Origin: Novosphingobium pentaromativorans US6-1
GTDB lineage: Bacteria; Pseudomonadota; Alphaproteobacteria; Sphingomonadales; Sphingomonadaceae
DNA: 64,000 nucleotides
NCBI RefSeq assembly: GCF_000767465.1
Contig: NZ_CP009291.1
Span: 2,391,501-2,455,500, forward strand
Reading direction: 5' to 3'
Under the pieces are notes generated by a model. It saw only the letters and a program-made list of their open reading frames with translations, was not told where the DNA came from and did not search any database. Both the position numbers and the translations under genes were made by a program. This document shows, in pieces, positions 1 to 64,000 of the stretch; the first letter of the stretch is position 1; every line of letters starts with the position of its first letter.

Positions 1-122
1 GCCGTGGCGCGGGTGCGGCGAAGTCGGGTGTGGGGATAGGATCCAGTCATCACCGGTGATTGCCGGAAAATCCCCAAAGGTTCAATCTGGGCAAAATGTC
101 CCGCAGCACCGACGCAGTGCGA

Positions 123-1784
123 TCAGCCGACCTTCTTCGGCTCGAGACGGTCGATCTCGCGGGTGTCCGCAGCCTGCTCCGCTTCGGGCTTTACGAAGCT
201 GTCGAGCGCCGCGCCGGGTTCGACCGTCAGGAGCGCCCTCATCCGCTGCCTGAACTCATCGCGTTCCTTGCCGTCGATCTGCGGGCGGGTGACGAGACGG
301 ATCGACAGGGGATCGACCGTCTTGCCGCCGCGATAGGCTTCGAAATGCAGGTGCGGCCCAGTCGACAGACCGGTGGACCCAACGTAACCGATCACCTGCC
401 CCGCTCTTACGTGGGTACCGTTCTTCACCGCGATGCGGCTCATGTGGCCATAGCCGGTGCCGAGGCCGCCGCCGTGGTTGATCCGCACGTAATTGCCGTG
501 GCCGCCATGGCGCCCTGCATAGGTGACCGTGCCATCGCTCACGGCATAGATCGGCGAGCCGTAGGCTGCGCCGAAATCGACGCCGGCATGCATGCGCGTG
601 TAGCCGAGAATCGGGTGACGGCGCATTCCGTAGCGTGAGGTGATCCGTCCCGCGACCGGCATCCCGATCGGCGCGCTGCGCGTCTCGGCAAGGCCAGAGG
701 CGGAGAACATCTGCCCGTCCTTGCCCCAACGCATGAGCTGGAGGCGCGGCTTCCCATCGCGTTCGACACCCGCATAGAGCAGCTCGCCCACTTGCCGTTC
801 GCCCTTGGCCGAACGCTTGTAGGAGAGGATCAGGTCGAATTCGTCATTCGCCGAAATGTCGTTTTCGAGCGAGAGATACTTGTCGACAGCACGCAGGTAG
901 CTCTGGATCGCGGCGACCGGCGCCCCGGCATTGCGCGCCGATCGATAGAGGCTCGACCCGACGGTGCCGCGAATGCGCAATGGGGTCGTATCGACGGCAA
1001 TGGGATGGCGCACCAGGGCCAGCGCACCGTCATGGCGTTCGACCGAGAGATCGAGGTCGAAACGCGCGCGAAAGGCCATTTCGTCCAGCGGTCGCGAGGC
1101 GCCTTCGGTCGGGCGCTTGCCCAGAGTGATGTCGAACTGTGTACCCGAAGCGATGTCGGACAGCGGCACCGCACCGGAAATGAGATCGGAAACCTGAGAA
1201 ATGTCGGTGTTGCCGACACCCGCCCGCTCCAGCATGCGGCGGAAGCTGTCGCCCTGCCCCAGTGTGGAGACCAGTTGGATCATTGGCCGTTCGGGCACTT
1301 TCGCCAGGGGGCGGACCAGCGGACTTGCCCCCATGTGGCGGCCGCTGTCGGCACCGAAGGCAAGCGGCGCGATGGTCTGGCTGCGGAATTCGTCGCGAAC
1401 CCGGTCGTTGACCGGCATCGGCGTCGCCGCCTCTACTGACGAAAAGCTCGGTGAAAGGGCAATGGCGGCTGCGCTCAGGCCGAAGAGCGTGGCAAGACCG
1501 CGATACCAGCGCGGACTGCCGATGTCGGTGGCAAGATCGGGCGCAAGCTCGACCTTTTCGCACCACGATTCGATATCCTGCTTCCACGCCTGAATGCGCT
1601 CTCGAAGGCCCGGACCGTCTGAAGCGGTTTCGCCGGAAGGAGTCGGAGTTGCAGGCTCGGCGCTCTCGGGCAGAACCTGGGCATGCGAGAGCGAGGCAGC
1701 CGATGCCGCACCGCCTGCATAGTCCCCTTCGGCCGAATTTCCGCCGTTCTCGTCAAGCGCCTTGAACAAAGGCCCCTTCCTCAT
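123..1784 (-). CDS. M23 family peptidoglycan endopeptidase, membrane anchored
   Basis: Predicted zinc endopeptidase that cuts peptidoglycan cross-bridges in the periplasm. The 553-residue protein has a low-complexity cytoplasmic N-terminus, one membrane segment at about residues 95-118, a linker domain, and a complete M23 (LytM) domain at about 378-497. The zinc and catalytic residues are visible: H399 and D403 (HAGVD), H447 (YGHMS) and H480 in the GPHLHFE motif, so it looks active rather than a degenerate activator. I chose the ATG at 1784; an in-frame TTG at 1838 would add 18 residues. It is divergent from the helicase gene. A second, periplasmic M23 protein is encoded at 55-56 kb. The family is confident; the exact cell-wall role (growth or division) is not. 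Confidence 0.85.
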   Translation of the reverse strand: MRKGPLFKALDENGGNSAEGDYAGGAASAASLSHAQVLPESAEPATPTPSGETASDGPGLRERIQAWKQDIESWCEKVELAPDLATDIGSPRWYRGLATLFGLSAAAIALSPSFSSVEAATPMPVNDRVRDEFRSQTIAPLAFGADSGRHMGASPLVRPLAKVPERPMIQLVSTLGQGDSFRRMLERAGVGNTDISQVSDLISGAVPLSDIASGTQFDITLGKRPTEGASRPLDEMAFRARFDLDLSVERHDGALALVRHPIAVDTTPLRIRGTVGSSLYRSARNAGAPVAAIQSYLRAVDKYLSLENDISANDEFDLILSYKRSAKGERQVGELLYAGVERDGKPRLQLMRWGKDGQMFSASGLAETRSAPIGMPVAGRITSRYGMRRHPILGYTRMHAGVDFGAAYGSPIYAVSDGTVTYAGRHGGHGNYVRINHGGGLGTGYGHMSRIAVKNGTHVRAGQVIGYVGSTGLSTGPHLHFEAYRGGKTVDPLSIRLVTRPQIDGKERDEFRQRMRALLTVEPGAALDSFVKPEAEQAADTREIDRLEPKKVG

Positions 1785-1950
1785 CGCAACCCACAGGCTC
1801 AGGCCGAACCTGGCACCCACCCCGGGCACTTTCTGCAAAAACCATGCCTGCTCAAGGTTAAGACCCCCCTAACTCTGTGGATTTCCACCCCCATACAGGA
1901 CGAGTCGACCCTTGTACGCGGCCAGCGGCGATGCCACATTCGCTGGTGAA

Positions 1951-4515
1951 ATGGTTCAGGACCGGAATGCAACGGCGCGCGGTGACGCTCCTTCAGGGGT
2001 GAAGGCCGTGCTCGGGCCGACCAACACCGGCAAGACTCACCTCGCCATCGAGCGGATGTGCGCCCATTCCAGCGGCGCGATCGGCTTTCCGCTGCGCCTG
2101 CTGGCGCGTGAGGTTTACGACCGGGTCTGCGCCATCAAGGGTGAACAGAACGTCGCCCTGATCACCGGCGAGGAACGGATCGAGCCGAAGCACGCTCGCT
2201 ACCTGCTGTGCACGGCCGAGGCGATGCCGGTGCTCGATCGCAGCCTTGCCTTCGTCGCCATCGACGAAGCGCAACTGGGGGCGGACCGCGAACGCGGCCA
2301 CGTCTTCACGGACCGCCTGCTCCATGCCCGCGGCCGCGAGGAGACGATGATCCTCGGTTCCTCGACGCTCGAACCGATGGTCAGGGCGCTCGTACCGCGC
2401 GCCGAGATCGTCACCCGGCCCCGCTTCTCCACGCTCAGCCATGCCGGCGCGAAGAAACTCAGCCGCATTCCGCCGCGCAGCGCCATCGTCGCCTTCTCGA
2501 CCGAGCAGGTCTATGCGATCGCCGAAATGCTACGGCGCTTCCGGGGCGGGGCGGCCGTCGTCATGGGCGCGCTCAGCCCGCAGACGCGCAACGCGCAAGT
2601 CGCGCTCTACCAGTCTGGCGAAGTGGATTACCTTGTCGCCACCGACGCCATCGGCATGGGGCTCAACCTCGACGTCGAGCATGTCGCTTTCGCCGGGCTT
2701 TCCAAGTTCGACGGCGTCCGCCATCGCCGCCTCACCACGTCGGAAATGGCGCAGATCGCAGGACGCGCCGGGCGTCACCAGAAGGACGGCACGTTCGGCA
2801 CCCTCACCGGTTCGGGCACGCACGATTCCGAATTCGATCCCGAAGAGATCTTCGCCATCGAAGAACACCGCTTCCCGCCGCTGACGAAACTGTTCTGGCG
2901 CGATGCGGAGCCGCGTTTCGACAGTATCGCCACCCTGATCGGCGACCTGGAGACCCCGCCCGACCTGCCCGAGCTGGTTCCGGCGCCCGAGGCCATCGAC
3001 CTTTCCGTGCTCAAGCGCCTGTCCGAAGACCCACAGGTCGCCGATTCGGTTCGCGGCGCGGCGATGGTGCAGCGATTCTGGGACGTGTGCCGCCTGCCCG
3101 ATTTTCGCCAGCAAGGGGCAGAGACCCATTCACGCTTCGTCGCCCGCCTGTGGCAGGATCTGCGCCACGGCGAACTGGGCGCCGACTACGTTGCCAATGC
3201 CATTGCCCAGCTCGACCGCACCGGCGGCGACATCGACACCCTGCAGGGCCGCATCGCCGCGATCCGGTCCTGGGCCTATATCGCGCAGCGCCCCGACTGG
3301 GTTCTCGCGCGCGACGAAATGGCCGCAAGGGCCCGCGCGGTGGAGGCGCGTCTGTCCGATGCCCTCCATGGCAAACTTACCGAACGATTCATCAACCGAC
3401 GGACTGCCGTACTCATGAAGAAACTGGGGCCCGATGCCGGGCTGCTCTCTGTGCGCATGGAAGACGAGGAAGTACTCGTCGAAGGCGAACACATCGGCTC
3501 GCTGCGCGGATTCGCCTTCCATGTCGATCCCGGCGCCCGCCTGTCCGACCGCAAGCTGCTGCTCGCCGCCGCGGAAAAGCACCTCACCGCCTTGCTGCAG
3601 AAGCGCGCCGACGAATTGACCGAGGCGATTCACGCGGGAAGCGCGGCCATCACGCTTGATCGCGGCAAACTCAAATGGGACGGGGAATCGCTTGGCACTC
3701 TCGCCCCGGGCCGCTCGCTCCTGTCGCCTGTCCTAGTCCCCGACCGCACGCTCGATGCGGTACCCGGACCCGCGCGCAAGGTGCTTGTGGCGGCGCTTGA
3801 GGCATGGCTCGACAATGCGCTGCAACCGCTGGCTCCATTGCTCAAGCTCGATGAAGCCAGCCGTTCCGAGGAAGCCGGCCCCGATCTCAGGGCCCTGCTG
3901 ATTGCACTGGTCGAAGCCGGCGGCATGACGTCACGCGAGGATTCGGGCGTCGACAAGCTCGACAAGCAGCGCCGCACGATGCTCTCGCGGCTCGGCGTGC
4001 GCGTGGGTGCGCTCGATGTTTTCGTACCTGCGATGCTTCGCCCGGGCCCGATCGTGCTGTGGCGCGAACTCGCACAGGTCTTCGGCAAGTCCCCGCGCGA
4101 TGGGGCTCCCGAAGACGCGATGCCGCCCGCGCTTCCCGCCAAGCGCCGGCAGCGCACGCCGGGTTATCGCAGTCTTGGCAAGCAGCTCGTCCGTCTCGAC
4201 ATGGCTGAAAAGCTCCTGCGCGAAGCCCACGAGGCACGCAGCGGCGGCAAACCCGCGGGAAGCGGGCGCAGTTTCGCACTAGATCCGGCCAAGGCAGTCT
4301 CCATGGGCCTGACCACCGAGAGCTACGCACGATTGCTGCGGCTTGCCGGTTTCCAGCCGATCATGCCCCGACAGCTGGCCGACGGCGCGCACGGGCCGCC
4401 GGCCCCGGTCCGCTGGCGCTGGCGACCGCCGCGGCGCCACGTCGAAGACACGAAACCTCAGCCCGTGCGCAAGGAGAGTGCCTTTTCCATTCTTGCGGAT
4501 ATGGTGCGCAATTAG
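1951..4515 (+). CDS. SUV3-like superfamily II RNA helicase
   Basis: An 854-residue ATP-dependent helicase resembling mitochondrial SUV3, the RNA-decay helicase, and its alphaproteobacterial homologues. Walker A is GPTNTGKT at residues 22-29. A DEAQ box follows, then GSSTLEP. The second RecA domain carries TDAIGMGLNLD and QIAGRAGR, typical of motifs V and VI. The long C-terminal half is basic and proline-rich at the end. I chose ATG 1951 because Walker A then lies close to the N-terminus as in the family; a TTG at 1912 is the alternative. It is followed 29 bases later by an S4-domain gene and then fdxA, so the three are probably cotranscribed. A role in RNA turnover or ribosome biogenesis is inferred. 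Confidence 0.85.
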   Translation: MVQDRNATARGDAPSGVKAVLGPTNTGKTHLAIERMCAHSSGAIGFPLRLLAREVYDRVCAIKGEQNVALITGEERIEPKHARYLLCTAEAMPVLDRSLAFVAIDEAQLGADRERGHVFTDRLLHARGREETMILGSSTLEPMVRALVPRAEIVTRPRFSTLSHAGAKKLSRIPPRSAIVAFSTEQVYAIAEMLRRFRGGAAVVMGALSPQTRNAQVALYQSGEVDYLVATDAIGMGLNLDVEHVAFAGLSKFDGVRHRRLTTSEMAQIAGRAGRHQKDGTFGTLTGSGTHDSEFDPEEIFAIEEHRFPPLTKLFWRDAEPRFDSIATLIGDLETPPDLPELVPAPEAIDLSVLKRLSEDPQVADSVRGAAMVQRFWDVCRLPDFRQQGAETHSRFVARLWQDLRHGELGADYVANAIAQLDRTGGDIDTLQGRIAAIRSWAYIAQRPDWVLARDEMAARARAVEARLSDALHGKLTERFINRRTAVLMKKLGPDAGLLSVRMEDEEVLVEGEHIGSLRGFAFHVDPGARLSDRKLLLAAAEKHLTALLQKRADELTEAIHAGSAAITLDRGKLKWDGESLGTLAPGRSLLSPVLVPDRTLDAVPGPARKVLVAALEAWLDNALQPLAPLLKLDEASRSEEAGPDLRALLIALVEAGGMTSREDSGVDKLDKQRRTMLSRLGVRVGALDVFVPAMLRPGPIVLWRELAQVFGKSPRDGAPEDAMPPALPAKRRQRTPGYRSLGKQLVRLDMAEKLLREAHEARSGGKPAGSGRSFALDPAKAVSMGLTTESYARLLRLAGFQPIMPRQLADGAHGPPAPVRWRWRPPRRHVEDTKPQPVRKESAFSILADMVRN

Positions 4516-4544
4516 GGAGGATTCGGGGAGATGGAGGCTACCGC

Positions 4545-4838
4545 ATGAGGATCGACAAGCTGATCTGGTTCCTGCGTCTCGCCAAGACCCGCACCATCGC
4601 CCAGACAATGGCCGAAGAGGGCCATATGCGCCTCAACGGCAGGCGCGTGGAGCGCGCGCACCAGAAGGTTTCGCAGGGTGATATCCTGACCCTTGCGACC
4701 CCTTCCGGGGTGCGGGTTATCGAAATCGTGACCCTGCCGATCCGCCGCGGCCCCGCTCCGGAAGCGCAAGCCTGTTACAGAGTGCTTGACGGCGGGGCAG
4801 ATAATCCCATAGCAGCGGCGTTCCGTAACGAGGCCTGA
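4545..4838 (+). CDS. S4-domain RNA-binding protein, Hsp15-like
   Basis: A 97-residue protein made almost entirely of one S4 RNA-binding domain. It starts [16 protein letters not shown] and continues into [23 protein letters not shown], the classic S4 fold signature. In E. coli, Hsp15 binds stalled 50S subunits that carry peptidyl-tRNA and recycles them. The short length and position after a helicase gene suit a ribosome-associated role, but the exact target is inferred. It lies 29 bases after the helicase and 19 bases before fdxA. Confidence 0.85.
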
Positions 4839-4857
4839 TGAAGAGGATACCGCCTCC

Positions 4858-5196
4858 ATGACCTATGTCGTCACCGACGCCTGCATCAAGTGCAAGTACA
4901 TGGACTGCGTGGAAGTCTGCCCTGTGGACTGCTTCTACGAAGGCGAGAACATGCTCGTCATCAATCCCAGCGAATGCATCGACTGCGGCGTCTGCGAACC
5001 GGAATGCCCTGCCGAAGCCATCCTTCCCGACACCGAAAGCGGTCTCGAGCAGTGGATGGAGCTGAACACGAAGTATTCGGCCGAATGGCCGAATCTCACG
5101 TCCAAGAAGGATTCGCCGGAAGACGCCGACGAGTACAAGGGCGTGGAAGGCAAGTTCGAGAAGTTCTTCTCGCCCGAGCCCGGCGAAGGCGACTGA
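4858..5196 (+). CDS. fdxA: Ferredoxin FdxA, 7Fe-8S type
   Basis: Small cytoplasmic electron carrier of 112 residues. The cysteine pattern fits a [3Fe-4S] plus [4Fe-4S] ferredoxin: C9, C17 and C50 for one cluster, and C21, C40, C43 and C46 for the other, with an extra C12 and C25. The C-terminal 50 residues are acidic and without cysteines, as usual in FdxA. It is the last gene of the helicase-S4-fdxA group and is followed by a strong hairpin. FdxA next to carD is a common alphaproteobacterial arrangement. Redox partners are not indicated by the context. Confidence 0.93.
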
Positions 5197-5205
5197 GGCC
5201 TGATC

Positions 5206-5229
5206 TTTCCGGGGGTTCGCCCCCGGAAA
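5206..5229 (+). terminator. Hairpin after fdxA
   Basis: Perfect 10-bp inverted repeat (TTTCCGGGGG / CCCCCGGAAA) closed by a TTCG tetraloop, starting 10 bases after the fdxA stop. There is no T-tract after it, so it could terminate weakly, act with Rho, or protect the 3' end of the mRNA. Confidence 0.6.
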
Positions 5230-5312
5230 CAGACGTATCCCCCTGAGGGTGCGTCCGGAAACGGCATGCCGGGGGCTTGCTGAACCTAAAGGTTCGCGCC
5301 CCTCTGGCATTT

Positions 5313-5336
5313 TTGTCACATGTATGCTATATAATA
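5313..5336 (+). promoter_or_regulatory. Probable carD promoter in the 324-bp fdxA-carD gap
   Basis: A perfect TATAAT lies at 5330-5335. A TTGTCA at 5313-5318 is only 11 bases upstream, too close to act as its partner -35, so the -35 is unclear. Transcription from here would give a leader of about 180 nt before carD. The leader contains a short hairpin at 5356-5370 (CTGCC / GGCAG). Apart from the fdxA hairpin, nothing else is evident in the gap from 5197 to 5520. Confidence 0.5.
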
Positions 5337-5520
5337 GTCCAACTGCCCGGGCCATCTGCCCGTTCGGCAGGCGTTTCAGTGCGAGGCAGGGATTCGAGAG
5401 CAAGCGGTTGGGGGAGTAATCTGACCGGGCGGCGGAGGCGTCTATATGCTTCCAAGTCGCACCCCCGGTTATCTCCCGACAAAGGTATGGCGCTCGAACC
5501 TGCAGGTGAAAGGACGATAC

Positions 5521-6054
5521 ATGGCAACCAAGGCCGATGCCTTCGATGTTGGAGATTACGTCGTTTATCCCAAGCACGGCGTAGGCCGTGTGATCGAGTT
5601 GCAAAGGCAGGAAATTGCCGGAATGCAGCTCGAACTTTATGTGTTGCGTTTCGAAAAGGAACGCATGACCCTGCGCGTTCCCGTGAACAAGGTTGAATCG
5701 ATCGGCATGCGCAAGCTGTCCTCGGACAAGACCCTGCGCGAGGCGCTCGACACCCTCAAGGGCAAGCCCAAGGTCAAGCGCACCATGTGGTCGCGCCGGG
5801 CCCAGGAATACGAAGCCAAGATCAATTCGGGCGATCTCGTCTCGATCGCGGAAGTCACTCGTGACCTGTTCCGCGCCGACGACCAGCCGGAACAGAGCTA
5901 CTCCGAACGCCAGATCTTCGAGGCTGCGTCCTCGCGTCTGGCCCGCGAACTCGCGGCCATGGAAAAGACTGACGAACCGTCGGCTCTCCAGAAGATCCTC
6001 GCGATCCTCAACGAGTACGCACCGAAGTACTACGAAAGCGCCGAAACCGCCTGA
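5521..6054 (+). CDS. carD: CarD family transcriptional regulator
   Basis: A 177-residue RNA polymerase-binding regulator. The N-terminal Tudor-like domain, FDVGDYVVYPKHGVG at residues 8-22, is the RNA polymerase interaction domain of CarD/CdnL proteins. The helical C-terminal domain binds the upstream fork of the promoter bubble and stabilises open complexes, notably at rRNA promoters. The start at 5521 is supported by AAAGGA seven bases upstream and by alignment with the family; the reading frame is open further upstream to 5446, but that extension looks unrelated. It is monocistronic, with its own promoter and a strong terminator. Confidence 0.92.
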   Translation: MATKADAFDVGDYVVYPKHGVGRVIELQRQEIAGMQLELYVLRFEKERMTLRVPVNKVESIGMRKLSSDKTLREALDTLKGKPKVKRTMWSRRAQEYEAKINSGDLVSIAEVTRDLFRADDQPEQSYSERQIFEAASSRLARELAAMEKTDEPSALQKILAILNEYAPKYYESAETA

Positions 6055-6077
6055 TCGGGCATTTCGATGCTAACGAA

Positions 6078-6109
6078 GGGGCCGCTCTCCGCAAGGAGGC
6101 GGCCCTTTT
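6078..6109 (+). terminator. Rho-independent terminator of carD
   Basis: Stem GGGCCGC / GCGGCCC, extended by CTCC / GGAG around a GCAA tetraloop, followed by TTTT. It begins 24 bases after the carD stop. Confidence 0.85.
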
Positions 6110-6226
6110 CGTTGGCGGGGCTGGCGAAGCCCTTCCCCAGCCCCCAAAGTTACGCGGCGCAATTTCCATAGCTTGCATTGTTGCGTTCATTGCGATGACA
6201 GCGCGAACGTGACAGGGTTTGCGGCG

Positions 6227-6559
6227 ATGACTTCACGCCTCATGCCTTTCGCCCTCCTTGCCCTTGCCACGGCCCCGATGCTGGCAGGCTGCGTCTCCAC
6301 CGTCGCCAAAGTGGCAACCGCCCCCGTGCGCGTTGCCGGAAAGGGCGTGGACATGATGACCACCAGCCAGTCCGAAGCCGATGAGAACCGCGGTCGCAAT
6401 TTGCGCAAGCGCGAGGAACGCCTGGGGAAACTTCAGCGCGAATACGACCGCCACATGCGCGAATGCAATGACGGCGACAGCCGCTCCTGCCTCAAGGCAC
6501 GCGACGACTACACCGAGATCCAGCAGATCCTTCCGACCGTTCCCGCGCAGCGCCGCTGA
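6227..6559 (+). CDS. Small putative lipoprotein
   Basis: A 110-residue protein with a lipoprotein signal: MTSRLMPFALLALATAPMLAGC gives a lipobox LAGC at about residues 18-21. The mature part is highly charged (KREERLGKLQREYDRH) and probably helical, with a pair of cysteines (ECNDGDSRSC) that could form a disulfide. The start at 6227 places the signal correctly; an upstream start at 6173 would add 18 unlikely residues. It lies between the carD terminator and the convergent sua5-type gene. Function unknown; an envelope location is inferred. Confidence 0.7.
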   Translation: MTSRLMPFALLALATAPMLAGCVSTVAKVATAPVRVAGKGVDMMTTSQSEADENRGRNLRKREERLGKLQREYDRHMRECNDGDSRSCLKARDDYTEIQQILPTVPAQRR

Positions 6560-6577
6560 ACCTCAAACCCGCATTGA

Positions 6578-7543
6578 TCAGGCGGCCGCACGGCGAAGGC
6601 GATCGTTGATCGCCTTGCCGATGCCCACCTCAGGGATTGGTGCCACCGCGATGCGTGGCAACTGCGAAGCAGCGCCCTGATGCAACAGCGCGTAGAGCCG
6701 CGACGCAGCTTCGGCGAGATCGCCCGAGGCCGAGAGCGTCACCTGCCCGGCAACCTCGGCAAAACCGATATGGAACTCGTCCGAATCGGCGCTTCGCACA
6801 GCGAGACGCACCGGCTTGCCCGGCGCATAATGGCTGGCAAGCTGCCCGGGCGCTTCGATAGCCTGTGACGTCACGGCGTCACTGCCCGAACCGAGAACGG
6901 CGGCAATCTCGGACTCCGGGATCGGTCCGGGCCGCAGGATCTGCCAGCGCCCGCCTTCACGCAAGGCGATGATCGTCGATTCCAGGCCGGCCTCGCAGGC
7001 ACCGCCATCTAAGACGGCGGCGATCCTGTCGCCCAGCGAGTCCACCACATGCATGGGCGTAGTCGGACTGACCCCGCCACTGCGATTCGCGGATGGAGCC
7101 GCCAGCGGCAGTCCGGCCTCGGCAATCACTCGGCGCATCACCGGATGCGCCGGACAACGTAATGCGACGGTCGGAAGGCCGGCAGTCACGGCGGCGGCGA
7201 TCGGCGCGTTTTCCTGCACCGGCAGGACCAAGGTCAGGGCGCCGGGCCAGAAGCGCTCGGCCAGCAAGAGCGCACGCTCGTCAAACACGGCCAGCTGCAT
7301 GGCCGAAGCCGTGTCCGCGATGTGGACGATCAATGGATTGAAGCTGGGCCGCCCCTTCGCGCGATAGATCGATGCCACCGCTTCATCGCGGTCCGCGCGG
7401 GCAGCGAGGCCATAGACCGTTTCGGTCGGCACGGCGACCAAGCCCCCTTCGCGCAGCACGCGCGCGGCTTCGGCTATACCTTCCGGATCGGACGGCAGCA
7501 GGGCAGGCCGACCTGCCGGACTTTGCTCGCTGGATTGGGCCAT
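6578..7543 (-). CDS. L-threonylcarbamoyladenylate synthase, Sua5 type
   Basis: Makes threonylcarbamoyl-AMP from threonine, bicarbonate and ATP, the first step of the t6A37 modification of ANN-decoding tRNAs. At 321 residues it has both the YrdC domain (PTETVYGLAARAD, YRAKGRPSFNPLIVHI, CPAHP, PSANRSGGVSPT) and a C-terminal Sua5 domain (GQLASHYAPGKPVRL), so it is the long Sua5 form rather than the short TsaC of E. coli. It is convergent with the lipoprotein gene and divergent from the DUF815 ATPase gene. Confidence 0.92.
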   Translation of the reverse strand: MAQSSEQSPAGRPALLPSDPEGIAEAARVLREGGLVAVPTETVYGLAARADRDEAVASIYRAKGRPSFNPLIVHIADTASAMQLAVFDERALLLAERFWPGALTLVLPVQENAPIAAAVTAGLPTVALRCPAHPVMRRVIAEAGLPLAAPSANRSGGVSPTTPMHVVDSLGDRIAAVLDGGACEAGLESTIIALREGGRWQILRPGPIPESEIAAVLGSGSDAVTSQAIEAPGQLASHYAPGKPVRLAVRSADSDEFHIGFAEVAGQVTLSASGDLAEAASRLYALLHQGAASQLPRIAVAPIPEVGIGKAINDRLRRAAA

Positions 7544-7635
7544 GGACCGCCGCTATAGGCGGATGCACAAAATGCCAAGGAAAAGCGCGCGGTGCCGGGC
7601 GCATCCCTAGCAAAAGACAACAGAGAAGTGACGTC

Positions 7636-8460
7636 ATGACGCAAACCGACCTGCTATCCCGCATTGCCGACGCGCTCGAACGCATCGCACCTCCTGCCCC
7701 AGCCGAGACGCACTGGCTCGCCCATCCCGCCTATGTCTGGACCGGCCAGTCAGCACGCGCCGTCGACACGCTGGAGGCCCCGGCCCTCGATCTCCTGCGC
7801 GGAATCGACGATCAGAAGCAGCGCGTCGTCACCAATGTCACACGTCTGGCTGCCGGCTTCGCATCGCACGACATGCTCCTGTGGGGATCGCGAGGCATGG
7901 GCAAGTCGGCCGTGCTGCGCGCCGCGATCCGGGCCGCACAACAGGATCATCCGGGCCGCATCGCCCTCGTCCAGGTGGCGCAGGAGGCCCTTTCAGGGGT
8001 TACCGGACTGTTTTCGACGCTGGGCAGGATCGATCGCCAGTTCCTCGTCTTCGTCGACGATCTCGGCTTCGAGGAAAGCGAAACCAGCGGACCCCGACTG
8101 CTGCGCTCCTGGCTTGAAGGCGGGGTGGAGGCACGCCCGGCCAATGTCCGCCTCGCGGTCACGTCCAATCGCCGCGCCATCGTCGCGCGCACGATGTCCG
8201 AGCAGGACGACCCAATCAATCCGCGCGACGCCGTGGACGATCGCCTCGCTCTGGCCGACCGCTTCGGCCTGTCGATCGGCTTCCACAACTGCGATCAGGA
8301 CGCCTATCTCGCGATCATCGGCGGCTATGCCGATGAATTCGGATTGCAGTGGGATTCGGGCGACGCGCTCGAGTGGTCGCGCCGTCGCGGAGCCCGTTCG
8401 GGCCGCGTCGCCTGGCAATACGTCAACGAGCTTGCCGGACGCGCCGGCAAGGCTCTCTGA
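7636..8460 (+). CDS. DUF815 family P-loop ATPase
   Basis: A 274-residue AAA-like ATPase. Walker A is GSRGMGKS at residues 84-91; a Walker B-like FLVFVDDLGFE follows near 135-145, and an Arg-rich TSNRRAIVART segment further on suits a sensor or arginine finger. This is the pattern of the DUF815 family, widespread and poorly characterised. The start at ATG 7636 follows GAAGTGACGTC; the frame is open upstream to 7372, but that part overlaps the divergent Sua5 gene. It is convergent with the following gene, with only 10 bases between stop codons. Substrate unknown. Confidence 0.85.
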   Translation: MTQTDLLSRIADALERIAPPAPAETHWLAHPAYVWTGQSARAVDTLEAPALDLLRGIDDQKQRVVTNVTRLAAGFASHDMLLWGSRGMGKSAVLRAAIRAAQQDHPGRIALVQVAQEALSGVTGLFSTLGRIDRQFLVFVDDLGFEESETSGPRLLRSWLEGGVEARPANVRLAVTSNRRAIVARTMSEQDDPINPRDAVDDRLALADRFGLSIGFHNCDQDAYLAIIGGYADEFGLQWDSGDALEWSRRRGARSGRVAWQYVNELAGRAGKAL

Positions 8461-8470
8461 GCGTTCGCTT

Positions 8471-9934
8471 TCAGTTGTCCATCATTCCCCCGAGCAGCGC
8501 CTCGGGGGTAAGCTGGGTAGGATCCTTGAGATCGGTCTGCGGCTCGAGGTGGTCTGTTTCGACGCGCTTGATCCCTTCGGAAGGCTTTGCGCCCGGCGCC
8601 ATCACCCGCCAGATTACACCTGCGGTATCGTCACTCACCAGCAGCGCGCCGGTCTTGTCCCAGGTTACCCAGGTCGGACGGCCATGGGTCGAACCTTCCT
8701 TGTCGAGGAAGCCGGTCAGGACCCGCACCGGCTTCACGTCCTTGGGATTGCCGTTGGCATCGAAGGGAATGAAAACGACGTCGTAGCCGACCGCGGGGCG
8801 GCGATTCCATGAACCGTGGCGGGCGATAAAGGCGCCGTTCGCGAAGTCCGGCCCCATGATGTTGCCGCCATTGGCGAAGACCATGCCCAACACGGCCGTA
8901 TGGGCGCCCATCGCGTACTCGGGCTTACGGGTATAGTCGCCCATGCCGTACTGCATCGGCCAGCTCACACGGTCGTCGTAGACGTTCTTCCAGTAGATCC
9001 AGGGCCAACCGTACTGGACGCCGACGGGGACGTTCGTGAAGTAGTCGGGAACGAGGTCCGGCCCGAGCATGTCACGCTCCTGCACCGTGGCCCACATTTC
9101 CTCGGTCGAGGGGTTCCAGGCCATGCCATTGGGATTGCGCATGCCGGCAGCGAACTGGCGGCGATGCCCGGTATCGGTGTCGATCTCCCAGATCGCAGCG
9201 CGTCCGGCTTCCTCCTCCATCCCGTTGTCGGCGATGTTCGTGGCCGAACCGACCGCAACATAGAGGTGCAGGCCGTCCTCGCTCAGCAGCAGGTTGCGCA
9301 TCCAGTGATTGCCGGCCGGCGGCAGGTCCATCAGCTTCTTCGGCGCGCCTTCCAGCCTGGTGGCACCCGCTTCGAAGGAAAATTCCAGCACAGCGTCATG
9401 ATTTGCGACGTAGAGTTTGCCGTTGCCGTAGGCCATGCCGGAAGGCGAATGCATGTCTGCCGTACGGAAGTCGAAACGCTCATCCGCCTTGCCGTCGCCA
9501 TCCTCGTCGCGCAGCAGGACGATCTTGTCGGGCGAAGGCACGCCCGCACCGACGCGGTCCATCATCCAGGTCATCACGGCACCGGTGATGCCGCCCGGCT
9601 TGTTGCCGGCAGGCGCATTGGTCTCCGCTACTAGAACGTCACCGTTAGGCAGCGTGATCATCGTGCGCGGATGGTCCAGCTTGTCGGCAAACCGGCTGAC
9701 CGACAAGCCCTTGGCCGCGATCGGCTTTTCACCCTCAGCCCAGCCGATGGTCTTGGGCAGGCTGACGCTGGGGATCCACTGCGGATCGGGATCGACCAAC
9801 TTCGGGTCCGTGCCTGCCGTCGCATCGCTGGGCAGATCCGAGCTGTTTGAGTACTGCGCCCAGGCTATCGCCCCGACAAGGACGACAAGGAGCACGGCGA
9901 GGACCACGAGGGCCTTTATGAGAAAGGAGCGCAT
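8471..9934 (-). CDS. PQQ-type sugar dehydrogenase, sorbosone dehydrogenase-like
   Basis: A 487-residue beta-propeller protein of the glucose/sorbosone dehydrogenase superfamily, expected in the periplasm and held by the N-terminal membrane segment (IKALVVLAVLLVVLVGAIAWA, about residues 6-26). Recognisable pieces are PRTMITLPNGDVLVAETN, HSPSGMAYGNGKLYVANHD, AAGMRNPNGMAWNP and the C-terminal HGRPTWVTWDKTGALLVSDD. Members use PQQ to oxidise aldoses or sorbosone. No PQQ biosynthesis gene is in this window, so cofactor use is inferred. ATG 9934 puts the membrane segment at the N-terminus; a TTG at 9970 is possible. Confidence 0.82.
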   Translation of the reverse strand: MRSFLIKALVVLAVLLVVLVGAIAWAQYSNSSDLPSDATAGTDPKLVDPDPQWIPSVSLPKTIGWAEGEKPIAAKGLSVSRFADKLDHPRTMITLPNGDVLVAETNAPAGNKPGGITGAVMTWMMDRVGAGVPSPDKIVLLRDEDGDGKADERFDFRTADMHSPSGMAYGNGKLYVANHDAVLEFSFEAGATRLEGAPKKLMDLPPAGNHWMRNLLLSEDGLHLYVAVGSATNIADNGMEEEAGRAAIWEIDTDTGHRRQFAAGMRNPNGMAWNPSTEEMWATVQERDMLGPDLVPDYFTNVPVGVQYGWPWIYWKNVYDDRVSWPMQYGMGDYTRKPEYAMGAHTAVLGMVFANGGNIMGPDFANGAFIARHGSWNRRPAVGYDVVFIPFDANGNPKDVKPVRVLTGFLDKEGSTHGRPTWVTWDKTGALLVSDDTAGVIWRVMAPGAKPSEGIKRVETDHLEPQTDLKDPTQLTPEALLGGMMDN

Positions 9935-9996
9935 GTTCTGCGAGATAGGCTGCTGCCGGCTATGCGGCAACCTCGTGTTGAGCTAACGGAAGGGCC

Positions 9997-10479
9997 ATGT
10001 TCGATTTCCAGACCGATAGCGCCCTAGACAAGCCCGAACTGTACGATGCCCTCGCCCAGGCAGCACAGGCGCTCGTCGAAGGCGAGAGCGATTCCATTGC
10101 TAACATGGCCAATCTGGCCGCCGCGATCTGGCAATTCCTGCCCGACCTCAACTGGGCCGGATTCTACCGCAGCGTGGGTGACGAACTCGTCCTCGGCCCG
10201 TTCATGGGCAAACCCGCCTGCATCCGCATTCCATTCGGTCAAGGGGTCTGCGGCACCGCTGCGGCAAGCGGACAAACGCAAGTCGTGCCCGATGTCCACG
10301 CCTTCCCCGGCCATATCGCCTGCGATGCCGAAACCCGGTCAGAACTGGTGGTGCCCGTCATCGTCGAAGGCAATGTCATTGCCGTGCTCGATCTCGACAG
10401 CCCGATCCCGGGCCGTTTCGACCAAGTGGATGCCGCCGGACTTGAGCGCCTCGCCCGGATCGCAGCAAAGGCGATCTGA
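9997..10479 (+). CDS. msrC: Free methionine-(R)-sulfoxide reductase (GAF domain)
   Basis: A 160-residue single GAF-domain enzyme that reduces free methionine-(R)-sulfoxide in the cytoplasm. The family's three cysteines are present at C75 (ACIRIPFG), C85 (GVCGTAA) and C109 (HIACDAE), with the spacing of E. coli fRMsr. LNWAGFYR near residues 51-58 and LDLDSP near the end are also typical. It is divergent from the sugar dehydrogenase gene, 62 bases between starts. Confidence 0.92.
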   Translation: MFDFQTDSALDKPELYDALAQAAQALVEGESDSIANMANLAAAIWQFLPDLNWAGFYRSVGDELVLGPFMGKPACIRIPFGQGVCGTAAASGQTQVVPDVHAFPGHIACDAETRSELVVPVIVEGNVIAVLDLDSPIPGRFDQVDAAGLERLARIAAKAI

Positions 10480-10615
10480 ACCGCTATCCGGTGCATCGAA
10501 ACGGGACATGATCGAAGGAGGTATGCCCAGGCGCTTGGTTTTACAGGCAAGACGATGCTAAATTTCGCGTTAACTAACAGGGCCATCCATCCGGTCCTCG
10601 CGAAAGGGCATCCCG

Positions 10616-11236
10616 ATGCGACTGCAACTCCTCGCCGCCGTAGGCACGGCACTGGTACTTTCGATTCAACCGGCCCTCGCCCAGCCTGACGAAGTTTACG
10701 ATGACGGCATGGCAGCGGCGATCCCCATGCATCAAGCCCGCCATGGCGAGACGCGCTACGCTTTCGATCCCGCGGCGCGCGATGCATGGCTCGCCGATTG
10801 CCGCACGCGAGTCGCTCATCGAGACTCCGGCCTGGGCGGCGCGTTGATTGGCGGAGCAGTCGGCGGACTGGCTGGCAATCGCATTGCCGGTCGAGGAAAC
10901 CGCACCGTCGGGACGATTGCCGGTGCGGTCGTGGGCGCTGCTGTCGGCGCCGCAATCGACAAGGCCGAGGATGCCGGCCGCTACCGTGACGAGTGCGAGG
11001 GCTATCTGGACGACTACTACGCCTGGTACACCCGGGGTAGCAGCTATGCACCCGGCTATGCGTCCGCAACTTACGTCGCGCCCATGTCGCTACCCGAACC
11101 GGAATGCACCGAGACAGTCGAATATGTCTACGAAGATGTCCCGGAACGCCCCGCGCCCCGCAAGCGCTACATCCCACGGCCTGCGCCGGACAAACGTATC
11201 AAGGTTGTTCCCGACAAGCGGGTCCCGATCAAGTAA
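10616..11236 (+). CDS. Glycine-zipper (2TM) surface or envelope protein
   Basis: A 206-residue exported protein. A cleavable signal peptide ends near ALAQ (residue 23). A glycine-zipper block at about 78-122 has repeated small residues (GGALIGGAVGGLAG, GTIAGAVVGAAVGAA), as in Rickettsia 17-kDa antigen-like outer membrane proteins. The tail is rich in Pro, Arg and Lys. Envelope association is inferred; no specific function can be given. The 136 bases before it hold no clear gene. Confidence 0.75.
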   Translation: MRLQLLAAVGTALVLSIQPALAQPDEVYDDGMAAAIPMHQARHGETRYAFDPAARDAWLADCRTRVAHRDSGLGGALIGGAVGGLAGNRIAGRGNRTVGTIAGAVVGAAVGAAIDKAEDAGRYRDECEGYLDDYYAWYTRGSSYAPGYASATYVAPMSLPEPECTETVEYVYEDVPERPAPRKRYIPRPAPDKRIKVVPDKRVPIK

Positions 11237-11250
11237 GCGCAGTCGCAAGA

Positions 11251-11287
11251 AAAAGGCGGGATCGAAAATCTTCCGAACCCGCCTTTT
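11251..11287. terminator. Bidirectional terminator between the glycine-zipper gene and parB
   Basis: Inverted repeat AAAAGGCGGG (11251-11260) and CCCGCCTTTT (11278-11287) around a 17-base loop. The ends give a U-run on both strands, so it can serve both convergent genes. Confidence 0.8.
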
Positions 11288-11350
11288 CAGGATAAATTTC
11301 AGTAACTTGACTGACTTCTACGCAGGGCGGCCCCAAGCGGCTGCCCCACC

Positions 11351-12337
11351 TCAGATCGATCCTCCGGTCAATCGCTGGCAGATCAGATCGAGCTGATCGA
11401 GCGTTGCGTACTTGATCGTCACCGTACCCGACTTGGGATCGGCATCTGCATTGATCTTCACCGGCAGACCGAGAAATTCCTCGAGGTGATTCTGGACGGC
11501 CGCAATGTCGGCATCTTCCGAAGCGCTGCGGGCCGTGCGAACCCGACGCGGCGCCGCATCCCCGCGCGCCTTCTTGCGCACCAGCTTCTCGATCTCGCGA
11601 ACCGACATCTGTTTGGCGATCGCCGCTTCGGCGATCTCGGCCGCTCCCTCACAACCGATCAGGGCGCGCGCATGCCCCATCGAAAGATCGCCCTTCTCGA
11701 CCATCACGATCACATCGTCCGGCAGCGCGAGCAGGCGCTGGAAATTGGCGACATGACTGCGGCTCTTGTCGACCATGCGGGCGATCTCGGCCTGGGTCAT
11801 GCCTTCCATCTCGGAAAGCCGATTATAGGCCCGCGCCTCTTCGATCGGGTTCAGGTCTTCGCGCTGGAGGTTCTCGATCAGCGCCAAGGCCATGACTTCG
11901 CGTTCGCTCAGATCGCGAATCAGCGCGGGGATCTCGTGCAACTGTGCCTTCTGCGCCGCGCGCCAGCGACGTTCACCGGCGACGAGCTGGTAGCGGCCAT
12001 TGGCCATAGGCCGCACGATGATCGGTTGGATCACCCCGCGCTGGGCAATCGATGCAGCCAGTTCTTCGAGCGCCTCTTCCTCGAAAATGCGGCGCGGCTG
12101 ATCCGGGTGCGGGGTGATATCGGATATCGAAAGCGTGGCGAGACCACCGACGCGCGGTGCGTCCGCCGCCGATCCGCCCGCTTCATCCGAATGTGCGAGC
12201 GGTTCCTCGCGGCGTGTCTCACCCAGCAAGGCACCGAGGCCGCGTCCCAGACCCTTGGGCTTCTGCTTCATCGGCTTGGCCCCCACGGAGCTCAATCCCT
12301 GGGGAGCACTGATACGGACAACAGAATCTTCGCTCAT
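11351..12337 (-). CDS. parB: Chromosome partitioning protein ParB
   Basis: A 328-residue CTP-dependent DNA clamp that loads at parS and spreads to form the partition complex. It shows the N-terminal GLGRGLGALLG motif (residues 29-39, the ParA-stimulating end), the ParB/Srx domain with GERRWRA at 121-127 (CTP-binding arginine patch), a central helix-turn-helix region (MTQAEIARMVDKSRSHVANF), and a C-terminal dimerisation segment. The start at 12337 overlaps the parA stop by four bases (ATGA). Four parS sites occur within 5 kb, and a probable oriC is 12 kb away. Confidence 0.96.
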   Translation of the reverse strand: MSEDSVVRISAPQGLSSVGAKPMKQKPKGLGRGLGALLGETRREEPLAHSDEAGGSAADAPRVGGLATLSISDITPHPDQPRRIFEEEALEELAASIAQRGVIQPIIVRPMANGRYQLVAGERRWRAAQKAQLHEIPALIRDLSEREVMALALIENLQREDLNPIEEARAYNRLSEMEGMTQAEIARMVDKSRSHVANFQRLLALPDDVIVMVEKGDLSMGHARALIGCEGAAEIAEAAIAKQMSVREIEKLVRKKARGDAAPRRVRTARSASEDADIAAVQNHLEEFLGLPVKINADADPKSGTVTIKYATLDQLDLICQRLTGGSI

Positions 12338-13110
12338 GCCGCTTTCCTCTTCTCGGGCAGTCGGGTGATCAGTTCCCGGGCCAGCGCCATGTAGGCGCGA
12401 CTGCCGGCACAGGCGTGATCGTAAATCAATGCAGGAACGCCATGGCTGGGCGCTTCGGACAGACGGACGTTGCGCGGGATCGTCGTCTCGAACACCAGTT
12501 GGCCAAGGCACGAGCGCACATCGTCAGAGACCTGCTCGGTGAGGCGATTGCGCCGATCGAACATGGTGAGCGCGATGCCGATGATGCCGAGGTCTGGATT
12601 GAAGCGCTGCTGAACCCGCTCCACCGTCTGGAGCAGCTGGCTCAACCCCTCGAGCGCGAAGAATTCGCATTGCAGCGGTACCAGCAAGGTATCGGCTGCG
12701 GTCAGCGCATTGAGCGTCAGCAGCCCCAGCGAGGGCGGACAGTCGATCAGGCAGACATCGTAGCCGATATCCTTGCGAAGCGCGTGCTGGAGACGGTGAG
12801 CGCGATCCTCGGCGCCGACCAGTTCTACTTCGGCCCCGGACAGGTCGACTGTGGCGGGCAGAAGATCGAGTCCGGGAATACGCGTCGGGATGACGCAATT
12901 CTCGACCGGTGCCTGATCGACCAGCACATCGTAGGTCGATGCATCGCGCTCGGATGCCGAAATGCCGACTCCGGTCGATGCATTGCCCTGGGGATCAAGG
13001 TCGATAAGCAGAGTCTTCCAACCCGTGGCCGCGAGCGCAGTCGAGACATTGATCGCTGTGGTCGTCTTGCCGACGCCGCCCTTCTGGTTGGCAATCGCGA
13101 TACGGATCAC
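12334..13110 (-). CDS. parA: Chromosome partitioning ATPase ParA
   Basis: A 258-residue Walker-type ATPase that moves ParB-parS complexes toward the cell pole. It begins [20 protein letters not shown], the deviant Walker A motif of the ParA/MinD family, with LLIDLDPQGNAS as A' motif and VCLIDCPPSLGLLT as Walker B. It has no N-terminal DNA-binding extension, so it is the chromosomal ParA/Soj type. It overlaps rsmG and parB by four bases at either end, indicating translational coupling. Confidence 0.96.
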   Translation of the reverse strand: MIRIAIANQKGGVGKTTTAINVSTALAATGWKTLLIDLDPQGNASTGVGISASERDASTYDVLVDQAPVENCVIPTRIPGLDLLPATVDLSGAEVELVGAEDRAHRLQHALRKDIGYDVCLIDCPPSLGLLTLNALTAADTLLVPLQCEFFALEGLSQLLQTVERVQQRFNPDLGIIGIALTMFDRRNRLTEQVSDDVRSCLGQLVFETTIPRNVRLSEAPSHGVPALIYDHACAGSRAYMALARELITRLPEKRKAA

Positions 13111-13748
13111 TTGGTCTTACCCTTCCTGCCGGTCAAGTTGCCGACAATAATGCCTGCCTGCGGGTCCGTAAGAGACTGTTCCACGTGGAACACATGCCGC
13201 CACTTGCGAAGGTCATCCAATTCTTGCTGTGCAGACCGCCCTTTGGGCAACAGCCAGATCGTGTCACTTGTGGAAAATCGCGCGGATAATGTCAGAAGTC
13301 GGTCCAACGGTGCAAATGCACGCGCGGAAATGACCCCCACCTGACATGTCTCGACCATTTCGAGACGCTGACCGACGATCCTTGAGCGCTCCAGACCCAT
13401 GGCGATTCGCGCGCGGTCGAGCCATTCGATTCGGCGCGTGCGCGATTCGACCATCAGCACTTCAAGTTCGGGCCGAAGTGCTGCGATGACGAGACCAGGG
13501 AACCCCGCCCCTGTTCCCAGGTCCATCCATGGCAGCGATGTTTCACGTGGAACATGCGGCAACAATTGCGCGCTATCGACAATGTGGCGAAGCCAGACCT
13601 GATCGAGGCTTCCCGCTGAAACGAGGTTCTGGCGCTGATTCTCCTCGACCAGCAAATCCACCAGCCTCTCGAGCCGGGTCATGGCCGCATCGTCGCATTC
13701 GGGCAGCGCTCGCAACCAGGCGCGCGCTTCATCTTCCGTGGTAATCAA
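13107..13748 (-). CDS. rsmG: 16S rRNA (guanine(527)-N7)-methyltransferase RsmG
   Basis: A 213-residue SAM-dependent methyltransferase that modifies G527 of 16S rRNA. The SAM site is [12 protein letters not shown] at residues 75-86; [14 protein letters not shown] and ISARAFAPL are conserved. It sits between mnmG and parA with four-base overlaps on both sides. Two parS palindromes lie inside the coding sequence: one encodes VFHVEQ at about residues 186-191 near the C-terminus, the other HVPRET at 65-70. Part of this protein's sequence is therefore set by the partition sites. Confidence 0.95.
13177..13192. promoter_or_regulatory. parS site 1
   Basis: Perfect 16-bp palindrome TGTTCCACGTGGAACA, the bacterial parS consensus bound by ParB. 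It lies inside the 3' part of rsmG. Confidence 0.92.
13539..13554. promoter_or_regulatory. parS site 2
   Basis: TGTTTCACGTGGAACA, one base pair off perfect symmetry and matching the parS consensus. Inside the 5' half of rsmG, 362 bases from site 1. Confidence 0.9.
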
Positions 13749-15592
13749 GCAGCCTCCCGACGGGCATGAACAAGCAGGGCAGCCAAGGCTGCAGGGGTAA
13801 TTCCGGGGATGCGACCGGCCGCCGCCAAGGTCTCCGGTCGGGCCCGCGTCAGGCGCTCGACCATCTCGCGAGAGAGACCCGGGATCTCGGCATAAGGAAA
13901 ATCTTCGGCGAGTGGCAGGGCATCGCTCGCCCGCAGCTCGCGCAGTTCCCGCTCCTGCCGTTCGAGATAGGGAGCATAGGCAGCGTCTTCCGTGACTTCC
14001 TCAAGAAGCGACTGGTCATCCAACAACGCGGGGTCGACCCATTCGGTCAAACCGGTGATTTCCACACCATCGAAGCGCAACCACTCCCGGATCGGCATGC
14101 GTCCGGCATCGCTGCGAACGGGAAGTCCCGCCGCTACCAATTCGGAAGCCGAGGGCTTCTGGTCCATCGCACCGTTGAGGGCCGCCCTCGCCTGCTCGCG
14201 GCGCGCGAACCAGGCGCGACGTGCTTCACCGACGGCACCCACGGCAAGACCGAGCGGCGTCAGACGCGTCGAAGCATTATTCGCACGCAGACGCAGACGA
14301 TACTCCGCGCGCGCAGTGAGCATGCGGTAAGGTTCGCTGACACCATGCAAGGTCAGATCGTCGATCATAACCGCCATGTAGCTGTTGGCCCGATCAATGG
14401 CCGGGGCCTCTTTTCCAAGAACAGCCGCGGCAGCATGCATGCCCGCCACAAGTCCCTGGGCAGCCGCTTCCTCGTATCCAGTCGTCCCGTTGATCTGGCC
14501 AGCGCAATAGAGCCCGGGCATCTCGCGCAGCTCGAGGCTTGAACGCAGGGCGCGTGGATCGATGTGATCGTACTCAACGGCATAGCCGGGCACGACCATC
14601 TCTACCGTCTCGAGGCCTTCCATCGTCCGCAACATTTCAAGCTGCACGTCCGCCGGAAGCGAGGTGCTGATCCCATTGGGATAGACGAGGTGCGTCCCCA
14701 GCCCTTCCGGCTCGAGGAAGATCTGATGGCCGTCGCGATCGGCAAAGCGATGAATCTTGTCCTCGATGGACGGACAGTAGCGCGGCCCCAGGGCCCCTAT
14801 CGCACCCGAGAAGAGAGGCGAGCGATGGAGATTCGCGCGAATGACATCATGGCTGCGAAGGTTGGTACGGGTGATCGCACAGAACACCTGCGGGTTAAGG
14901 CGGCGCGCACCCATCGCCGACATCGTCCAGAACTCGCCGTCCGAGGGCTGCTCATCGAGACGAGCCCAATCGATCGTGCGGCCATCGAGCCGTGGCGGCG
15001 TCCCGGTCTTAAGCCGTGCCATGGGCAGCTGAGCACCGCGCATCTGCGCTGCCAGCTTCTGGGCCGAGGCCTCGCCGATCCGGCCACCGACAATACGCTC
15101 CTCACCCCGGAACAGAGTCCCGCCCAGAAAAGTCCCGGTGCACAGGATGACGGCTCGCGCCATGAGCCGCTCGCCTCCGGCAAGATCGATGCCGACCACG
15201 CGCTCACCGTCGAACACAAGAGCCGCCGCCTCTCCCGCGACCAGAGTCAGATCGCCCTGCTCCTTGAGCAGACGATGGATCGCCGCTTTGAACAGGCGCC
15301 GGTCAGCCTGGATGCGGGGTCCCTGGACTGCACTGCCCTTGGAGCGATTGAGCATGCGATAATGGATAGCCGCCGCATCGGCTGCGCGAGCAATCAGACC
15401 ATCGAAGGCATCGACTTCGCGAACGAGGTGCCCCTTGCCCAGCCCGCCGATCGCCGGGTTGCAGCTCATCGCGCCAACAGCGTCGAGATCGAAGCTAACC
15501 AGGGCGACCCGCGCGCCCATGCGGCCGGCAACAGCAGCTGCCTCGCAGCCGGCATGGCCGCCGCCAATCACGATCACATCGAATGCAAGCAT
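13745..15592 (-). CDS. mnmG: tRNA uridine-5-carboxymethylaminomethyl modification enzyme MnmG
   Basis: FAD-dependent partner of MnmE; together they install the cmnm5 group on U34 of tRNAs decoding split codon boxes. At 615 residues it is standard length. It starts [19 protein letters not shown] (Rossmann FAD site) and shows [31 protein letters not shown], the segment [13 protein letters not shown], and [24 protein letters not shown] 15592 is chosen because the FAD motif follows at once; an upstream start at 15628 is possible. It overlaps rsmG by four bases. parS site 3 lies between this gene and mnmE. Confidence 0.96.
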
Positions 15593-15640
15593 GGCGATGC
15601 GCTTACTCGAATGCGGGATTCGCGTCAAAGCACCTTGTGG

Positions 15641-15656
15641 TGTTTCACGTGAAACA
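15641..15656. promoter_or_regulatory. parS site 3
   Basis: Perfect palindrome TGTTTCACGTGAAACA in the 68-bp gap between the mnmE stop and the mnmG start. The only parS here that is not in a reading frame. Confidence 0.93.
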
Positions 15657-15660
15657 TGCG

Positions 15661-16938
15661 CTATTTGCCAATGCAGAAGCGGCCGAACAAGGCATCGAGC
15701 ATATCCTCGGTCGTCGTCCGGCCAATCAAGGCGTCGAATGCAACCCGGGCCAACCGCAAGGCTTCTGCCACAAGAAGAGGATCGGTCTCGCGAACCGCAG
15801 CGGCAACGGCGGACGCCGCTTCCCCGACGAGCAGATGCTGCCGGCGATTGAGCGCTGCATCACCGGGCCGGGGCATCATCCCTTGCGCGGTCAGGATCAG
15901 GTCCCGACGAAGATCATCCAGGCCAGAACCCGTCACTGCCGAAACCCGATGACGCGGTTCAGTCTTTCCGCCGAGATCCACACGGTCGCTCTGCGCGGCG
16001 ATCTCCCAGGCACCGCGAGGCCCTTCTCCTTCCGGCCCCAACCAGAGTATGAGATCAGCGCCATCCAGAGCCGCACGGGCACGGGCTATACCGATCGCTT
16101 CGATCTCGTCCCCCGTCTCGTCGCGCAGGCCGGCTGTATCTGCAAACACGAAGGGCATCCCGCCAATGGCGACCGCTCGCGTGAGCACATCGCGGGTCGT
16201 ACCGGCGAGCGGTGCAGTGATCGCCGCCTCGTCTTCGACGAGCGCATTGAACAATGTGCTCTTGCCCGCGTTGGGCGGCCCGGCGAGTACGACGCGGAAA
16301 CCGTCCTTCAGCCGTTCGGCACGTGGGCGCTCCAGCCACTGCGAAAGTTCCACGTGGAACTTCGCAAGGCCTTTGAGGAAGTCCTCCGGCAAGTCGGCGA
16401 CATCGTCTTCATCACCGAAATCGAGAACTGCCTCGACGGCAGCCGAAGCTGCGAGGACCCGGTCACGCCAGATCTCAACCTGTCGGGAGAAGGCACCATC
16501 GGCCATGGCCAGGGCGCTGCGGCGTTGCAGCTCGGTCTCGGCCGAGAGAAGATCGGCAAGCCCTTCCGCCTCGGCGAGGTCGATCCGGCCATTTGCGAAG
16601 GCACGCCGGGTGAACTCACCAGGAGTTGCGCGGCGCAACTTCAGCATCTGCGCAAGCGCGGATTCGACGGCGCTCACCACTGCCCTGCCCCCGTGTAAAT
16701 GGAACTCGGCAAGGTCCTCGCCCGTCGCCGTGTCGGGACCGGGGAACCAGAGCACCAGTGCATGATCGAGGATGGCGCCATCCCCATCGCGCAACTTGCG
16801 ATAGCTGGCGCGGCGCGGCGATGGAATGGAACCGGCGAGCGCCGTCATCGCAGCGCCAGCTTCCGGCCCGCTCACGCGCAGGACCGCGATGGCCGCGGGC
16901 GGCGAACCACTCGAAAGCGCAAATATCGTATCGGTCAT
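15661..16938 (-). CDS. mnmE: tRNA modification GTPase MnmE
   Basis: A 425-residue GTPase that acts with MnmG on wobble U34. The N-terminal folate-binding domain has [13 protein letters not shown]. The G domain has G1 [10 protein letters not shown] (residues 219-228), G2 in LAGTTRDV, and G3 DTAG (267-270). The C-terminus is CIGK, matching the CxGK motif with the conserved cysteine. The G4 position reads DRVD (318-321) rather than NKxD, which is unusual. ATG 16938 puts the first strand at the N-terminus. parS site 4 encodes FHVE at 194-197. Confidence 0.95.
16346..16361. promoter_or_regulatory. parS site 4
   Basis: AGTTCCACGTGGAACT, an 18-bp perfect palindrome when extended by one base on each side. 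It keeps the GTTCCACGTGGAAC core but differs from the consensus at the outermost bases. Inside mnmE. Confidence 0.82.
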
Positions 16939-16982
16939 GAAAGGCCCATGCCCCGTCAAACGGAGCGAGGGAAGAGGCTAGA

Positions 16983-17252
16983 TCAGCCGTCCCTCTTCGG
17001 CTTGTTCTGCCCCGCTCCGCTCATCGCCATTTGCGCCCCGCTTTCCAGCAACTGCTGGAACAGCTTGAGTCCGAACTGACCCATGGGAGCGATCTGCTTG
17101 GCCATCTCATTGAGTTGATCGAAATTGCCGACACCCTGCATCGCATTGGTGATCGCATCGACGTAGACCTCGTTGGCCTTCGTGACATCTGGCAAACCCA
17201 GGAAACGCCGCGCCTCTTCGGGGGAGCATTCCACCTCGACATTGACCTTCAT
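16983..17252 (-). CDS. DUF6489 family small protein
   Basis: An 89-residue protein starting MKVNVEVECSPEEARRFLGLPDV, a pattern I associate with DUF6489, found in sphingomonads and related bacteria. The middle is helical (FDQLNEMAKQIAPMGQFG) and the C-terminus is polar. No catalytic motif is visible. The start at 17252 matches the family; upstream in-frame sequence to 17312 is probably untranslated. It lies 44 bases upstream of mnmE on the same strand, so it may be cotranscribed with the tRNA-modification and partition genes. Function unknown. Confidence 0.75.
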   Translation of the reverse strand: MKVNVEVECSPEEARRFLGLPDVTKANEVYVDAITNAMQGVGNFDQLNEMAKQIAPMGQFGLKLFQQLLESGAQMAMSGAGQNKPKRDG

Positions 17253-17372
17253 GCGCGTCTCCCGCTTGAAATTTACTTGCTCTAGCTGGCACATACGCTT
17301 GGCAAAGTCCATTGCCAGTGCCTAACTCCCCCCAAAGAACCGCTCAAACGAACCGCCAACGAGGAGAGTCCC

Positions 17373-18074
17373 ATGACCACGACCAACACCGAAATTCCTG
17401 CGCTCGATGGCAACGGCATGATTCCCGCCTACGTGGCCAGGCCCGAGGGAACGCCGCGCGGCGCCATCATCGTCCAGCAGGAAATCTTCGGTGTCGATGC
17501 CGGCATTCGCAAGAAGGCCGACGGCTGGGCCAGCAAAGGCTATCTCGCCGTCGCGCCTGACACGTTCTGGCGCCAGACGCCCGGCGTTGAGCTCGATGCC
17601 GACAAGCCGGAAGAATTCCAGAAGGCCATCGAATACATGTCGAACCACGATTTCGACCTCGGCATTCGCGACATCGAGGCCGTGATCCACTGGATCCGCC
17701 GCGAAGCGGGCGTCCCCAAAGTCGGGCTGGTGGGTTACTGCATGGGTGGCCGCGTGGCCTACATGACGGCCGCGCGAACCGACATCGACGCCTCGGTCGG
17801 CTACTACGGTGTGATGATCGACCAAATGCTCAACGAGAAGCACGCCATCGCGCGTCCGCTCATGCTCCACGTACCGACTGCCGACGGATTCGTTCCGCCC
17901 GAAGCGCAGAAGGCGATTCATGAAGGGCTGGACGATCACCCCAAGGTCATCCTTCACGACTACGAAGGCCTCGACCACGGCTTCGCTGCCGAGATCGGCT
18001 CGCGCCGCGACGAGGCAGGTGCCACGCTTGCGGACGAACGAACCACGGCATTCTTCGCGGAGCATATCGGCTGA
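17373..18074 (+). CDS. Dienelactone hydrolase family protein
   Basis: A 233-residue alpha/beta hydrolase. The dienelactone hydrolase catalytic set is complete: E37 (QQEIFG), C123 in GYCMGG, D171 (TADGF) and H202 (DHGFA). The family opens dienelactones in chlorocatechol breakdown, but many members act on other lactones or esters, so the substrate is open. It has a good ribosome site (GAGGAG) and is the first gene of a plus-strand group with the glutamate-synthase-like and quinone-oxidoreductase genes. Confidence 0.88.
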   Translation: MTTTNTEIPALDGNGMIPAYVARPEGTPRGAIIVQQEIFGVDAGIRKKADGWASKGYLAVAPDTFWRQTPGVELDADKPEEFQKAIEYMSNHDFDLGIRDIEAVIHWIRREAGVPKVGLVGYCMGGRVAYMTAARTDIDASVGYYGVMIDQMLNEKHAIARPLMLHVPTADGFVPPEAQKAIHEGLDDHPKVILHDYEGLDHGFAAEIGSRRDEAGATLADERTTAFFAEHIG

Positions 18075-18091
18075 TCGCGCGTTAGGTCGGC

Positions 18092-19678
18092 ATGCACATG
18101 GCCCCTCGCTATTTCGTGCCACTGGCGGTCGTGGTTCTCACGGCCGCCTGCTGGCTGATTCATCCCCTGCATTGGGCCCTGGTGATCATGGTGCCGGTTC
18201 TGCTGCTGACCTTATTGGACTTCGGTCAGAACCGGCACGCCTTGCGACGAAACTATCCGCTCATAGCGCGCATCCGCTGGCTGTTCGAAGACCTGCGACC
18301 TTACTTGCGCACCTATATCGTCGAGAGCGACCGGGAAGGACGGCCCTTCACCATCGACGAGCGCAGCCTCGTCTATGCGCGCGCCAAGGGCGATATTTCC
18401 ACGCACCCGATGGGGACCGAGCTGGACGTCTATTCCGACGAGTACGAATGGCTCGGCCACTCGATCGCGCCGAACGAGGATGCGCCCAAGAGCTGGCACG
18501 TGCGCATCGGCGCCGACACTTGCGCCAAGCCCTATGACAGCGCCCTGCTCAATATCTCGGCGATGAGCTTCGGCTCGCTATCCGCCAATGCGATCGAGGC
18601 CCTCAACAAGGGAGCAGCGATTGGCGGATTCGCCCACGACACCGGCGAAGGTTCCATCAGCCGCTATCACCGCAAGCACGGCGGCGATCTGATCTGGGAA
18701 CTGGGGAGCGGCTACTTCGGTTGCCGCACCAGGGACGGCAAGTTCAACCCTGACCTGTTCGCCGAACAGGCCCAGGACGACCAGGTCAAGATGGTCGAGA
18801 TCAAGCTCAGCCAGGGAGCCAAGCCCGGCCACGGCGGAATGCTTCCCGGCGCCAAGGTGACTCCCGAAATCGCCGAGGCGCGCAAGGTCGAGATCGGCGA
18901 GGACTGCATCTCGCCAGCGGGCCACTCGACATTCTCGACGCCCATCGAGCTGCTTGAATGGGTGGCGCAACTGCGCGAGCTCTCGGGTGGAAAGCCGGCC
19001 GGGTTCAAACTCTGCGTCGGTCAGCCGCACGAAGTCATGGCCATCGTCAAGGCCATGATCGAGACCGACATTACCCCGGACTTCATCGTCGTCGACGGAG
19101 CCGAAGGCGGAACCGGCGCAGCGCCGCAGGAACTGACCGACAACGTGGGCATGCCGCTGCGCGAGGGACTCATCCTGATGCGCAATGCTCTCGTCGGCGC
19201 CAACCTGAAGGATCGCATTCGCGTCGGCGCCTCGGGCAAAGTGCATAGCGGTGCCGGCATGGCCCGGTCCTTCGCGCTCGGCGCCGACTGGTGCAACGCC
19301 GCGCGCGCCTTCATGTTCTCGCTGGGCTGTGTGCAATCGATGAAGTGTCATACCGGCGAATGTCCGACCGGTGTTGCCACCCAGGTTCCCTGGCGCCAGC
19401 GCGGGCTCGTGGTCGACGACAAGGCGGAGCGCGTCGCACGGTTCCAGAGCGAGACGCTCAAGTCCCTGCGCGAAATCGTCGTCGCCATGGGCTATGAGAG
19501 CCCTTGGGAACTGACCCAGCACGACATGTACCAGCGCATCGACAGCGCCAAGGCCGGTCCGCTCGATGAAGTTTACGGTTTCGTGAAGCCCGGCCAGCTG
19601 GTCGACGATCCGGACTCGACCCAGTATGCTCATGCCTGGCGCGTCGCGCGTGCGGACACGTTCCGCCGCGTTCTATGA
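18092..19678 (+). CDS. FMN-binding glutamate synthase-like protein, membrane anchored
   Basis: A 528-residue protein with two N-terminal membrane segments (about residues 8-20 and 24-40), then a GltB-type FMN barrel. Visible motifs are SFGSLSANAIEALNKGA, the segment AKPGHGGMLPGAKV, DGAEGGTGAAP, and the Fe-S motif CVQSMKCHTGECPTGVATQ (three cysteines for a 3Fe-4S cluster). It lacks the glutaminase domain of true GltB, so it is not a complete glutamate synthase; such stand-alone proteins have no firm function. It lies 17 bases after the hydrolase gene and 21 before the quinone oxidoreductase gene. Confidence 0.85.
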   Translation: MHMAPRYFVPLAVVVLTAACWLIHPLHWALVIMVPVLLLTLLDFGQNRHALRRNYPLIARIRWLFEDLRPYLRTYIVESDREGRPFTIDERSLVYARAKGDISTHPMGTELDVYSDEYEWLGHSIAPNEDAPKSWHVRIGADTCAKPYDSALLNISAMSFGSLSANAIEALNKGAAIGGFAHDTGEGSISRYHRKHGGDLIWELGSGYFGCRTRDGKFNPDLFAEQAQDDQVKMVEIKLSQGAKPGHGGMLPGAKVTPEIAEARKVEIGEDCISPAGHSTFSTPIELLEWVAQLRELSGGKPAGFKLCVGQPHEVMAIVKAMIETDITPDFIVVDGAEGGTGAAPQELTDNVGMPLREGLILMRNALVGANLKDRIRVGASGKVHSGAGMARSFALGADWCNAARAFMFSLGCVQSMKCHTGECPTGVATQVPWRQRGLVVDDKAERVARFQSETLKSLREIVVAMGYESPWELTQHDMYQRIDSAKAGPLDEVYGFVKPGQLVDDPDSTQYAHAWRVARADTFRRVL

Positions 19679-19699
19679 ATTCTATCCAAGGACCAAGAC

Positions 19700-20668
19700 A
19701 TGACGACCGGATACCGGATGATCGTTCCCGTTCACGGCGGGCCCGAAGTCATTGAACGAGAGGACTTCGAAGCCCCCACTCCCGGCCCGGACGAAGTGTT
19801 GATCGAGACCGAGGCCGTCGGCCTGAACTTCATCGATACCTATTACCGCAAGGGACTTTATGCAGATCCCTTGCCGGTCCGGCTCGGTTCGGAGAGTGTC
19901 GGGCGGATCACGGCGATCGGGGAAGGCGTCACCGGTCTTGCCATCGGGGATCGCATCGGCTGCACCCAGAATGGCGGCGCCTATGCAACACACCGCATCG
20001 TTCCGGCCGCGAAGGCCATTCCCGTACCATCGGACATCGACCCGCAGATTGCCGCAGCCGTCATGCTGAAAGGCCTGACCGCGTGCTATCTTGCAGAGGA
20101 CACCTTTCCGGCAAAGGCTGGCGATATTGCCTTGGTCCATTCGGCTGCGGGCGGCGTGGGGTCTCTGCTTGTCCCTTGGCTGATCGACAAGGGTGTCACC
20201 GTGATTGCCCATACCGGGTCACCGGAAAAAGCCGCAAGTGTTCCTGGAGAACACAAGCTTTCATGCACATTCAGCGACTTGCCGGAAGCCGTGCGTGAAC
20301 TGACTGCGGGACGGATGTGCGACGTTGTCTATGACGGTGTCGGCGCTGCCAGCTGGTCTGCTTCCCTGTCCTGTCTGCGTCGGCGCGGCATGATGGTAAG
20401 TTTCGGTAATGCATCGGGCGCAGTACCGCCGATAGCGGTGCTTGACCTGATGAAAGGCGGCTCACTCTTCCTGACCCGCCCCAATCTGGCCGATTACATC
20501 GCGACGCCCGAGATGTTGGCGACCAATGCGGCCAAGCTGTTCGGTCGGATCAGCCGCGGCGTTCTCAATCCGCGGATCGGAGCGCGGTTTGCACTGACCG
20601 ATGCGGCCGAAGCCCACAGGGCGCTGGAGAGCCGCGCGACGACGGGGTCGACGGTTCTCCTTCCCTGA
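19700..20668 (+). CDS. NADPH:quinone oxidoreductase, zinc-free MDR family
   Basis: A 322-residue medium-chain reductase of the QOR (quinone oxidoreductase) group. Key features are GLNFIDTYYRKGLY, LIVHSAAGGVGS-like nucleotide site (ALVHSAAGGVGSLL near residues 146-159), and absence of zinc-binding cysteine clusters. The family reduces quinones with NADPH. It is the last gene of the hydrolase / glutamate-synthase-like / oxidoreductase group and is convergent with terC. A shared redox or detoxification role for the three is only inferred from adjacency. Confidence 0.88.
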   Translation: MTTGYRMIVPVHGGPEVIEREDFEAPTPGPDEVLIETEAVGLNFIDTYYRKGLYADPLPVRLGSESVGRITAIGEGVTGLAIGDRIGCTQNGGAYATHRIVPAAKAIPVPSDIDPQIAAAVMLKGLTACYLAEDTFPAKAGDIALVHSAAGGVGSLLVPWLIDKGVTVIAHTGSPEKAASVPGEHKLSCTFSDLPEAVRELTAGRMCDVVYDGVGAASWSASLSCLRRRGMMVSFGNASGAVPPIAVLDLMKGGSLFLTRPNLADYIATPEMLATNAAKLFGRISRGVLNPRIGARFALTDAAEAHRALESRATTGSTVLLP

Positions 20669-20688
20669 AGGCTAATATAAAGCGGATA

Positions 20689-21405
20689 TCAGACGAGAGA
20701 GACGATGCCGAGATGCGGGTCGATCCAACCCTCGTAGATCATCTTGAGAGCGACGTAGAGGATCACCGCAAGGCCGACATAGCCGATCCAACGGTAGCGC
20801 TCGATATAGCGGGCGATGATATTGGCCGCGACGCCCATCAGGACGACGGAGAGCAGCAGGCCGACGATCAGTATCCCGGGATGCTCACGCGCTGCACCGG
20901 CGACGGCAAGCACGTTGTCGAGGCTCATCGAAACGTCGGCAATGGCTACGGCCCAGGCAGCGCCCGCAAAGCTCTTGGCAGAGCGCAGGCCACTGTGCTC
21001 GTCACCCTCGATCTCGGGAGAACCTGCGCTTTCACCGGCACCGTCCCGCAGATCGCGCCAGAACTTCCAGGCAACCCAGAGAAGCAGGAGGCCACCTGCG
21101 AAAATCAGCCCGACAATGCCGAGCAGCCAGGTTACGGCCAGCGCAAAGACGATGCGCAGGACGAGCGCGGCGCCGATGCCGATGAGGATCACCTTCTTGC
21201 GATCGGCCGCGGGAAGGCCCGCTGCCAGCGCGCCGACAACGATCGCGTTGTCGCCCGCCAGCAGCAGGTCGATCATCAGCACCTGACCGAAAGCGGCAAG
21301 CGCTGCCGCTTCGGTGATGTTGGAAAAGTCGCTGACGATATGCTGCCAGATCTCGGCCGGTCCACCGATCGAAGCGCTGGCGGCAAGCGTCATCAGGATA
21401 CTCAC
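20689..21405 (-). CDS. TerC family integral membrane protein
   Basis: A 238-residue inner-membrane protein with about seven hydrophobic segments. LLAGDNAIVVGALAAGLP and SMSLDNVLAVAGAA carry the conserved acidic residues of the TerC family in two repeated membrane segments. TerC relatives (YjbE/Alx) export manganese or load exoenzymes with it. A 54-residue polar loop in the middle (GAGESAGSPEIEGDEHS) is charged. It is just downstream of rho on the same strand, 21 bases away. Metal transport is inferred from the family. Confidence 0.85.
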   Translation of the reverse strand: MSILMTLAASASIGGPAEIWQHIVSDFSNITEAAALAAFGQVLMIDLLLAGDNAIVVGALAAGLPAADRKKVILIGIGAALVLRIVFALAVTWLLGIVGLIFAGGLLLLWVAWKFWRDLRDGAGESAGSPEIEGDEHSGLRSAKSFAGAAWAVAIADVSMSLDNVLAVAGAAREHPGILIVGLLLSVVLMGVAANIIARYIERYRWIGYVGLAVILYVALKMIYEGWIDPHLGIVSLV

Positions 21406-21426
21406 GGATAACTCCCTTCGACGGCC

Positions 21427-22683
21427 TTACTGGTTCATCGTCGCGAAGAAGTCCTCGTTTGTCTTGGAATCCTTCATCTTGTCGAGAAGGAATTCCATCG
21501 CGTCGACTGTGCCCATCTGCATCAGGATGCGGCGCAGGACCCACATCTTGGATAGCTGGTCCTTGGGAACCAGCAGCTCTTCCTTGCGGGTGCCGGACTT
21601 GCCGACGTCCAGTGCAGGGAAGATGCGCTTGTCGGCGACCTTGCGGTCAAGGACGATTTCCGAGTTACCGGTGCCCTTGAATTCTTCGAAGATGACTTCG
21701 TCCATGCGGCTGCCGGTATCGATCAAGGCGGTGGCGATGATCGAGAGCGAACCACCCTCCTCGATGTTGCGCGCCGCGCCGAAGAAGCGCTTGGGGCGCT
21801 GCAGGGCGTTTGCGTCGACACCGCCGGTCAGCACCTTGCCCGAGCTGGGCACGACGGTGTTGTAGGCGCGGCCGAGGCGAGTGATCGAATCGAGCAGGAT
21901 GACGACGTCGCGCTTGTGCTCGACGAGACGCTTGGCCTTCTCGATCACCATTTCCGCCACCTGCACGTGGCGCTGGGCCGGTTCGTCGAAGGTCGAGGAG
22001 ATGACCTCGCCCTTCACCGAGCGCTGCATGTCGGTCACTTCTTCTGGGCGCTCGTCGACGAGCAGGACCAGCAGGAAGACTTCCGGATGGTTGTCGGTGA
22101 TCGCCTTGGCGATGTTCTGCAGCAGGACGGTCTTACCGGTGCGCGGCGGAGCGACGATCAGGGCGCGCTGGCCCTTGCCTTGCGGGCTGATCAGATCGAT
22201 CACGCGGGCCGACTTGTCCTTGACCGTCGGGTCGAGGCTGTCGAGCTTGAGACGTTCGTCGGGATAGAGCGGCGTCAGGTTGTCGAAGTTGACGCGGTGG
22301 CGGACCACGTCGGGATCGTCATAGTTGACGCTCATCAGCTTGGTGATGGCGAAGTAGCGCTCACCGTCCTTGGGAGCGCGGATCTCGCCTTCCACGGTAT
22401 CGCCGGTACGCAGGCCCCATTTGCGGACCTGGTTGGGCGAGACGTAGATGTCGTCCGGGCCGGCGAGATAGTTCGCCTCGGGGCTGCGCAGGAAGCCGAA
22501 ACCGTCGGGCAGCACTTCGATCGTGCCCTGGCCGATGATTTCCTCACCGTCTTCGGCGACTTCCTTGAGAATGCCGAACATCAGGTCCTGGCGGCGCATC
22601 GTCGAAGCGCCTTCTACTCCCATTTCCTCGGCCATCTCCACGAGCTCGGCCGGGGTTTTTCTTTTCAGTTCTTTCAGATGCAT
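21427..22683 (-). CDS. rho: Transcription termination factor Rho
   Basis: A 418-residue hexameric RNA-dependent ATPase that ends transcription. Standard length. The N-terminal domain begins [20 protein letters not shown]; the RNA-binding cold-shock fold includes GFGFLRSP; Walker A is APPRTGKT and Walker B is [27 protein letters not shown] and [11 protein letters not shown] are the Q- and R-loop regions. It lies between hemJ and terC on the same strand. The 220-base gap upstream contains a short inverted repeat at 22853-22869, and may hold a leader controlling rho. Confidence 0.97.
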
Positions 22684-22903
22684 CTTGCTTGGTTTCCGGA
22701 TGGAAAGGTTTGGATAAGGCCGGCTGATCGAGGGGCTTGGGGAAAGCAGATCCGGGCTTGCGGACGGGCGTCGCAGCCCAATGCCGGTGATCTGCCCAGA
22801 TAAGGCCTGCGCGGCCCCCGGTCAACGGAACACTTCTCCATTCCCGCGCAAACGGGACAATCTGTCCCGCCCGCGCTCCGGACTATCCGTCAGGAAGAAG
22901 GCC

Positions 22904-23347
22904 TCAGAAAGGCTTGACGACCACCAGGACGACAATGATCGCGGCGGCAAGCCCGGGAATTTCGTTCAGCAGACGCAGCGTCTTGCCCGAAAGGCTCCGT
23001 TCGCCGCGTGCCAGCTTCTTGCCGTAGCCGACAAGCCAGCCGTGATAGCCGCTCAGCGCCACGACGAAAAGCAGCTTGGCATGCAGCCAGCCCTGGCTCC
23101 ATGCGCCGATCGAGCTGGCCAGCGCCAGTCCGAAGAGCCAGACCATGATCAGCGAGGGAGTCAGGATGATCTTGCGCAGCTTGGCTTCGCGATCGACCCA
23201 CTTCGCCTCCTCCTCCGAGCCGGGTGCCGACTCCTGGTGATAGACGTAGTAGCGCGGGAGCATGAAAAGCCCGGCCATCCAGAAGATCACGAAAATGATG
23301 TGGCCGGCTTTCAGCCAAAGGTAGGTGGTCTGCAAAATCTGCTCCAT
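22904..23347 (-). CDS. hemJ: Protoporphyrinogen oxidase HemJ
   Basis: A 147-residue membrane protein with four transmembrane segments, oxidising protoporphyrinogen IX to protoporphyrin IX in heme synthesis. The conserved histidine near the N-terminus is in LKAGHIIFVIFWMAGLF, followed by LPRYYVYH; K in LTPSLIMVW region and HAKLL are also typical. It lies 46 bases downstream of hemE on the same strand, giving a two-gene heme module beside the origin. Confidence 0.92.
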   Translation of the reverse strand: MEQILQTTYLWLKAGHIIFVIFWMAGLFMLPRYYVYHQESAPGSEEEAKWVDREAKLRKIILTPSLIMVWLFGLALASSIGAWSQGWLHAKLLFVVALSGYHGWLVGYGKKLARGERSLSGKTLRLLNEIPGLAAAIIVVLVVVKPF

Positions 23348-23393
23348 GAGTCACCTCTGGCGCGTGAAAGCCGCGCCCTCCTTCCTTCTACAC

Positions 23394-24425
23394 TTACGCT
23401 TGGTGCTGCCAGGCTCGAACGACCCGCAGCAGGTCCTCGACATGGGCGATCGGCGTGTGCTGGCCGATGCCGTGGCCGAGATTGAACACGTGGGGACGCC
23501 CGGCGAAGGCATCAAGAACCGCATGAGCCTGCTTTTCGAGCTCCGCGCCGCCCGAAAGCAGCAGCAGCGGATCCAGGTTGCCCTGCACGGGCATGCCTTC
23601 GGGCAATTCGCGCGCGGCCCAGATCGGGTCTATCGTCTCGTCGATCCCGACGGCGTCGACTCCTGTCTCGCGGGCATAAGCGGCCAGTTTCTCTCCGGCG
23701 CCCTTCGGAAAGCCGATGATCGGTGTCTGCGGGTGCAGGGCCCTGATCCGCGCGACGATGCGCGCATTGGGCGCCAAGACCCATTTCTCGAACTGCGCGG
23801 GGGCAAGGCTGCCCGACCATGAATCGAACAGCTGGATGGCTTCGGCGCCGGCCGTGATCTGGCCGCTGAGGTACCCGACCGTCACGTCGACGATACCGTC
23901 GATGATCGCCTGGAAGGCTGCAGGATCGCGATAGGCCATGGCCCGGGTCTCATGCTGGTCCCGACTCCCCTCGCCAGCGACCATGTACGTCGCGACGGTC
24001 CAGGGGCTCCCTGCAAAGCCCAACATCGTCTTGTCGGCATCGAGCGAGGCCCGAACCTTGGCGACGGTATCGTAGATCGGGGAAAGCCGTTTCGGCACCG
24101 CGGTAAGTCCGTCCAGCGCATGGTCGACAAGGCGTGGACTCAGTTTCGGCCCCTCGCCTGCCAGGAACTCGAGGTTCTGGCCCATCGCGTAAGGCACGAT
24201 GAGAATGTCGGAAAACAGGATCGCGCCATCGAATCCGAAGCGTTCGATCGGCTGGAGCGTAATCTCGGCTGCGGCATCGGTATCGTAGACCAGCGCGAGG
24301 AATCCGCCCTTCTCTGCACGCAAGGCCCGATACTCCGGAAGATAGCGTCCGGCCTGGCGCATGAGCCAGATCGGGCGCTTGCCGGAATTTTCGCCACGGA
24401 GCGTGTTCAGAAGGAGGCCTGGCAT
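23394..24425 (-). CDS. hemE: Uroporphyrinogen decarboxylase HemE
   Basis: A 343-residue cytoplasmic enzyme converting uroporphyrinogen III to coproporphyrinogen III. The signature RPIWLMRQAGRYLPEYR lies near residues 17-33, with the substrate-binding Asp in LFSDILIVPYAMG and GFAGSPWTVATYM following; the terminal FNLGHGI is conserved. The ATG at 24425 fits the family; the open frame to 24587 runs into the origin and is not expected to be translated. hemE next to oriC is a hallmark of many alphaproteobacteria, including Caulobacter and Rickettsia. Confidence 0.96.
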   Translation of the reverse strand: MPGLLLNTLRGENSGKRPIWLMRQAGRYLPEYRALRAEKGGFLALVYDTDAAAEITLQPIERFGFDGAILFSDILIVPYAMGQNLEFLAGEGPKLSPRLVDHALDGLTAVPKRLSPIYDTVAKVRASLDADKTMLGFAGSPWTVATYMVAGEGSRDQHETRAMAYRDPAAFQAIIDGIVDVTVGYLSGQITAGAEAIQLFDSWSGSLAPAQFEKWVLAPNARIVARIRALHPQTPIIGFPKGAGEKLAAYARETGVDAVGIDETIDPIWAARELPEGMPVQGNLDPLLLLSGGAELEKQAHAVLDAFAGRPHVFNLGHGIGQHTPIAHVEDLLRVVRAWQHQA

Positions 24426-24440
24426 CGCGTTTCGGGTCCG

Positions 24441-24470
24441 ATCAAAAAAAATAAGAGATTTTATAAAAGG
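24441..24470. other. AT-rich stretch of the origin, possible unwinding element and hemE promoter
   Basis: Thirty bases almost free of G and C, including an eight-A run and ATTTTATAAAA, in a GC-rich chromosome. On the minus strand it offers TATAAA for hemE transcription. It is the most easily melted part of the gap. Confidence 0.6.
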
Positions 24471-24490
24471 ATGATGGAGTCTGTTGGCCC

Positions 24491-24499
24491 TGTGGATAT
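24491..24499 (-). promoter_or_regulatory. DnaA box-like site
   Basis: Reads ATATCCACA on the minus strand, one mismatch to TTATCCACA. Confidence 0.65.
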
Positions 24500-24599
24500 C
24501 GGGGACGGGCGACCCTTGCCCGATTTGTCCCGGATTGAACAGGGTGAAGTGGCCGATGCGACTCTCCCTCGCTGCAGAGTCAATCAATCGTTTTGCGCC

Positions 24600-24608
24600 T
24601 TATCCCCA
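24600..24608 (+). promoter_or_regulatory. DnaA box-like site
   Basis: TTATCCCCA, one mismatch to TTATCCACA, beside a further TGTGGAA-containing nonamer at 24612-24620. Confidence 0.6.
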
Positions 24609-24724
24609 GCCTGTGGAATGACTCCGCGGACTGTCCACAAGTACCCCCTGTGGAATCCGGACGATGGGGACGGAATCGGCCTTGCGAGTTGTCACCGGAA
24701 CGCTCCCGTGGTTTATGCCGCTAC

Positions 24725-24733
24725 ATATCCACA
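24725..24733 (+). promoter_or_regulatory. DnaA box-like site
   Basis: ATATCCACA, one mismatch to TTATCCACA, 32 bases upstream of the ppsR start. Confidence 0.65.
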
Positions 24734-24765
24734 GGCCGCCACAAGGACCTCGCGAGACCGCATTC

Positions 24766-25611
24766 ATGGCGCGAATTCACTTACATCTGCTTTCGGATTC
24801 CACCGGCGAAACCCTGGAAATGATCGCCAAGGCAGCGCTCGCCCAGTTCGACGACAGCGAAGTCCTGCGCCATTTCTGGCCGATGGTCCGTTCGCAGCAG
24901 CACCTCGACCGCATCATGGGGGAAATCGCCGCCAATCCCGGTCTCGTCTTCTTCACGCTGGTGAATGAAGAAACGCGCGGAAGGCTGGAAGAGCGGTGCC
25001 ACACGCTGGGGCTTCCCGCCCTTGCCGTGCTCGACAACGTGACCGACGCGCTCGAGGCGCATTTGGGACAGGAAGCGAAGGGGCGTCCCGGTCGCCAGCA
25101 CCGCCTCGACGATGCCTACTTCGCGCGCGTCGATGCGATCCAGTTCACGATTGCCCACGATGACGGGATCGCATGGGAAGACTGGGAAGATTCCGATATC
25201 ATTCTCGCGGGCGTATCGCGCACGTCCAAGACGCCGACGAGCATCTATCTCGCCAATCGCGGCTACAAGGTCGCGAATATCCCCATCGTGGTGGAAAGTC
25301 CGCCGCCGCAGGCCCTCTTCGGTCTGCGCCGGCCGATGGTAGTCGGTCTGACGACGGCGCCGGAGCGCCTCATCCAGGTGCGCCGCAACCGCCTGCTTTC
25401 GCTGAGCCAGTCGCCCGATACCGACTATGTGCAGGCGGAAAAGGTGGAAAGCGAGGTCAAATACGCGCGCCGCATGTTCGCCGATAATTCGTGGCCGGTC
25501 ATCGACGTCACCCGCCGCTCGATCGAGGAAACGGCTGCGGCGATCATCAACCTGTACAACGAGCGCAAGGCCTCGGGCATCAAGGGCCCGGTCGGACCCA
25601 AGCCGATCTGA
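24766..25611 (+). CDS. Pyruvate, phosphate dikinase (or PEP synthase) regulatory protein
   Basis: A 281-residue bifunctional kinase/phosphorylase of the DUF299 family that switches pyruvate phosphate dikinase or PEP synthase off and on by ADP-dependent phosphorylation. The start LHLLSDSTGETLE and the P-loop GVSRTSKT at residues 149-156 are diagnostic. ATG 24766 matches the family; the frame is open back to 24664, inside the origin. This gene (RP001 in Rickettsia) borders oriC in many alphaproteobacteria. Which of the two target enzymes it controls cannot be told here. Confidence 0.92.
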   Translation: MARIHLHLLSDSTGETLEMIAKAALAQFDDSEVLRHFWPMVRSQQHLDRIMGEIAANPGLVFFTLVNEETRGRLEERCHTLGLPALAVLDNVTDALEAHLGQEAKGRPGRQHRLDDAYFARVDAIQFTIAHDDGIAWEDWEDSDIILAGVSRTSKTPTSIYLANRGYKVANIPIVVESPPPQALFGLRRPMVVGLTTAPERLIQVRRNRLLSLSQSPDTDYVQAEKVESEVKYARRMFADNSWPVIDVTRRSIEETAAAIINLYNERKASGIKGPVGPKPI

Positions 25612-25636
25612 CTTTTCGGGAAGCACAGCAAAGACA

Positions 25637-26221
25637 ATGATCGTTCTCGCATCCAAGAGTGCATCGCGTCGCGCGATGCTGGAAGCTGCCCAGATTCCCT
25701 TCTGCACGCAGCCGGCACATGTCGACGAACGTGCGATCGAAGCAGATCTTGGCGCGGTTCCGGCTGGTGAAGTCGCGCTCGCCCTCGCCAGGGCCAAGGC
25801 CCTTGCGGTTTCGCATAATGCACCCGGTACGCTGGTGCTGGGCAGCGACTCCCTCGTCACCTGCGACGGTTTCCGGTTCGACAAGCCCGGAACGCGCGAG
25901 GCCGCGACCGAGCATCTCCGCTTCTTTTCCGGCAAGGTCATGAAGCTGCACAGCGCGGCAGCCCTGGCGCGCGATGGTGAAGTGGTCTGGGCTGACGGCG
26001 GCCTTGCCGAACTGCACGTGATCGCCATGTCCGATGGCTTCATCGCCGATTACCTCGAGGCCGAATGGCCCGAGGTCTCCGGCTGCGTCGGTGTCTTCCG
26101 CTTCGAAGGCCGGGGCGTGCAACTGTTCGAGAAAGTCGATGGCGACTATTTTACCATTCTGGGCATGCCGCTGCTCAAGGTGCAGGCGGCACTGCGCCAA
26201 CTGGGAGTGATGAAGAAATGA
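25637..26221 (+). CDS. maf: Maf family nucleoside triphosphate pyrophosphatase
   Basis: A 194-residue pyrophosphatase that hydrolyses non-canonical or modified NTPs. LASKSASRRAML at residues 4-15 is the Maf signature; VLGSDSLV holds the catalytic Asp. Maf acts on dTTP/UTP or m7GTP depending on subgroup, which cannot be decided by eye. It is 25 bases after ppsR and overlaps aroE by four (ATGA). Confidence 0.93.
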   Translation: MIVLASKSASRRAMLEAAQIPFCTQPAHVDERAIEADLGAVPAGEVALALARAKALAVSHNAPGTLVLGSDSLVTCDGFRFDKPGTREAATEHLRFFSGKVMKLHSAAALARDGEVVWADGGLAELHVIAMSDGFIADYLEAEWPEVSGCVGVFRFEGRGVQLFEKVDGDYFTILGMPLLKVQAALRQLGVMKK

Positions 26222-27090
26222 CTTCGTCCTCCCGGCCCCAGCCCTATGCCGAAGTGATCGGCGATCCCATCGCCCAGTCCAAGTCCCCGGCGATCCATAA
26301 TTTCTGGCTCGGCAAGCAAGGGATCGATGCACGCTACGAGGCTTGCCGCGTCGCTCCCGGCGGCTTGCCAGATTACCTCGCGGCCCGCCGCGCCGATACC
26401 GGTTGGCGCGGCTGCAACGTGACGATGCCGCACAAGCAGGATATCATTCCGCTGCTCGACCGGCTCGATCCGCTCGCGCAGAGCATCGGCGCGGTCAACA
26501 CCGTCGTGCGCGAGGAAGACGGGACCCTGGTGGGTTACAATACCGATGTCCCCGGCTTCCTAGAACCGCTTCGCGACCGGCTCGATCGGCAGCACCTTTT
26601 CCGCATGGCGCGTATCCTCGGCACTGGCGGAGCTGCCCGCGCCATCATTGCCGCGCTTTCCCGCAAGGGCTTTGTACTTGTCCTGGCCGGTCGCAATCCC
26701 GAAAAGGCGCGCGCCCTGCTCGACGAACTGGCGACCGGAGACGACCACCACGCGATCGACCTCGCCCATTTCAGCCAGGCGACCGATTTTGCCTTTGACG
26801 ACCGCAAGGGCATCATGGACCTTGTCGTGAATGCCAGCCCCCTGGGGATGACCGGTCAGGCGCCGCTGGAATTTGATTTCAGTCATGTCCCTCCCGGCAG
26901 CGTCATTTATGACATTGTTACCAGTCCGCTGGAGACTCTTTTTCTGAAGGAGGCGCGCGAGGCCGGGTTCGAGACAGTGGACGGCCTGTCCATGCTGATC
27001 GGCCAGGCTGCATTTGCCTTCGAGAAGTTCTTCGGCACATTTCCACCACGCGACTCGGACGCCGAGCTTCGGGAGATCCTGCTCAAGTGA
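26218..27090 (+). CDS. aroE: Shikimate dehydrogenase AroE
   Basis: A 290-residue NADP-dependent reductase of 3-dehydroshikimate in aromatic amino acid synthesis. The shikimate site is GDPIAQSKSPAIHN near residues 14-27; the catalytic lysine is in NVTMPHKQ; the nucleotide loop is ILGTGGAARAI near 134-144; GLSMLIGQAA lies at the end. It is coupled to maf and coaE by four-base overlaps. Confidence 0.95.
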   Translation: MTSSSRPQPYAEVIGDPIAQSKSPAIHNFWLGKQGIDARYEACRVAPGGLPDYLAARRADTGWRGCNVTMPHKQDIIPLLDRLDPLAQSIGAVNTVVREEDGTLVGYNTDVPGFLEPLRDRLDRQHLFRMARILGTGGAARAIIAALSRKGFVLVLAGRNPEKARALLDELATGDDHHAIDLAHFSQATDFAFDDRKGIMDLVVNASPLGMTGQAPLEFDFSHVPPGSVIYDIVTSPLETLFLKEAREAGFETVDGLSMLIGQAAFAFEKFFGTFPPRDSDAELREILLK

Positions 27091-27686
27091 CTGCGACTCG
27101 ACCCCGGATTCTGGGACTGACCGGCTCGATCGGCATGGGCAAATCGACAGTGGCGCAGATGCTGCGCGAACTGGGCGTTCCCGTGTTCGATGCGGACGCG
27201 GCGGTGCATGCGCTGCAGGGACCGGGCGGCCGCCTGCTTCCGGAGATAGAGCAAGCCTTCCCCGGAACCACCGGTGCACAGGGGGTGGACCGGCCGAAAC
27301 TGGGCGCCGCGGTCTTCGGAGACAAGGAAAAGCTCGCCCGGCTGGAAGCCATCGTGCATCCCGCCGTGGCCGATATGCGGCAAGAATTCCTGCGGGAAAA
27401 TTCCGACAAATCATTGATCGTATTTGATATTCCGCTCCTTTACGAAAAAGGCGGCGCGCAGGGGATCGATGCCGTGGCCGTTGTTTCCGCCCCCGCCAAG
27501 GCCCAGCGCGAAAGAGTCCTGGCGCGGCCGGGCATGACCGAGGAAAAGTTCGAGCAGATCCTTTCCCTGCAGGTGCCGGACTCCGAAAAGCGTGCGCGGG
27601 CCGACCATGTCATAGACACCGGTACGAGCCTTGCCGAAACGCGCGAACAGGTCGCCCGATTGGTTGCTGCGATGGGTAGCGCATAA
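27087..27686 (+). CDS. coaE: Dephospho-CoA kinase CoaE
   Basis: A 199-residue enzyme catalysing the last step of coenzyme A synthesis, phosphorylating the ribose 3'-hydroxyl. P-loop GLTGSIGMGKST at residues 9-20, then VPVFDADAAVH and IVFDIPLLYE. It starts with GTG inside the aroE stop (GTGA). Confidence 0.95.
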   Translation: MTATRPRILGLTGSIGMGKSTVAQMLRELGVPVFDADAAVHALQGPGGRLLPEIEQAFPGTTGAQGVDRPKLGAAVFGDKEKLARLEAIVHPAVADMRQEFLRENSDKSLIVFDIPLLYEKGGAQGIDAVAVVSAPAKAQRERVLARPGMTEEKFEQILSLQVPDSEKRARADHVIDTGTSLAETREQVARLVAAMGSA

Positions 27687-27739
27687 TTTCCTTCGTCAGC
27701 CCCTTGCACACGGGCCTCAGCAGGCAGATATGAGAAGTG

Positions 27740-28423
27740 ATGAGAGAGATCATCTTCGATACCGAAACGACGGGGTTCGACCCCAAAAACGGTGACCGGA
27801 TGGTCGAAATCGGTTGCATTGAAATGGTCAACCGAGTGCTCACTGGACGCACCTTCCACGCCTACTTCAATCCCGAGCGGACGATGCCGGCCGAAGCGGA
27901 GGCCGTGCACGGTCTTTCCGATGCTTTCCTGGCCGACAAGCCGCTGTTTGCGGAAAGGGCGCACGAGTTCCTCGACTTCATCGAAGACAGCCCGATGGTC
28001 GCGCATAACGCCGGGTTCGACTTCAACTTCATCAATTTCGAATTGCAGACCTGCGGTCATGCGGAAGTCAGCCGCGAGCGGATGGTCGATACCGTGGCCC
28101 TGGCCAAGGTTCGCCATCCTGGCGCGAAGCTCTCGCTCGATGCGCTGTGCACGCGCTATGGCATCGACCGCAGCCACCGCACCAAGCACGGCGCGCTGCT
28201 TGACGCCGAACTGCTGGCACAGGTCTATGTCGAGCTTCGCGGAGGCCGCCAGATCGGCCTCGAGCTGGGAGCCGAAATCACCGAGATCGTGACGGAAACG
28301 AAGATCCTCACACGAAGGGATCGACCTTTCCGTCAGCCGCGTTCCCACGCGGCCACCGAAGAGGAACTTGCCGCTCATGCGGAATTCCTCAAGTCGGTCG
28401 ATACCCCGCTCTGGGGTGCCTGA
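27740..28423 (+). CDS. dnaQ: DNA polymerase III epsilon subunit DnaQ
   Basis: A 227-residue proofreading 3'-5' exonuclease. Exo I IIFDTETTGFDP, Exo II HNAGFDFNFIN, and Exo III HGALLDAELLAQVYVEL are intact, giving the DEDDh active site. After residue ~190 a short tail with polymerase-binding character remains. ATG 27740 follows AGAAG; a GTG three bases upstream is the alternative. It closes the ppsR-maf-aroE-coaE-dnaQ run, as in many alphaproteobacteria. Confidence 0.95.
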   Translation: MREIIFDTETTGFDPKNGDRMVEIGCIEMVNRVLTGRTFHAYFNPERTMPAEAEAVHGLSDAFLADKPLFAERAHEFLDFIEDSPMVAHNAGFDFNFINFELQTCGHAEVSRERMVDTVALAKVRHPGAKLSLDALCTRYGIDRSHRTKHGALLDAELLAQVYVELRGGRQIGLELGAEITEIVTETKILTRRDRPFRQPRSHAATEEELAAHAEFLKSVDTPLWGA

Positions 28424-28448
28424 ACTCTAGCAAGAGGAGAATACGCCC

Positions 28449-29018
28449 ATGGATATCCGCGTCTCCGGTCACCAGGTCGATACTGGCGAGGCCCTTCAGG
28501 TCCACGCTGGTGAACGTCTTACGGCGATCATCGAGAAGTATTTCAGTCGGGCCTTGTCCTCGCACGTGACCTTTGGCCGAGCGCCCGCCGGCGCGTTCCG
28601 CTGCGATATCATCATGCACGTCATGCAGAACCTGGTTCTCAAGGCTACCGGTCTTGCCCATGACGCGCACGTCGCGCTCGACCAGGCCGCGGAAAAGATC
28701 GACAAGCAGCTGCGCCGCTACAAGCGCCGTCTGAAGGACCGCCACGAGCAGTCCGCCCACGCGATCGCTGCCGAGGAAGCAGCTTATACCATCTTCGAGG
28801 AAACGCCGGTCGAGAACGAGGACGAGATCGAGGCCGATGCGCCGCTGGTCATCGCCGAGACTCGTGTCGACGTTCCAGAGGCAACCGTATCCGATGCGGT
28901 CATGATGCTCGACCTGCGCAATACCACGGCCTTGTTCTTCAAAAACGCTGGTACTGGTCGGCATAATATGGTTTACCGCCGCGGCGACGGTTCGATCGGC
29001 TGGGTCGAACCTCACTGA
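28449..29018 (+). CDS. hpf: Ribosome hibernation-promoting factor, long form
   Basis: A 189-residue protein with an N-terminal S30AE domain that binds the 30S decoding site and a C-terminal dimerisation domain (LRNTTALFFKNAGTGRHNMV), so it is the long HPF that forms 100S ribosome dimers in stationary phase. It has AAGAGGAG before the start. It is followed by a hairpin and ptsN, a pairing common in proteobacteria. Confidence 0.93.
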   Translation: MDIRVSGHQVDTGEALQVHAGERLTAIIEKYFSRALSSHVTFGRAPAGAFRCDIIMHVMQNLVLKATGLAHDAHVALDQAAEKIDKQLRRYKRRLKDRHEQSAHAIAAEEAAYTIFEETPVENEDEIEADAPLVIAETRVDVPEATVSDAVMMLDLRNTTALFFKNAGTGRHNMVYRRGDGSIGWVEPH

Positions 29019-29071
29019 CGCCGAGCAGTGACGTCACCAGGCGTTTGAATTCCTGATCGGAGGAGAGGACG

Positions 29072-29096
29072 TAACCCCCGGATTTTCCGGGGGTTA
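29072..29096. repeat. Perfect 11-bp inverted repeat between hpf and ptsN
   Basis: TAACCCCCGGA and TCCGGGGGTTA with a three-base TTT loop, 54 bases after the hpf stop. There is no T-tract, so it may be an mRNA end-stabiliser, a Rho-dependent pause, or a protein site upstream of the ptsN promoter. Confidence 0.75.
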
Positions 29097-29102
29097 TGAG
29101 CG

Positions 29103-29108
29103 TATAAT
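29103..29108 (+). promoter_or_regulatory. Possible ptsN promoter -10 element
   Basis: Exact TATAAT 37 bases upstream of the ptsN start. The region where a -35 would sit is the 3' part of the inverted repeat and does not resemble TTGACA. Confidence 0.45.
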
Positions 29109-29144
29109 AAATGGCAACCGGTCAAGACTAGAATCAGATTTGAA

Positions 29145-29606
29145 ATGAATGGTCTTTTTACTCTCCTGCCTGAAGCCGTCATTGCGACTGCCGCAGACAG
29201 CAAGGATCTTATCCTCAGCGAGCTCGCCGCCCTTTTTGCGCAGGTCTATGACCTTGAGCGCGATACGGTGCTGGAACGCATGCTCGAACGCGAGGAATTG
29301 GGAAGTACCGGTTTCGGCCGCCGTATTGCGATTCCGCACGCCCGCATTTCCGGTCTGAAGCGGCCGGTTGCTGCATTTATGCGGCTGGAGGCTCCCGTGG
29401 AATTCGATTCCGCCGACGGAATGCCGATCGATCTCGTCTTCGGCCTGCTGTCTCCGGATGGCGCCGGTGCCGCGCACCTCCATGCCCTCGCCGCGATCTC
29501 GCGGATGATGCGCGACGAACGCATGCACGATGATTTGCTCGAAGCCCCGGGGCCGGAAGTTCTCTACAGCCTCCTGAGCAACGTCATCGACCGCGACGCC
29601 GCCTGA
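29145..29606 (+). CDS. ptsN: Nitrogen-PTS EIIA component PtsN
   Basis: A 153-residue EIIA(Ntr) protein of the regulatory phosphotransferase system that links nitrogen, potassium and stress control. The phosphorylation site is H65 in IAIPHARI. LGSTGFGRRIAIPHARI and FGLLSPDGAG are family motifs. Its PTS partners (NPr, EI-Ntr) are not in this window. It overlaps no neighbour; the thioesterase gene follows after one base. Confidence 0.92.
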   Translation: MNGLFTLLPEAVIATAADSKDLILSELAALFAQVYDLERDTVLERMLEREELGSTGFGRRIAIPHARISGLKRPVAAFMRLEAPVEFDSADGMPIDLVFGLLSPDGAGAAHLHALAAISRMMRDERMHDDLLEAPGPEVLYSLLSNVIDRDAA

Positions 29607-29607
29607 C

Positions 29608-30093
29608 ATGACAGAGGCCGACAACGCCGATGCAGCCGGTGCGAACCTGCACTGGCGGGCCTTGGAAAGCCTTTATGCTTCCGCGGCCATCAATGAGAAG
29701 TTCCGCTCGGCTCTCCAGATCACCGGCGAAGGACTTTCGTGCATCACGTTCGATGTAGGACCCGATTGCTTTCATGCCGCCGGCGCCGCGCATGGCACGA
29801 TCTATTTCAAGATGCTGGACGATGCGGCCTTCTACGCCGCGAACACGCTCATCACCGACCGCTTCCTGTTGACCACTTCGTTCAACCTGCTGCTCAGCAA
29901 ACCGATAAAGGGTGGGACCGTTCGGGCCGAAGGGCGCTGGGTGAGCGGCCGACGCCGAGTGCTCGTGGCGGAATCGCGGCTTATCGACGAGGAAGGTGAC
30001 GAAGTCGGACGCGGAACCGGCACATTCATGCGTTCGCGTATCCCGCTTTCCGGCCTTCCCGGATATTCGGCCGCCTTTACGGCCCAGGGCTGA
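29608..30093 (+). CDS. PaaI-like hotdog thioesterase
   Basis: A 161-residue hotdog-fold protein. The HAAGAAHGTIYFKMLDDAAFYAANT segment at about residues 55-79 aligns with the PaaI thioesterase active-site helix, and GGTVRAEGRWVSGRRRVLVAESRLIDEEG with the central strands. Such enzymes hydrolyse acyl-CoA esters. Substrate unknown. It starts two bases after the ptsN stop and is followed by a DUF1491 gene, so the three are probably one operon. Confidence 0.8.
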   Translation: MTEADNADAAGANLHWRALESLYASAAINEKFRSALQITGEGLSCITFDVGPDCFHAAGAAHGTIYFKMLDDAAFYAANTLITDRFLLTTSFNLLLSKPIKGGTVRAEGRWVSGRRRVLVAESRLIDEEGDEVGRGTGTFMRSRIPLSGLPGYSAAFTAQG

Positions 30094-30096
30094 CCG

Positions 30097-30426
30097 GTGG
30101 AAGCGCGTCTGCCTGCGCACCTCGAAGTCTCGAGTCTGATTCGCCGGGTCCAGGCCGAAGGTGGTTTCGCAACCGTTCTCAATAAAGGTGAACGCGACGC
30201 CGGAACGATCATGGTCGTCCTTACCGAAAATGGAGCGAATACACGCGCTTACGAGCGTATGCCGCAATTGGACGGAACCCGCCAATGGACTTGTTCAAAG
30301 AAGCAAGACATTGAAAAACCATGGGAAATATCAGAGTTCATCATGCGTCGGGCTGATCAGGACCCTGACCTATGGGTTGTCGAGCTTGATATCGCGCATG
30401 GTGAGCGTTTCATCGGAATTGGGTAA
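30097..30426 (+). CDS. DUF1491 family protein
   Basis: A 109-residue cytoplasmic protein with a GTG start, matching DUF1491 by its opening (ARLPAHLEVSSLIRRVQAEGG) and its ending WVVELDIAHGERFIG. No catalytic motif is recognised. It lies three bases after the thioesterase gene. Confidence 0.8.
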   Translation: MEARLPAHLEVSSLIRRVQAEGGFATVLNKGERDAGTIMVVLTENGANTRAYERMPQLDGTRQWTCSKKQDIEKPWEISEFIMRRADQDPDLWVVELDIAHGERFIGIG

Positions 30427-30621
30427 CGAATCCGGTTGACTTGCAAGGAATGCAAGGTAAGGGGGCCGCAAACGCGAAGGCGGCGAGGGAGGCATTTCGG
30501 CCACACCAGCTAGCACGCAGCCGGGGGATCGTCGGCAGGCGCGGTACAGAACTTCAATGCCGGTAACGGCATTCTGTTCCCGCCTGTGTCAGATGGGTCC
30601 ACCGCTTTAGACCAAGGCTTG

Positions 30622-31260
30622 ATGCGAACCAAATTGCAGTGGGCAAGCGCAGTAGCGCTGGCCGCAACGGTGTTTACCGCATTATTCAGCGCCCAGGGGT
30701 CGGGCGCGGCCACGTCGGACATCGTTCCGATCCTGGCAAAACCGGAACCCCAGGTGAGTTTCGTCTCCGAACCGGTGGTTCAGGCGCTCCCGTCCGAAGA
30801 TGACGGGATCGTTACGGACGATGACGGTGACGACCAGGTCATCGCAGCCGACACCTTGGCTCAGCTTGTCGCAGAGCAGGGCATGCCCGATGCAATCGGC
30901 AAGCAGCTGCGCTGCCTAGCCGGTGCGATCTATTTTGAATCGCGCGGCGAATCCCTCGAGGGGCAGCTCGCCGTCGGGCGCGTGATCATCAATCGCGCCA
31001 AATCGGATCGCTTCCCCGATAACTTCTGCGATGTCGTGTTCCAGCGCTCGCAGTTCTCCTTCGTGCGCGGAAGCCGCATGCCGAAGATTCGCGAACAATC
31101 GAAGGATTGGCGCCGCGCGCTGGCTATTGCCACCATCGCGATCGACGGCAGCTGGAAAAGCCCGGCCAAGGGCGCGCTGTTCTTCCATGCGGCCCGTGTG
31201 TCGCCGAACTGGCGCCTCAAGCGCCTCGCCCAGGTCGACAACCACATCTTCTATCGTTGA
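30622..31260 (+). CDS. SleB-like cell wall hydrolase
   Basis: A 212-residue exported protein. A signal peptide or anchor covers about residues 7-29. The C-terminal SleB/Hydrolase_2 domain begins at RCLAGAIYFESRGES with the likely catalytic glutamate, and contains VGRVIINRAKSDRFPDNFCDVVFQ and FSFVRG. These enzymes act on peptidoglycan, in sporeformers on cortex and here presumably on the normal wall. The segment between is acidic. ATG 30622 is chosen over a GTG at 30586 because it places the signal at the N-terminus. A bulged hairpin lies at 30546-30577. Confidence 0.85.
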   Translation: MRTKLQWASAVALAATVFTALFSAQGSGAATSDIVPILAKPEPQVSFVSEPVVQALPSEDDGIVTDDDGDDQVIAADTLAQLVAEQGMPDAIGKQLRCLAGAIYFESRGESLEGQLAVGRVIINRAKSDRFPDNFCDVVFQRSQFSFVRGSRMPKIREQSKDWRRALAIATIAIDGSWKSPAKGALFFHAARVSPNWRLKRLAQVDNHIFYR

Positions 31261-31266
31261 TGGCCG

Positions 31267-31286
31267 GCCCGCCCCTTCGGGCGGGC
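31267..31286. terminator. Hairpin between convergent sleB-like gene and xth
   Basis: Eight-base stem GCCCGCCC / GGGCGGGC with loop CTTC, seven bases after the hydrolase stop; followed by TCTT only. Likely serves both genes. Confidence 0.65.
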
Positions 31287-31293
31287 TCTTGCC

Positions 31294-32067
31294 TCACTTC
31301 CTCAGTTCGACCCAGACCGGTGCATGGTCGCTGGCCTTTTCCCGTCCGCGATGCGCCTTGTCGACGCCGCAGGCGACCAGTCGATCGGCCAGCTCGGGCG
31401 AAAGCAGGGCATGGTCGATGCGAAAGCCATGGTCGCGCTGCCAGGCCCCTGCCTGGTAATCCCAGTAGGTCCAGACACCGCCGCGCGGATTGTGGGTGGC
31501 GATCGCATCGGTCCAGCCGTCGCCGAGCAGGCGGAAGTAGGCATCGCGCGATTCCGGCTGCATCAGGGCGTCGGCGGCCATGGCCGATGGCGACCAGACG
31601 TCGCGGTCATGCGGGATGACGTTGAAGTCTCCAGTGACGATGGCGGGAACTTCCTCGGCCCTGATCGCGGCCATGCGCTCACGCAGGCGCTTCATCCAGC
31701 GCAGCTTGTAATCGAACTTGGGTCCGGGCACCGGATTGCCGTTGGGCAAGTAGATGCACACGGCCCTCACGCCGAAGACATCGGCTTCCAGATAGCGTGA
31801 GTGATCGTCCTCGGGCTCCCCGTCGAGGCCTCGCTGGACTTCGACCGGCGCTTCGCCATCGGCAAGGATGGCAACGCCGTTGAAGCTCTTCTGGCCATGC
31901 CAGATGCCCTTGTAGCCGAGCTTTTCGAACTCGGCGATGGGGAAGCCCTCGTCCTGAGACTTGATTTCCTGCAGGCAGGCGACGGCCGGGCGCGTCTCCT
32001 CGAGCCATTCGAGCAGACGGGGCAGGCGCGCCTTGACGCCGTTGATATTGAAGGTTGCGATTTTCAT
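31294..32067 (-). CDS. xth: Exodeoxyribonuclease III
   Basis: A 257-residue AP endonuclease and 3'-5' exonuclease of base excision repair. It opens MKIATFNINGVKARLPRLL; the metal-binding E is in CLQEIKSQD; the site DFNVIPHDRDVW and the terminal SDHAPVWVEL complete the EEP fold. ATG 32067 fits the family. It lies 37 bases downstream of erpA on the same strand. Confidence 0.94.
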   Translation of the reverse strand: MKIATFNINGVKARLPRLLEWLEETRPAVACLQEIKSQDEGFPIAEFEKLGYKGIWHGQKSFNGVAILADGEAPVEVQRGLDGEPEDDHSRYLEADVFGVRAVCIYLPNGNPVPGPKFDYKLRWMKRLRERMAAIRAEEVPAIVTGDFNVIPHDRDVWSPSAMAADALMQPESRDAYFRLLGDGWTDAIATHNPRGGVWTYWDYQAGAWQRDHGFRIDHALLSPELADRLVACGVDKAHRGREKASDHAPVWVELRK

Positions 32068-32104
32068 GGCGCCTTCTCGGCAGTCAGGCGCCGGTTCGTC
32101 AAGC

Positions 32105-32437
32105 TCAGATGCTGAAGCTGGACCCGCATCCGCACCCGGCGGCGGCATTGGGATTTTCCACCCGGAAAGCTGCCCCGCCCAGAGATTCCACGTAATCCAC
32201 GATGCAGCCGCTGACGAGATCGAGGCTGACCGGATCGACCACCAGTTTCACGCCGTCGGTTTCAGTTACCGAATCCTCGCTTTCGGGGGCGTCGGCAAGG
32301 CCGAACTGGTACTGGAACCCGGAGCAGCCTCCTCCCTCTACCGAGAGGCGCAGGATCGCGGCCTTGCCCTGCTTGGCGGCAATGGTGGCTACGCGCGCGG
32401 CGGCGGAAGGGCTGAGAGTGAGGTTCTGCTGGTCCAT
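32105..32437 (-). CDS. erpA: Iron-sulfur cluster insertion protein ErpA
   Basis: A 110-residue A-type carrier that passes Fe-S clusters to apoproteins. The three ligand cysteines are C38 (GGGCSGFQY), C102 and C104 (GCGCGSSF). It resembles ErpA more than SufA in having an acidic middle (ADAPESEDSVTET). A second A-type protein is encoded at 62.2-62.5 kb in the suf operon. Likely cotranscribed with xth. Confidence 0.9.
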   Translation of the reverse strand: MDQQNLTLSPSAAARVATIAAKQGKAAILRLSVEGGGCSGFQYQFGLADAPESEDSVTETDGVKLVVDPVSLDLVSGCIVDYVESLGGAAFRVENPNAAAGCGCGSSFSI

Positions 32438-32543
32438 AACCCGGATGTAGGCTTCCCTGCCCCGTGCGGCAAGGCGTCGAGGCAGGAGCGACGCAGTGCC
32501 GAAAGACAGGGAACTGCGGATGACCGGCCGATTTCTTCGGCGA

Positions 32544-32969
32544 TCAGGCCATCTGGATATATTCGCGCATCGCTGCGGCTTCCGACTCCACCTTGTCGAT
32601 GCGGTATTTCACGAGGTCGCCGATCGATACCATGCCGACCATGCGCGCTCCCTCCATGACCGGGAGGTGGCGGATGCGCCGCCGGGTCATCATGGCCAGC
32701 GCGGTCATCACCGAGGTCACGGATTCCACGGTCACGGCCGGCGCCGTCATGACTTCGCTCACCGGTTTGTCGAGAACGCCGGGGCCGAATTCGCGCAAGC
32801 GGTAGATCACGTCGCGTTCGGAGAACATGCCGGCGAGGTTTTCGCCATCCAGAACCGGCAAGGCGCCGATGCGACGTTCGGCCAATATTTCCACGGCTTC
32901 GCGAACCGTGGTGCTGACCTTGCAGGTAAGAACAGTATCGCGGCCTTCGATAATGCGCCCGATCGTCAT
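32544..32969 (-). CDS. Two-CBS-domain protein
   Basis: A 141-residue protein built of two CBS domains: VSTTVREAVEILAERRIGALPVLDGE and VTVESVTSVMTALAMMTRRRIRHLPV. CBS pairs bind adenosyl nucleotides and often regulate partner enzymes. There is no attached catalytic domain, so it is a free-standing sensor or adaptor; the ligand is unknown. It starts MTIGRIIEGRD. On the same strand as erpA, 106 bases upstream, so probably a separate unit. Confidence 0.9.
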   Translation of the reverse strand: MTIGRIIEGRDTVLTCKVSTTVREAVEILAERRIGALPVLDGENLAGMFSERDVIYRLREFGPGVLDKPVSEVMTAPAVTVESVTSVMTALAMMTRRRIRHLPVMEGARMVGMVSIGDLVKYRIDKVESEAAAMREYIQMA

Positions 32970-33104
32970 CGTCGTATTCTCCCTGTCTTGCTTTGCAGGC
33001 GCAGAATATCACAGGTTTCGGGGACTAGCCACTTCGACCGACAGATGGCGCTGACTGTCACGAGGGCCTTGCGACAGCCGCCCGCAAGGCGCAAATGAGA
33101 CGCA

Positions 33105-33398
33105 ATGATACCACGCTCCCCCCTCGAAGATCCGGTCAATGCAACCCATGCCTGGAACCGGTTCAGGCGTATCATGCGCTGGATGATGACGATCACGGTC
33201 GGCCTCGTCCTGGCCTCGGTGATCCTACTCTACCGGTCGAACGGCATGGTTTCGGTGCACCTCTACATCGCGACCGCGCTTGGCATCGGCTTCACTATGC
33301 TGCTGGCATCGGCGCTGATGGGGCTTGTGTTCCTTTCAAGCGGCACCGGCCACGACGAATCGATTATCGATCCGCTCGATGACGATACCGAGCTCTGA
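33105..33398 (+). CDS. Small two-helix membrane protein
   Basis: A 97-residue protein with two predicted membrane segments (about residues 27-43 and 50-77) and an acidic C-terminal tail (DESIIDPLDDDTEL). The N-terminus is basic, so the N-terminus and probably the C-terminus are cytoplasmic. No family recognised. It is divergent from the CBS gene and convergent with the ferredoxin gene, 9 bases apart. Confidence 0.7.
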   Translation: MIPRSPLEDPVNATHAWNRFRRIMRWMMTITVGLVLASVILLYRSNGMVSVHLYIATALGIGFTMLLASALMGLVFLSSGTGHDESIIDPLDDDTEL

Positions 33399-33407
33399 CC
33401 CGGTCGT

Positions 33408-33806
33408 TCAGTTAGCCGCAGGGCGCAGGCGATAGTCCTCGACCGGCGCGCCGCCGATCAGGTGCTCCTGGATGATCCGTTCCAGGACGTCCTCGGTGCA
33501 GGAATGATACCAGACGCCGTCCGGCCATACGACCGCGACCGGGCCGGATGAGCAGATGCGCAGGCAGTCTGCCTTGGTGCGCGCAACGCCGCCGCCGCTG
33601 TCCGTTTTCGGGCCGTCAAGGCCGAGCTGCTTGAGCCGCTTTTTCAGATACTTCCAGCTGGCTTGCCCTTTTTCAGGGCTGCAGCATTCACCCTTTTGCG
33701 GCTCGGCACAGATGAAGATGTGGCGTTCGATGGAATCGCCACCCGCCTTGGCGAGGGCTTCTTCGGCCTTTTCGAGTTCGTGGCGCTGCTTGCTCATGGA
33801 CGACAA
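33408..33806 (-). CDS. Thioredoxin-like [2Fe-2S] ferredoxin
   Basis: A 132-residue protein of the thioredoxin-like ferredoxin family. HIFICAEPQKGECC gives C33 and C41/C42, and ADCLRICSSGPVAVVWPDGVWY gives C81 and C85, the usual [2Fe-2S] ligand spacing. It ends in YHSCTEDVLERIIQEHL. Electron partners are not indicated. A start at 33797 (the second Met, residue 4) is equally possible. Confidence 0.88.
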   Translation of the reverse strand: MSSMSKQRHELEKAEEALAKAGGDSIERHIFICAEPQKGECCSPEKGQASWKYLKKRLKQLGLDGPKTDSGGGVARTKADCLRICSSGPVAVVWPDGVWYHSCTEDVLERIIQEHLIGGAPVEDYRLRPAAN

Positions 33807-33863
33807 GTAGGAACCGAAAGGGCGCAGGTCCAGTGCGCGCGTACCCGCAGCGGACCTTTCGCC

Positions 33864-34322
33864 TCAGCCTTTCTTGCCGACGATCCGCGAGATTTCTGCC
33901 GCAACCATGCGCTCCACGAGCGGGGGCAGGTTCTTCTCGAGCCATTCGGCAAGTGCGGGACGCAGCAGCTCGCGGGTAAGCGATTCCAGCGAGGTTTCGC
34001 CCGAGCGCACGATCTGCGGGGGCGCGCTGGGCTCGGACAGCATGGCCAGGGCCGCCAGGGATTCGCGCATCGATGCGCGGACATTGTCCTGGATCAGCGA
34101 AGGTTCTTCGTCATCCTCGTCCATATCGGGCTCCAGCTCGGCGGTTTCCTGCAGTTCGAGCACGTCTTCGAGGCCCGCGTCCTCGTCTTCCTCAAGCTCG
34201 ATGACGCCGGCAGTGGCGCGACGCGTACGTTCGACCTTGGCGCCCGCGCGATTGTCGCGCGCGATCACCTGCTTGATCGACTGCAGGATCTCCTCGACCG
34301 AGGGTTCACCGTTCTGACGCAT
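33864..34322 (-). CDS. popZ: PopZ-family polar organising protein (DUF2497)
   Basis: A 152-residue protein with a conserved N-terminal helix (GEPSVEEILQSIKQVIARDN), a very acidic middle (LEEDEDAGLEDVLE; DMDEDDEEP), and a conserved C-terminal block (LESLTRELLRPALAEWLEKNLPPLVERMVAAEI). This layout is that of DUF2497/PopZ. In Caulobacter PopZ forms a polar microdomain that holds ParB-parS and recruits signalling proteins. Here it lies 10 kb from oriC. The start at 34322 is chosen as the family N-terminus; the extension to 34445 overlaps the tolC end. Polar anchoring in this organism is inferred. Confidence 0.85.
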   Translation of the reverse strand: MRQNGEPSVEEILQSIKQVIARDNRAGAKVERTRRATAGVIELEEDEDAGLEDVLELQETAELEPDMDEDDEEPSLIQDNVRASMRESLAALAMLSEPSAPPQIVRSGETSLESLTRELLRPALAEWLEKNLPPLVERMVAAEISRIVGKKG

Positions 34323-34404
34323 CGTATAGGCCCCTTCGCATGCCTTGTGACAAGGCAGACACATGCGCGGCCGAATCACTTTGGCCCCGATTCGCCGCAC
34401 ATGC

Positions 34405-35862
34405 TTAATTCTGTGGAATTTCACCGTCCTGCAGCGGCGTGTCAACGGTCCGTGTCGATTGGGCGACCGGTGCGGGATCGTCGTCCCAGTCGAAGACCTT
34501 GCCCCTCACCCGCTCATAGTTGAGTTCGGGATCGTAGAGAATGCCGCCATCGAGGTTGAGATCGCGCGCTTCGGCGCGGCCCATGGCGGCAAGCAGGGAG
34601 AAGCCCGCGACATAGGCATTGCGCTTGGCGGTGACGAACTGGACTTCCGCATTGAGCAGTTCCTGCTCGGCATTGAGGATGTCGAGAATCGTGCGATTGC
34701 CCACTGTGTTCTCGGCTCGCACGCCTTCAAGGCTGAGCTTGGCGGCATCGACCGCGACCTGGGTCGAACGGATCAGGTCGTTGGACGCGACCCATGACGT
34801 ATAGGCCGAGCGAACTTGTGCGATAACCTGGCGCTCGATGCCGATCTCGTTCTCCAGCGCGGAGGAAGCCGATGCCTGTGCCTGCCGCCGGCGCGCCGCG
34901 GGGAGGCCGCCCTGGAACAGGGGAATCGAGATCGAGGCACCGGCCTGTGCCGATGTATCGGTCTGCGGCACGGATTCGGTGCCGATACCGCCGAGGGTGC
35001 CAAGATAATTGTTGTAGCTGCCCGAGGAAAACAGGCTGAGCTTGGGCAGCCGGCCCGCCCCGGCTACGTCGATGTCCTTTTCGGCGGCCTTGGTCCGCTC
35101 ACGCGCGGCGATCAGGTCGGGATTGTTTTCGAGGGCCTGGTCGACGGCTTCCTGCGGCGTGTTCGGCAGGTTCGGAAGCGGCGGCGGGGTCTCGAGCGCC
35201 TCCGGAGCCTTGCCGATGAGCTGGATGTAGGTCTCGCGCGCGGCGGCCAGGTTCGCCTCGGCCGCGCGGGCATCGCTTTGCGCCAACGCCAGGCGCGACT
35301 GCGACTGGGCAACGTCGGTGCGTGTGACATCGCCGATTTCGAAACGGTCGCTCGTCGCCTGGAGGTTGACCTTGAGCACGTCGACCTGGTTGCGGTTGAG
35401 CCCGACGATGGCCTCGTTGCGGATCACGTCCATGTAGGCCGCCACGACTGAGGAAAAGACCGAGCTTTCCGCACCGCGCAAGTCGGCCTGTCCGGCTTCG
35501 ACGCGGATCTTCGCGGCCTTGACCTGATTCTTGACTGCGCCGCCCGAATAGATCGGGACACTGAGGTCCGCTCCTGCGCTGACCAACCGCTCGGGGGCGG
35601 TGAAGGAAGTCGCGCTTTGCTTGACGAATTCGGTGTAGCGGCCGTTCGTGCTTACGCTTGGCAGGCCGGAGGCCTTCGCGATGGGCACGTTTTCATCCAC
35701 GCCGCGCTGCTGGGCTCGCGCGGCCTGCAGCGTCGGGTTGGTCTGATAGGCAAGGACGAGGGCCTCGCGCAGCGTGTCGGCGCGCGCGCATGGAGCCTGC
35801 ATCGCGGCGATGCAGGCCATTCCCGACAGTAGCCCGGCACGCCCCCAAACGAACCGGGTCAT
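34405..35862 (-). CDS. tolC: TolC family outer membrane efflux channel
   Basis: A 485-residue TolC-type protein, the outer-membrane duct for type I secretion and drug efflux. A signal peptide ends near ARA (about residue 28). Repeated helix-rich halves include LREALVLAYQTNPTL, VQSQSRLALAQSDARAAEANL-like and RRRQAQASASSALENEI, matching two OEP repeats. No inner-membrane pump or adaptor gene is nearby, so it may be a shared channel as in E. coli. It lies two bases downstream of the isoaspartyl methyltransferase-like gene on the same strand, as in many alphaproteobacteria. Confidence 0.92.
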   Translation of the reverse strand: MTRFVWGRAGLLSGMACIAAMQAPCARADTLREALVLAYQTNPTLQAARAQQRGVDENVPIAKASGLPSVSTNGRYTEFVKQSATSFTAPERLVSAGADLSVPIYSGGAVKNQVKAAKIRVEAGQADLRGAESSVFSSVVAAYMDVIRNEAIVGLNRNQVDVLKVNLQATSDRFEIGDVTRTDVAQSQSRLALAQSDARAAEANLAAARETYIQLIGKAPEALETPPPLPNLPNTPQEAVDQALENNPDLIAARERTKAAEKDIDVAGAGRLPKLSLFSSGSYNNYLGTLGGIGTESVPQTDTSAQAGASISIPLFQGGLPAARRRQAQASASSALENEIGIERQVIAQVRSAYTSWVASNDLIRSTQVAVDAAKLSLEGVRAENTVGNRTILDILNAEQELLNAEVQFVTAKRNAYVAGFSLLAAMGRAEARDLNLDGGILYDPELNYERVRGKVFDWDDDPAPVAQSTRTVDTPLQDGEIPQN

Positions 35863-35864
35863 GG

Positions 35865-36479
35865 TCAGAAGCTCCAGCGTTTCGGAGCCGCCAGTTCGGG
35901 GAGCGCAGGAATGCCGATTTCGGCGAGCGGGAGCAGCGACACGACGCCAGCTGCCTTGCGGCCCGACGCGAGGCGCGAGACGCCGCGTACCATGAGGCCG
36001 GTGACGATGCGGCCGTTTTCGGCAAGCTGGGCGGCGATGCCGGCAGGCAGTTCCTCGATCGCACCGTCGATCACGACGAGCGTATAACCGCCCTCACCCG
36101 CCATCGCGCCGGCTTCGGCCGGGTCGACGGCGTCGAGCGAACCCACCAGCGGACGCAGCAGCGCAGCAAGGTAGCCGGCACCGTCGCCGATGAGCAGCGC
36201 CTTGTCCTGGGCGGTGGGTTCGGCCTCGGCCAGCATCTTCGCTTGCACCAGCGGCGCGGCGAGCGAGCGGCCATTGCCGAGCGGGATCGCACGGTCGATA
36301 TAGGCGGCATCGCGCATGGTTTCGGGAACGAAGTCCTCGCGGGCGATGCCGGCCATTGCCGCAAGCACCCAGGGCTCGTTGACCCCGCTGGTGCGCAGCT
36401 GGCTGGTGATCATGGCGCGACGGGCCGCGCTCACGGAATTCTGGGCGGACGGGGCGGACCGATCCTCGGTCAAGGTCAT
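35865..36479 (-). CDS. Protein-L-isoaspartate O-methyltransferase-like protein
   Basis: A 204-residue protein related to PIMT, which repairs damaged aspartyl residues by SAM-dependent methylation. The N-terminal ARRAMITSQLRTSGV and VPETMRDAAYIDRAIPLGNGRS match the family. The SAM loop, however, reads LLIGDGAGYLAALL rather than the usual EIGTGSGYQ, and the middle is shorter, so activity is uncertain. Located just upstream of tolC on the same strand. Confidence 0.8.
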   Translation of the reverse strand: MTLTEDRSAPSAQNSVSAARRAMITSQLRTSGVNEPWVLAAMAGIAREDFVPETMRDAAYIDRAIPLGNGRSLAAPLVQAKMLAEAEPTAQDKALLIGDGAGYLAALLRPLVGSLDAVDPAEAGAMAGEGGYTLVVIDGAIEELPAGIAAQLAENGRIVTGLMVRGVSRLASGRKAAGVVSLLPLAEIGIPALPELAAPKRWSF

Positions 36480-36520
36480 TTCGTGCTGTTCCCTCGATAC
36501 TTGCAGGGCCGATGCGTGCC

Positions 36521-36539
36521 ATTTGCATGGGTTGCAAAT
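36521..36539. promoter_or_regulatory. Inverted repeat upstream of the tolC operon
   Basis: ATTTGCA and TGCAAAT around a 5-base spacer, 42 bases upstream of the methyltransferase-like start, inside the divergent gap with the fumarase gene. Candidate operator for either side. Confidence 0.45.
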
Positions 36540-36585
36540 TCGGCATTTGTGGGGCGCCTTCTAGGACAACGCGCCTGCGAGGCCA

Positions 36586-36632
36586 AGCGCTTTGACAATA
36601 CGTCCGTCGAGTTGTCGTAGCGCTTTGACGAT
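36586..36632 (+). repeat. Direct repeats in the fumarase promoter region
   Basis: Two copies of AGCGCTTTGAC(A/G)AT at 36586-36599 and 36619-36632, 33 bases apart. Each contains a TTGAC -35-like core. They precede the fumarase start by 65-98 bases. Could be tandem promoter elements or activator sites. Confidence 0.5.
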
Positions 36633-36696
36633 CACCCCGTCCCGCCGTATGGGGACCGGCAAATCCACGATTTCCGCGAACCGGGAGCGCAATTCC

Positions 36697-38220
36697 ATGG
36701 CCGATATGGTGACAATCCGCGAAGACGACCTGATCGACAGTGTCGCCGATGCCCTTCAGTACATCAGCTACTACCACCCGATGGACTACATCCGCGCGCT
36801 GGGCGACGCCTACGAGGCCGAGCAGGGCGCAGCGGCGAAAGACGCCATCGCGCAGATCCTGACCAACAGCCGCATGTGCGCCGAAGGCCATCGTCCGATC
36901 TGCCAGGACACCGGCATCGTCAACGTCTTCATCGAGTGGGGCCAGAATTGCCGTCTCGAATCCGACCGCAGCCTGCAGGAAGTGGTCGATGAAGGCGTGC
37001 GCCGCGCTTACGGCAACACGGAAAACAAGCTGCGTGCCTCGGTGCTGGCCGACCCGGCCTTCACCCGCCGCAATACCAAGGACAACACCCCGTCGGTCCT
37101 GTCCGTCTCGATGGTTCCGGGAAGCAAGGTTTCGGTCGACGTCGCGGCCAAGGGCGGCGGTTCGGAAGCCAAGTCGAAGTTCAAGATGATGAATCCCAGC
37201 GATTCGATCGTCGACTGGGTGCTGGAAATGCTGCCGCAGATGGGTGCCGGCTGGTGCCCGCCGGGCATGCTCGGCATCGGCATCGGCGGCACCGCCGAAC
37301 ACTGCGTGAAGCTGGCCAAGCAGAGCCTGATGGAACCGATCGACATGGCCCAGCTCAAGGCTCGCGGCCCGCAGAACGACATCGAGAAGCTGCGCATCGA
37401 GATCTTCGATGCAGTCAATGCCATGGGCATCGGCGCGCAGGGCCTTGGCGGCCTAGCCACCGTGCTCGACGTCAAGATCCTCGACTGGCCGTGCCATGCC
37501 GCGAACAAGCCGATCGCGATGATCCCCAACTGCGCGGCGACCCGCCATGCGCACTTCACGCTCGACGGTTCGGGCCCGAGCTTCCTCGAGACTCCCAAGC
37601 TCGACGAGTGGCCCCAGGTCGAATGGGCGCCGAGCAGCGAGGCCAAGCGCGTCAATCTCGACACCCTTACCGCCGAGGACGTGCAGAGCTGGAAGCAGGG
37701 TGACCGCCTCCTGCTCAACGGCAAGATGCTCACCGGACGCGATGCCGCGCACAAGCGCATCCAGGACATGCTCGCCAAGGGCGAGGAACTGCCCGTCGAT
37801 TTCAAGGGCCGCGTGATCTACTACGTCGGCCCGGTCGATCCGGTGCGTGACGAAGTCGTCGGCCCCGCCGGCCCGACCACCGCGACGCGCATGGACAAGT
37901 TCATGGACATGATGCTCGACCAGGGCCTGCTGGCTTGCGTCGGCAAGGCGGAGCGGGGTCCGGCGGCGACCGATTCCATCGCGCAGCACAAGTCGGCCTA
38001 CCTCATGGCCGTGGGCGGCGCGGCCTACCTCGTTGCCCGCGCGATCAAGGAAGCCAGGGTCGTCGGTTTCGAAGACCTGGGCATGGAAGCGATCTACGAG
38101 TTCACCGTCGAGGACATGCCGGTCACCGTGGCCGTCGATTCCGAAGGCAAGAACGTCCACCAGCTCGCCCCGCTGGTCTGGAAGGAAAAGATCGCCAAGG
38201 AGCATCTGCTCGCCGACTGA
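36697..38220 (+). CDS. Class I fumarate hydratase
   Basis: A 507-residue [4Fe-4S] enzyme interconverting fumarate and malate in the TCA cycle. It combines the N-terminal (GHRPICQDTGIVNVF, C69) and C-terminal fumerase domains in one chain, the FumA/FumB type. GKGGGSEAKSKFKMMNP, the stretch RAHFTLDGSGP-like MRHAHFTLDGSG and GPTTATRMDKFMD are conserved, with cysteine in IPNCAATRHA. ATG 36697 fits the family; the open frame back to 36592 overlaps the repeats. It is followed by a hairpin and the LytS gene. Confidence 0.92.
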   Translation: MADMVTIREDDLIDSVADALQYISYYHPMDYIRALGDAYEAEQGAAAKDAIAQILTNSRMCAEGHRPICQDTGIVNVFIEWGQNCRLESDRSLQEVVDEGVRRAYGNTENKLRASVLADPAFTRRNTKDNTPSVLSVSMVPGSKVSVDVAAKGGGSEAKSKFKMMNPSDSIVDWVLEMLPQMGAGWCPPGMLGIGIGGTAEHCVKLAKQSLMEPIDMAQLKARGPQNDIEKLRIEIFDAVNAMGIGAQGLGGLATVLDVKILDWPCHAANKPIAMIPNCAATRHAHFTLDGSGPSFLETPKLDEWPQVEWAPSSEAKRVNLDTLTAEDVQSWKQGDRLLLNGKMLTGRDAAHKRIQDMLAKGEELPVDFKGRVIYYVGPVDPVRDEVVGPAGPTTATRMDKFMDMMLDQGLLACVGKAERGPAATDSIAQHKSAYLMAVGGAAYLVARAIKEARVVGFEDLGMEAIYEFTVEDMPVTVAVDSEGKNVHQLAPLVWKEKIAKEHLLAD

Positions 38221-38243
38221 TCCCGGCGGGCAAGGCCGTGGGC

Positions 38244-38274
38244 ATCCGGTGCATCGACGAACGACGCACCGGAT
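38244..38274 (+). terminator. Hairpin after the fumarase gene
   Basis: Nine-base stem ATCCGGTGC / GCACCGGAT with a 13-base loop, 23 bases after the stop. No T-tract. Confidence 0.45.
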
Positions 38275-38325
38275 TCGATCGGGGAACTGGCGCGGAAGGG
38301 AACTTTCGCGCTATTCCAACCGTGC

Positions 38326-39633
38326 ATGACGGATCTTTCCTACGAACCCAGGGTTCCGGCGCGGCTGGTGCTGCTCTCGCTCGCGGCCCTGTGGGCTTGT
38401 TATTTCACGGTCGCAACGCTGCGCGGCGTGGTGATCGGCTTCGACTTCGTCTGGCCGATCATCTCGCGCCGGCTGACGATCTGCATCCTGTCCATGCTGG
38501 TCATGGTGGCGGTCTGGCCGCTGCTGCAGATGCTCGACCGCAAGTCGGCCGGGGTGCGTCTGGCCGTGGTGCTGGTGGGCGCCCTGCCCCTGTCGCTGGT
38601 CCTCAGCCTGATCAACAACTCGATCTTCTCCGACATCGAATATGACGAGGAACAGGGCGGCAAGCACCAGACCTCGGTAACGACCAATGAGGGCAACGTC
38701 CGTATATCGCGCGACGAGGCCGGAAACATCCTGGTCGACCTGCCCAACCTGCGCGAAACGGGAGGGCCCCTGGACGATGGTACCGGGGCTGCGGGGGAAC
38801 AGGCGGTCCCGGATGTTCAGGTACGCCCCACCCGGCGCAAGGACGGCGAATCCGCCATCACCATTCATACCGAAATGCCCAAGGATCCTGCATTCAAGCG
38901 CTGGGCATCCATCGCCGACACCGCATTCGGCCGCTACTTCCTAGTCCTTGCCTGGGCGGCGCTCTACTTCGCGCTGGCCAAGGCGGAGGAAGCGCGTGCG
39001 GCTGAGCGGCGCGAAGGCGAATATCGCCGTGCGGCCGAAGCGGCGGAGTTGCGCTCGCTGCGCTACCAGGTCAACCCGCACTTCCTGTTCAACACGCTCA
39101 ACTCGCTCTCCGCGCTGGTGATGACCGGCAGGCAGGACGATGCCGAAACGATGATCCAGACGCTTTCCACCTTCTACCGGCGGACCCTGTCGGGCGATCC
39201 GACCGGCGACCTGCCGCTCACGGAAGAGATCGATCTGCAGCAGCTCTATTTCGCGATCGAGGCGGTGCGTTTTCCCAATCGCTTGCTGACGACAATCGAT
39301 ATTGACGATGCCGTCGTCGATGCGAAGGTGCCGGGCATGATCCTCCAGCCGCTGGTCGAAAACTCGGTCAAGTACGCGGTCGCCGCCACGCAGAGACCGG
39401 TGACGATCGCCATTGCGGCCTATCGCGAAGGGGACGAACTGGTGATTTCGGTAAGCGACGATGGTCCCGGGGTCGATGCGGACAAGGCGCAAGGCTGCGG
39501 AATCGGTCTCGGAAATGTCCGCGACCGGCTGCGCGCGCGCTACGGCGCGGCAGCCAGCATCGATTTCGGAAAGACCCCGCATGGCGGCTTCGCCACGATC
39601 CTGAGAATGCCGCTGGAGCATGGCCGTGGCTGA
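38326..39633 (+). CDS. LytS-type sensor histidine kinase (first pair)
   Basis: A 435-residue kinase of the His_kinase/LytS family. Four membrane segments are likely: about 15-33, 50-66, 77-97 and 203-218. Between the last two is a charged loop of about 100 residues (acidic DIEYDEEQGG and a Pro/Arg stretch), probably the sensor. Autophosphorylation histidine is H252 in YQVNPHFLFNTLNS; the ATPase domain ends with a G box, DDGPGVDADKAQGCGIGLGNVRDRL. It overlaps its regulator by 14 bases. The signal is unknown. Confidence 0.9.
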   Translation: MTDLSYEPRVPARLVLLSLAALWACYFTVATLRGVVIGFDFVWPIISRRLTICILSMLVMVAVWPLLQMLDRKSAGVRLAVVLVGALPLSLVLSLINNSIFSDIEYDEEQGGKHQTSVTTNEGNVRISRDEAGNILVDLPNLRETGGPLDDGTGAAGEQAVPDVQVRPTRRKDGESAITIHTEMPKDPAFKRWASIADTAFGRYFLVLAWAALYFALAKAEEARAAERREGEYRRAAEAAELRSLRYQVNPHFLFNTLNSLSALVMTGRQDDAETMIQTLSTFYRRTLSGDPTGDLPLTEEIDLQQLYFAIEAVRFPNRLLTTIDIDDAVVDAKVPGMILQPLVENSVKYAVAATQRPVTIAIAAYREGDELVISVSDDGPGVDADKAQGCGIGLGNVRDRLRARYGAAASIDFGKTPHGGFATILRMPLEHGRG

Positions 39634-40381
39634 ACTGGACGCTGGCAACGGCGCTGCGCAAGGTCCCCTGAAGACGCTGATCGTCGATGACGAGCCGCTC
39701 GCGGTCGAGCGCATGCAGGTGATCTGCGCGCGCATGGAAGGGATCACCGTGACCGGTACCGCAAGCGACGGAGAAGCCGCGCTGCGCCTGATCGATGCGC
39801 TGAGGCCCGATCTTGTGCTGCTCGACCTGACGATGCCGGAAACCGATGGCCTTACCGTTGCCCGCAGGCTTTCCGGCAAGGCCGAGGCGCCTGCGGTGAT
39901 TTTCGTGACGGCGCACGACGAATTCGCGGTCGAGGCCTTCGATCTCGATGCGGTCGACTACGTGCTCAAGCCCGTCGCCCCCGATCGGCTGCAGCGCGCT
40001 ATCGGCCGGGTCATGGCAAGACGCGGTGAACGCAGTGTCCCGCCGAGCGAGTGGCTGGAGGAATTCTGGGTGCCGCACCGCTCCGAACTGGTCCGGATCC
40101 CGGCGAGCGACGTGCAGCGCATCGATGCCGAGCGCGACTATGTGCGCCTGCACGTGCCGGGGCAGAGCTACCTGCTGCTTCAGACCATCACCAGCCTTGA
40201 GCAGAAGCTCGATCCCGAGCGTTTTATCCGCATCCACCGCAGCTGTATCCTGCGCCGCGATTTCGTGGCCGGACTCAGGCACGAGGGGCTGGGCGTGTGG
40301 TCGGCCGAGACCGGCGACGGCGAAGCCTTGCGAATCGGCCGGACCTATCTGCCCGCTGTGAAGAAGATGGCCGGCCGCTGA
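39620..40381 (+). CDS. LytTR family response regulator (first pair)
   Basis: A 253-residue DNA-binding response regulator: receiver domain with TLIVDDEPLAVERM and phosphoacceptor D69 (LVLLDLTMPE), then a C-terminal LytTR domain with VQRIDAERDYVRLHV and RIHRSCILRRDFV. Its start lies inside the end of the kinase gene, so the two are translationally coupled. Target genes are not evident; fumarase upstream is one possibility but unproven. Confidence 0.92.
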   Translation: MAVAELDAGNGAAQGPLKTLIVDDEPLAVERMQVICARMEGITVTGTASDGEAALRLIDALRPDLVLLDLTMPETDGLTVARRLSGKAEAPAVIFVTAHDEFAVEAFDLDAVDYVLKPVAPDRLQRAIGRVMARRGERSVPPSEWLEEFWVPHRSELVRIPASDVQRIDAERDYVRLHVPGQSYLLLQTITSLEQKLDPERFIRIHRSCILRRDFVAGLRHEGLGVWSAETGDGEALRIGRTYLPAVKKMAGR

Positions 40382-40427
40382 GGCTCGCACTTCCATCTCC
40401 CCGCATTTGCCGGACGCACAAAGAAAA

Positions 40428-40460
40428 CGGCGGGCCGTGAAGCCCGCCGCAGGTATTTTT
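40428..40460. terminator. Terminator between LytTR regulator and UrcA gene
   Basis: Stem CGGCGGGC / GCCCGCCG with loop CGTGAA (40428-40449), then a T-run (TATTTTT). On the minus strand it is followed by GTTTTC. Serves the convergent pair. Confidence 0.75.
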
Positions 40461-40507
40461 CCGGGTCTTATTTTTTTGGGACCTCGTTGGTTCGCAAGGC
40501 ATCCGCC

Positions 40508-40816
40508 TCAGCCGCCGAGCTGCGCTTCCTGAGCGGCTGCGATCTTGCTCGCCATCAGCGTCTTCGCGCTTTCCAGCGCCTTGCGGTAGCACTGGGTCTT
40601 CTCGCGTGAGTGGATGCGCGAACCGGTATCGTAGCGATCGTAGTCGCAGGCGCTGCGGGCGGCACGATCGATGCGGCGTTCCAGGGTCTTCTGGCCTTCG
40701 CTGGAAGCCAGGTCGAGATCGGAATAGCGGACCGCGACGTCCTTGGCGAAAGTCGGGGCTGCGGTCAGGGCCAGGCCAAGAAGTGCGGCGGCGGCGAGCG
40801 GGGCAGTCGTGAACAT
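40508..40816 (-). CDS. UrcA family protein
   Basis: A 102-residue exported protein: signal peptide to about residue 24 (APTFAKD), then the UrcA pattern VAVRYSDLDLASSEGQKTLERRI and two cysteines (SACDYDRY, TQCYRKAL) likely forming a disulfide. Function unknown; the family is frequent in sphingomonads and Caulobacter. ATG 40816 is chosen; the frame is open back to 41065 but that part has no signal sequence. The 291-base gap upstream holds no further gene I can support. Confidence 0.85.
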   Translation of the reverse strand: MFTTAPLAAAALLGLALTAAPTFAKDVAVRYSDLDLASSEGQKTLERRIDRAARSACDYDRYDTGSRIHSREKTQCYRKALESAKTLMASKIAAAQEAQLGG

Positions 40817-41107
40817 CGTGTTTCCTCCTCGGGTCTGAGCCGGGGCGGAAGGTGTTCCGGGCGGCTCGATGTGATCGTTCTGCCGCCGATTCCCTGCGCC
40901 TTCACGCGCACGTCGACCGCGGGTCGTTCGACCTCGACGAAGGGGGTGCTGGGGGGACGAACGACATATGCACTCGACGAACGGCGAGCATCGGCCCGGA
41001 CGAAACCGTCCAATCTGCCGGTAAACGGCCGGAAGGCGCGCGATTCGGCCCCGCGATTCGCGCATGTGCTGGCAAGTTGGCTACGCGCGATGTAGGGTGC
41101 GAAGGCA

Positions 41108-41377
41108 ATGGTGGGCCTGATCATCGTCTTCTGCCTGGGCGTTCTCAATTTCGCTGCGCACAAGGCCGTTCTGGAAAGCGGGCATCCCATGCTTGCGCAG
41201 GTGCCCTGGTTCTTCCAGCCGCTGGGGGGGCGTCTCAGCCTGATCGTCGAGTTCGCGATGCTGCTGGGCGCGATGGTCATGGCAGCGGCGGGATCTTCCG
41301 GCTGGGCCTGGGTCTATGCGCTCTACACCGTGCTCAACGGCTTTTCCGCATGGCTCATCTACAGCGGCAGGGTGTGA
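41108..41377 (+). CDS. Small membrane protein, three hydrophobic segments
   Basis: An 89-residue protein with hydrophobic segments at about 3-18, 42-61 and 65-84, and a conserved-looking QVPWFFQPLGGRLSL. No family recognised. It precedes the lipid-kinase-like gene by 36 bases on the same strand, so may belong to the same operon. Confidence 0.65.
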   Translation: MVGLIIVFCLGVLNFAAHKAVLESGHPMLAQVPWFFQPLGGRLSLIVEFAMLLGAMVMAAAGSSGWAWVYALYTVLNGFSAWLIYSGRV

Positions 41378-41413
41378 CGGGAACCGCAGGGGCGCCCACC
41401 GGTTTTTCGCTAC

Positions 41414-42268
41414 ATGGGAAACGCGAAGAAAACGTGGCTCGTCTGCAATGCGGCGAGCGGCAGCAACGACGATGAAGCTGTAGCCGAACTGGTCAGCGCG
41501 CTCGACAATGCGGGCATGCCACCGGCCCGGCGGATCCGCTTTCCCGATGAAAGCGCGCCCAGCCCAGAGCAGCTCGACGCGCAAGGCGTAGATCTGCTGG
41601 TCGTGTTCGGCGGCGACGGAACCACCCATACCGTCGTTACCACCGCCTATGGTTGGGACGGCGCGTTGCTGGTTCTGCCGGGCGGGACGATGAACCTGCT
41701 GTCCAAGCGCCTGCACGGCGACGTTCCCGCGGCGCAGATCGTCGACAGGCTTGCGAAGGGCAACGCCCGCCGCGTCCGCCCGCGCGTAATCCGCTCGCGC
41801 CATGGCGAAGGGCTGACAGGCGTGCTGGCTGGGCCGGGCGCGATCTGGAACGAGGTGCGCGAGGCGATGCGTTCGTCCAACATCCTCGAAGTGGTGACGA
41901 CGACCCGTGAGGCCATTGCCCATTCCACACGCGCGCCCAAGGTGGTCTGCGAAGGTGTCGACTGCGGACGCAAGGAGGGCTATGCGGCAATCACCGTGAA
42001 CCCGCATGACACCGGCCTCGAAGTAAAAGGCTATTATGCCGAGACGCTTGGCGACTTTGCCGGGCAGGGTATCGCGCTGCTCAACCGAAACTATCGCGAT
42101 GGCCCGCATGACCAGTTGGGCATGCACGAAACCATCCGGCTCGTCTGCCCCGAGGGAGAACCCATGGGCCTGTTGATAGATGGCGAACCCTTCGACGGGG
42201 GAGCCGAGGACCAGTTTACGCTGGCAAATTGCGAAGTAGACCTGTTGGCGACTGCCGATGCACGGTAA
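41414..42268 (+). CDS. Diacylglycerol kinase-like lipid kinase
   Basis: A 284-residue protein of the DAGK catalytic family. The nucleotide motif GGDGT is at residues 66-70, followed by VLPGGTMNLLSKRLHGD. Bacterial relatives phosphorylate diacylglycerol or related lipids, but some have unknown substrates. Its end overlaps the next gene by 11 bases, suggesting joint function. Confidence 0.85.
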   Translation: MGNAKKTWLVCNAASGSNDDEAVAELVSALDNAGMPPARRIRFPDESAPSPEQLDAQGVDLLVVFGGDGTTHTVVTTAYGWDGALLVLPGGTMNLLSKRLHGDVPAAQIVDRLAKGNARRVRPRVIRSRHGEGLTGVLAGPGAIWNEVREAMRSSNILEVVTTTREAIAHSTRAPKVVCEGVDCGRKEGYAAITVNPHDTGLEVKGYYAETLGDFAGQGIALLNRNYRDGPHDQLGMHETIRLVCPEGEPMGLLIDGEPFDGGAEDQFTLANCEVDLLATADAR

Positions 42269-43139
42269 GGTCTCGAATATGTATTCCGGGCCGATCAAGC
42301 TCTTCCATCTCAGCGACATCCATTTCGGGTTGGAAGATCGCGAAGCCCTCGCCTGGGTGGAGCAGTGCATTGCGCGCGAGAAGCCGCATGCGGTCGCAAT
42401 CACCGGCGACCTGACGATGCGCGCGCGGCATCGCGAATTCGCTGCGGCGACCGACTGGATTTCCGCGCTCGACGTGCCGGTGACGGTCGAAGTGGGCAAT
42501 CACGACATGCCCTATTTCAACCTGCTTGAGCGTTTCACCACGCCCTACAAGCGGTTTCACAAGATCGAACGCGTGGTCGAGGCGCAGCTGGACCTGCCCG
42601 ATCTCGCCATCGTGCCGCTCAAGACGGCGACCCGGGCGCAGTGGCGCTTTCCCTGGTCGAACGGCTGGGTGACGCCCAAGGCACTGGAAGAGACTCTGGC
42701 CGCGATCGACGCGCATCCTCCTGGGACCCGCATTCTGGTTACGGCGCACCACCCGCTTACCGAACGCGGCCCCGGCGGCAAGCTCCTCACGATTGACGGA
42801 ACGCGGGCGATGGAAGCGCTGGCCGAGCGCAAGGTCGCTGCGATCCTGACCGGGCACATCCACGATCCGTTCGATCTTCTCGAGCAGACCGCGCGCGGGC
42901 CGCTGCGCATGATCGGTGCCGGCACGCTTTCGCGCCGCATCCGTTCGACGCCGCCGAGCTTCAACGAGATCCTGATCGACGGGGACGAGATCCGGGTCAC
43001 CGCCCGCAATCTCGAGCAGGTCCCCACGCCCGACATGCAGATCCGCGAAGTGCCGGAGAACGCAATGCCGCCGCGCGAAAGCGACGAACCGGTGGCGCCG
43101 GTCCACGCCGTCCCTCCTGTCGATCCGCCGGTGCACTGA
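42258..43139 (+). CDS. Calcineurin-like metallophosphoesterase
   Basis: A 293-residue metallophosphoesterase with LFHLSDIHFG (D20, H22), AITGDLTMRARHREF, VGNHDMP and ILVTAHHPL, ending with GHIHDPFD. These are the five metal-binding motifs of the family. The C-terminal 30 residues are Pro-rich. Substrate unknown; with the overlapping lipid kinase a phospholipid or nucleotide ester is a guess. The start at 42258 overlaps the kinase gene; ATG 42279 (residue 8) is an alternative. Confidence 0.88.
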   Translation: MHGKVSNMYSGPIKLFHLSDIHFGLEDREALAWVEQCIAREKPHAVAITGDLTMRARHREFAAATDWISALDVPVTVEVGNHDMPYFNLLERFTTPYKRFHKIERVVEAQLDLPDLAIVPLKTATRAQWRFPWSNGWVTPKALEETLAAIDAHPPGTRILVTAHHPLTERGPGGKLLTIDGTRAMEALAERKVAAILTGHIHDPFDLLEQTARGPLRMIGAGTLSRRIRSTPPSFNEILIDGDEIRVTARNLEQVPTPDMQIREVPENAMPPRESDEPVAPVHAVPPVDPPVH

Positions 43140-43191
43140 AGGTCGGCAGGGCGATCCTTCCGGGATGGTGCCTGCGATCCGAGATGCAGAA

Positions 43192-43223
43192 AAGGCCGCA
43201 CCGTCTCATGACGATGCGGCCTT
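43192..43223. terminator. Bidirectional terminator after the metallophosphoesterase gene
   Basis: AAGGCCGCA / TGCGGCCTT with an inner CGTC / GACG and a TCAT loop; the ends provide T-richness in both directions. Lies between convergent genes. Confidence 0.75.
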
Positions 43224-43292
43224 CTTCATGGATCGACCGCCGCACGGCGGGGGGATTCGGTGCGGCGGAAGACTCCTCCCTTTGCGATATTC

Positions 43293-44006
43293 TCAGTAGT
43301 CGTGGTCGACCGAGCCAATGCCGTTGATCTGGCTGCGCAGGTTTGCCGGCTTGCGGACCAGGCTGACGTTGCCTGCACCATTGATCACGATATCGACGAG
43401 ATTGCGGGCGCCGACGGTCACGTCGCCAACGCCGTCGATCCGCACCACTGCATCTTCGGCGTCGACCTGGCCGACGTCGATCGAGCCGGCGCCTGCCGAG
43501 GTGATGAACAGCTTGCGAACCCGGCCTTCGGCATCGAGATCGACTGCACCCTCTGAGCGCAGCGTGAACTTCTCCTGGTCGAGACCGGCGAGAGTCACGT
43601 CGCCCGGAGCGTCGAGGTCGAGACCGTTGATCTCCGGTGCGGTGATCCGGACCTTGATGCTGCGGTCGGAGCGGTATTTGCCCTCGATGCCGAGGCGTCC
43701 GTTCACCCAGGTCAGGCGGTCGACGATCTTCTGCGGGCCGGTGACGATCATCTCGGACGTATCGCCGCGGGTGAAGCTGAGCTGGACCGGGATCTCCATG
43801 GCCAGCCTGGCACCGGGTTCGACGGTGAACTTGCGGGTCCGGTTGGGCCCCAGGTTCTTGTCGTCCTCGCCGATGGTCCAGCTCCAGCCATGGCCTTCGG
43901 CAAAGTCCTGACGCAGCTTTTCGCCGCCGATAACCCATGCCGAGCCGAATGCGACGATCGAAAGGATCACGCCGCTGGCGAATACGATGAGCAGTTTCCT
44001 GAGCAT
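43293..44006 (-). CDS. GIN-domain (DUF2807) envelope protein
   Basis: A 237-residue protein with an N-terminal membrane segment or signal (LLIVFASGVILSIVAFGSAWVI) and a repetitive beta-rich C-terminal part: successive glycine turns such as ITSAGAGSID, RIDGVGDVTV and VINGAGNVSL. This is the DUF2807 'head GIN' fold, a beta-helix or -solenoid. It is the last gene of a PadR-DUF1700-GIN operon, 25 bases downstream of DUF1700. The role is not known; related operons in other bacteria respond to envelope or development signals. Confidence 0.85.
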   Translation of the reverse strand: MLRKLLIVFASGVILSIVAFGSAWVIGGEKLRQDFAEGHGWSWTIGEDDKNLGPNRTRKFTVEPGARLAMEIPVQLSFTRGDTSEMIVTGPQKIVDRLTWVNGRLGIEGKYRSDRSIKVRITAPEINGLDLDAPGDVTLAGLDQEKFTLRSEGAVDLDAEGRVRKLFITSAGAGSIDVGQVDAEDAVVRIDGVGDVTVGARNLVDIVINGAGNVSLVRKPANLRSQINGIGSVDHDY

Positions 44007-44031
44007 CTCAGTTTCTCCTTCCTACGTCTTT

Positions 44032-44598
44032 TCAGTCTTCTGCGTGGATGGCGGGCTCGATCACCCGGTAGTGCAGGCGGCCGAACCACATCAGCGCGTT
44101 GACGATCCAGATGCTGATCAGCGTCAGCAGCGCGCCGGCTGCGACCGAGGCGCTCATCATGCCCAGCCCTGCGAGGATCGCGACCAGCCAGCCACCGGGA
44201 AAGCCGTTGAAAGGCCCGACGATCAGCACGAAGCCGCCGGAAACGAAGATCGCCAGGACCGCCACGAACAGGCCGAAGACGACACCGATGATCGGTAGGA
44301 CGATCGGCAGCAGAATCAGGATGTCGATCGTGGCAAGGCCCATGAAGGCCAGGATCGCGGACCAGGCCGAAGACGGCGAGCGGGCGCTTTCCCAGTTGCG
44401 GAAACCGGCCTCGAAGCGCAGTTCGCGGGCGAGGCGGCCGGGATTGCCGAGGGCGGCGGCAACTTCTTCCTCGCTGCGCCCGTCTGCGGCGCCGGCGTCG
44501 AAATGCTCTTCGTAGTCGGCGACGATCTCGGCGATGTCGTCCTGAGGCATGCCCTTGAGGCCGGCCTTCAGGCGCTTGATGAACTCGTTACGCTTCAT
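44032..44598 (-). CDS. DUF1700 family membrane protein
   Basis: A 188-residue protein with an N-terminal cytoplasmic HAAS-like domain (EFIKRLKAGLKGMPQDDIAEIVADYEEHF-type opening, followed by GRSEEEVAAALGNP), then three or four membrane segments between about 78 and 170. DUF1700 proteins are found beside PadR regulators. It overlaps padR by 11 bases. Function unknown; the partnership with PadR is known for the family. Confidence 0.9.
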   Translation of the reverse strand: MKRNEFIKRLKAGLKGMPQDDIAEIVADYEEHFDAGAADGRSEEEVAAALGNPGRLARELRFEAGFRNWESARSPSSAWSAILAFMGLATIDILILLPIVLPIIGVVFGLFVAVLAIFVSGGFVLIVGPFNGFPGGWLVAILAGLGMMSASVAAGALLTLISIWIVNALMWFGRLHYRVIEPAIHAED

Positions 44599-44947
44599 GG
44601 CTGGTCTCCCCTTCCTTCATCGGCGCTTCACTGCCGAGGATGAGGCCGTTCACGGCGGCGGTGAAGGTGCGCCAGTCGCCAACCTGTTCGGCCAGGCGTT
44701 CGCGACCGGTATCGGTGATGCGGTAGTACTTGCGCGGCGGACCCGAGGGCGATTCCTCGAGGTAGGTGGTCACGAGACCTTCCGACTGCATGCGGCGCAT
44801 GAGCGGATAGATCGTGCCTTCGCCCATATCGACCGCGTCGGCCATGCGGCTCGCGATCTCGTAGGCGTAGCTGTCACCGCGCGACAGCAGCGCCAGGACG
44901 CATAGCCCCAGCACCCCTTTCTTCAACTGGATTTCGATTTCGGACAT
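44588..44947 (-). CDS. PadR family transcriptional regulator
   Basis: A 119-residue winged-helix regulator. KKGVLGLCVLALLSRGDSYAYEI and GEGTIYPLMRRMQSEGLV are the PadR helices and wing, and GPPRKYYRITDTGRERL is the signature. It has a short C-terminal helix, so it is the small PadR-s2 type. The start at 44947 is chosen from the family N-terminus. It is first in the PadR-DUF1700-GIN operon; direct repeats 33 bases upstream suggest self-control. Confidence 0.92.
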   Translation of the reverse strand: MSEIEIQLKKGVLGLCVLALLSRGDSYAYEIASRMADAVDMGEGTIYPLMRRMQSEGLVTTYLEESPSGPPRKYYRITDTGRERLAEQVGDWRTFTAAVNGLILGSEAPMKEGETSHEA

Positions 44948-44979
44948 CGAATCATCTCCTGCGGATGCCCAGTGTATAT

Positions 44980-45025
44980 TGCAAGCTACTATGTGATGCA
45001 AGGTACCATGTTAAAGGTAGTACAT
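44980..45025. promoter_or_regulatory. Candidate PadR operator: direct repeats and ATGT-N10-ACAT
   Basis: TGCAAGCTACTATGT (44980-44994) and TGCAAGGTACCATGT (44997-45011), 13 of 15 bases identical and 17 apart, then ATGT at 45008-45011 paired with ACAT at 45022-45025. ATGT/ACAT half-sites resemble known PadR operators. The stretch is locally AT-richer and about 30 bases upstream of padR. Nothing else is seen in the rest of the 251-base gap to 45198. Confidence 0.55.
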
Positions 45026-45198
45026 GTGCATTGATCGGTACCTCTCTATAAGAAGGTATCGGGTAATGTTCTGCGTGGGAAAAATCGCGTGTTCGCTGCA
45101 GCTTGGAAGGCCCCGGCATCGCGGGCGGCGCAACTTAAGCGTTAATTTACCATGTTGCGCCAGAAGGGAGATCAATTCGACTTGCTGGGGATTTCCGC

Positions 45199-46557
45199 AT
45201 GGACAGTTTGCGCGGTCAGTTTTCTGGAGAGGACCAGCCCGAGGAGGGCTCCTTCCACGAACAGGACAGCGGCCGGGAGCCGCCCGCCATCATCGGCAAG
45301 GATGAGCGGCGCATGCAGGTGCGCGCCTACAATTTCTGGGCGAGTCTGCTGGATAACCGCCAGTTTCCCGACATTGCCGACCTCGATCCGGAAAGCCTCG
45401 GCGATTTCGGGCCCTATAGCGTGCTGCTGGACTTCACCCATGGCGCTGACGATCCGGCGATCGTTTATCTGGGAGCGGAACTGGCCGACGAATGCGGTAC
45501 GACCGGTGCGATTCGCGCACTGAGCCAGGTCCCCACACGCTCGCTGCTGTCGCGTATCACCGATCACTACATGCAGATCATCGCCAACCAGGCGCCGATC
45601 GGTTTCGAGGCGGAATTCGTCAACCAGCGCGGCGCGACGATTCTCTACCGCGGGATTCTCCTGCCCTTCTCGCGCAACGACGACCAGATCGATCACATCT
45701 ACGGTGTCATCAACTGGAAGGAGCTGGCCGACCAGACCAGCACCGACGCGCTGATGAAGCAGATCGACGAAGCGGTCGAGACGCGCCCCGCCATGCTGCG
45801 CAGCACGATGCCGCTGACCGGCTGGGCCGATGGCCCGCTCGATCTCGGCATGGTCGAACCTGTCGAGGGACCGGCCGGGATGGACCTGTCGCTCGAAGGG
45901 TACGAAATCGACGATGACGACTATTTCGAAGATGCGCCGATGCCGGCTGTCCACCGCGAGATGGAACTGGGCGACTGGCTCGCCTCGGCCCGTGAACAGG
46001 CGATGCTCGCGCGCAGCAGCGAGGAACGCTCGCGCCATGCGCTCTACGAGGCGATCGGCCTCGCCTACGACTTCGCCCTTGCTGCCGAGAGCGCGCCCGA
46101 CGATTTCGCCGAACTGGTGGAAGATGCCGGTCTGAAGGTGCAGGACCGCGCGCCGTTGATCCCGCTGGTCAAGCTCGTCTTCGGAACCGATTACGACAAG
46201 ACCCGCCTCACCGAATTTGCGACCGCCATCGCCCACGGACGCCGTCTCGGCCTCGAATGCGGGGCGCTTGGGGCGTTCCTGTCCGATGCACCGGGCGGCC
46301 TCAAGGCTCTCGTCAAGGAAGAGCGCCGCCTGCGCCGTGAGGAAAGCTGCAAGGGCAGCGGGCCGCTTTCGCGTCACGAGACCTTGATCGAGGGACTGCG
46401 TGGTCTCGACCCCAAGCCGATCGAGGACGTCGCTCGCAAAAGCGAGTTCACCGTCCTCGTCGCGCGGCGCCTGGATTCGGGCGAAGTGGTGCTGCTGGGC
46501 GAAGTCTGCGACGACGAAGCGCTTTTGGACCGCGCGGCCCGGCAGATCCTCGGATAG
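45199..46557 (+). CDS. PAS-domain (PAS_5-like) protein of unknown function
   Basis: A 452-residue soluble protein. Residues about 40-180 look like a PAS_5 domain: AYNFWASLLDNRQFPDIADLDPESLG, IGFEAEFVNQRG, and LYRGILLPFSRNDDQIDHIYGVINW, as in sphingomonad PAS proteins. The rest is helical and acidic, with no kinase, cyclase or DNA-binding domain. A role as a sensor or adaptor is plausible. It is followed by an unrelated 151-base gap. Confidence 0.75.
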   Translation: MDSLRGQFSGEDQPEEGSFHEQDSGREPPAIIGKDERRMQVRAYNFWASLLDNRQFPDIADLDPESLGDFGPYSVLLDFTHGADDPAIVYLGAELADECGTTGAIRALSQVPTRSLLSRITDHYMQIIANQAPIGFEAEFVNQRGATILYRGILLPFSRNDDQIDHIYGVINWKELADQTSTDALMKQIDEAVETRPAMLRSTMPLTGWADGPLDLGMVEPVEGPAGMDLSLEGYEIDDDDYFEDAPMPAVHREMELGDWLASAREQAMLARSSEERSRHALYEAIGLAYDFALAAESAPDDFAELVEDAGLKVQDRAPLIPLVKLVFGTDYDKTRLTEFATAIAHGRRLGLECGALGAFLSDAPGGLKALVKEERRLRREESCKGSGPLSRHETLIEGLRGLDPKPIEDVARKSEFTVLVARRLDSGEVVLLGEVCDDEALLDRAARQILG

Positions 46558-46708
46558 GAACCGACCTGGGGGCGTTCGACCGGCATTCGTCAGGCGGCGC
46601 CCTTGGAAACGGCATCGGCGCCCGCTAGGCTGACGGGCCAGCGCGCGACAACTGGCCATCCCCGGCGCTTCAGCGGGGGTTAAGGCCGCAAGGGTTCCAA
46701 GAGAGACG

Positions 46709-48079
46709 ATGCCGTTTCAGCGAATTGCCGCCCCCCTGATGAGGTTCCTGGCCTTCCTCGCCCTGCTCGGCTGGGCGGCCGCGCCGGCTGCGGCGCAATC
46801 GATCCTGCGCGATGCGGAGACCGAGGCCCTGCTCAAGGACATGTCGGCGCCGCTGGTCAAGGCATCGGGTCTCGATCCGGCCAATGTCGATATCGTCCTC
46901 GTCAACGACCCTTCCGTGAATGCCTTCGTTGCAGGCGGCCAGGCCGTCTATGTCAACAGCGGCCTGATCAACGAGGCGGATACCGCAGGCGAAGTGCAGG
47001 GCGTGATCGCCCACGAACTGGGTCACGTCACTGGCGGGCATGCGGTGCTCAATCTGGGTGCCAGCAGCGCGACCAATATTTCGCTGCTTTCGCTCCTGCT
47101 CGGTGCGGCTGCGGCGGCAGCCGGTGGCGGCGAAGCGGCGATGGGCGTGATCATGGCCGGCCAGCAGGCCGCCATGGGCAAGTACCTTGCCTATAACCGT
47201 TCGCAGGAGGCTTCGGCCGATGCCGCCGGGGCGCAGTACCTTTCCGCAGCCGGGATCAGCGGCCGTGGCTCGGTCGAATTCTTCAAGAAGCTGCAGAACC
47301 TCGAGTTCCGCTATGGCTATCGCCCCAAGGACGGCGACGAGTTCTACAGCACCCACCCGCTCACCGGCGACCGCATCCAGACGCTGCAGGATACCTATGA
47401 GAAGGACCCGGCCTGGAACAAGCCGGACGATCCCAAGCTGCAGCAGCGCTTCATGCGGATGAAGGCGAAGCTGTTCGGCTACCTTGCCGAACCCAAGGAC
47501 GTCCTGCGGCAGTACCCGCTGACCGACAATTCGATTCCCGCCCACTATGCCCGCGCCTACGCCTATCACAAGGACGCGCAGTTCGATCTCGCCACGGCCG
47601 AGACCGATGCGCTGATCGAGGCCGATCCCGAGGACCCTTACTTCCTGGAGCTGGAAGGTCAGATCCTGCTGGAATCTGGCCGTCCGCAAGAAGCGCTGGC
47701 GCCGCTGCGCAAGGCGACCGAACTGACCGGAAACCAGCCGTTGATAGCGACCCTCTTCGGCCATGCCCTGATTGCGACCGAGGACTCGTCGAACTTCAAG
47801 GAGGCCGAACGGGTGCTGCGCAATGCGGTGGCCCGCGACCGCGAGAATCCGTTCACCTGGTACCAGCTCGGCGTGATCTATGCGGCCAAGGGCGACATGC
47901 CGCGCGCAAGGCTGGCCAGCGCGGAGCAGCAGGTGCTCTCCGGCAACATGAATGCCGCCCTGATGAGCGCGCAGGCGGCCGAGGCGGGCCTGCCGACGGG
48001 CACGCCGGACTGGATCCGCGCGCAGGATATCGAGATGCAGGCACGCGCCGAACTGGAACGCGAGAAGAAGCGTCGCTAG
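46709..48079 (+). CDS. M48 metalloprotease with TPR repeats (BepA-like)
   Basis: A 456-residue exported zinc protease. A signal peptide ends near AAAQ (residue 30). The HEXXH site is HELGH at 102-106, with a second zinc ligand in SQEASADAAGAQYL. The C-terminal half has TPR-like helices (ARAYAYHKDAQFDLATAETDAL; QLGVIYAAKGD). E. coli BepA/YfgC is a periplasmic protease that checks outer-membrane protein assembly. It is followed 54 bases later by a DsbA-like gene, also for the envelope. Confidence 0.9.
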   Translation: MPFQRIAAPLMRFLAFLALLGWAAAPAAAQSILRDAETEALLKDMSAPLVKASGLDPANVDIVLVNDPSVNAFVAGGQAVYVNSGLINEADTAGEVQGVIAHELGHVTGGHAVLNLGASSATNISLLSLLLGAAAAAAGGGEAAMGVIMAGQQAAMGKYLAYNRSQEASADAAGAQYLSAAGISGRGSVEFFKKLQNLEFRYGYRPKDGDEFYSTHPLTGDRIQTLQDTYEKDPAWNKPDDPKLQQRFMRMKAKLFGYLAEPKDVLRQYPLTDNSIPAHYARAYAYHKDAQFDLATAETDALIEADPEDPYFLELEGQILLESGRPQEALAPLRKATELTGNQPLIATLFGHALIATEDSSNFKEAERVLRNAVARDRENPFTWYQLGVIYAAKGDMPRARLASAEQQVLSGNMNAALMSAQAAEAGLPTGTPDWIRAQDIEMQARAELEREKKRR

Positions 48080-48133
48080 GACAGCGCGCAGAAAGCGGCG
48101 GCGCGCTTTGCCGCAACGAGGCAGGATCTACGA

Positions 48134-48832
48134 ATGGCTACAGGCATGAAGTACGCATTTTTCGCCGTGCTGATCGCGGTTCTCGGTGTCGGCGGCTGGT
48201 TCGGCGGGCGCATGGCGATCGAAAGCGTGGTGCACGACTATATCCTCGATCATCCCGAAATCCTGCCGCAGGCGATGGAGAATCTCCAGAACCGGCAGAG
48301 CAGCAAGCAGCTCGCCGGCGTGCGTCAGGCAGTGGAAACGCCCTTCCCCGGCGCGGTGCTGGGCAACCCCGAGGGCAAGGTCACGCTTGTCGAATTCAGC
48401 GACTATGCCTGCGGATACTGCCGCGCGAGCCTGCCTGACGTGATCGAGCTGGTGAAGAAGAACCCCGACCTGCGCATCGTCATCCGCGAACTGCCGATCA
48501 TCAGCCCGCACAGCCCGGAAGCGGCGAGGATGGCCCTTGCCGCAGCGGAGCAGGGCAAGTTTGCCGAGTTCCACGATGCGATGTTCGCGGCCGGGCAGCT
48601 CGACCCGCAGACCATCGAGGCGACCGCCAAGGCCGTCGGCCTTGACATGGAGCGCGCCCGCAAGGTGGCCGAGAGCAAGGATGTGGCGGCGGAGATCCAG
48701 CGCAATTACGAAACCGCCGGCAATCTCGGCTTCGGCGGAACGCCAAGCTGGATCGCGGGCGATCGCCTGATTTCGGGCGCGGTGGGCATCGATCAGCTCT
48801 CCAGCGCGGTCGCCGACGCTCGGGGGAGTTGA
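48134..48832 (+). CDS. DsbA-like thiol-disulfide oxidoreductase
   Basis: A 232-residue envelope oxidoreductase. Anchor or signal at about residues 7-25, then a thioredoxin fold with helical insert; active site CGYC at 93-96 in SDYACGYCRA, and the cis-Pro loop GTPSW. It resembles the DsbA/Com1 group that forms or reshuffles disulfides in the periplasm. AGGA precedes the ATG at 48134. Likely cotranscribed with the M48 protease gene. Confidence 0.9.
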   Translation: MATGMKYAFFAVLIAVLGVGGWFGGRMAIESVVHDYILDHPEILPQAMENLQNRQSSKQLAGVRQAVETPFPGAVLGNPEGKVTLVEFSDYACGYCRASLPDVIELVKKNPDLRIVIRELPIISPHSPEAARMALAAAEQGKFAEFHDAMFAAGQLDPQTIEATAKAVGLDMERARKVAESKDVAAEIQRNYETAGNLGFGGTPSWIAGDRLISGAVGIDQLSSAVADARGS

Positions 48833-48896
48833 TAAAGGGAACATCCTGTCGCAGGGGATTGTTCAGCTTTGCGCGGATCTGGGCTAGGAAACGTTC

Positions 48897-50060
48897 ATGA
48901 GCGTCCTGCCTATCCAGCCCATTCCGTTCTTTGCCGACAAGGACAAGGCCTTCTGGCGCCTCCAGGCGCTCGGCTGGGGCGGGGCCATGCTGCTGCGCAC
49001 GATGTCGGCGATCGCCAACGACCAGCGCCTCTCGTTCCTCGTCTTGGTCCTGATCGCCACGATCACCGGCTTCTCGATCTCGCTGGTGCTCTCGGTCATC
49101 TATCGAACACTGATCACCCGCCGGGCTCTGGTGACCTGGGGCATGACCGCGCTGATCCTGCCCTTCGCAGTGGGCCTCAACGCCTTCATCGATGCCTGGG
49201 TCATTTCGCTGTACCGTTCGGACAGCGATGCGACCTTCACCCAGCTGTTCCTTGGCGTCTTCTACCTCGATGCCACCCTGCTCGGGGCCTGGTCCGCGCT
49301 CTATTACGCCATCAACTTCTATCTGCAGATCGAGGAGCAGAACGACCAGCTGATCCGGCTGGAGAATCAGGCGACCCAGGCGCAGCTGGCGATGCTGCGC
49401 TACCAGCTCAACCCGCATTTCCTGTTCAACACGCTCAATTCGATCTCGACCCTGGTGCTGCTCAAGCAGACCGAGCCGGCCAATGCCATGCTCTCGCGGC
49501 TCTCGTCGTTCCTGCGCTATACGCTCGTCAACAAGCCCTCTGCGCGGGTGACGGTTGCGCAGGAAGTGGAGACGCTCAAGCTCTACCTCGATATCGAGCG
49601 CATGCGCTTCGAAGAGCGCCTGCGGACCACCTTCCACATCGATCCGGCGACCGAATCCTGCCTGCTGCCCTCATTGCTGCTTCAGCCGCTGGTCGAGAAC
49701 GCCATCAAGTATGCCGTGACCCCGCAGGAAAGCGGCGCGGAAATCACCATTTCGGCGCAACTCGTCGGCTCCATGCTTCGCATTACCGTTTCGGACACCG
49801 GCCCCGGCTTGCAAAGCCCCACCACCGACAACAGGTTGTCGGGTATGTCATACGATGGAGGTGAGCCCGTCTCCACGGGCGTTGGTCTGTCCAATATCCG
49901 TGATCGCCTGTCCCAGGCCTATGGCGAACATCACCGATTCGAGACTGTCGAGCCGATCGAAGGCGGTTTTGCCGTCCTGATCGAAATTCCTGTCGAGCGC
50001 CGCGAAGCAGCAGAGGACGTCCCGGAAGCCCCTCGGCTTGCCGCAATGGCTGCACAATGA
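48897..50060 (+). CDS. LytS-type sensor histidine kinase (second pair)
   Basis: A 387-residue kinase with four N-terminal membrane segments (about 24-38, 47-69, 80-103 and 119-142), a short coiled linker, and phosphoacceptor H174 in YQLNPHFLFNTLNS. The ATPase domain has N box LVENAIKYAV and G box DTGPGL with GVGLSNIRDRL. Unlike the first LytS it has no large extracytoplasmic loop, so its signal is probably sensed in the membrane or through contact. Its regulator follows 46 bases later. Confidence 0.9.
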   Translation: MSVLPIQPIPFFADKDKAFWRLQALGWGGAMLLRTMSAIANDQRLSFLVLVLIATITGFSISLVLSVIYRTLITRRALVTWGMTALILPFAVGLNAFIDAWVISLYRSDSDATFTQLFLGVFYLDATLLGAWSALYYAINFYLQIEEQNDQLIRLENQATQAQLAMLRYQLNPHFLFNTLNSISTLVLLKQTEPANAMLSRLSSFLRYTLVNKPSARVTVAQEVETLKLYLDIERMRFEERLRTTFHIDPATESCLLPSLLLQPLVENAIKYAVTPQESGAEITISAQLVGSMLRITVSDTGPGLQSPTTDNRLSGMSYDGGEPVSTGVGLSNIRDRLSQAYGEHHRFETVEPIEGGFAVLIEIPVERREAAEDVPEAPRLAAMAAQ

Positions 50061-50106
50061 AACAATTTTGGGTCTCATGCGTTATGGGGCCCGGAGAACG
50101 AACAAG

Positions 50107-50904
50107 ATGACCATCCGCACCATCCTCGTCGATGATGAGAAACTCGCGATTCAGGGCCTTCAGCTGCGCCTTGAAAAGTATCCGGACGTCGAGATCATCG
50201 ATACCTGCTCGAACGGACGCGAAGCGATCCGCAAGATCAAGACCGAAAAGCCCGACCTCGTGTTCCTCGACATCCAGATGCCCGGTTTCGACGGGTTCTC
50301 GGTGGTCAAGGGCGTCATGGAGATCGAGCCGCCGCTCTTCGTCTTCGTCACCGCCTACCAGGAACATGCCGTGCGCGCCTTCGAGGCGAATGCGGTGAAC
50401 TACCTGATGAAGCCGGTCGAGGAATCGAAGCTGGACGATACCCTTGCGCGCGTGCGCCAGCGCATCGCCGAGAAGCGCTCTGCCGACGAGGCGGAGAAGC
50501 TCAAGAACGTGCTGGCCGAAGTTGCCCCCGACGCGGTCGAGGCCATGCCCGAGGAAGCCGATCCCAATGCCGATCGCTATGAAAAGCTGATCAACATCAA
50601 GGATCGCGGCCAGATCTTCCGCATCGACGTTGACAGCATCGAGCATATCGAGGCGGCTGGCGACTACATGTGCATCCGCACGGCAGACAACTCGCTGATC
50701 CTGCGCGAAACGATGAAGGACCTCGAGCGCCGGCTCGACCCGCGCGTGTTCCAACGCGTCCACCGTTCGACCATCGTCAACCTGAACCAGGTCCGCCAGG
50801 TCAAGCCGCATACCAACGGCGAATGTTTCCTCGTGCTCGATTCAGGTGCACAGGTGAAAGTCAGCCGTTCGTACCGCGACGTGATTGCGCGTTTCGTTCA
50901 CTGA
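50107..50904 (+). CDS. LytTR family response regulator (second pair)
   Basis: A 265-residue response regulator: receiver with ILVDDEKLAIQGL and D55 (LVFLDIQMPG), then LytTR domain with IEHIEAAGDYMCIRT and VHRSTIVNLNQVRQVKP. ATG 50107 matches the receiver N-terminus. It is cotranscribed with the second LytS gene and followed by a terminator. Confidence 0.92.
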   Translation: MTIRTILVDDEKLAIQGLQLRLEKYPDVEIIDTCSNGREAIRKIKTEKPDLVFLDIQMPGFDGFSVVKGVMEIEPPLFVFVTAYQEHAVRAFEANAVNYLMKPVEESKLDDTLARVRQRIAEKRSADEAEKLKNVLAEVAPDAVEAMPEEADPNADRYEKLINIKDRGQIFRIDVDSIEHIEAAGDYMCIRTADNSLILRETMKDLERRLDPRVFQRVHRSTIVNLNQVRQVKPHTNGECFLVLDSGAQVKVSRSYRDVIARFVH

Positions 50905-50935
50905 TAGGGCCGCCGTCGACGGCGCATGAACAGGA

Positions 50936-50963
50936 AAGGCCAGGGGCTCTCGCTCCTGGCCTT
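50936..50963. terminator. Terminator after the second LytTR gene
   Basis: Stem AAGGCCAGG / CCTGGCCTT (50936-50944 and 50955-50963) around a GGCTCTCGCT loop, between convergent genes. T-run is short. Confidence 0.7.
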
Positions 50964-50995
50964 CGTCGTTTGCGGACCTGAAGTCGGACGCCAGC

Positions 50996-51205
50996 TTACT
51001 TCGTCGCGTACTGTCCGGCCTGGGCCTTGAAGTTCTCGCGCGCGAAAGTCTTGGCTGCGGACTGCGTGTCGAAGACTTCGTCCTGCAGGGTCGACTTGAC
51101 GATCGGATAGCCGCGCGAATTGTAGTGCGTGTCGCGCACGGTCAGCCGGTATTTGCCATCCTCGCCTTTCTGGATGAGGTAGGGTTTTTCGACGCTGTCG
51201 TTCAT
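50996..51205 (-). CDS. Small conserved-looking cytoplasmic protein
   Basis: A 69-residue protein: NDSVEKPYLIQKGEDGKYRL, then THYNSRGYPIVKST and FDTQSAAKTFARENFKAQ. It is polar, without signal or membrane segment. Reads like a compact folded protein but belongs to no family I can name. ATG 51205 is chosen; the frame extends upstream to 51430 but without coding character. Expression level unknown. Confidence 0.65.
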   Translation of the reverse strand: MNDSVEKPYLIQKGEDGKYRLTVRDTHYNSRGYPIVKSTLQDEVFDTQSAAKTFARENFKAQAGQYATK

Positions 51206-51551
51206 GGCATTTCTCCGGGTCTGAGGGGAGTGAGGTGTCTTGGTTTCGCTATCGCCCCGCAGAAACCATGCGCGGTCTGCTGGCAGGAAAGCGCCGTCCC
51301 CAGCACAGGCAGGGCCTGAATCAGGGCGGACGAGGCTGCGGCCGGGATGCTCCGGTGCGAACTCAAATGATCGATCTTCATCTCGATGCTCCGGCAACGT
51401 AAGCGGGAGCGCGGATGGTCTCTCAGCCACGAGCGCCTACGAATTCGGATGCTCGTGATCCTTGCGCTATGGTCCCATGCGGCCGCGATTGCAAATCGCG
51501 CATCGATGGTGGTTCTCGACACGGGGCCGCGGCCTTGGCATGGACGGCGCC
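51206..51551. other. 346-base gap before nadC
   Basis: No supportable gene. It contains an inverted repeat CGCGATT / AATCGCG (51484-51500, three-base loop) 52 bases upstream of nadC, a possible operator or leader hairpin, and otherwise only shadow reading frames. Confidence 0.5.
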
Positions 51552-52412
51552 ATGAACGACTTCACGCTGACCGGTTTCGACCTTGCCGCCTTCGTTGATG
51601 CAACGCTTGCCGAAGACCTCGGCGTGGGCCTGCCCGGGGGCGGGCATGACGTGACTTCGGAAAGCGTGATCGACGCCGATGCGCGTTTTGCCGGCACCAT
51701 GGATTCGCGCGACGCCATCACTGTCGCGGGCCTGCCGGTCGCCGCGGCTTTCTTCCGCAAGCTCGACCCTGCGATGGAAATAGAGATCCTCGTCGAGGAG
51801 GGCGCCCGCGTCGGGCCCGGGTCGGACCTCATGCGCCTCTCGGGCAATGCCCGCGCCATGCTGACGGCGGAGCGCAGTGCGCTCAACACCGTGCAGCACC
51901 TGTCCGGGATCGCAACGATGACGCGCGAATATGTCGATGCCATGGGCGGACACGGCATCCTTCTCGATACGCGCAAGACGATCCCGGGCCTGCGTCACCT
52001 CGAAAAGTACGCAACCCGCACCGGTGGCGCGCAGAACCACCGCATGGGCCTGTGGGACGCAGCGATGATCAAGGATAACCACGTCCTCGTCGCCGGCGGC
52101 GTCGGTCCGGCCGTGGGGCGTGCCAAGGCGGCGGGCGTGGCCCAGATCATCTGCGAAGTCGATCGGCTCGACCAGATCGAGCCTGCCATCGAAGCGGGCG
52201 CGCATCACCTCCTGCTCGACAACATGGGGCCTGACATGCTGCGCGAGGCCGTCGCCCTCGTGGCCGGACGCGTGCCGACGGAGGCTTCGGGCGGCGTCAA
52301 TCTCAGGACCATCGGCGCGATTGCCGCCTCGGGCGTCACTTATGTCTCGGTGGGCCGTCTCACCCAGAGCGCACCGGCCGCCGACATCGGCCTCGACTTC
52401 ACGCCGCTGTGA
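51552..52412 (+). CDS. nadC: Quinolinate phosphoribosyltransferase NadC
   Basis: A 286-residue enzyme making nicotinate mononucleotide from quinolinate and PRPP in de novo NAD synthesis. Features are LAEDLGVGLPGGGHDVTSE, LNTVQHLSGIAT, the DTRKTIPGLRHLEKYA segment, GGAQNHRMGLWDAAMIKDNH, and SGGVNLRTIGAIAASGVTYVSVG. nadA and nadB are not here. ATG 51552 follows a weak GGACGG; ATG 51540 is the alternative. It is coupled to the RNase T2 gene by a GTGA overlap. Confidence 0.94.
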   Translation: MNDFTLTGFDLAAFVDATLAEDLGVGLPGGGHDVTSESVIDADARFAGTMDSRDAITVAGLPVAAAFFRKLDPAMEIEILVEEGARVGPGSDLMRLSGNARAMLTAERSALNTVQHLSGIATMTREYVDAMGGHGILLDTRKTIPGLRHLEKYATRTGGAQNHRMGLWDAAMIKDNHVLVAGGVGPAVGRAKAAGVAQIICEVDRLDQIEPAIEAGAHHLLLDNMGPDMLREAVALVAGRVPTEASGGVNLRTIGAIAASGVTYVSVGRLTQSAPAADIGLDFTPL

Positions 52413-53119
52413 GGCCCCTGCTCGCGGCTCGGGCCGGTCTGGTCCTTGCGGCGCTTATGCCGGCGCCTGCGCTCGCCCAGGCCTATCAGTGCGCCGTGCC
52501 GCGCAGCATTGCCCCGGTGGGGCCGCAGGCGCCCGACGGCCCGGTCCGCAAGGTCGCCGTCGCGGGCTATACCCTCGCGGCAAGCTGGTCTCCCGACTAC
52601 TGCAAGATGAGCGGCGAGACGGATTCGATGCAGTGTTCGCGCCGCAATGGGCGTTTCGGCTTCGTCCTGCACGGCCTCTGGCCCGAAGCGGGCAAGGGCC
52701 CCGCGCCGCAGTGGTGCGCGACGCGGCCACTGCCCTCGCCCGACCTGCTGCGACGCCACTTGTGCATGACGCCTTCGGCCCGCCTCCTCGCCCACGAGTG
52801 GGCCAAGCACGGCAGTTGCATGACGAAGCGGCCCGAAACCTATTTCAAGGTCAGCGCGATTCTCTGGCGCTCGATCCGCTGGCCCGATGCCGATCGTCTC
52901 TCGCGCGAGGACGACCTGACGGTGGGCGATCTGCGCCGGGCCTTTCTCGCCGGTAATCCGGACTGGACGGCGGATCAGGTCGGCGTGGACGTCAGCCGCG
53001 GCGGCTGGCTGCGCGCGATCGAGCTTTGCTACGGCAAGGATTTCATGCCCCGGGCCTGCGACCGCAGGCAGTGGGGGCCCGCCGATTCCGCCCCGTTGAA
53101 GATCTGGCGGGGCCTGTAG
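52409..53119 (+). CDS. Ribonuclease T2 family enzyme
   Basis: A 236-residue secreted endoribonuclease. Signal peptide to about residue 24 (APALAQA). The two catalytic boxes are intact: CAS I FVLHGLWPE (H88) and CAS II HEWAKHGSC (H129, E130, H134). Eight cysteines suit the fold's disulfides. E. coli RNase I is the periplasmic counterpart. GTG start overlapping nadC is unusual company; functional link to NAD synthesis is not known. Confidence 0.93.
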   Translation: MRPLLAARAGLVLAALMPAPALAQAYQCAVPRSIAPVGPQAPDGPVRKVAVAGYTLAASWSPDYCKMSGETDSMQCSRRNGRFGFVLHGLWPEAGKGPAPQWCATRPLPSPDLLRRHLCMTPSARLLAHEWAKHGSCMTKRPETYFKVSAILWRSIRWPDADRLSREDDLTVGDLRRAFLAGNPDWTADQVGVDVSRGGWLRAIELCYGKDFMPRACDRRQWGPADSAPLKIWRGL

Positions 53120-53130
53120 GGCGACAAGGG

Positions 53131-53586
53131 CTACCTGCGGTCCCTGAAGAAAGCCCTGAGCATTTCCGCGGCTTCGGCTTCCCCCATGCCGGAATAGACT
53201 TCCGGACGGTGCAGGCACTGGTCGTGTTCGAATACGCGCGCGCCATGTTCGACCGCGCCGCCCTTGGGATCGGGTGCGGCGTAATAGAGCCGGGCGATGC
53301 GGGCGTGGGAAATTGCCCCGGCGCACATCGCGCAGGGCTCCAGCGTCACCCATAGCTCGCACCCTTCGAGTCGCTCATTGCCGAGAATCCGGGCGGCGGC
53401 GCGAATCGCTTCGATTTCTGCGTGGCTGGTCGGGTCGTGGCGTTCGCGCGGGCCGTTGCGGCCGGTGGCGATGACCTTTCCGTCCCTGACGATCACCGCG
53501 CCGATAGGCACTTCGCCCGAATCCGCGGCTTCCCGGGCTTGCGTCAGCGCCAGTTGCATGTATTCGGGGAGCGGCCAGCGAGTCAT
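53131..53586 (-). CDS. tadA: tRNA adenosine(34) deaminase TadA
   Basis: A 151-residue zinc deaminase that converts A34 to inosine in tRNA-Arg(ACG). Zinc site HAE (H55, E57) and PCAMC (C85, C88), with EVPIGAVIV and LYYAAPDPKGGAVEHG typical. Convergent with the RNase T2 gene. Confidence 0.94.
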   Translation of the reverse strand: MTRWPLPEYMQLALTQAREAADSGEVPIGAVIVRDGKVIATGRNGPRERHDPTSHAEIEAIRAAARILGNERLEGCELWVTLEPCAMCAGAISHARIARLYYAAPDPKGGAVEHGARVFEHDQCLHRPEVYSGMGEAEAAEMLRAFFRDRR

Positions 53587-53622
53587 GAGGACGCGCTAGC
53601 CTGCGAAAAACCGCGGCGCAAC

Positions 53623-53651
53623 TTGACGTTCACCTGGTGACTCGGTAAGGG
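53623..53651 (+). promoter_or_regulatory. Possible rpmB promoter
   Basis: TTGACG (53623-53628), 17-base spacer, TAAGGG (53646-53651), about 50 bases before rpmB. The -10 match is poor. Confidence 0.3.
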
Positions 53652-53700
53652 CGCGCCTTCCCGTACAAACGGCCAAGATTTTTTTCGAGCGAGAGTAGAC

Positions 53701-53985
53701 ATGTCCCGCATCTGCGAACTGACCGGCAAGGGTCGTCAGGTCGGCTGCAACGTCAGCCACGCCAACAACAAGACCAAGCGCGTGTTCCTGCCCAACCTTC
53801 AGAACGTCACGCTGATGTCGGAAGGTCTGGAGCGTAGCTTCAAGTTCCGCGTTTCGACGCACGGCCTTCGCTCGGTTGAGCACAACGGCGGCCTCGACAA
53901 CTGGCTGCTGAAGACTTCCGACACGAAGCTCAGCCCGCGCGCCGTCAAGGTGAAGCGCGAGCTGAAGAAGAAGCAGGCCGCCTGA
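53701..53985 (+). CDS. rpmB: 50S ribosomal protein L28
   Basis: A 94-residue ribosomal protein beginning [29 protein letters not shown] sequence, with RRFLPNLQ-type ([11 protein letters not shown]) and [18 protein letters not shown]; the terminal LKKKQAA is basic. Length is standard for the alphaproteobacterial form. It stands alone, not next to rpmG, and is followed by two hairpins. Confidence 0.95.
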
Positions 53986-53990
53986 TTTCC

Positions 53991-54008
53991 GGCTCCCTTC
54001 GGGGAGCC
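53991..54008 (+). terminator. Short hairpin after rpmB
   Basis: GGCTCCC / GGGAGCC with TTCG tetraloop, 5 bases after the rpmB stop, no T-tract. Confidence 0.5.
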
Positions 54009-54027
54009 TGACAAGGCACTGGTTCGA

Positions 54028-54060
54028 AAAAGGCGTGCGAGGGTTCCTCGCGCGCCTTTT
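54028..54060. terminator. Strong terminator after rpmB
   Basis: Fifteen-base stem AAAAGGCGTGCGAGG / CCTCGCGCGCCTTTT with one T-G wobble and a GTT loop; T-run on either strand, so it also serves the convergent gene. Confidence 0.85.
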
Positions 54061-54101
54061 CGCGTGTCTGACTGCTTTCCGGTACTTTTCCTGCGCGGTT
54101 C

Positions 54102-55088
54102 TCAGGGCAGGTCGCGTGGATCGACGGTGAGTTTCCAGAGCAGCGTGCGCTGGAAATCCGAGAAATTGTCGTCCGATATCAGCCACACGGTCAGGCGATC
54201 CTTGCCCTGCGGCACGGCGGCAAGGCCTTCGAAATTGTCGACCGGCAGGCTCGAGGCGATTCGGGCCACTTCCCTTGCGTGCCAGATCGCGCCGGGACGA
54301 ATCTCGACCGGGTCGGCGATGGCGATGCGCCCGGCGAATCGCTGCGGCATCGGCCAGACCAGCCGTCGCATCAGGATCAGCAGGCGGCCGTCGGGCAATT
54401 GCGTCATGTCGGTGGGACTGAAGCCTTTCGGCCCATCGAACGTGAAATGCCACGATTTCGGCCGCGTCGCGGGATCGCCCTCGAACACGACGGCGTCGTG
54501 TCTGCGATCCTCCAGCCGGCCCTTGAACGCCTCGCGCAGCAGGACGAATCGCCCATCGGCAAGGCGGGTCATGGCTTCCGGGCCGGAGTTCACGCCCCAG
54601 CGGCGAATCGCGCCGGGCCGGACCTTGGCTTCCACGTTCAGTTCGGGGCCGAGCCGAACGATGGAATTGGAGCCCTCCATGCCCAGCCAGATCGTGCCGG
54701 TACGCGGATCGCGCGTCGCCGATTCGACATCGCGATCGGCCTTGTCGTTCCAGCGGCTGATATCCAGGCTGCCGCTCGCCAGTGCGCCGGGTTTTTGGCC
54801 CGGCAAGGTGAAGCGCAAGTATCCGCCCGAATCGCCGACGGCGAGGAGCTGCCCGTCCGGCATCGCAAGCAGCGTCGAATAGCCGCCGAACCCGCGCGAC
54901 CTGCTGGCCATGTGCCACGCGCCTTCCAGTCGGAATGCGCCGAGGTGATACTGCGGGTCTGTTCCGGGGCGCGGCGTGAGGGCGACGTAGTCGAACGTCA
55001 TTTGCGCCAGGCGCGGCGCTCTGGGTGAGCGCAGCCAGGTGACGGCTGCAAGCAGGATCAGGAGCAGAAGGGCGATGCTGCGGTGCAC
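54102..55088 (-). CDS. Phytase-like esterase-activity family protein
   Basis: A 328-residue protein with an N-terminal membrane anchor or signal (ALLLLILLAAVTWL) and a beta-propeller-like body: GFGGYSTLLAMPDGQLLAVGDSGG, RDPRTGTIWLGMEGSNSIV and NFEGLAAVPQGKDRLTVWLISDDNFS. The last two are typical of the 'esterase-like activity of phytase' family, with conserved Asp/Asn. Substrate unknown; envelope location inferred. Confidence 0.82.
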   Translation of the reverse strand: MHRSIALLLLILLAAVTWLRSPRAPRLAQMTFDYVALTPRPGTDPQYHLGAFRLEGAWHMASRSRGFGGYSTLLAMPDGQLLAVGDSGGYLRFTLPGQKPGALASGSLDISRWNDKADRDVESATRDPRTGTIWLGMEGSNSIVRLGPELNVEAKVRPGAIRRWGVNSGPEAMTRLADGRFVLLREAFKGRLEDRRHDAVVFEGDPATRPKSWHFTFDGPKGFSPTDMTQLPDGRLLILMRRLVWPMPQRFAGRIAIADPVEIRPGAIWHAREVARIASSLPVDNFEGLAAVPQGKDRLTVWLISDDNFSDFQRTLLWKLTVDPRDLP

Positions 55089-55136
55089 AAGGGCTGGATA
55101 GTCAATCGCGCGCCGACGGCAAGGCCACTTCGTCGA

Positions 55137-56051
55137 TCAGTTCATCGGCCCGGTGAAAAGCAGGGGATCGAGCCTGTCGGACTGCCACTTGATGCTCCAG
55201 TGCAGGTGCGGGCCGGTAGCGCGGCCGGACATGCCGATCTTGCCGATCACCTGCCCCTGCTTCACGTGATCGCCTTCCTTCACAAGGATTTGCGAGCAGT
55301 GCAGGAAGGCGCTGTTGAGGCCCATGCCGTGGTCCAGCATCAGCAGGTTTCCTTCCAGCGTGAAGGGTTTTTCCGCCGCGAGGATGACGACGCCGTCCGC
55401 CGGAGCGACGAAGGGGGTGCCGCTTGTGCCGGAAGTTATGTCGATACCCGAATGGTAGCTGCCCGGTTCGCCGCGATAGATGCGCTGCGAGCCGAAGCGG
55501 CCCGAAATGCGGCCCTTCACTGGCCAGATGAAGCGCTGGCGCCACCCTTGCGCGCCGGTTTCCATCGCCCGCGCTGCATTGATGCGGTCAAGCTCGGGCT
55601 GCCGGATCTTCATGAAGGCTTCGGAGGGCCCGCCTGCGCGGCGCGGAATGTTGATTCGCTCGATGTGCCAGTCGCGCGGGGAGACGGTGAGCGTCTGGCG
55701 ATAGGTCGTGCCGTCCTTCATCCGTGCGGTGAGGATCTCCTCCGGCGCGGCATCGCGGTCGAACGCGGCGAACCAGGCGCCGTCCGGCGCGATTCGAACC
55801 GCTTCGCCGTCAAGCCTGAGGTCGGTGGTTCCCGCCGGGGCGACGCCGCGAATCCATCCGCCCTGGGTCATCTCGCCGGAGAAGGCAATTTCGGCCGGGC
55901 GCGGCGCTGCAGCCGGAGAGACCGGGGCAGTGGTCGAAGCATGGGCGGAACCGGCAGGTTCGACCATGGCGTTACCGGCAAGGATCAGGCCGCCAGCAGC
56001 GGCAAGGCCGCCAAGCTTCAGCCAGGCGAAACGCGTATGGAGGCCCTTCAT
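55137..56051 (-). CDS. M23 family metallopeptidase (periplasmic)
   Basis: A 304-residue exported protein with signal or anchor near residues 12-30 and a C-terminal M23 domain: SGRFGSQRIYRGEPGSYHSGID, GNLLMLDHGMGL, FLHCSQILVKEGD and GPHLHWSIKW. Zinc ligands H and D in YHSGID and the H of HLH are present. Region before it (residues 60-180) is beta-rich as in other M23 regulators or endopeptidases. It overlaps DUF2093 by four bases. Confidence 0.9.
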   Translation of the reverse strand: MKGLHTRFAWLKLGGLAAAGGLILAGNAMVEPAGSAHASTTAPVSPAAAPRPAEIAFSGEMTQGGWIRGVAPAGTTDLRLDGEAVRIAPDGAWFAAFDRDAAPEEILTARMKDGTTYRQTLTVSPRDWHIERINIPRRAGGPSEAFMKIRQPELDRINAARAMETGAQGWRQRFIWPVKGRISGRFGSQRIYRGEPGSYHSGIDITSGTSGTPFVAPADGVVILAAEKPFTLEGNLLMLDHGMGLNSAFLHCSQILVKEGDHVKQGQVIGKIGMSGRATGPHLHWSIKWQSDRLDPLLFTGPMN

Positions 56052-56251
56052 GCCTTCCCGAGGAGACGCCGGGTGGCAATTTCCGCGGTGGCATAGGGTT
56101 CCTGCCGCTCTACGCTCCAGTAGCGCAGGGCTTCGAGGGAGATCTTCTCACCGGTTACGGCGCAGGTGACGAAGTGGCCGGAGCTGATCATGCGGAACCC
56201 GTTGGGTCCGTAGCTGAGGGTTGCGGGACGTTCGGCAGATGACATGAGCAT
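56048..56251 (-). CDS. DUF2093 family protein
   Basis: A 67-residue protein matching DUF2093: LSYGPNGFRMISSGHFVTCAVTG, then ISLEALRYWSVERQEPYATAE. One cysteine only. Function unknown. It sits between xseA and the M23 gene, overlapping the latter by four bases, so the three are an operon. Confidence 0.85.
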   Translation of the reverse strand: MLMSSAERPATLSYGPNGFRMISSGHFVTCAVTGEKISLEALRYWSVERQEPYATAEIATRRLLGKA

Positions 56252-56277
56252 GGGTGATTTCTAGCAGAGCCTCGTGG

Positions 56278-57801
56278 TCAAAACAAATCGCCTTGTCGCG
56301 GCCGGTCCGGTTTCGTTCTTTCCGGTCCGGTCCCCCGCTTGCGCGGGGCGGCCACAGCGGGCGCGGGCTTGGGCGCAGGAGACACCGAATCGCCTGAACC
56401 GGTGGTGACCGGGAGATCCCCGTCACGGAATTCGAGAACCAGCGCCGCTTCCCGGGATGCCAGTTCGCGGCTGGTCACGGCCCTGCCCTCGGCCGTCTTC
56501 ACCAGGGCATAGCCGCGCTGCAGGGGCAGGCGCGGATCGAGCTGGGGCAGGACGCGCGAAACCGGGGCAAGGCTGTCGCGCGCCATCGACCAGCGGCGGG
56601 TGAGCAGGCGCGGCGTCAGGCCGGTGCGCGCCAACCTCTCGCTGCTCGCCTGCGCGCGGTGGCGCAGCAGCGCGAGCGGCCTGCCGACCGAGCCCAGGCG
56701 CTTTTCGGCGTTCGAAGCGCGGTCCTGCAGGCCGCGGCGCAGGCGATCGGTCAATTCGTCCAGCTTCTGCGTCTTCGCGGCGAGAATCGCATCCGGCTTC
56801 GGCAGGCGCTGGACGCGCGCTTCCAGCCTTTCGCGTCCCAGCGTGACCGGCCGGAGGGCGCAGCGGCGCTTGCGCAGGGCCAGCTCGTCGAGCGTCGCCA
56901 TCAGCTCTGCGCGCACCGGCACCGCGATTTCGGCGGCGGCGGTGGGCGTCGGCGCACGGCGATCGGCGGCATAGTCGCACAGGGTCGTGTCGGTCTCGTG
57001 TCCGACTGCGGAGATCACCGGGATCGAGCACTCCGCCACGGCGCGCACGACTGGTTCCTCGTTGAAAGCCCAAAGGTCCTCGATGGAGCCGCCGCCGCGT
57101 GCAACGATGACGAGATCGGGCCGCGGCACCGGGCCATCGGCGGGCATTTGCGAGAAGCCGCGCACGGCATTGGCGACCTGCGCAGCCGCGCCCTCCCCCT
57201 GCACCAGCACCGGCCAGACGAGCACGTGGCTCGGGAAGCGGTCTGCCAAGCGATGAAGGATGTCGCGGATCACCGCGCCGGTGGGTGACGTCACGACGCC
57301 AATGACCTTCGGCAGGAACGGCAGCTGCCGCTTGCGCTCGGGCGCGAAGAGGCCCTCCTCGGCCAGTCTGGCGCGCAGCTTTTCGAGCAGGGCGAGCAGC
57401 GCGCCTTCGCCTGCGATCTCCATCGAATCGATGACGATCTGGTACTTGGAGCGGCCGGGATATGTCGTCAGCTTGCCGGTTGCGATGACTTCGACGCCGT
57501 CTTCGGGACGAAAGGCGAGGCGCTGCGCATTGCCGCGCCACATCACGCCGTCGATTACCGCCTTGTCGTCCTTGAGTGCGCAATAGAGGTGGCCGGAGGC
57601 CGCGCGCTTCACGCCGGAAAGCTCACCGCGCAGGCGCACGAAGCCGAAACGGTCCTCGACCGTGCGCTTGAGCAGTGCAGAAATCTCGCTGATGGACAGC
57701 GGCGCGGCGTTGTCCCCGGCCGATTGCTTCGCTACCAGCCCACCCCTACGACCATCTCCATATTCGTCGTCATCGTAAGACTCATCGAAAGGCCGCGGCA
57801 T
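56278..57801 (-). CDS. xseA: Exodeoxyribonuclease VII large subunit
   Basis: A 507-residue large subunit of ExoVII, which degrades single-stranded DNA to oligonucleotides. OB domain from [18 protein letters not shown] (about 40-57); then [59 protein letters not shown], and [28 protein letters not shown]. The N-terminal 35 residues are acidic and low complexity. The ATG at 57801 overlaps the purD start in a shared CATG. xseB is not adjacent. Confidence 0.93.
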
Positions 57802-59083
57802 GAATATCCTTCTTCTGGGCTCGGGTGGACGCGAACATGCGCTGGCCTGGAAGCTGGCGCAATCCCCGCGCTGCTCCACGCTTTATGCAGCTCCCGGAAA
57901 TCCGGGGATTGCCGAGGCGGGAACCTGCGTGTCGCTCGATGCCACCGATCATGGGGCGGTTATCGCCTTTTGCAACGAGAAGGAAATCGGTCTTGTCGTG
58001 ATCGGTCCGGAAGCGCCGCTGGTCGATGGACTTGCCGATTCCCTGCGGGCCGAGGGCATTCCCGTGTTCGGCCCGAGCAAGGCGGCCGCCCAGCTCGAAG
58101 GGTCCAAGGGTTTCACCAAGGACCTGTGCGAGCGCGCCGGAATCCCGACCGGTGGCTACGTGCGCGTCTCCAGCGAAGCGGACGGTCTGGCTGCGCTTGA
58201 GAAGTTCGGCGCGCCTGTCGTGATCAAGGCCGATGGCCTTGCCGCAGGCAAGGGCGTTACCGTCGCCATGACGATGGAGGAGGCGCAGGAAGCGGTGCGC
58301 GACATCTTCGCCGGCCGCTTCGGCGAAGCGGGCGCGGAAGCCGTGATCGAGGAATTCCTGGAAGGCGAGGAAGCCAGCTTCTTCGCCTTGACCGATGGCA
58401 GCACCATCGTCCCCTTCGCCTCGGCGCAGGACCACAAGCGCGTCGGTGACGGCGATACCGGCCCGAATACCGGCGGCATGGGCGCCTACAGCCCGGCGCC
58501 GGTGCTGACTCCGGCGCTGGAGGCAGAGGCAATGACGCGTATCATCGCGCCGACCGTCCGCACTCTCGCCGACGAGGGCATGCCCTATTCGGGCGTGCTG
58601 TTCCTCGGCCTGATGCTGACAGAGGATGGGCCGAAGCTGATCGAGTACAATTGCCGCTTCGGCGATCCCGAGTGCCAGGTGATGATGCTGCGTCTGGAAA
58701 GCGATCTCGTCGATATCCTCCAGGCCTGCGCCGAGAACCGCCTGGGCTCGATCCAGCCGCCGCGCTTTGCGAAGGATACCGCGTTGACTGTCGTCATGGC
58801 GGCCAAGGGTTATCCCGGCACGCCGGAAAAGGGCGGCAGCATCGCAGGGCTTGCCGCCGCGGAAGCCGATGGTGCCAAGGTATTCCATGCGGGTACGGCA
58901 CTCGAGGACGGACAGCTCGTCGCCAATGGCGGACGCGTGCTCAACGTCACCGCCCGTGGAGTCTCGGTCGGCGATGCGCAGGCGAAGGCTTATGCCGCCG
59001 TCGACGCGATCGACTTCCCGACCGGCTTCTGTCGCCGCGACATCGGTTGGCGCGAAGTGGCGCGTGAACAGAGCCAGGACTGA
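57800..59083 (+). CDS. purD: Phosphoribosylamine-glycine ligase PurD
   Basis: A 427-residue ATP-grasp enzyme of purine synthesis. Start [19 protein letters not shown]; substrate loop [21 protein letters not shown] [54 protein letters not shown] and [15 protein letters not shown]. Standard length. Divergent from xseA with overlapping start codons, so its promoter must lie inside xseA coding DNA. Confidence 0.95.
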
Positions 59084-59096
59084 CCGGAAGGCGGCA

Positions 59097-59621
59097 ATGC
59101 TGGAACGTGCCGGTGCCATTCTCAAGCTGGCGGTTGCCCTCGCGATCCTGATCGCGGGCTGCGGCGTCGGATTTTACTACGGCATTTTCCTGCCGAACCA
59201 TGCCGAGGTGCTGGAAGCGCGGCGCCAGGCAGAGGTCGAGGCGGAAGCCGAAGCGCGCCGCGCGGCGCAGCAGAGGCAGGCTGCCGAGGCGGCGCAGCGC
59301 CAGCAGGCCGCGCGGGTGGAGTACGAGGATTGCGTCAATTTCGCGCAGCTCAACTACAAGAACCGCTGGGCCAAGAGCTGCCGCGCCATGCACGAGAGTG
59401 ACGTGGCGGAGTTCCAGGACTGTCTGGACAACTTCTTCAGCACTGAGGAATCGTGCCGTCGGCGCCATCCGATCCGGCCCGAGCGCGGCTGTGCCCTGCC
59501 CTCGCAGATGGCCACCGCCCTTTCCGATGACCGCGACCGCGCCAAGGACCAGTGCCTTGGCAAGCTGCAGGCAAGCCAATCGGGCGGGCTTGGCGTTTCG
59601 GAGGATCCGGGTTCGTTCTGA
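59097..59621 (+). CDS. Membrane-anchored coiled-coil cysteine protein
   Basis: A 174-residue protein with one membrane segment at about 7-30 (KLAVALAILIAGCGVGFYYGIFL), then a 40-residue Ala/Glu/Arg/Gln coiled coil (EARRAAQQRQAAEAAQRQQ), then a domain with six cysteines: YEDCVNFAQ, KSCRAMH, QDCLDNFF, SCRRRH, GCALPSQM and DQCLGKL. Regular spacing suggests three disulfides, so the domain would face the periplasm. No family recognised. ATG 59097 follows GGAAGGCGG and lies 13 bases after purD. Confidence 0.7.
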   Translation: MLERAGAILKLAVALAILIAGCGVGFYYGIFLPNHAEVLEARRQAEVEAEAEARRAAQQRQAAEAAQRQQAARVEYEDCVNFAQLNYKNRWAKSCRAMHESDVAEFQDCLDNFFSTEESCRRRHPIRPERGCALPSQMATALSDDRDRAKDQCLGKLQASQSGGLGVSEDPGSF

Positions 59622-59659
59622 GCCCGTCGAGGTCCGCTCATCCTGAGCTTGCTGAAGGA
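59611..59659 (+). repeat. Degenerate sphingomonad-type dispersed repeat
   Basis: The sequence around CTGAGCCCGTCGAGG and CATCCTGAGCTTG, ending in CTGAAGGA, resembles a dispersed repeat that I recall from sphingomonad genomes, typified by CTGAGCCTGTCGAAG and CATCCTGAGCTTGTCGAAGG. It includes the stop codon of the upstream gene and lies between convergent genes. The identification is from memory of the pattern. Confidence 0.5.
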
Positions 59660-59666
59660 AGAAGGT

Positions 59667-60176
59667 TCAGCTGGCCTTTTCGCCTTCCAGCAGCAGCTTG
59701 ACCACCAGGGCAAGGCGCTTGGCGTCCTCTCTTGCGAGATGTTCCTTGGGCAGGCGCAGCTTGGCTTCCTCCAGCGCGGCAACGACCTGGGGCCGCGTGA
59801 AATTGTGCCGCACCAGGTACTCGCCGAGGAAGTGCACGGCGAAAGGCACAGGTGCCTTGAGGCCGTGTGCCAGCAGTTCGAGCCAGTAGGCATCGAGATC
59901 GGCGTCGGCATAGACTTCGCAATCGCCGACGAACCGGGCCATTTCCTTAAGGACCTGCGCGGCGGGAAGACCTTCCTTGCGCAGCATCTCGCGGCTGATT
60001 CCGTGGAGTTTCTCGGCCTCCTCGGACCAGTCCCAGTGGCGCCAGGCTTCCAGCGGGCGGATCAGCCAGGCGCGACTTTCTCCGTCGATCCGCGCGATGG
60101 CGACTTCGATAGGATAGGATTGGCCGTACTCGGGCAGGCAACTCGCCTCGAAATCGATCAGTGCCGGACAGCTCAA
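59667..60176 (-). CDS. 3'-5' exonuclease-like (DEDD) protein
   Basis: A 169-residue protein with LIDFEASCL at the N-terminus (D and E of Exo I), then EAEKLHGISREML. FVGDCEVYADADLDAYWLELLAHG is the Exo II region and AREDAKRLALVVKLLLEG the Exo III region. It looks like a short DnaQ-type exonuclease. No ATG is available near the motif, so a TTG at 60176, with GAGGAG ten bases before it, is the most likely start; longer frames back to 60272 overlap the adenosine kinase gene. Confidence 0.65.
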   Translation of the reverse strand: MSCPALIDFEASCLPEYGQSYPIEVAIARIDGESRAWLIRPLEAWRHWDWSEEAEKLHGISREMLRKEGLPAAQVLKEMARFVGDCEVYADADLDAYWLELLAHGLKAPVPFAVHFLGEYLVRHNFTRPQVVAALEEAKLRLPKEHLAREDAKRLALVVKLLLEGEKAS

Positions 60177-60190
60177 TCCGCGGGTGCTCC

Positions 60191-61198
60191 TCAGGTGAGT
60201 TTTTCTGCCATCAGTGCCTGCAGGCTCCGCTCTGGACGGGCCCCATAGTGCGAGATCACCTCGCAAGCGCAAATCGCGCCAAGTTTCAGGCTTTGTTCGA
60301 GATTCATGCCACGAACATGTGCAAAGAGGAAGCCCGCAGCGAAAAGGTCGCCCGCGCCGGTGGTGTCGACGACGCGCTCGATCGGCTCGGCCGATACCTC
60401 GGCGCGCTCGCCGCCCGACAGCGCCACTGCGCCCTCGGGACCGCGCGTGACCACCAGGACCGGGATCTTCGGCGCGAGCATGGCCAGGCCCGTCTCGAAA
60501 TCGTCGTTCTGCACAAGAGCGGCCATTTCATGCTCGTTGCAGAACAGCACGTCGATCTGGCCGTCATCGATGAGGGCGATGAAATCGTCGCGGTGGCGGT
60601 CGATCACGAAAGTCTCGGACGGGGTGAAGGCCACCTTGCGGCCCGCCGTGCGGGCAGCGGCGATGGCCTTGCGCATCGCGGCGCGCGGCTCTTCGGGATC
60701 CCACAGGTAGCCTTCGAGATAGAGCACGGCGGCCTTGGCGATGGTCGCTTCGTCGAGCGCTTCGGCGGGCAGGTAGTGCGAGGCGCCGAGGAAGGTGTTC
60801 ATCGTGCGCTGGCCGTCGGGGGAGACGAAGATCAGGCAGCGCGCCGTCGGCGGATCTCCGGCGCGCGCGGGGGTTTCGAACTCGATGCCGCCGGCGCGGA
60901 TGTCATGGGTGAAGACCTCGCCGAGCTGGTCCTGCGCGACCTGGCCGATGAATCCGCACTTTGCGCCGAGCGAGGCAAGCCCGGCCAGCGTGTTGGCGGC
61001 CGAACCGCCCGATATTTCGCGCGCGGGGCCCATGGCGGCGTAAAGATCGCGGGCCTGGTCGGTGTCGATCAGCATCATCCCGCCCCGGGCAAGGCCGAGC
61101 TGTTCGATCAGGCTGTCCTCGCAATTGGCGATGACGTCGATGATAGCATTGCCGATGGCGATGACGTCCAGTGTGGGCGCCACGGGGTTGGATGCCAT
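60191..61198 (-). CDS. PfkB-family adenosine kinase
   Basis: A 335-residue carbohydrate/nucleoside kinase. GGSAANTLAGLASLG near residues 64-78 is the first PfkB signature; the second, VVDTTGAGDLFAAGF near 280-295, has the catalytic Asp; QRTMNTFLGAS is typical of the adenosine-kinase subgroup. It phosphorylates adenosine to AMP with ATP. The 3'-5' exonuclease-like gene lies 14 bases downstream on the same strand. Confidence 0.88.
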   Translation of the reverse strand: MASNPVAPTLDVIAIGNAIIDVIANCEDSLIEQLGLARGGMMLIDTDQARDLYAAMGPAREISGGSAANTLAGLASLGAKCGFIGQVAQDQLGEVFTHDIRAGGIEFETPARAGDPPTARCLIFVSPDGQRTMNTFLGASHYLPAEALDEATIAKAAVLYLEGYLWDPEEPRAAMRKAIAAARTAGRKVAFTPSETFVIDRHRDDFIALIDDGQIDVLFCNEHEMAALVQNDDFETGLAMLAPKIPVLVVTRGPEGAVALSGGERAEVSAEPIERVVDTTGAGDLFAAGFLFAHVRGMNLEQSLKLGAICACEVISHYGARPERSLQALMAEKLT

Positions 61199-61335
61199 GT
61201 AGGGAAGGTCCTTGACTGATCGGATTGGGAAAAGACGATGCGGCCTGCCTACCGCGCGCCCTGTCGCTCCGCAAGCGCGCGGGCGAATTGCCCCCGTTGA
61301 CAGCGGCGCGGCGGCGCGCGATGCGCAGGCCAGCC

Positions 61336-61788
61336 ATGATCATGACATCGTCCGGGGCTTCCCTGCATCGTCTTCGCGGACCTATCGCCGCCTGCATCCT
61401 TGCCATGCTCGTCGCCGCTTGCGGCGTGAGCCCGGGCGGGGTCTCGAGCGCGTCCGGCAGTGGTGGCGCATCGCGGGTGCCTCCCGTGCGCCAGCCTTCG
61501 CGCACGTCGCCGCGCGATCCCAAGTTCCTCAACCTTCCCGGCCTTGAAGGCGTGATCGGGGCAAACCAGAAACAGCTGGTGCGCCAGTTCGGTAACCCGC
61601 GGCTCGACGTGTGGGAAGGCGATGCGCGCAAGTTGCAGTTTACCGGAACCGCCTGCGTGCTTGACGTTTTTCTCTATCCCACAACCTCCTCGCGCGAACC
61701 GGTGGCAACCTATCTCGATGCGCGGCGCGCCTCGGATGGGCAGGACGTCGACCGCGCCGCCTGCGTGGCCGCACTGCGCCAGCCCTGA
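61336..61788 (+). CDS. Putative lipoprotein
   Basis: A 150-residue protein with a lipobox LVAACG after a hydrophobic stretch (IAACILAMLVAACG, about residues 17-30). The mature part starts with a Ser/Gly/Pro linker, then a compact segment LPGLEGVIGANQKQLVRQFGNPRLDVWEGDARKLQF-like and TACVLDVFLYP, resembling SmpA/BamE-like or DUF proteins in the LVRQFGNP motif. Start could be 61321, 61336 or 61342. Divergent from the adenosine kinase gene. Outer membrane function inferred only. Confidence 0.7.
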   Translation: MIMTSSGASLHRLRGPIAACILAMLVAACGVSPGGVSSASGSGGASRVPPVRQPSRTSPRDPKFLNLPGLEGVIGANQKQLVRQFGNPRLDVWEGDARKLQFTGTACVLDVFLYPTTSSREPVATYLDARRASDGQDVDRAACVAALRQP

Positions 61789-61858
61789 GATGCTTGCCCC
61801 GGGCTCGGGGAAGTTCCGAATTGTCAAAGTTAACCGACGGTGTTTATCATGCCGCCCG

Positions 61859-62161
61859 ATGGCGAAGGGCAGTGTCTTTCTCGTTTCATGCGAACTCGCC
61901 GGCGATAGTCCGCCGCTGCGACGTGAAGGCTACGCCGGCGCCCATGTAACCTGCCTGGTTTCAAGCGAAGACATTCGCGAAGCCATTTGGCTCGCCACCG
62001 AAGCCCTCGACGAGGATGAATATGAAATCGTCGATATCTACAGCGCCGTTCGCTTCGATGCGCAGGACTGGCGGGACGACGATGAAATGATCTCGCTGGC
62101 CGAGCAGACGCGCAGCGATACCGAGACCCGCTATTCCACGTTCAACACCTGGGGGCATTGA
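61859..62161 (+). CDS. Small acidic protein of unknown function
   Basis: A 100-residue protein with KGSVFLVSCELAGDSPPLRR, the stretch CLVSSEDIREAIWLATEALDE-type helix, then very acidic DDDEM and DSETR segments. No family recognised. The start at 61859 follows a weak ribosome site; it lies 70 bases after the lipoprotein stop. It is convergent with the sufA-like gene. Confidence 0.6.
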   Translation: MAKGSVFLVSCELAGDSPPLRREGYAGAHVTCLVSSEDIREAIWLATEALDEDEYEIVDIYSAVRFDAQDWRDDDEMISLAEQTRSDTETRYSTFNTWGH

Positions 62162-62175
62162 GCCCCCTTCCCGGT

Positions 62176-62535
62176 TCAGACGGTGAAGCTCTCGCCGCAG
62201 CCGCAGCTGCCCTTGGCGTTTGGATTGTCGAACACGAAGCCGGCGGTAAAGTCGTCTTCCTGCCACGACATCGTCGAGCCGATCAGATAGAGCACCGAGG
62301 CGCCGTCGATATAGAAGGTGCCGCCCGGCGTCTCGATCTTTTCATCGAGCGCGTTTTCCGCGCTGACGTAGTCGACCGAATAGGCAAGGCCCGAGCAGCC
62401 GCGCCGCGGGGTCGACAGCTTGACGCCGATCGCATCCTCTGGCGCATCGGCCATGAGCTTGGCGATGCGCGCTTCGGCGGAAGGCGTCAGGATGACCGCG
62501 GCGGGACGCTGACGAGTCGTTGCTGTAGTCGTCAT
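62176..62535 (-). CDS. sufA: A-type iron-sulfur carrier SufA
   Basis: A 119-residue HesB/IscA-family carrier of the Suf pathway. Cysteines C47 (RRGCSGLAY), C111 and C113 (SCGCGESF) are the cluster ligands. It starts inside the acetyltransferase gene (ATGA overlap) and is last in the sufS-sufT-acetyltransferase-sufA operon. ErpA at 32 kb is a paralogue. Confidence 0.92.
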   Translation of the reverse strand: MTTTATTRQRPAAVILTPSAEARIAKLMADAPEDAIGVKLSTPRRGCSGLAYSVDYVSAENALDEKIETPGGTFYIDGASVLYLIGSTMSWQEDDFTAGFVFDNPNAKGSCGCGESFTV

Positions 62536-63050
62536 GGCAGCTTCTTTTCCCAGAATTGCGCCGTTCCCGCTTCGGGGTCGAGCGCGTAGTTTTCATAGCC
62601 GAGCGAGGCGTAAAGCGCCTTGGCCGGCGCATTGCCGCCCAGCACTTCGAGCGTGACCTTGCAGGCTCCGCGGGCGGCGGCTTCGGCTTCCACGGCCTGC
62701 ATCAATGCGCGGCCGATGCCTTTGCCCCTGTGCGCGGAGGATACCACAAGATCGTGGATGTTGACGAGCGGGCGTGCCGCGAAGGTCGAAAAGCCGGTAA
62801 AGCAGTTCGCCAGTCCGACCGGTTCCGTCCCGTCGAATGCGAGCAGGGTGAACGCGCCGGGGAAGGCATCGAGCGCGGGCACCAGCCTTGCGCGCACGGC
62901 TTCGTCCAGTCCCTTGCCGCCGCCCATCGGGTCGCGGGCATAGCTGTCGAGCAGCGCAACCAGCGCCGCGCCATCGCCTTCGTAGCCGTAATCGGCAAGG
63001 CGGATGGTCAGCCCTTCGGCAGATTCGGAAGCGGCGAGGGTTTCGGTCAC
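62532..63050 (-). CDS. GNAT family N-acetyltransferase
   Basis: A 172-residue GNAT enzyme with the acetyl-CoA loop RGKGIGRAL in VVSSAHRGKGIGRALMQAVE, and GLANCFTGFSTFAARPLVNIHDLVV before it; NAPAKALYASLGYENY ends the fold. GTG start overlapping the sufT stop (GTGA). A GNAT gene between suf genes is unusual; substrate unknown. The frame extends upstream to 63200 over sufT, but that part does not look coding. Confidence 0.82.
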   Translation of the reverse strand: MTETLAASESAEGLTIRLADYGYEGDGAALVALLDSYARDPMGGGKGLDEAVRARLVPALDAFPGAFTLLAFDGTEPVGLANCFTGFSTFAARPLVNIHDLVVSSAHRGKGIGRALMQAVEAEAAARGACKVTLEVLGGNAPAKALYASLGYENYALDPEAGTAQFWEKKLP

Positions 63051-63538
63051 AGCATGCCCAGTTCGAGCTTCGCCTCGTCCGACATCTTCGCCATGTCCCA
63101 CGGCGGATCCCAGACGAGATTCACTTCGCAGTCGCGTACGCCCGGTACCGCGGCCACGCGCATTTCCACTTCGCCCGGCATCGATTCGGCGACCGGGCAA
63201 TGCGGTGTCGTCAGCGTCATCGTCACCGCCACAGCGGATTCGGGCGAGACGTCGACACCGTAGATGAGGCCGAGGTCATAGATGTTCACCGGGATTTCCG
63301 GGTCGAAGATTTCCTTCAGCGCCGCGATCACGCCGTCGTAGATCTCGCCGCCCGGTTCGCCGGGGCTTGTATCCTGCGGCTTTTCGGCGAGGAAACCTTC
63401 CAGGTAGTCGCGCTTGCGTTCGAGCTTGTCGATTGCGCTTTCGGCTGCCGGGGGCGCGGCGTCTTCCACCCGTGCGCGCGGCGGCGGCGTTGCCGAATCG
63501 ACTTCCTCGACTTCAAACTTGCGGGATTCGTCGCTCAT
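63047..63538 (-). CDS. sufT: Suf system protein SufT (MIP18/DUF59 family)
   Basis: A 163-residue Fe-S assembly accessory protein. The DUF59/MIP18 domain is at about 70-155: IFDPEIPVNIYDLGLIYG, TMTLTTPHCPVAESMP and VNLVWDPPWDMAKMS. The N-terminal 50 residues are low complexity. It overlaps sufS by four bases (ATGA). Confidence 0.93.
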   Translation of the reverse strand: MSDESRKFEVEEVDSATPPPRARVEDAAPPAAESAIDKLERKRDYLEGFLAEKPQDTSPGEPGGEIYDGVIAALKEIFDPEIPVNIYDLGLIYGVDVSPESAVAVTMTLTTPHCPVAESMPGEVEMRVAAVPGVRDCEVNLVWDPPWDMAKMSDEAKLELGML

Positions 63539-64000
63539 CCGAATATTCTCCTCGTGCGCTCGATTCCTTTCAGGAGCGCCTCGATATCGCTTTCGTCGTT
63601 GTAGATGCCGAAGCTGGCCCGGGCCGTGGCGGGAACGCCAAGGTGATCCATCAGCGGCTGCGCGCAGTGGTGGCCGGCGCGAATGGCAACGCCCTCTTCG
63701 TCGAGGATCGTGCCCAGATCGTGCGGGTGCACGCCGTCGAGCGCAAAGCTGACGATGCCCACCGAATCGGGGGGGCCGAACAGCGTGACGTCATTGCGCT
63801 GGCCCAGTTCCTCGCGCAGGCGGGTGGCGAGTTCGCGCTCATGCGCTTCGGCGACATCGAGTCCGACCTGCTCGAGCCAGTCGATCGCGGCGGCAAGGCC
63901 GATCGATTCGACGATCGCGGGCGTGCCGGCCTCGAAGCGCTGCGGCGCCGGGGCCCAGGTCGTCTTCTCGAAAGTGACGCGATCGATCATCGATCCGCCG
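63535..64000 (-). CDS. sufS: Cysteine desulfurase SufS, C-terminal part (cut by the window edge)
   Basis: The last 154 codons of a PLP cysteine desulfurase running off the right edge. It shows GGSMIDRV (the Gly-Gly-Ser that ends the PLP domain), RFEAGTPAIVESIGLAAAIDWLEQ, and AIRAGHHCAQPLM with the catalytic cysteine of SufS. The PLP lysine lies outside the window. It provides sulfur for Fe-S clusters together with SufT and SufA. Confidence 0.93.
   Translation of the reverse strand, partial: GGSMIDRVTFEKTTWAPAPQRFEAGTPAIVESIGLAAAIDWLEQVGLDVAEAHERELATRLREELGQRNDVTLFGPPDSVGIVSFALDGVHPHDLGTILDEEGVAIRAGHHCAQPLMDHLGVPATARASFGIYNDESDIEALLKGIERTRRIFG

Follow-up and report, generated by a model that had tools for sequence, protein, structure and literature searches.

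A 340-bp non-coding gap between the diverging genes hemE and ppsR raises the question of where replication of the main 3.98-Mb replicon of this Novosphingobium-like sphingomonad begins. We examined a window of 64 kb around this gap (C1:2391501-2455500), taken from contig C1 (3,979,506 bases) of a genome of 5,457,578 bases in 6 contigs. The initial annotation had interpreted the gap as a probable chromosomal origin, and this interpretation is supported here by a GC-skew switch, DnaA boxes, gene order, parS sites and an opposite dif-like site. Judging from these sequence features, we estimate a probability of about 95% that the gap is the DnaA-dependent oriC of this replicon, at which DnaA boxes, AT-rich melting, bidirectional forks and a ParABS system would act together.

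Gene context and conservation of the hemE-ppsR gap

The gap corresponds to C1:2415926-2416265, and its limits, its non-coding nature and the divergence of its flanking genes agree exactly with the initial annotation (Table 1). This arrangement of hemE and a COG1806 gene is the layout of hemE/COG1806-type alphaproteobacterial origins. On the left side, rho, a hemJ-like gene (below its cut-off) and hemE are all transcribed leftward, and the genes from ppsR to dnaQ are transcribed rightward. Thus, the proposed reversal of gene strand around the gap holds for the immediate neighbors, but strands are mixed farther left than these three genes. The PpsR protein shares 99% identity with that of Novosphingobium mathurense, which places the organism within Novosphingobium or very close to this genus. 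Rfam and tRNA scans of the whole window gave no matches.

Table 1. Coordinates of features in the window (positions in the 64-kb window unless prefixed by C1)
Feature	Position	Strand	Basis
Candidate oriC gap (340 bp, non-coding)	24426..24765		hemE and ppsR diverging; skew switch, boxes, kept gene order
hemE, uroporphyrinogen decarboxylase	23394..24425	-	NCBIfam TIGR01464, E 6.6e-115
ppsR (PPDK/PEP synthase regulator, COG1806 / RP001 type)	24766..25611	+	NF003742, E 2.7e-98
maf-like (below its cut-off), aroE, coaE, dnaQ	25637..28423	+	run away from the origin, 3' of ppsR
hemE-proximal AT-rich stretch, candidate unwinding element (DUE)	24441..24475		AT content
Conserved block around GGAGTCTGTTGGCCCTGTGGATATCGGGGA (one GANTC and the DUE-proximal DnaA box)	24470..24505		MAFFT, 85 gaps
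DnaA box 1, ATATCCACA, 1 mismatch	24491..24499	-	motif scan
DnaA box 2, TTATCCCCA, 1 mismatch	24600..24608	+	motif scan, alignment
Weak DnaA box, CTGTCCACA, 2 mismatches	24631..24639	+	motif scan, alignment
DnaA box 3, ATATCCACA, 1 mismatch	24725..24733	+	motif scan, alignment
Six GANTC sites	24477, 24560, 24577, 24620, 24653, 24673		motif scan
GANTC pair (24560, 24577)	24560..24581		same alignment columns in 60/85 and 53/85 gaps
TTGTC-N17-TTTATG module inside CCCGTGGTTTATGCC, candidate ppsR promoter	24689..24718	+	conserved spacing
parB (parB and parA together: 11351..13110)	11351..12511	-	Pfam ParB_N, HTH_ParB
parA	12334..13110	-	Pfam AAA_31
parS	13177..13192		palindrome scan
parS	13539..13554		palindrome scan
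parS	15641..15656		palindrome scan
dif-like site (outside the window)	C1:770966-770993		at the return switch of skew and GGGNAGGG

A 701-bp query, which includes coding ends so that the hemE or ppsR end alone can suffice for a hit, matched 141 of 149 genomes of the family and found no match in the other 8. From these matches, a set of 90 family gaps was assembled, comprising the gap itself, the 29 next-ranked loci and 60 loci picked by hand from further listed matches. Divergent hemE and ppsR flank all 90 gaps, whose length is 286-493 bp (mean 332). Both ends fall on an ATG in 46 of them; in the rest, one end or both have a different codon or were estimated by extending a partial tblastn match, and some lengths therefore deviate by a few codons. 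In the class, PpsR was detected in 206 of 290 genomes, and all 30 top-ranked loci (25 of them outside the family) have the divergent arrangement. Since loci were top-ranked or hand-picked, exceptions would be under-sampled in these counts. With the likely origin of this replicon fixed, the 90-gap set may be read as a footprint of the family's origin.

Replicon-scale evidence

GC skew was sampled in sixty 20-kb stretches and in the window itself (8 pieces), covering ~32% of C1. When two arms were fitted on a 10-kb grid, the best solution placed the change from minus to plus at 2.42 Mb (residual 292, vs. 955 without a switch), and the return switch falls at 720-790 kb or slightly beyond among the equal fits listed, or near 770-785 kb in 5-kb steps. 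Between 0.80 and 2.4159 Mb, 22 of the 24 pieces have a negative skew; elsewhere, 40 of 44 pieces have a positive one. The initial annotation had suggested that the skew minimum should lie at the gap, which is borne out at this sampling and grid size; inside the window, cumulative skew is shallow, with its lowest point at 28-30 kb and an almost flat course to 35 kb, at least 3 kb past the gap.

At the return switch, the dif-like sequence GTTGATAA-N6-TTATGTAAAAT was found at C1:770969-770993. The 28-mer containing it is the sole one with at most 8 mismatches to E. coli-type dif in 120 kb, with none in a 240-kb control; the E. coli-type pattern at ≤3 mismatches had no match in the genome. Of 59 family genomes, 22 (this one among them) carry dif-like sites at ≤2 mismatches (e.g., ATTGATAATATATATTATGTTAAAT), compared with 0 of 59 for a reversed-pattern control. 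On a circular C1, the arms leading from the origin to this site would differ in length (~2.33 vs. ~1.65 Mb). A second dif-like site with 2 mismatches is present on another contig (C4:126592-126616), and dimers of that replicon may likewise be resolved by XerCD.

Only three parS palindromes with ≤2 mismatches were detected genome-wide; all lie in the window beside parAB, ~9-11 kb from the gap, as expected of an origin of the hemE/COG1806 type. A weaker fourth parS-like palindrome, AGTTCCACGTGGAACT, is located at 16346-16361 inside an ORF (15661-16959) that appears MnmE-like by eye. The dnaA gene, whose product has the N-terminal, ATPase and DNA-binding domains, is found at C1:2773384, 357 kb from the gap. 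This distance agrees with the published remark that Sphingomonadales do not conserve a position of dnaA close to ori (PMC8116508). We place the origin here because the skew switch, the parS cluster and the dif-like site agree.

One polar motif shows a different pattern. GGGNAGGG flips strand at the terminus switch, but does not flip at the gap: over 2.416 to 2.4955 Mb (C1:2416266-2495500), it occurs 5 times in forward and 14 times in reverse orientation, as is typical of the left arm, and turns forward only past this stretch. This pattern counts against an exact coincidence; perhaps this stretch has been inverted locally, or the polar motif differs there.

DnaA boxes and the AT-rich stretch

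DnaA boxes were scanned with the reference TTATCCACA at ≤1 mismatch, using 2000 dinucleotide shuffles as a control. The gap contains 3 such boxes compared with a shuffle mean of 0.06, a number reached in 0 of the 2000 shuffles, and no exact (0-mismatch) box was found in its 340 bp. All three one-mismatch boxes of the initial annotation were thereby recovered, but, of the three additional two-mismatch boxes it had proposed, the scan returned one (24631-24639). As background, 62,163 windows of 340 bp were drawn from 1.264 Mb of C1 (~32%, including the 64-kb window), giving averages of 0.020 boxes and 0.600 GANTC sites; all windows with at least 3 boxes, or with at least 2 boxes plus at least 4 GANTC sites, lie over this gap. 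A variant box, TTGTCCCCA, was not enriched at ≤1 mismatch across the window (6 vs. a shuffle mean of 8.79).

The family gaps contain on average 1.82 boxes at ≤1 mismatch vs. 0.05 after shuffling (n = 90); at least three are present in 24 gaps, fewer than two in 39 and none in 6. Box cores on the two sides have opposite orientations: 59 TGTGGA cores were counted in the second tenth of the gap near hemE, and 36 TCCACA cores in the last tenth near ppsR. In the gap itself, a DnaA-box cluster beyond chance, as expected of the hemE/COG1806 type, is present.

DnaA regulates promoters as well. The gap might be a mere shared promoter region of hemE and ppsR, in which DnaA would use the boxes to regulate transcription, and replication of C1 would then start at another locus. 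This explanation would fit the promoter-like TTGTC-N17-TTTATG module aimed at ppsR and the change of GGGNAGGG strand ~80 kb right of the gap. However, the change in skew, the clustered parS sites and the dif-like sequence all place the origin here, and 3 boxes per 340 bp occur nowhere else in the 1.264 Mb sampled, which makes a promoter-only role highly improbable.

For the favored reading as an origin, an AT-rich element is also available. The most AT-rich 30-mer of the gap (24446-24475) has 83% AT, in line with the AT-rich stretch proposed in the initial annotation; 8 of the 63,971 30-mers in the window reach this AT content. With each of the 90 family gaps divided into seventeenths, the second one counted from hemE has a mean AT fraction of 0.77, and the others 0.36-0.57. 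Such a candidate unwinding element would be expected of a hemE/COG1806-type oriC. We also applied the published DnaA-trio pattern, which is loose (a box, a spacer of 0-16 and at least 3 NAN trios). Four NAN trios were found 15 bp from box 1; nevertheless, runs of at least 3 are not enriched in the family (24 of 90 gaps vs. 36 of 90 with flanks shuffled), and the match in this gap is not counted as support because shuffled flanks score higher.

Conserved blocks and the ppsR-side module

MAFFT alignment of 85 gaps (the 5 of at least 400 bp being left out of the 90) revealed a footprint with a consistent order. From hemE to ppsR, it consists of the AT-rich stretch; GGAGTCTGTTGGCCCTGTGGATATCGGGGA with a GANTC site and box 1; TGCCCGATTTNTCCC; the GANTC pair; box 2, in the form TTATCCCCA or CTATCCCCA; the weak box at ~24631; TTGTC-N17-TTTATG within CCCGTGGTTTATGCC; and a TTGTCCACA-like box 3, TTGTCCACA itself being the commonest form at that position (26 of 85 aligned gaps). 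The conserved block between boxes 1 and 2 (24516-24541, TGCCCGATTTNTCCC...TGAACAG) matches no DnaA box.

The spacing of the ppsR-side module was counted in 60 gaps, leaving out the 30 of 90 that lack the CCNGTGGTTTATGC element at ≤2 mismatches. TTGTC lies exactly 17 bp upstream in 58 of these 60, and the distance from the element to the TCCACA of the last DnaA box is fixed in 44. Exact CCNGTGGTTTATGC has 34 matches in 32 of 119 family genomes (a reversed control pattern was found in 6 of 119); by-eye comparison of positions assigns 28 of them to this gap and 3 elsewhere, with 3 unplaceable. The geometry suggests that the module is probably the ppsR promoter, and a scan of 24300-24900 for sigma-70 consensus and terminators gave no match.

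The last result, together with the fixed distance to box 3 and the near-restriction of exact matches to the gap, could also be explained if the CCCGTGGTTTATGCC element were a site for an unrecognised origin-binding protein and not part of a promoter. We consider this possible but rather unlikely: a TTGTC at exactly 17 bp is ordinary promoter geometry aimed at ppsR, and the element is missing from a third of the family gaps (30 of 90), so it is no general origin part. If the module is the ppsR promoter, box 3 would sit at the likely start point of ppsR, and DnaA bound there would therefore also dampen this gene.

CtrA-type and GANTC sites

CtrA recognizes the motif TTAA-N7-TTAA. The gap contains no TTAA at all and hence no CtrA-type pair. 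Among the 90 family gaps, TTAA-N6-8-TTAA was found in 1 and the exact N7 form in none, and 44 are devoid of any TTAA. Outside the family, 7 of 25 gaps lack TTAA and 6 of 25 contain TTAA-N6-8-TTAA; strict CtrA pairs are often missing there too, and their absence is thus common beyond the family. Loss of CtrA has been reported to be harmless to growth in Sphingomonas melonis (PMC8116508). The Caulobacter-type CtrA brake is probably absent at this origin.

All six GANTC sites of the initial annotation were found, compared with a shuffle mean of 2.02 (6 were reached in 21 of 2000 shuffles). Six sites per 340 bp are not unique to the gap, being also present in one sampled C1 stretch (L044) and at 53368-53639, a second dense six-site cluster inside the window. 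Every family gap has at least one GANTC (90 of 90), with an average of 4.71 per gap vs. 1.41 after shuffling and 2.84 in the 25 gaps outside the family. Since the genome encodes both a RAMA-domain (CcrM-type) protein and GcrA, methylation of the GANTC sites is probable.

These data could be taken further. If the gap is an origin whose firing is set by the GANTC methylation state through CcrM and not by CtrA, newly replicated hemimethylated origins would be barred from firing until late in the cycle, when CcrM acts. A hemimethylation model has been proposed for Agrobacterium ori2, a RepC-type origin (PMC11514494). Besides the CcrM-type and GcrA genes and the single family gap with a CtrA-type pair, this idea draws on the excess of GANTC in family gaps (424 observed vs. 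128.7 expected, 3.3-fold, the strongest enrichment among 16 palindromic pentamers) and on the column conservation of the GANTC pair. On the other hand, TANTA (2.47-fold) and AGNCT (2.45-fold) are enriched in the gaps as well, and the four other sites are kept in 48 (24477), 27 (24673), 3 (24653) and 2 (24620) of 85 gaps. Alphaproteobacterial intergenic DNA generally over-represents GANTC, and Caulobacter without CcrM has normal DNA content, from which the authors concluded that initiation control needs no CcrM (PMC3973325). We therefore regard methylation-set firing as improbable. The same low confidence applies to the broader proposal that CtrA no longer controls the origins of sphingomonads, which would instead be timed once per cycle by methylation of a conserved CcrM (GANTC) cluster next to the DnaA boxes. 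Such a timer would play the part of Dam/SeqA in alphaproteobacteria, at an origin that depends on DnaA. Given the scarcity of CtrA-type sites and the surplus of GANTC, the question of how initiation is limited to once per cycle becomes testable in a laboratory sphingomonad.

Proposed mechanism and comparison with known origins

As a DnaA-dependent origin, the gap would work as follows. DnaA, encoded 357 kb away, would bind the boxes at 24491, 24600, ~24631 and 24725, and the AT-rich stretch beside hemE (24441-24475) would melt, as established for DnaA origins. On firing, two forks would depart in opposite directions, with hemE, ppsR and their neighbors transcribed away from the origin, and ParABS, acting through parS ~9-11 kb off, would separate the sister origins.

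Similar origins have been described in relatives. Ori-Finder predicted oriC near hemE in Novosphingobium sp. PP1Y and N. aromaticivorans, with three DnaA boxes and a base-asymmetry switch as observed here; a DnaA gene is also named as close by in that study, in contrast to the 357 kb here (PMC4059872). In Sphingopyxis granuli TFA, as for most Sphingomonadaceae in DoriC, oriC was predicted at hemE, and the present gap shares with it the hemE region, gene order, conserved DnaA boxes and a putative DUE (PMC4741004). As consulted here, that paper does not mention the GANTC sites or the ppsR-side module. Likewise, in the literature consulted on sphingomonad origins, GANTC and CtrA, we found no report of GANTC conservation or of this module in Sphingomonadaceae origins.

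Caulobacter crescentus Cori also lies between hemE and the COG1806 gene and has several DnaA boxes, consistent with the remark in the initial annotation that Caulobacter and Rickettsia carry oriC at the hemE / RP001 junction (PMC1914354). GANTC sites are another shared feature (PMC3973325). However, five CtrA sites and a single IHF site are described in Cori (PMC1914354), whereas this gap has zero TTAA and 89 of the 90 family gaps lack TTAA-N6-8-TTAA. Since predicted origins at hemE have been published for Novosphingobium and Sphingopyxis, the location found here is expected; beyond it, this analysis adds a dense and conserved GANTC set, the near-absence of CtrA-type sites and a rigid ppsR-side module.
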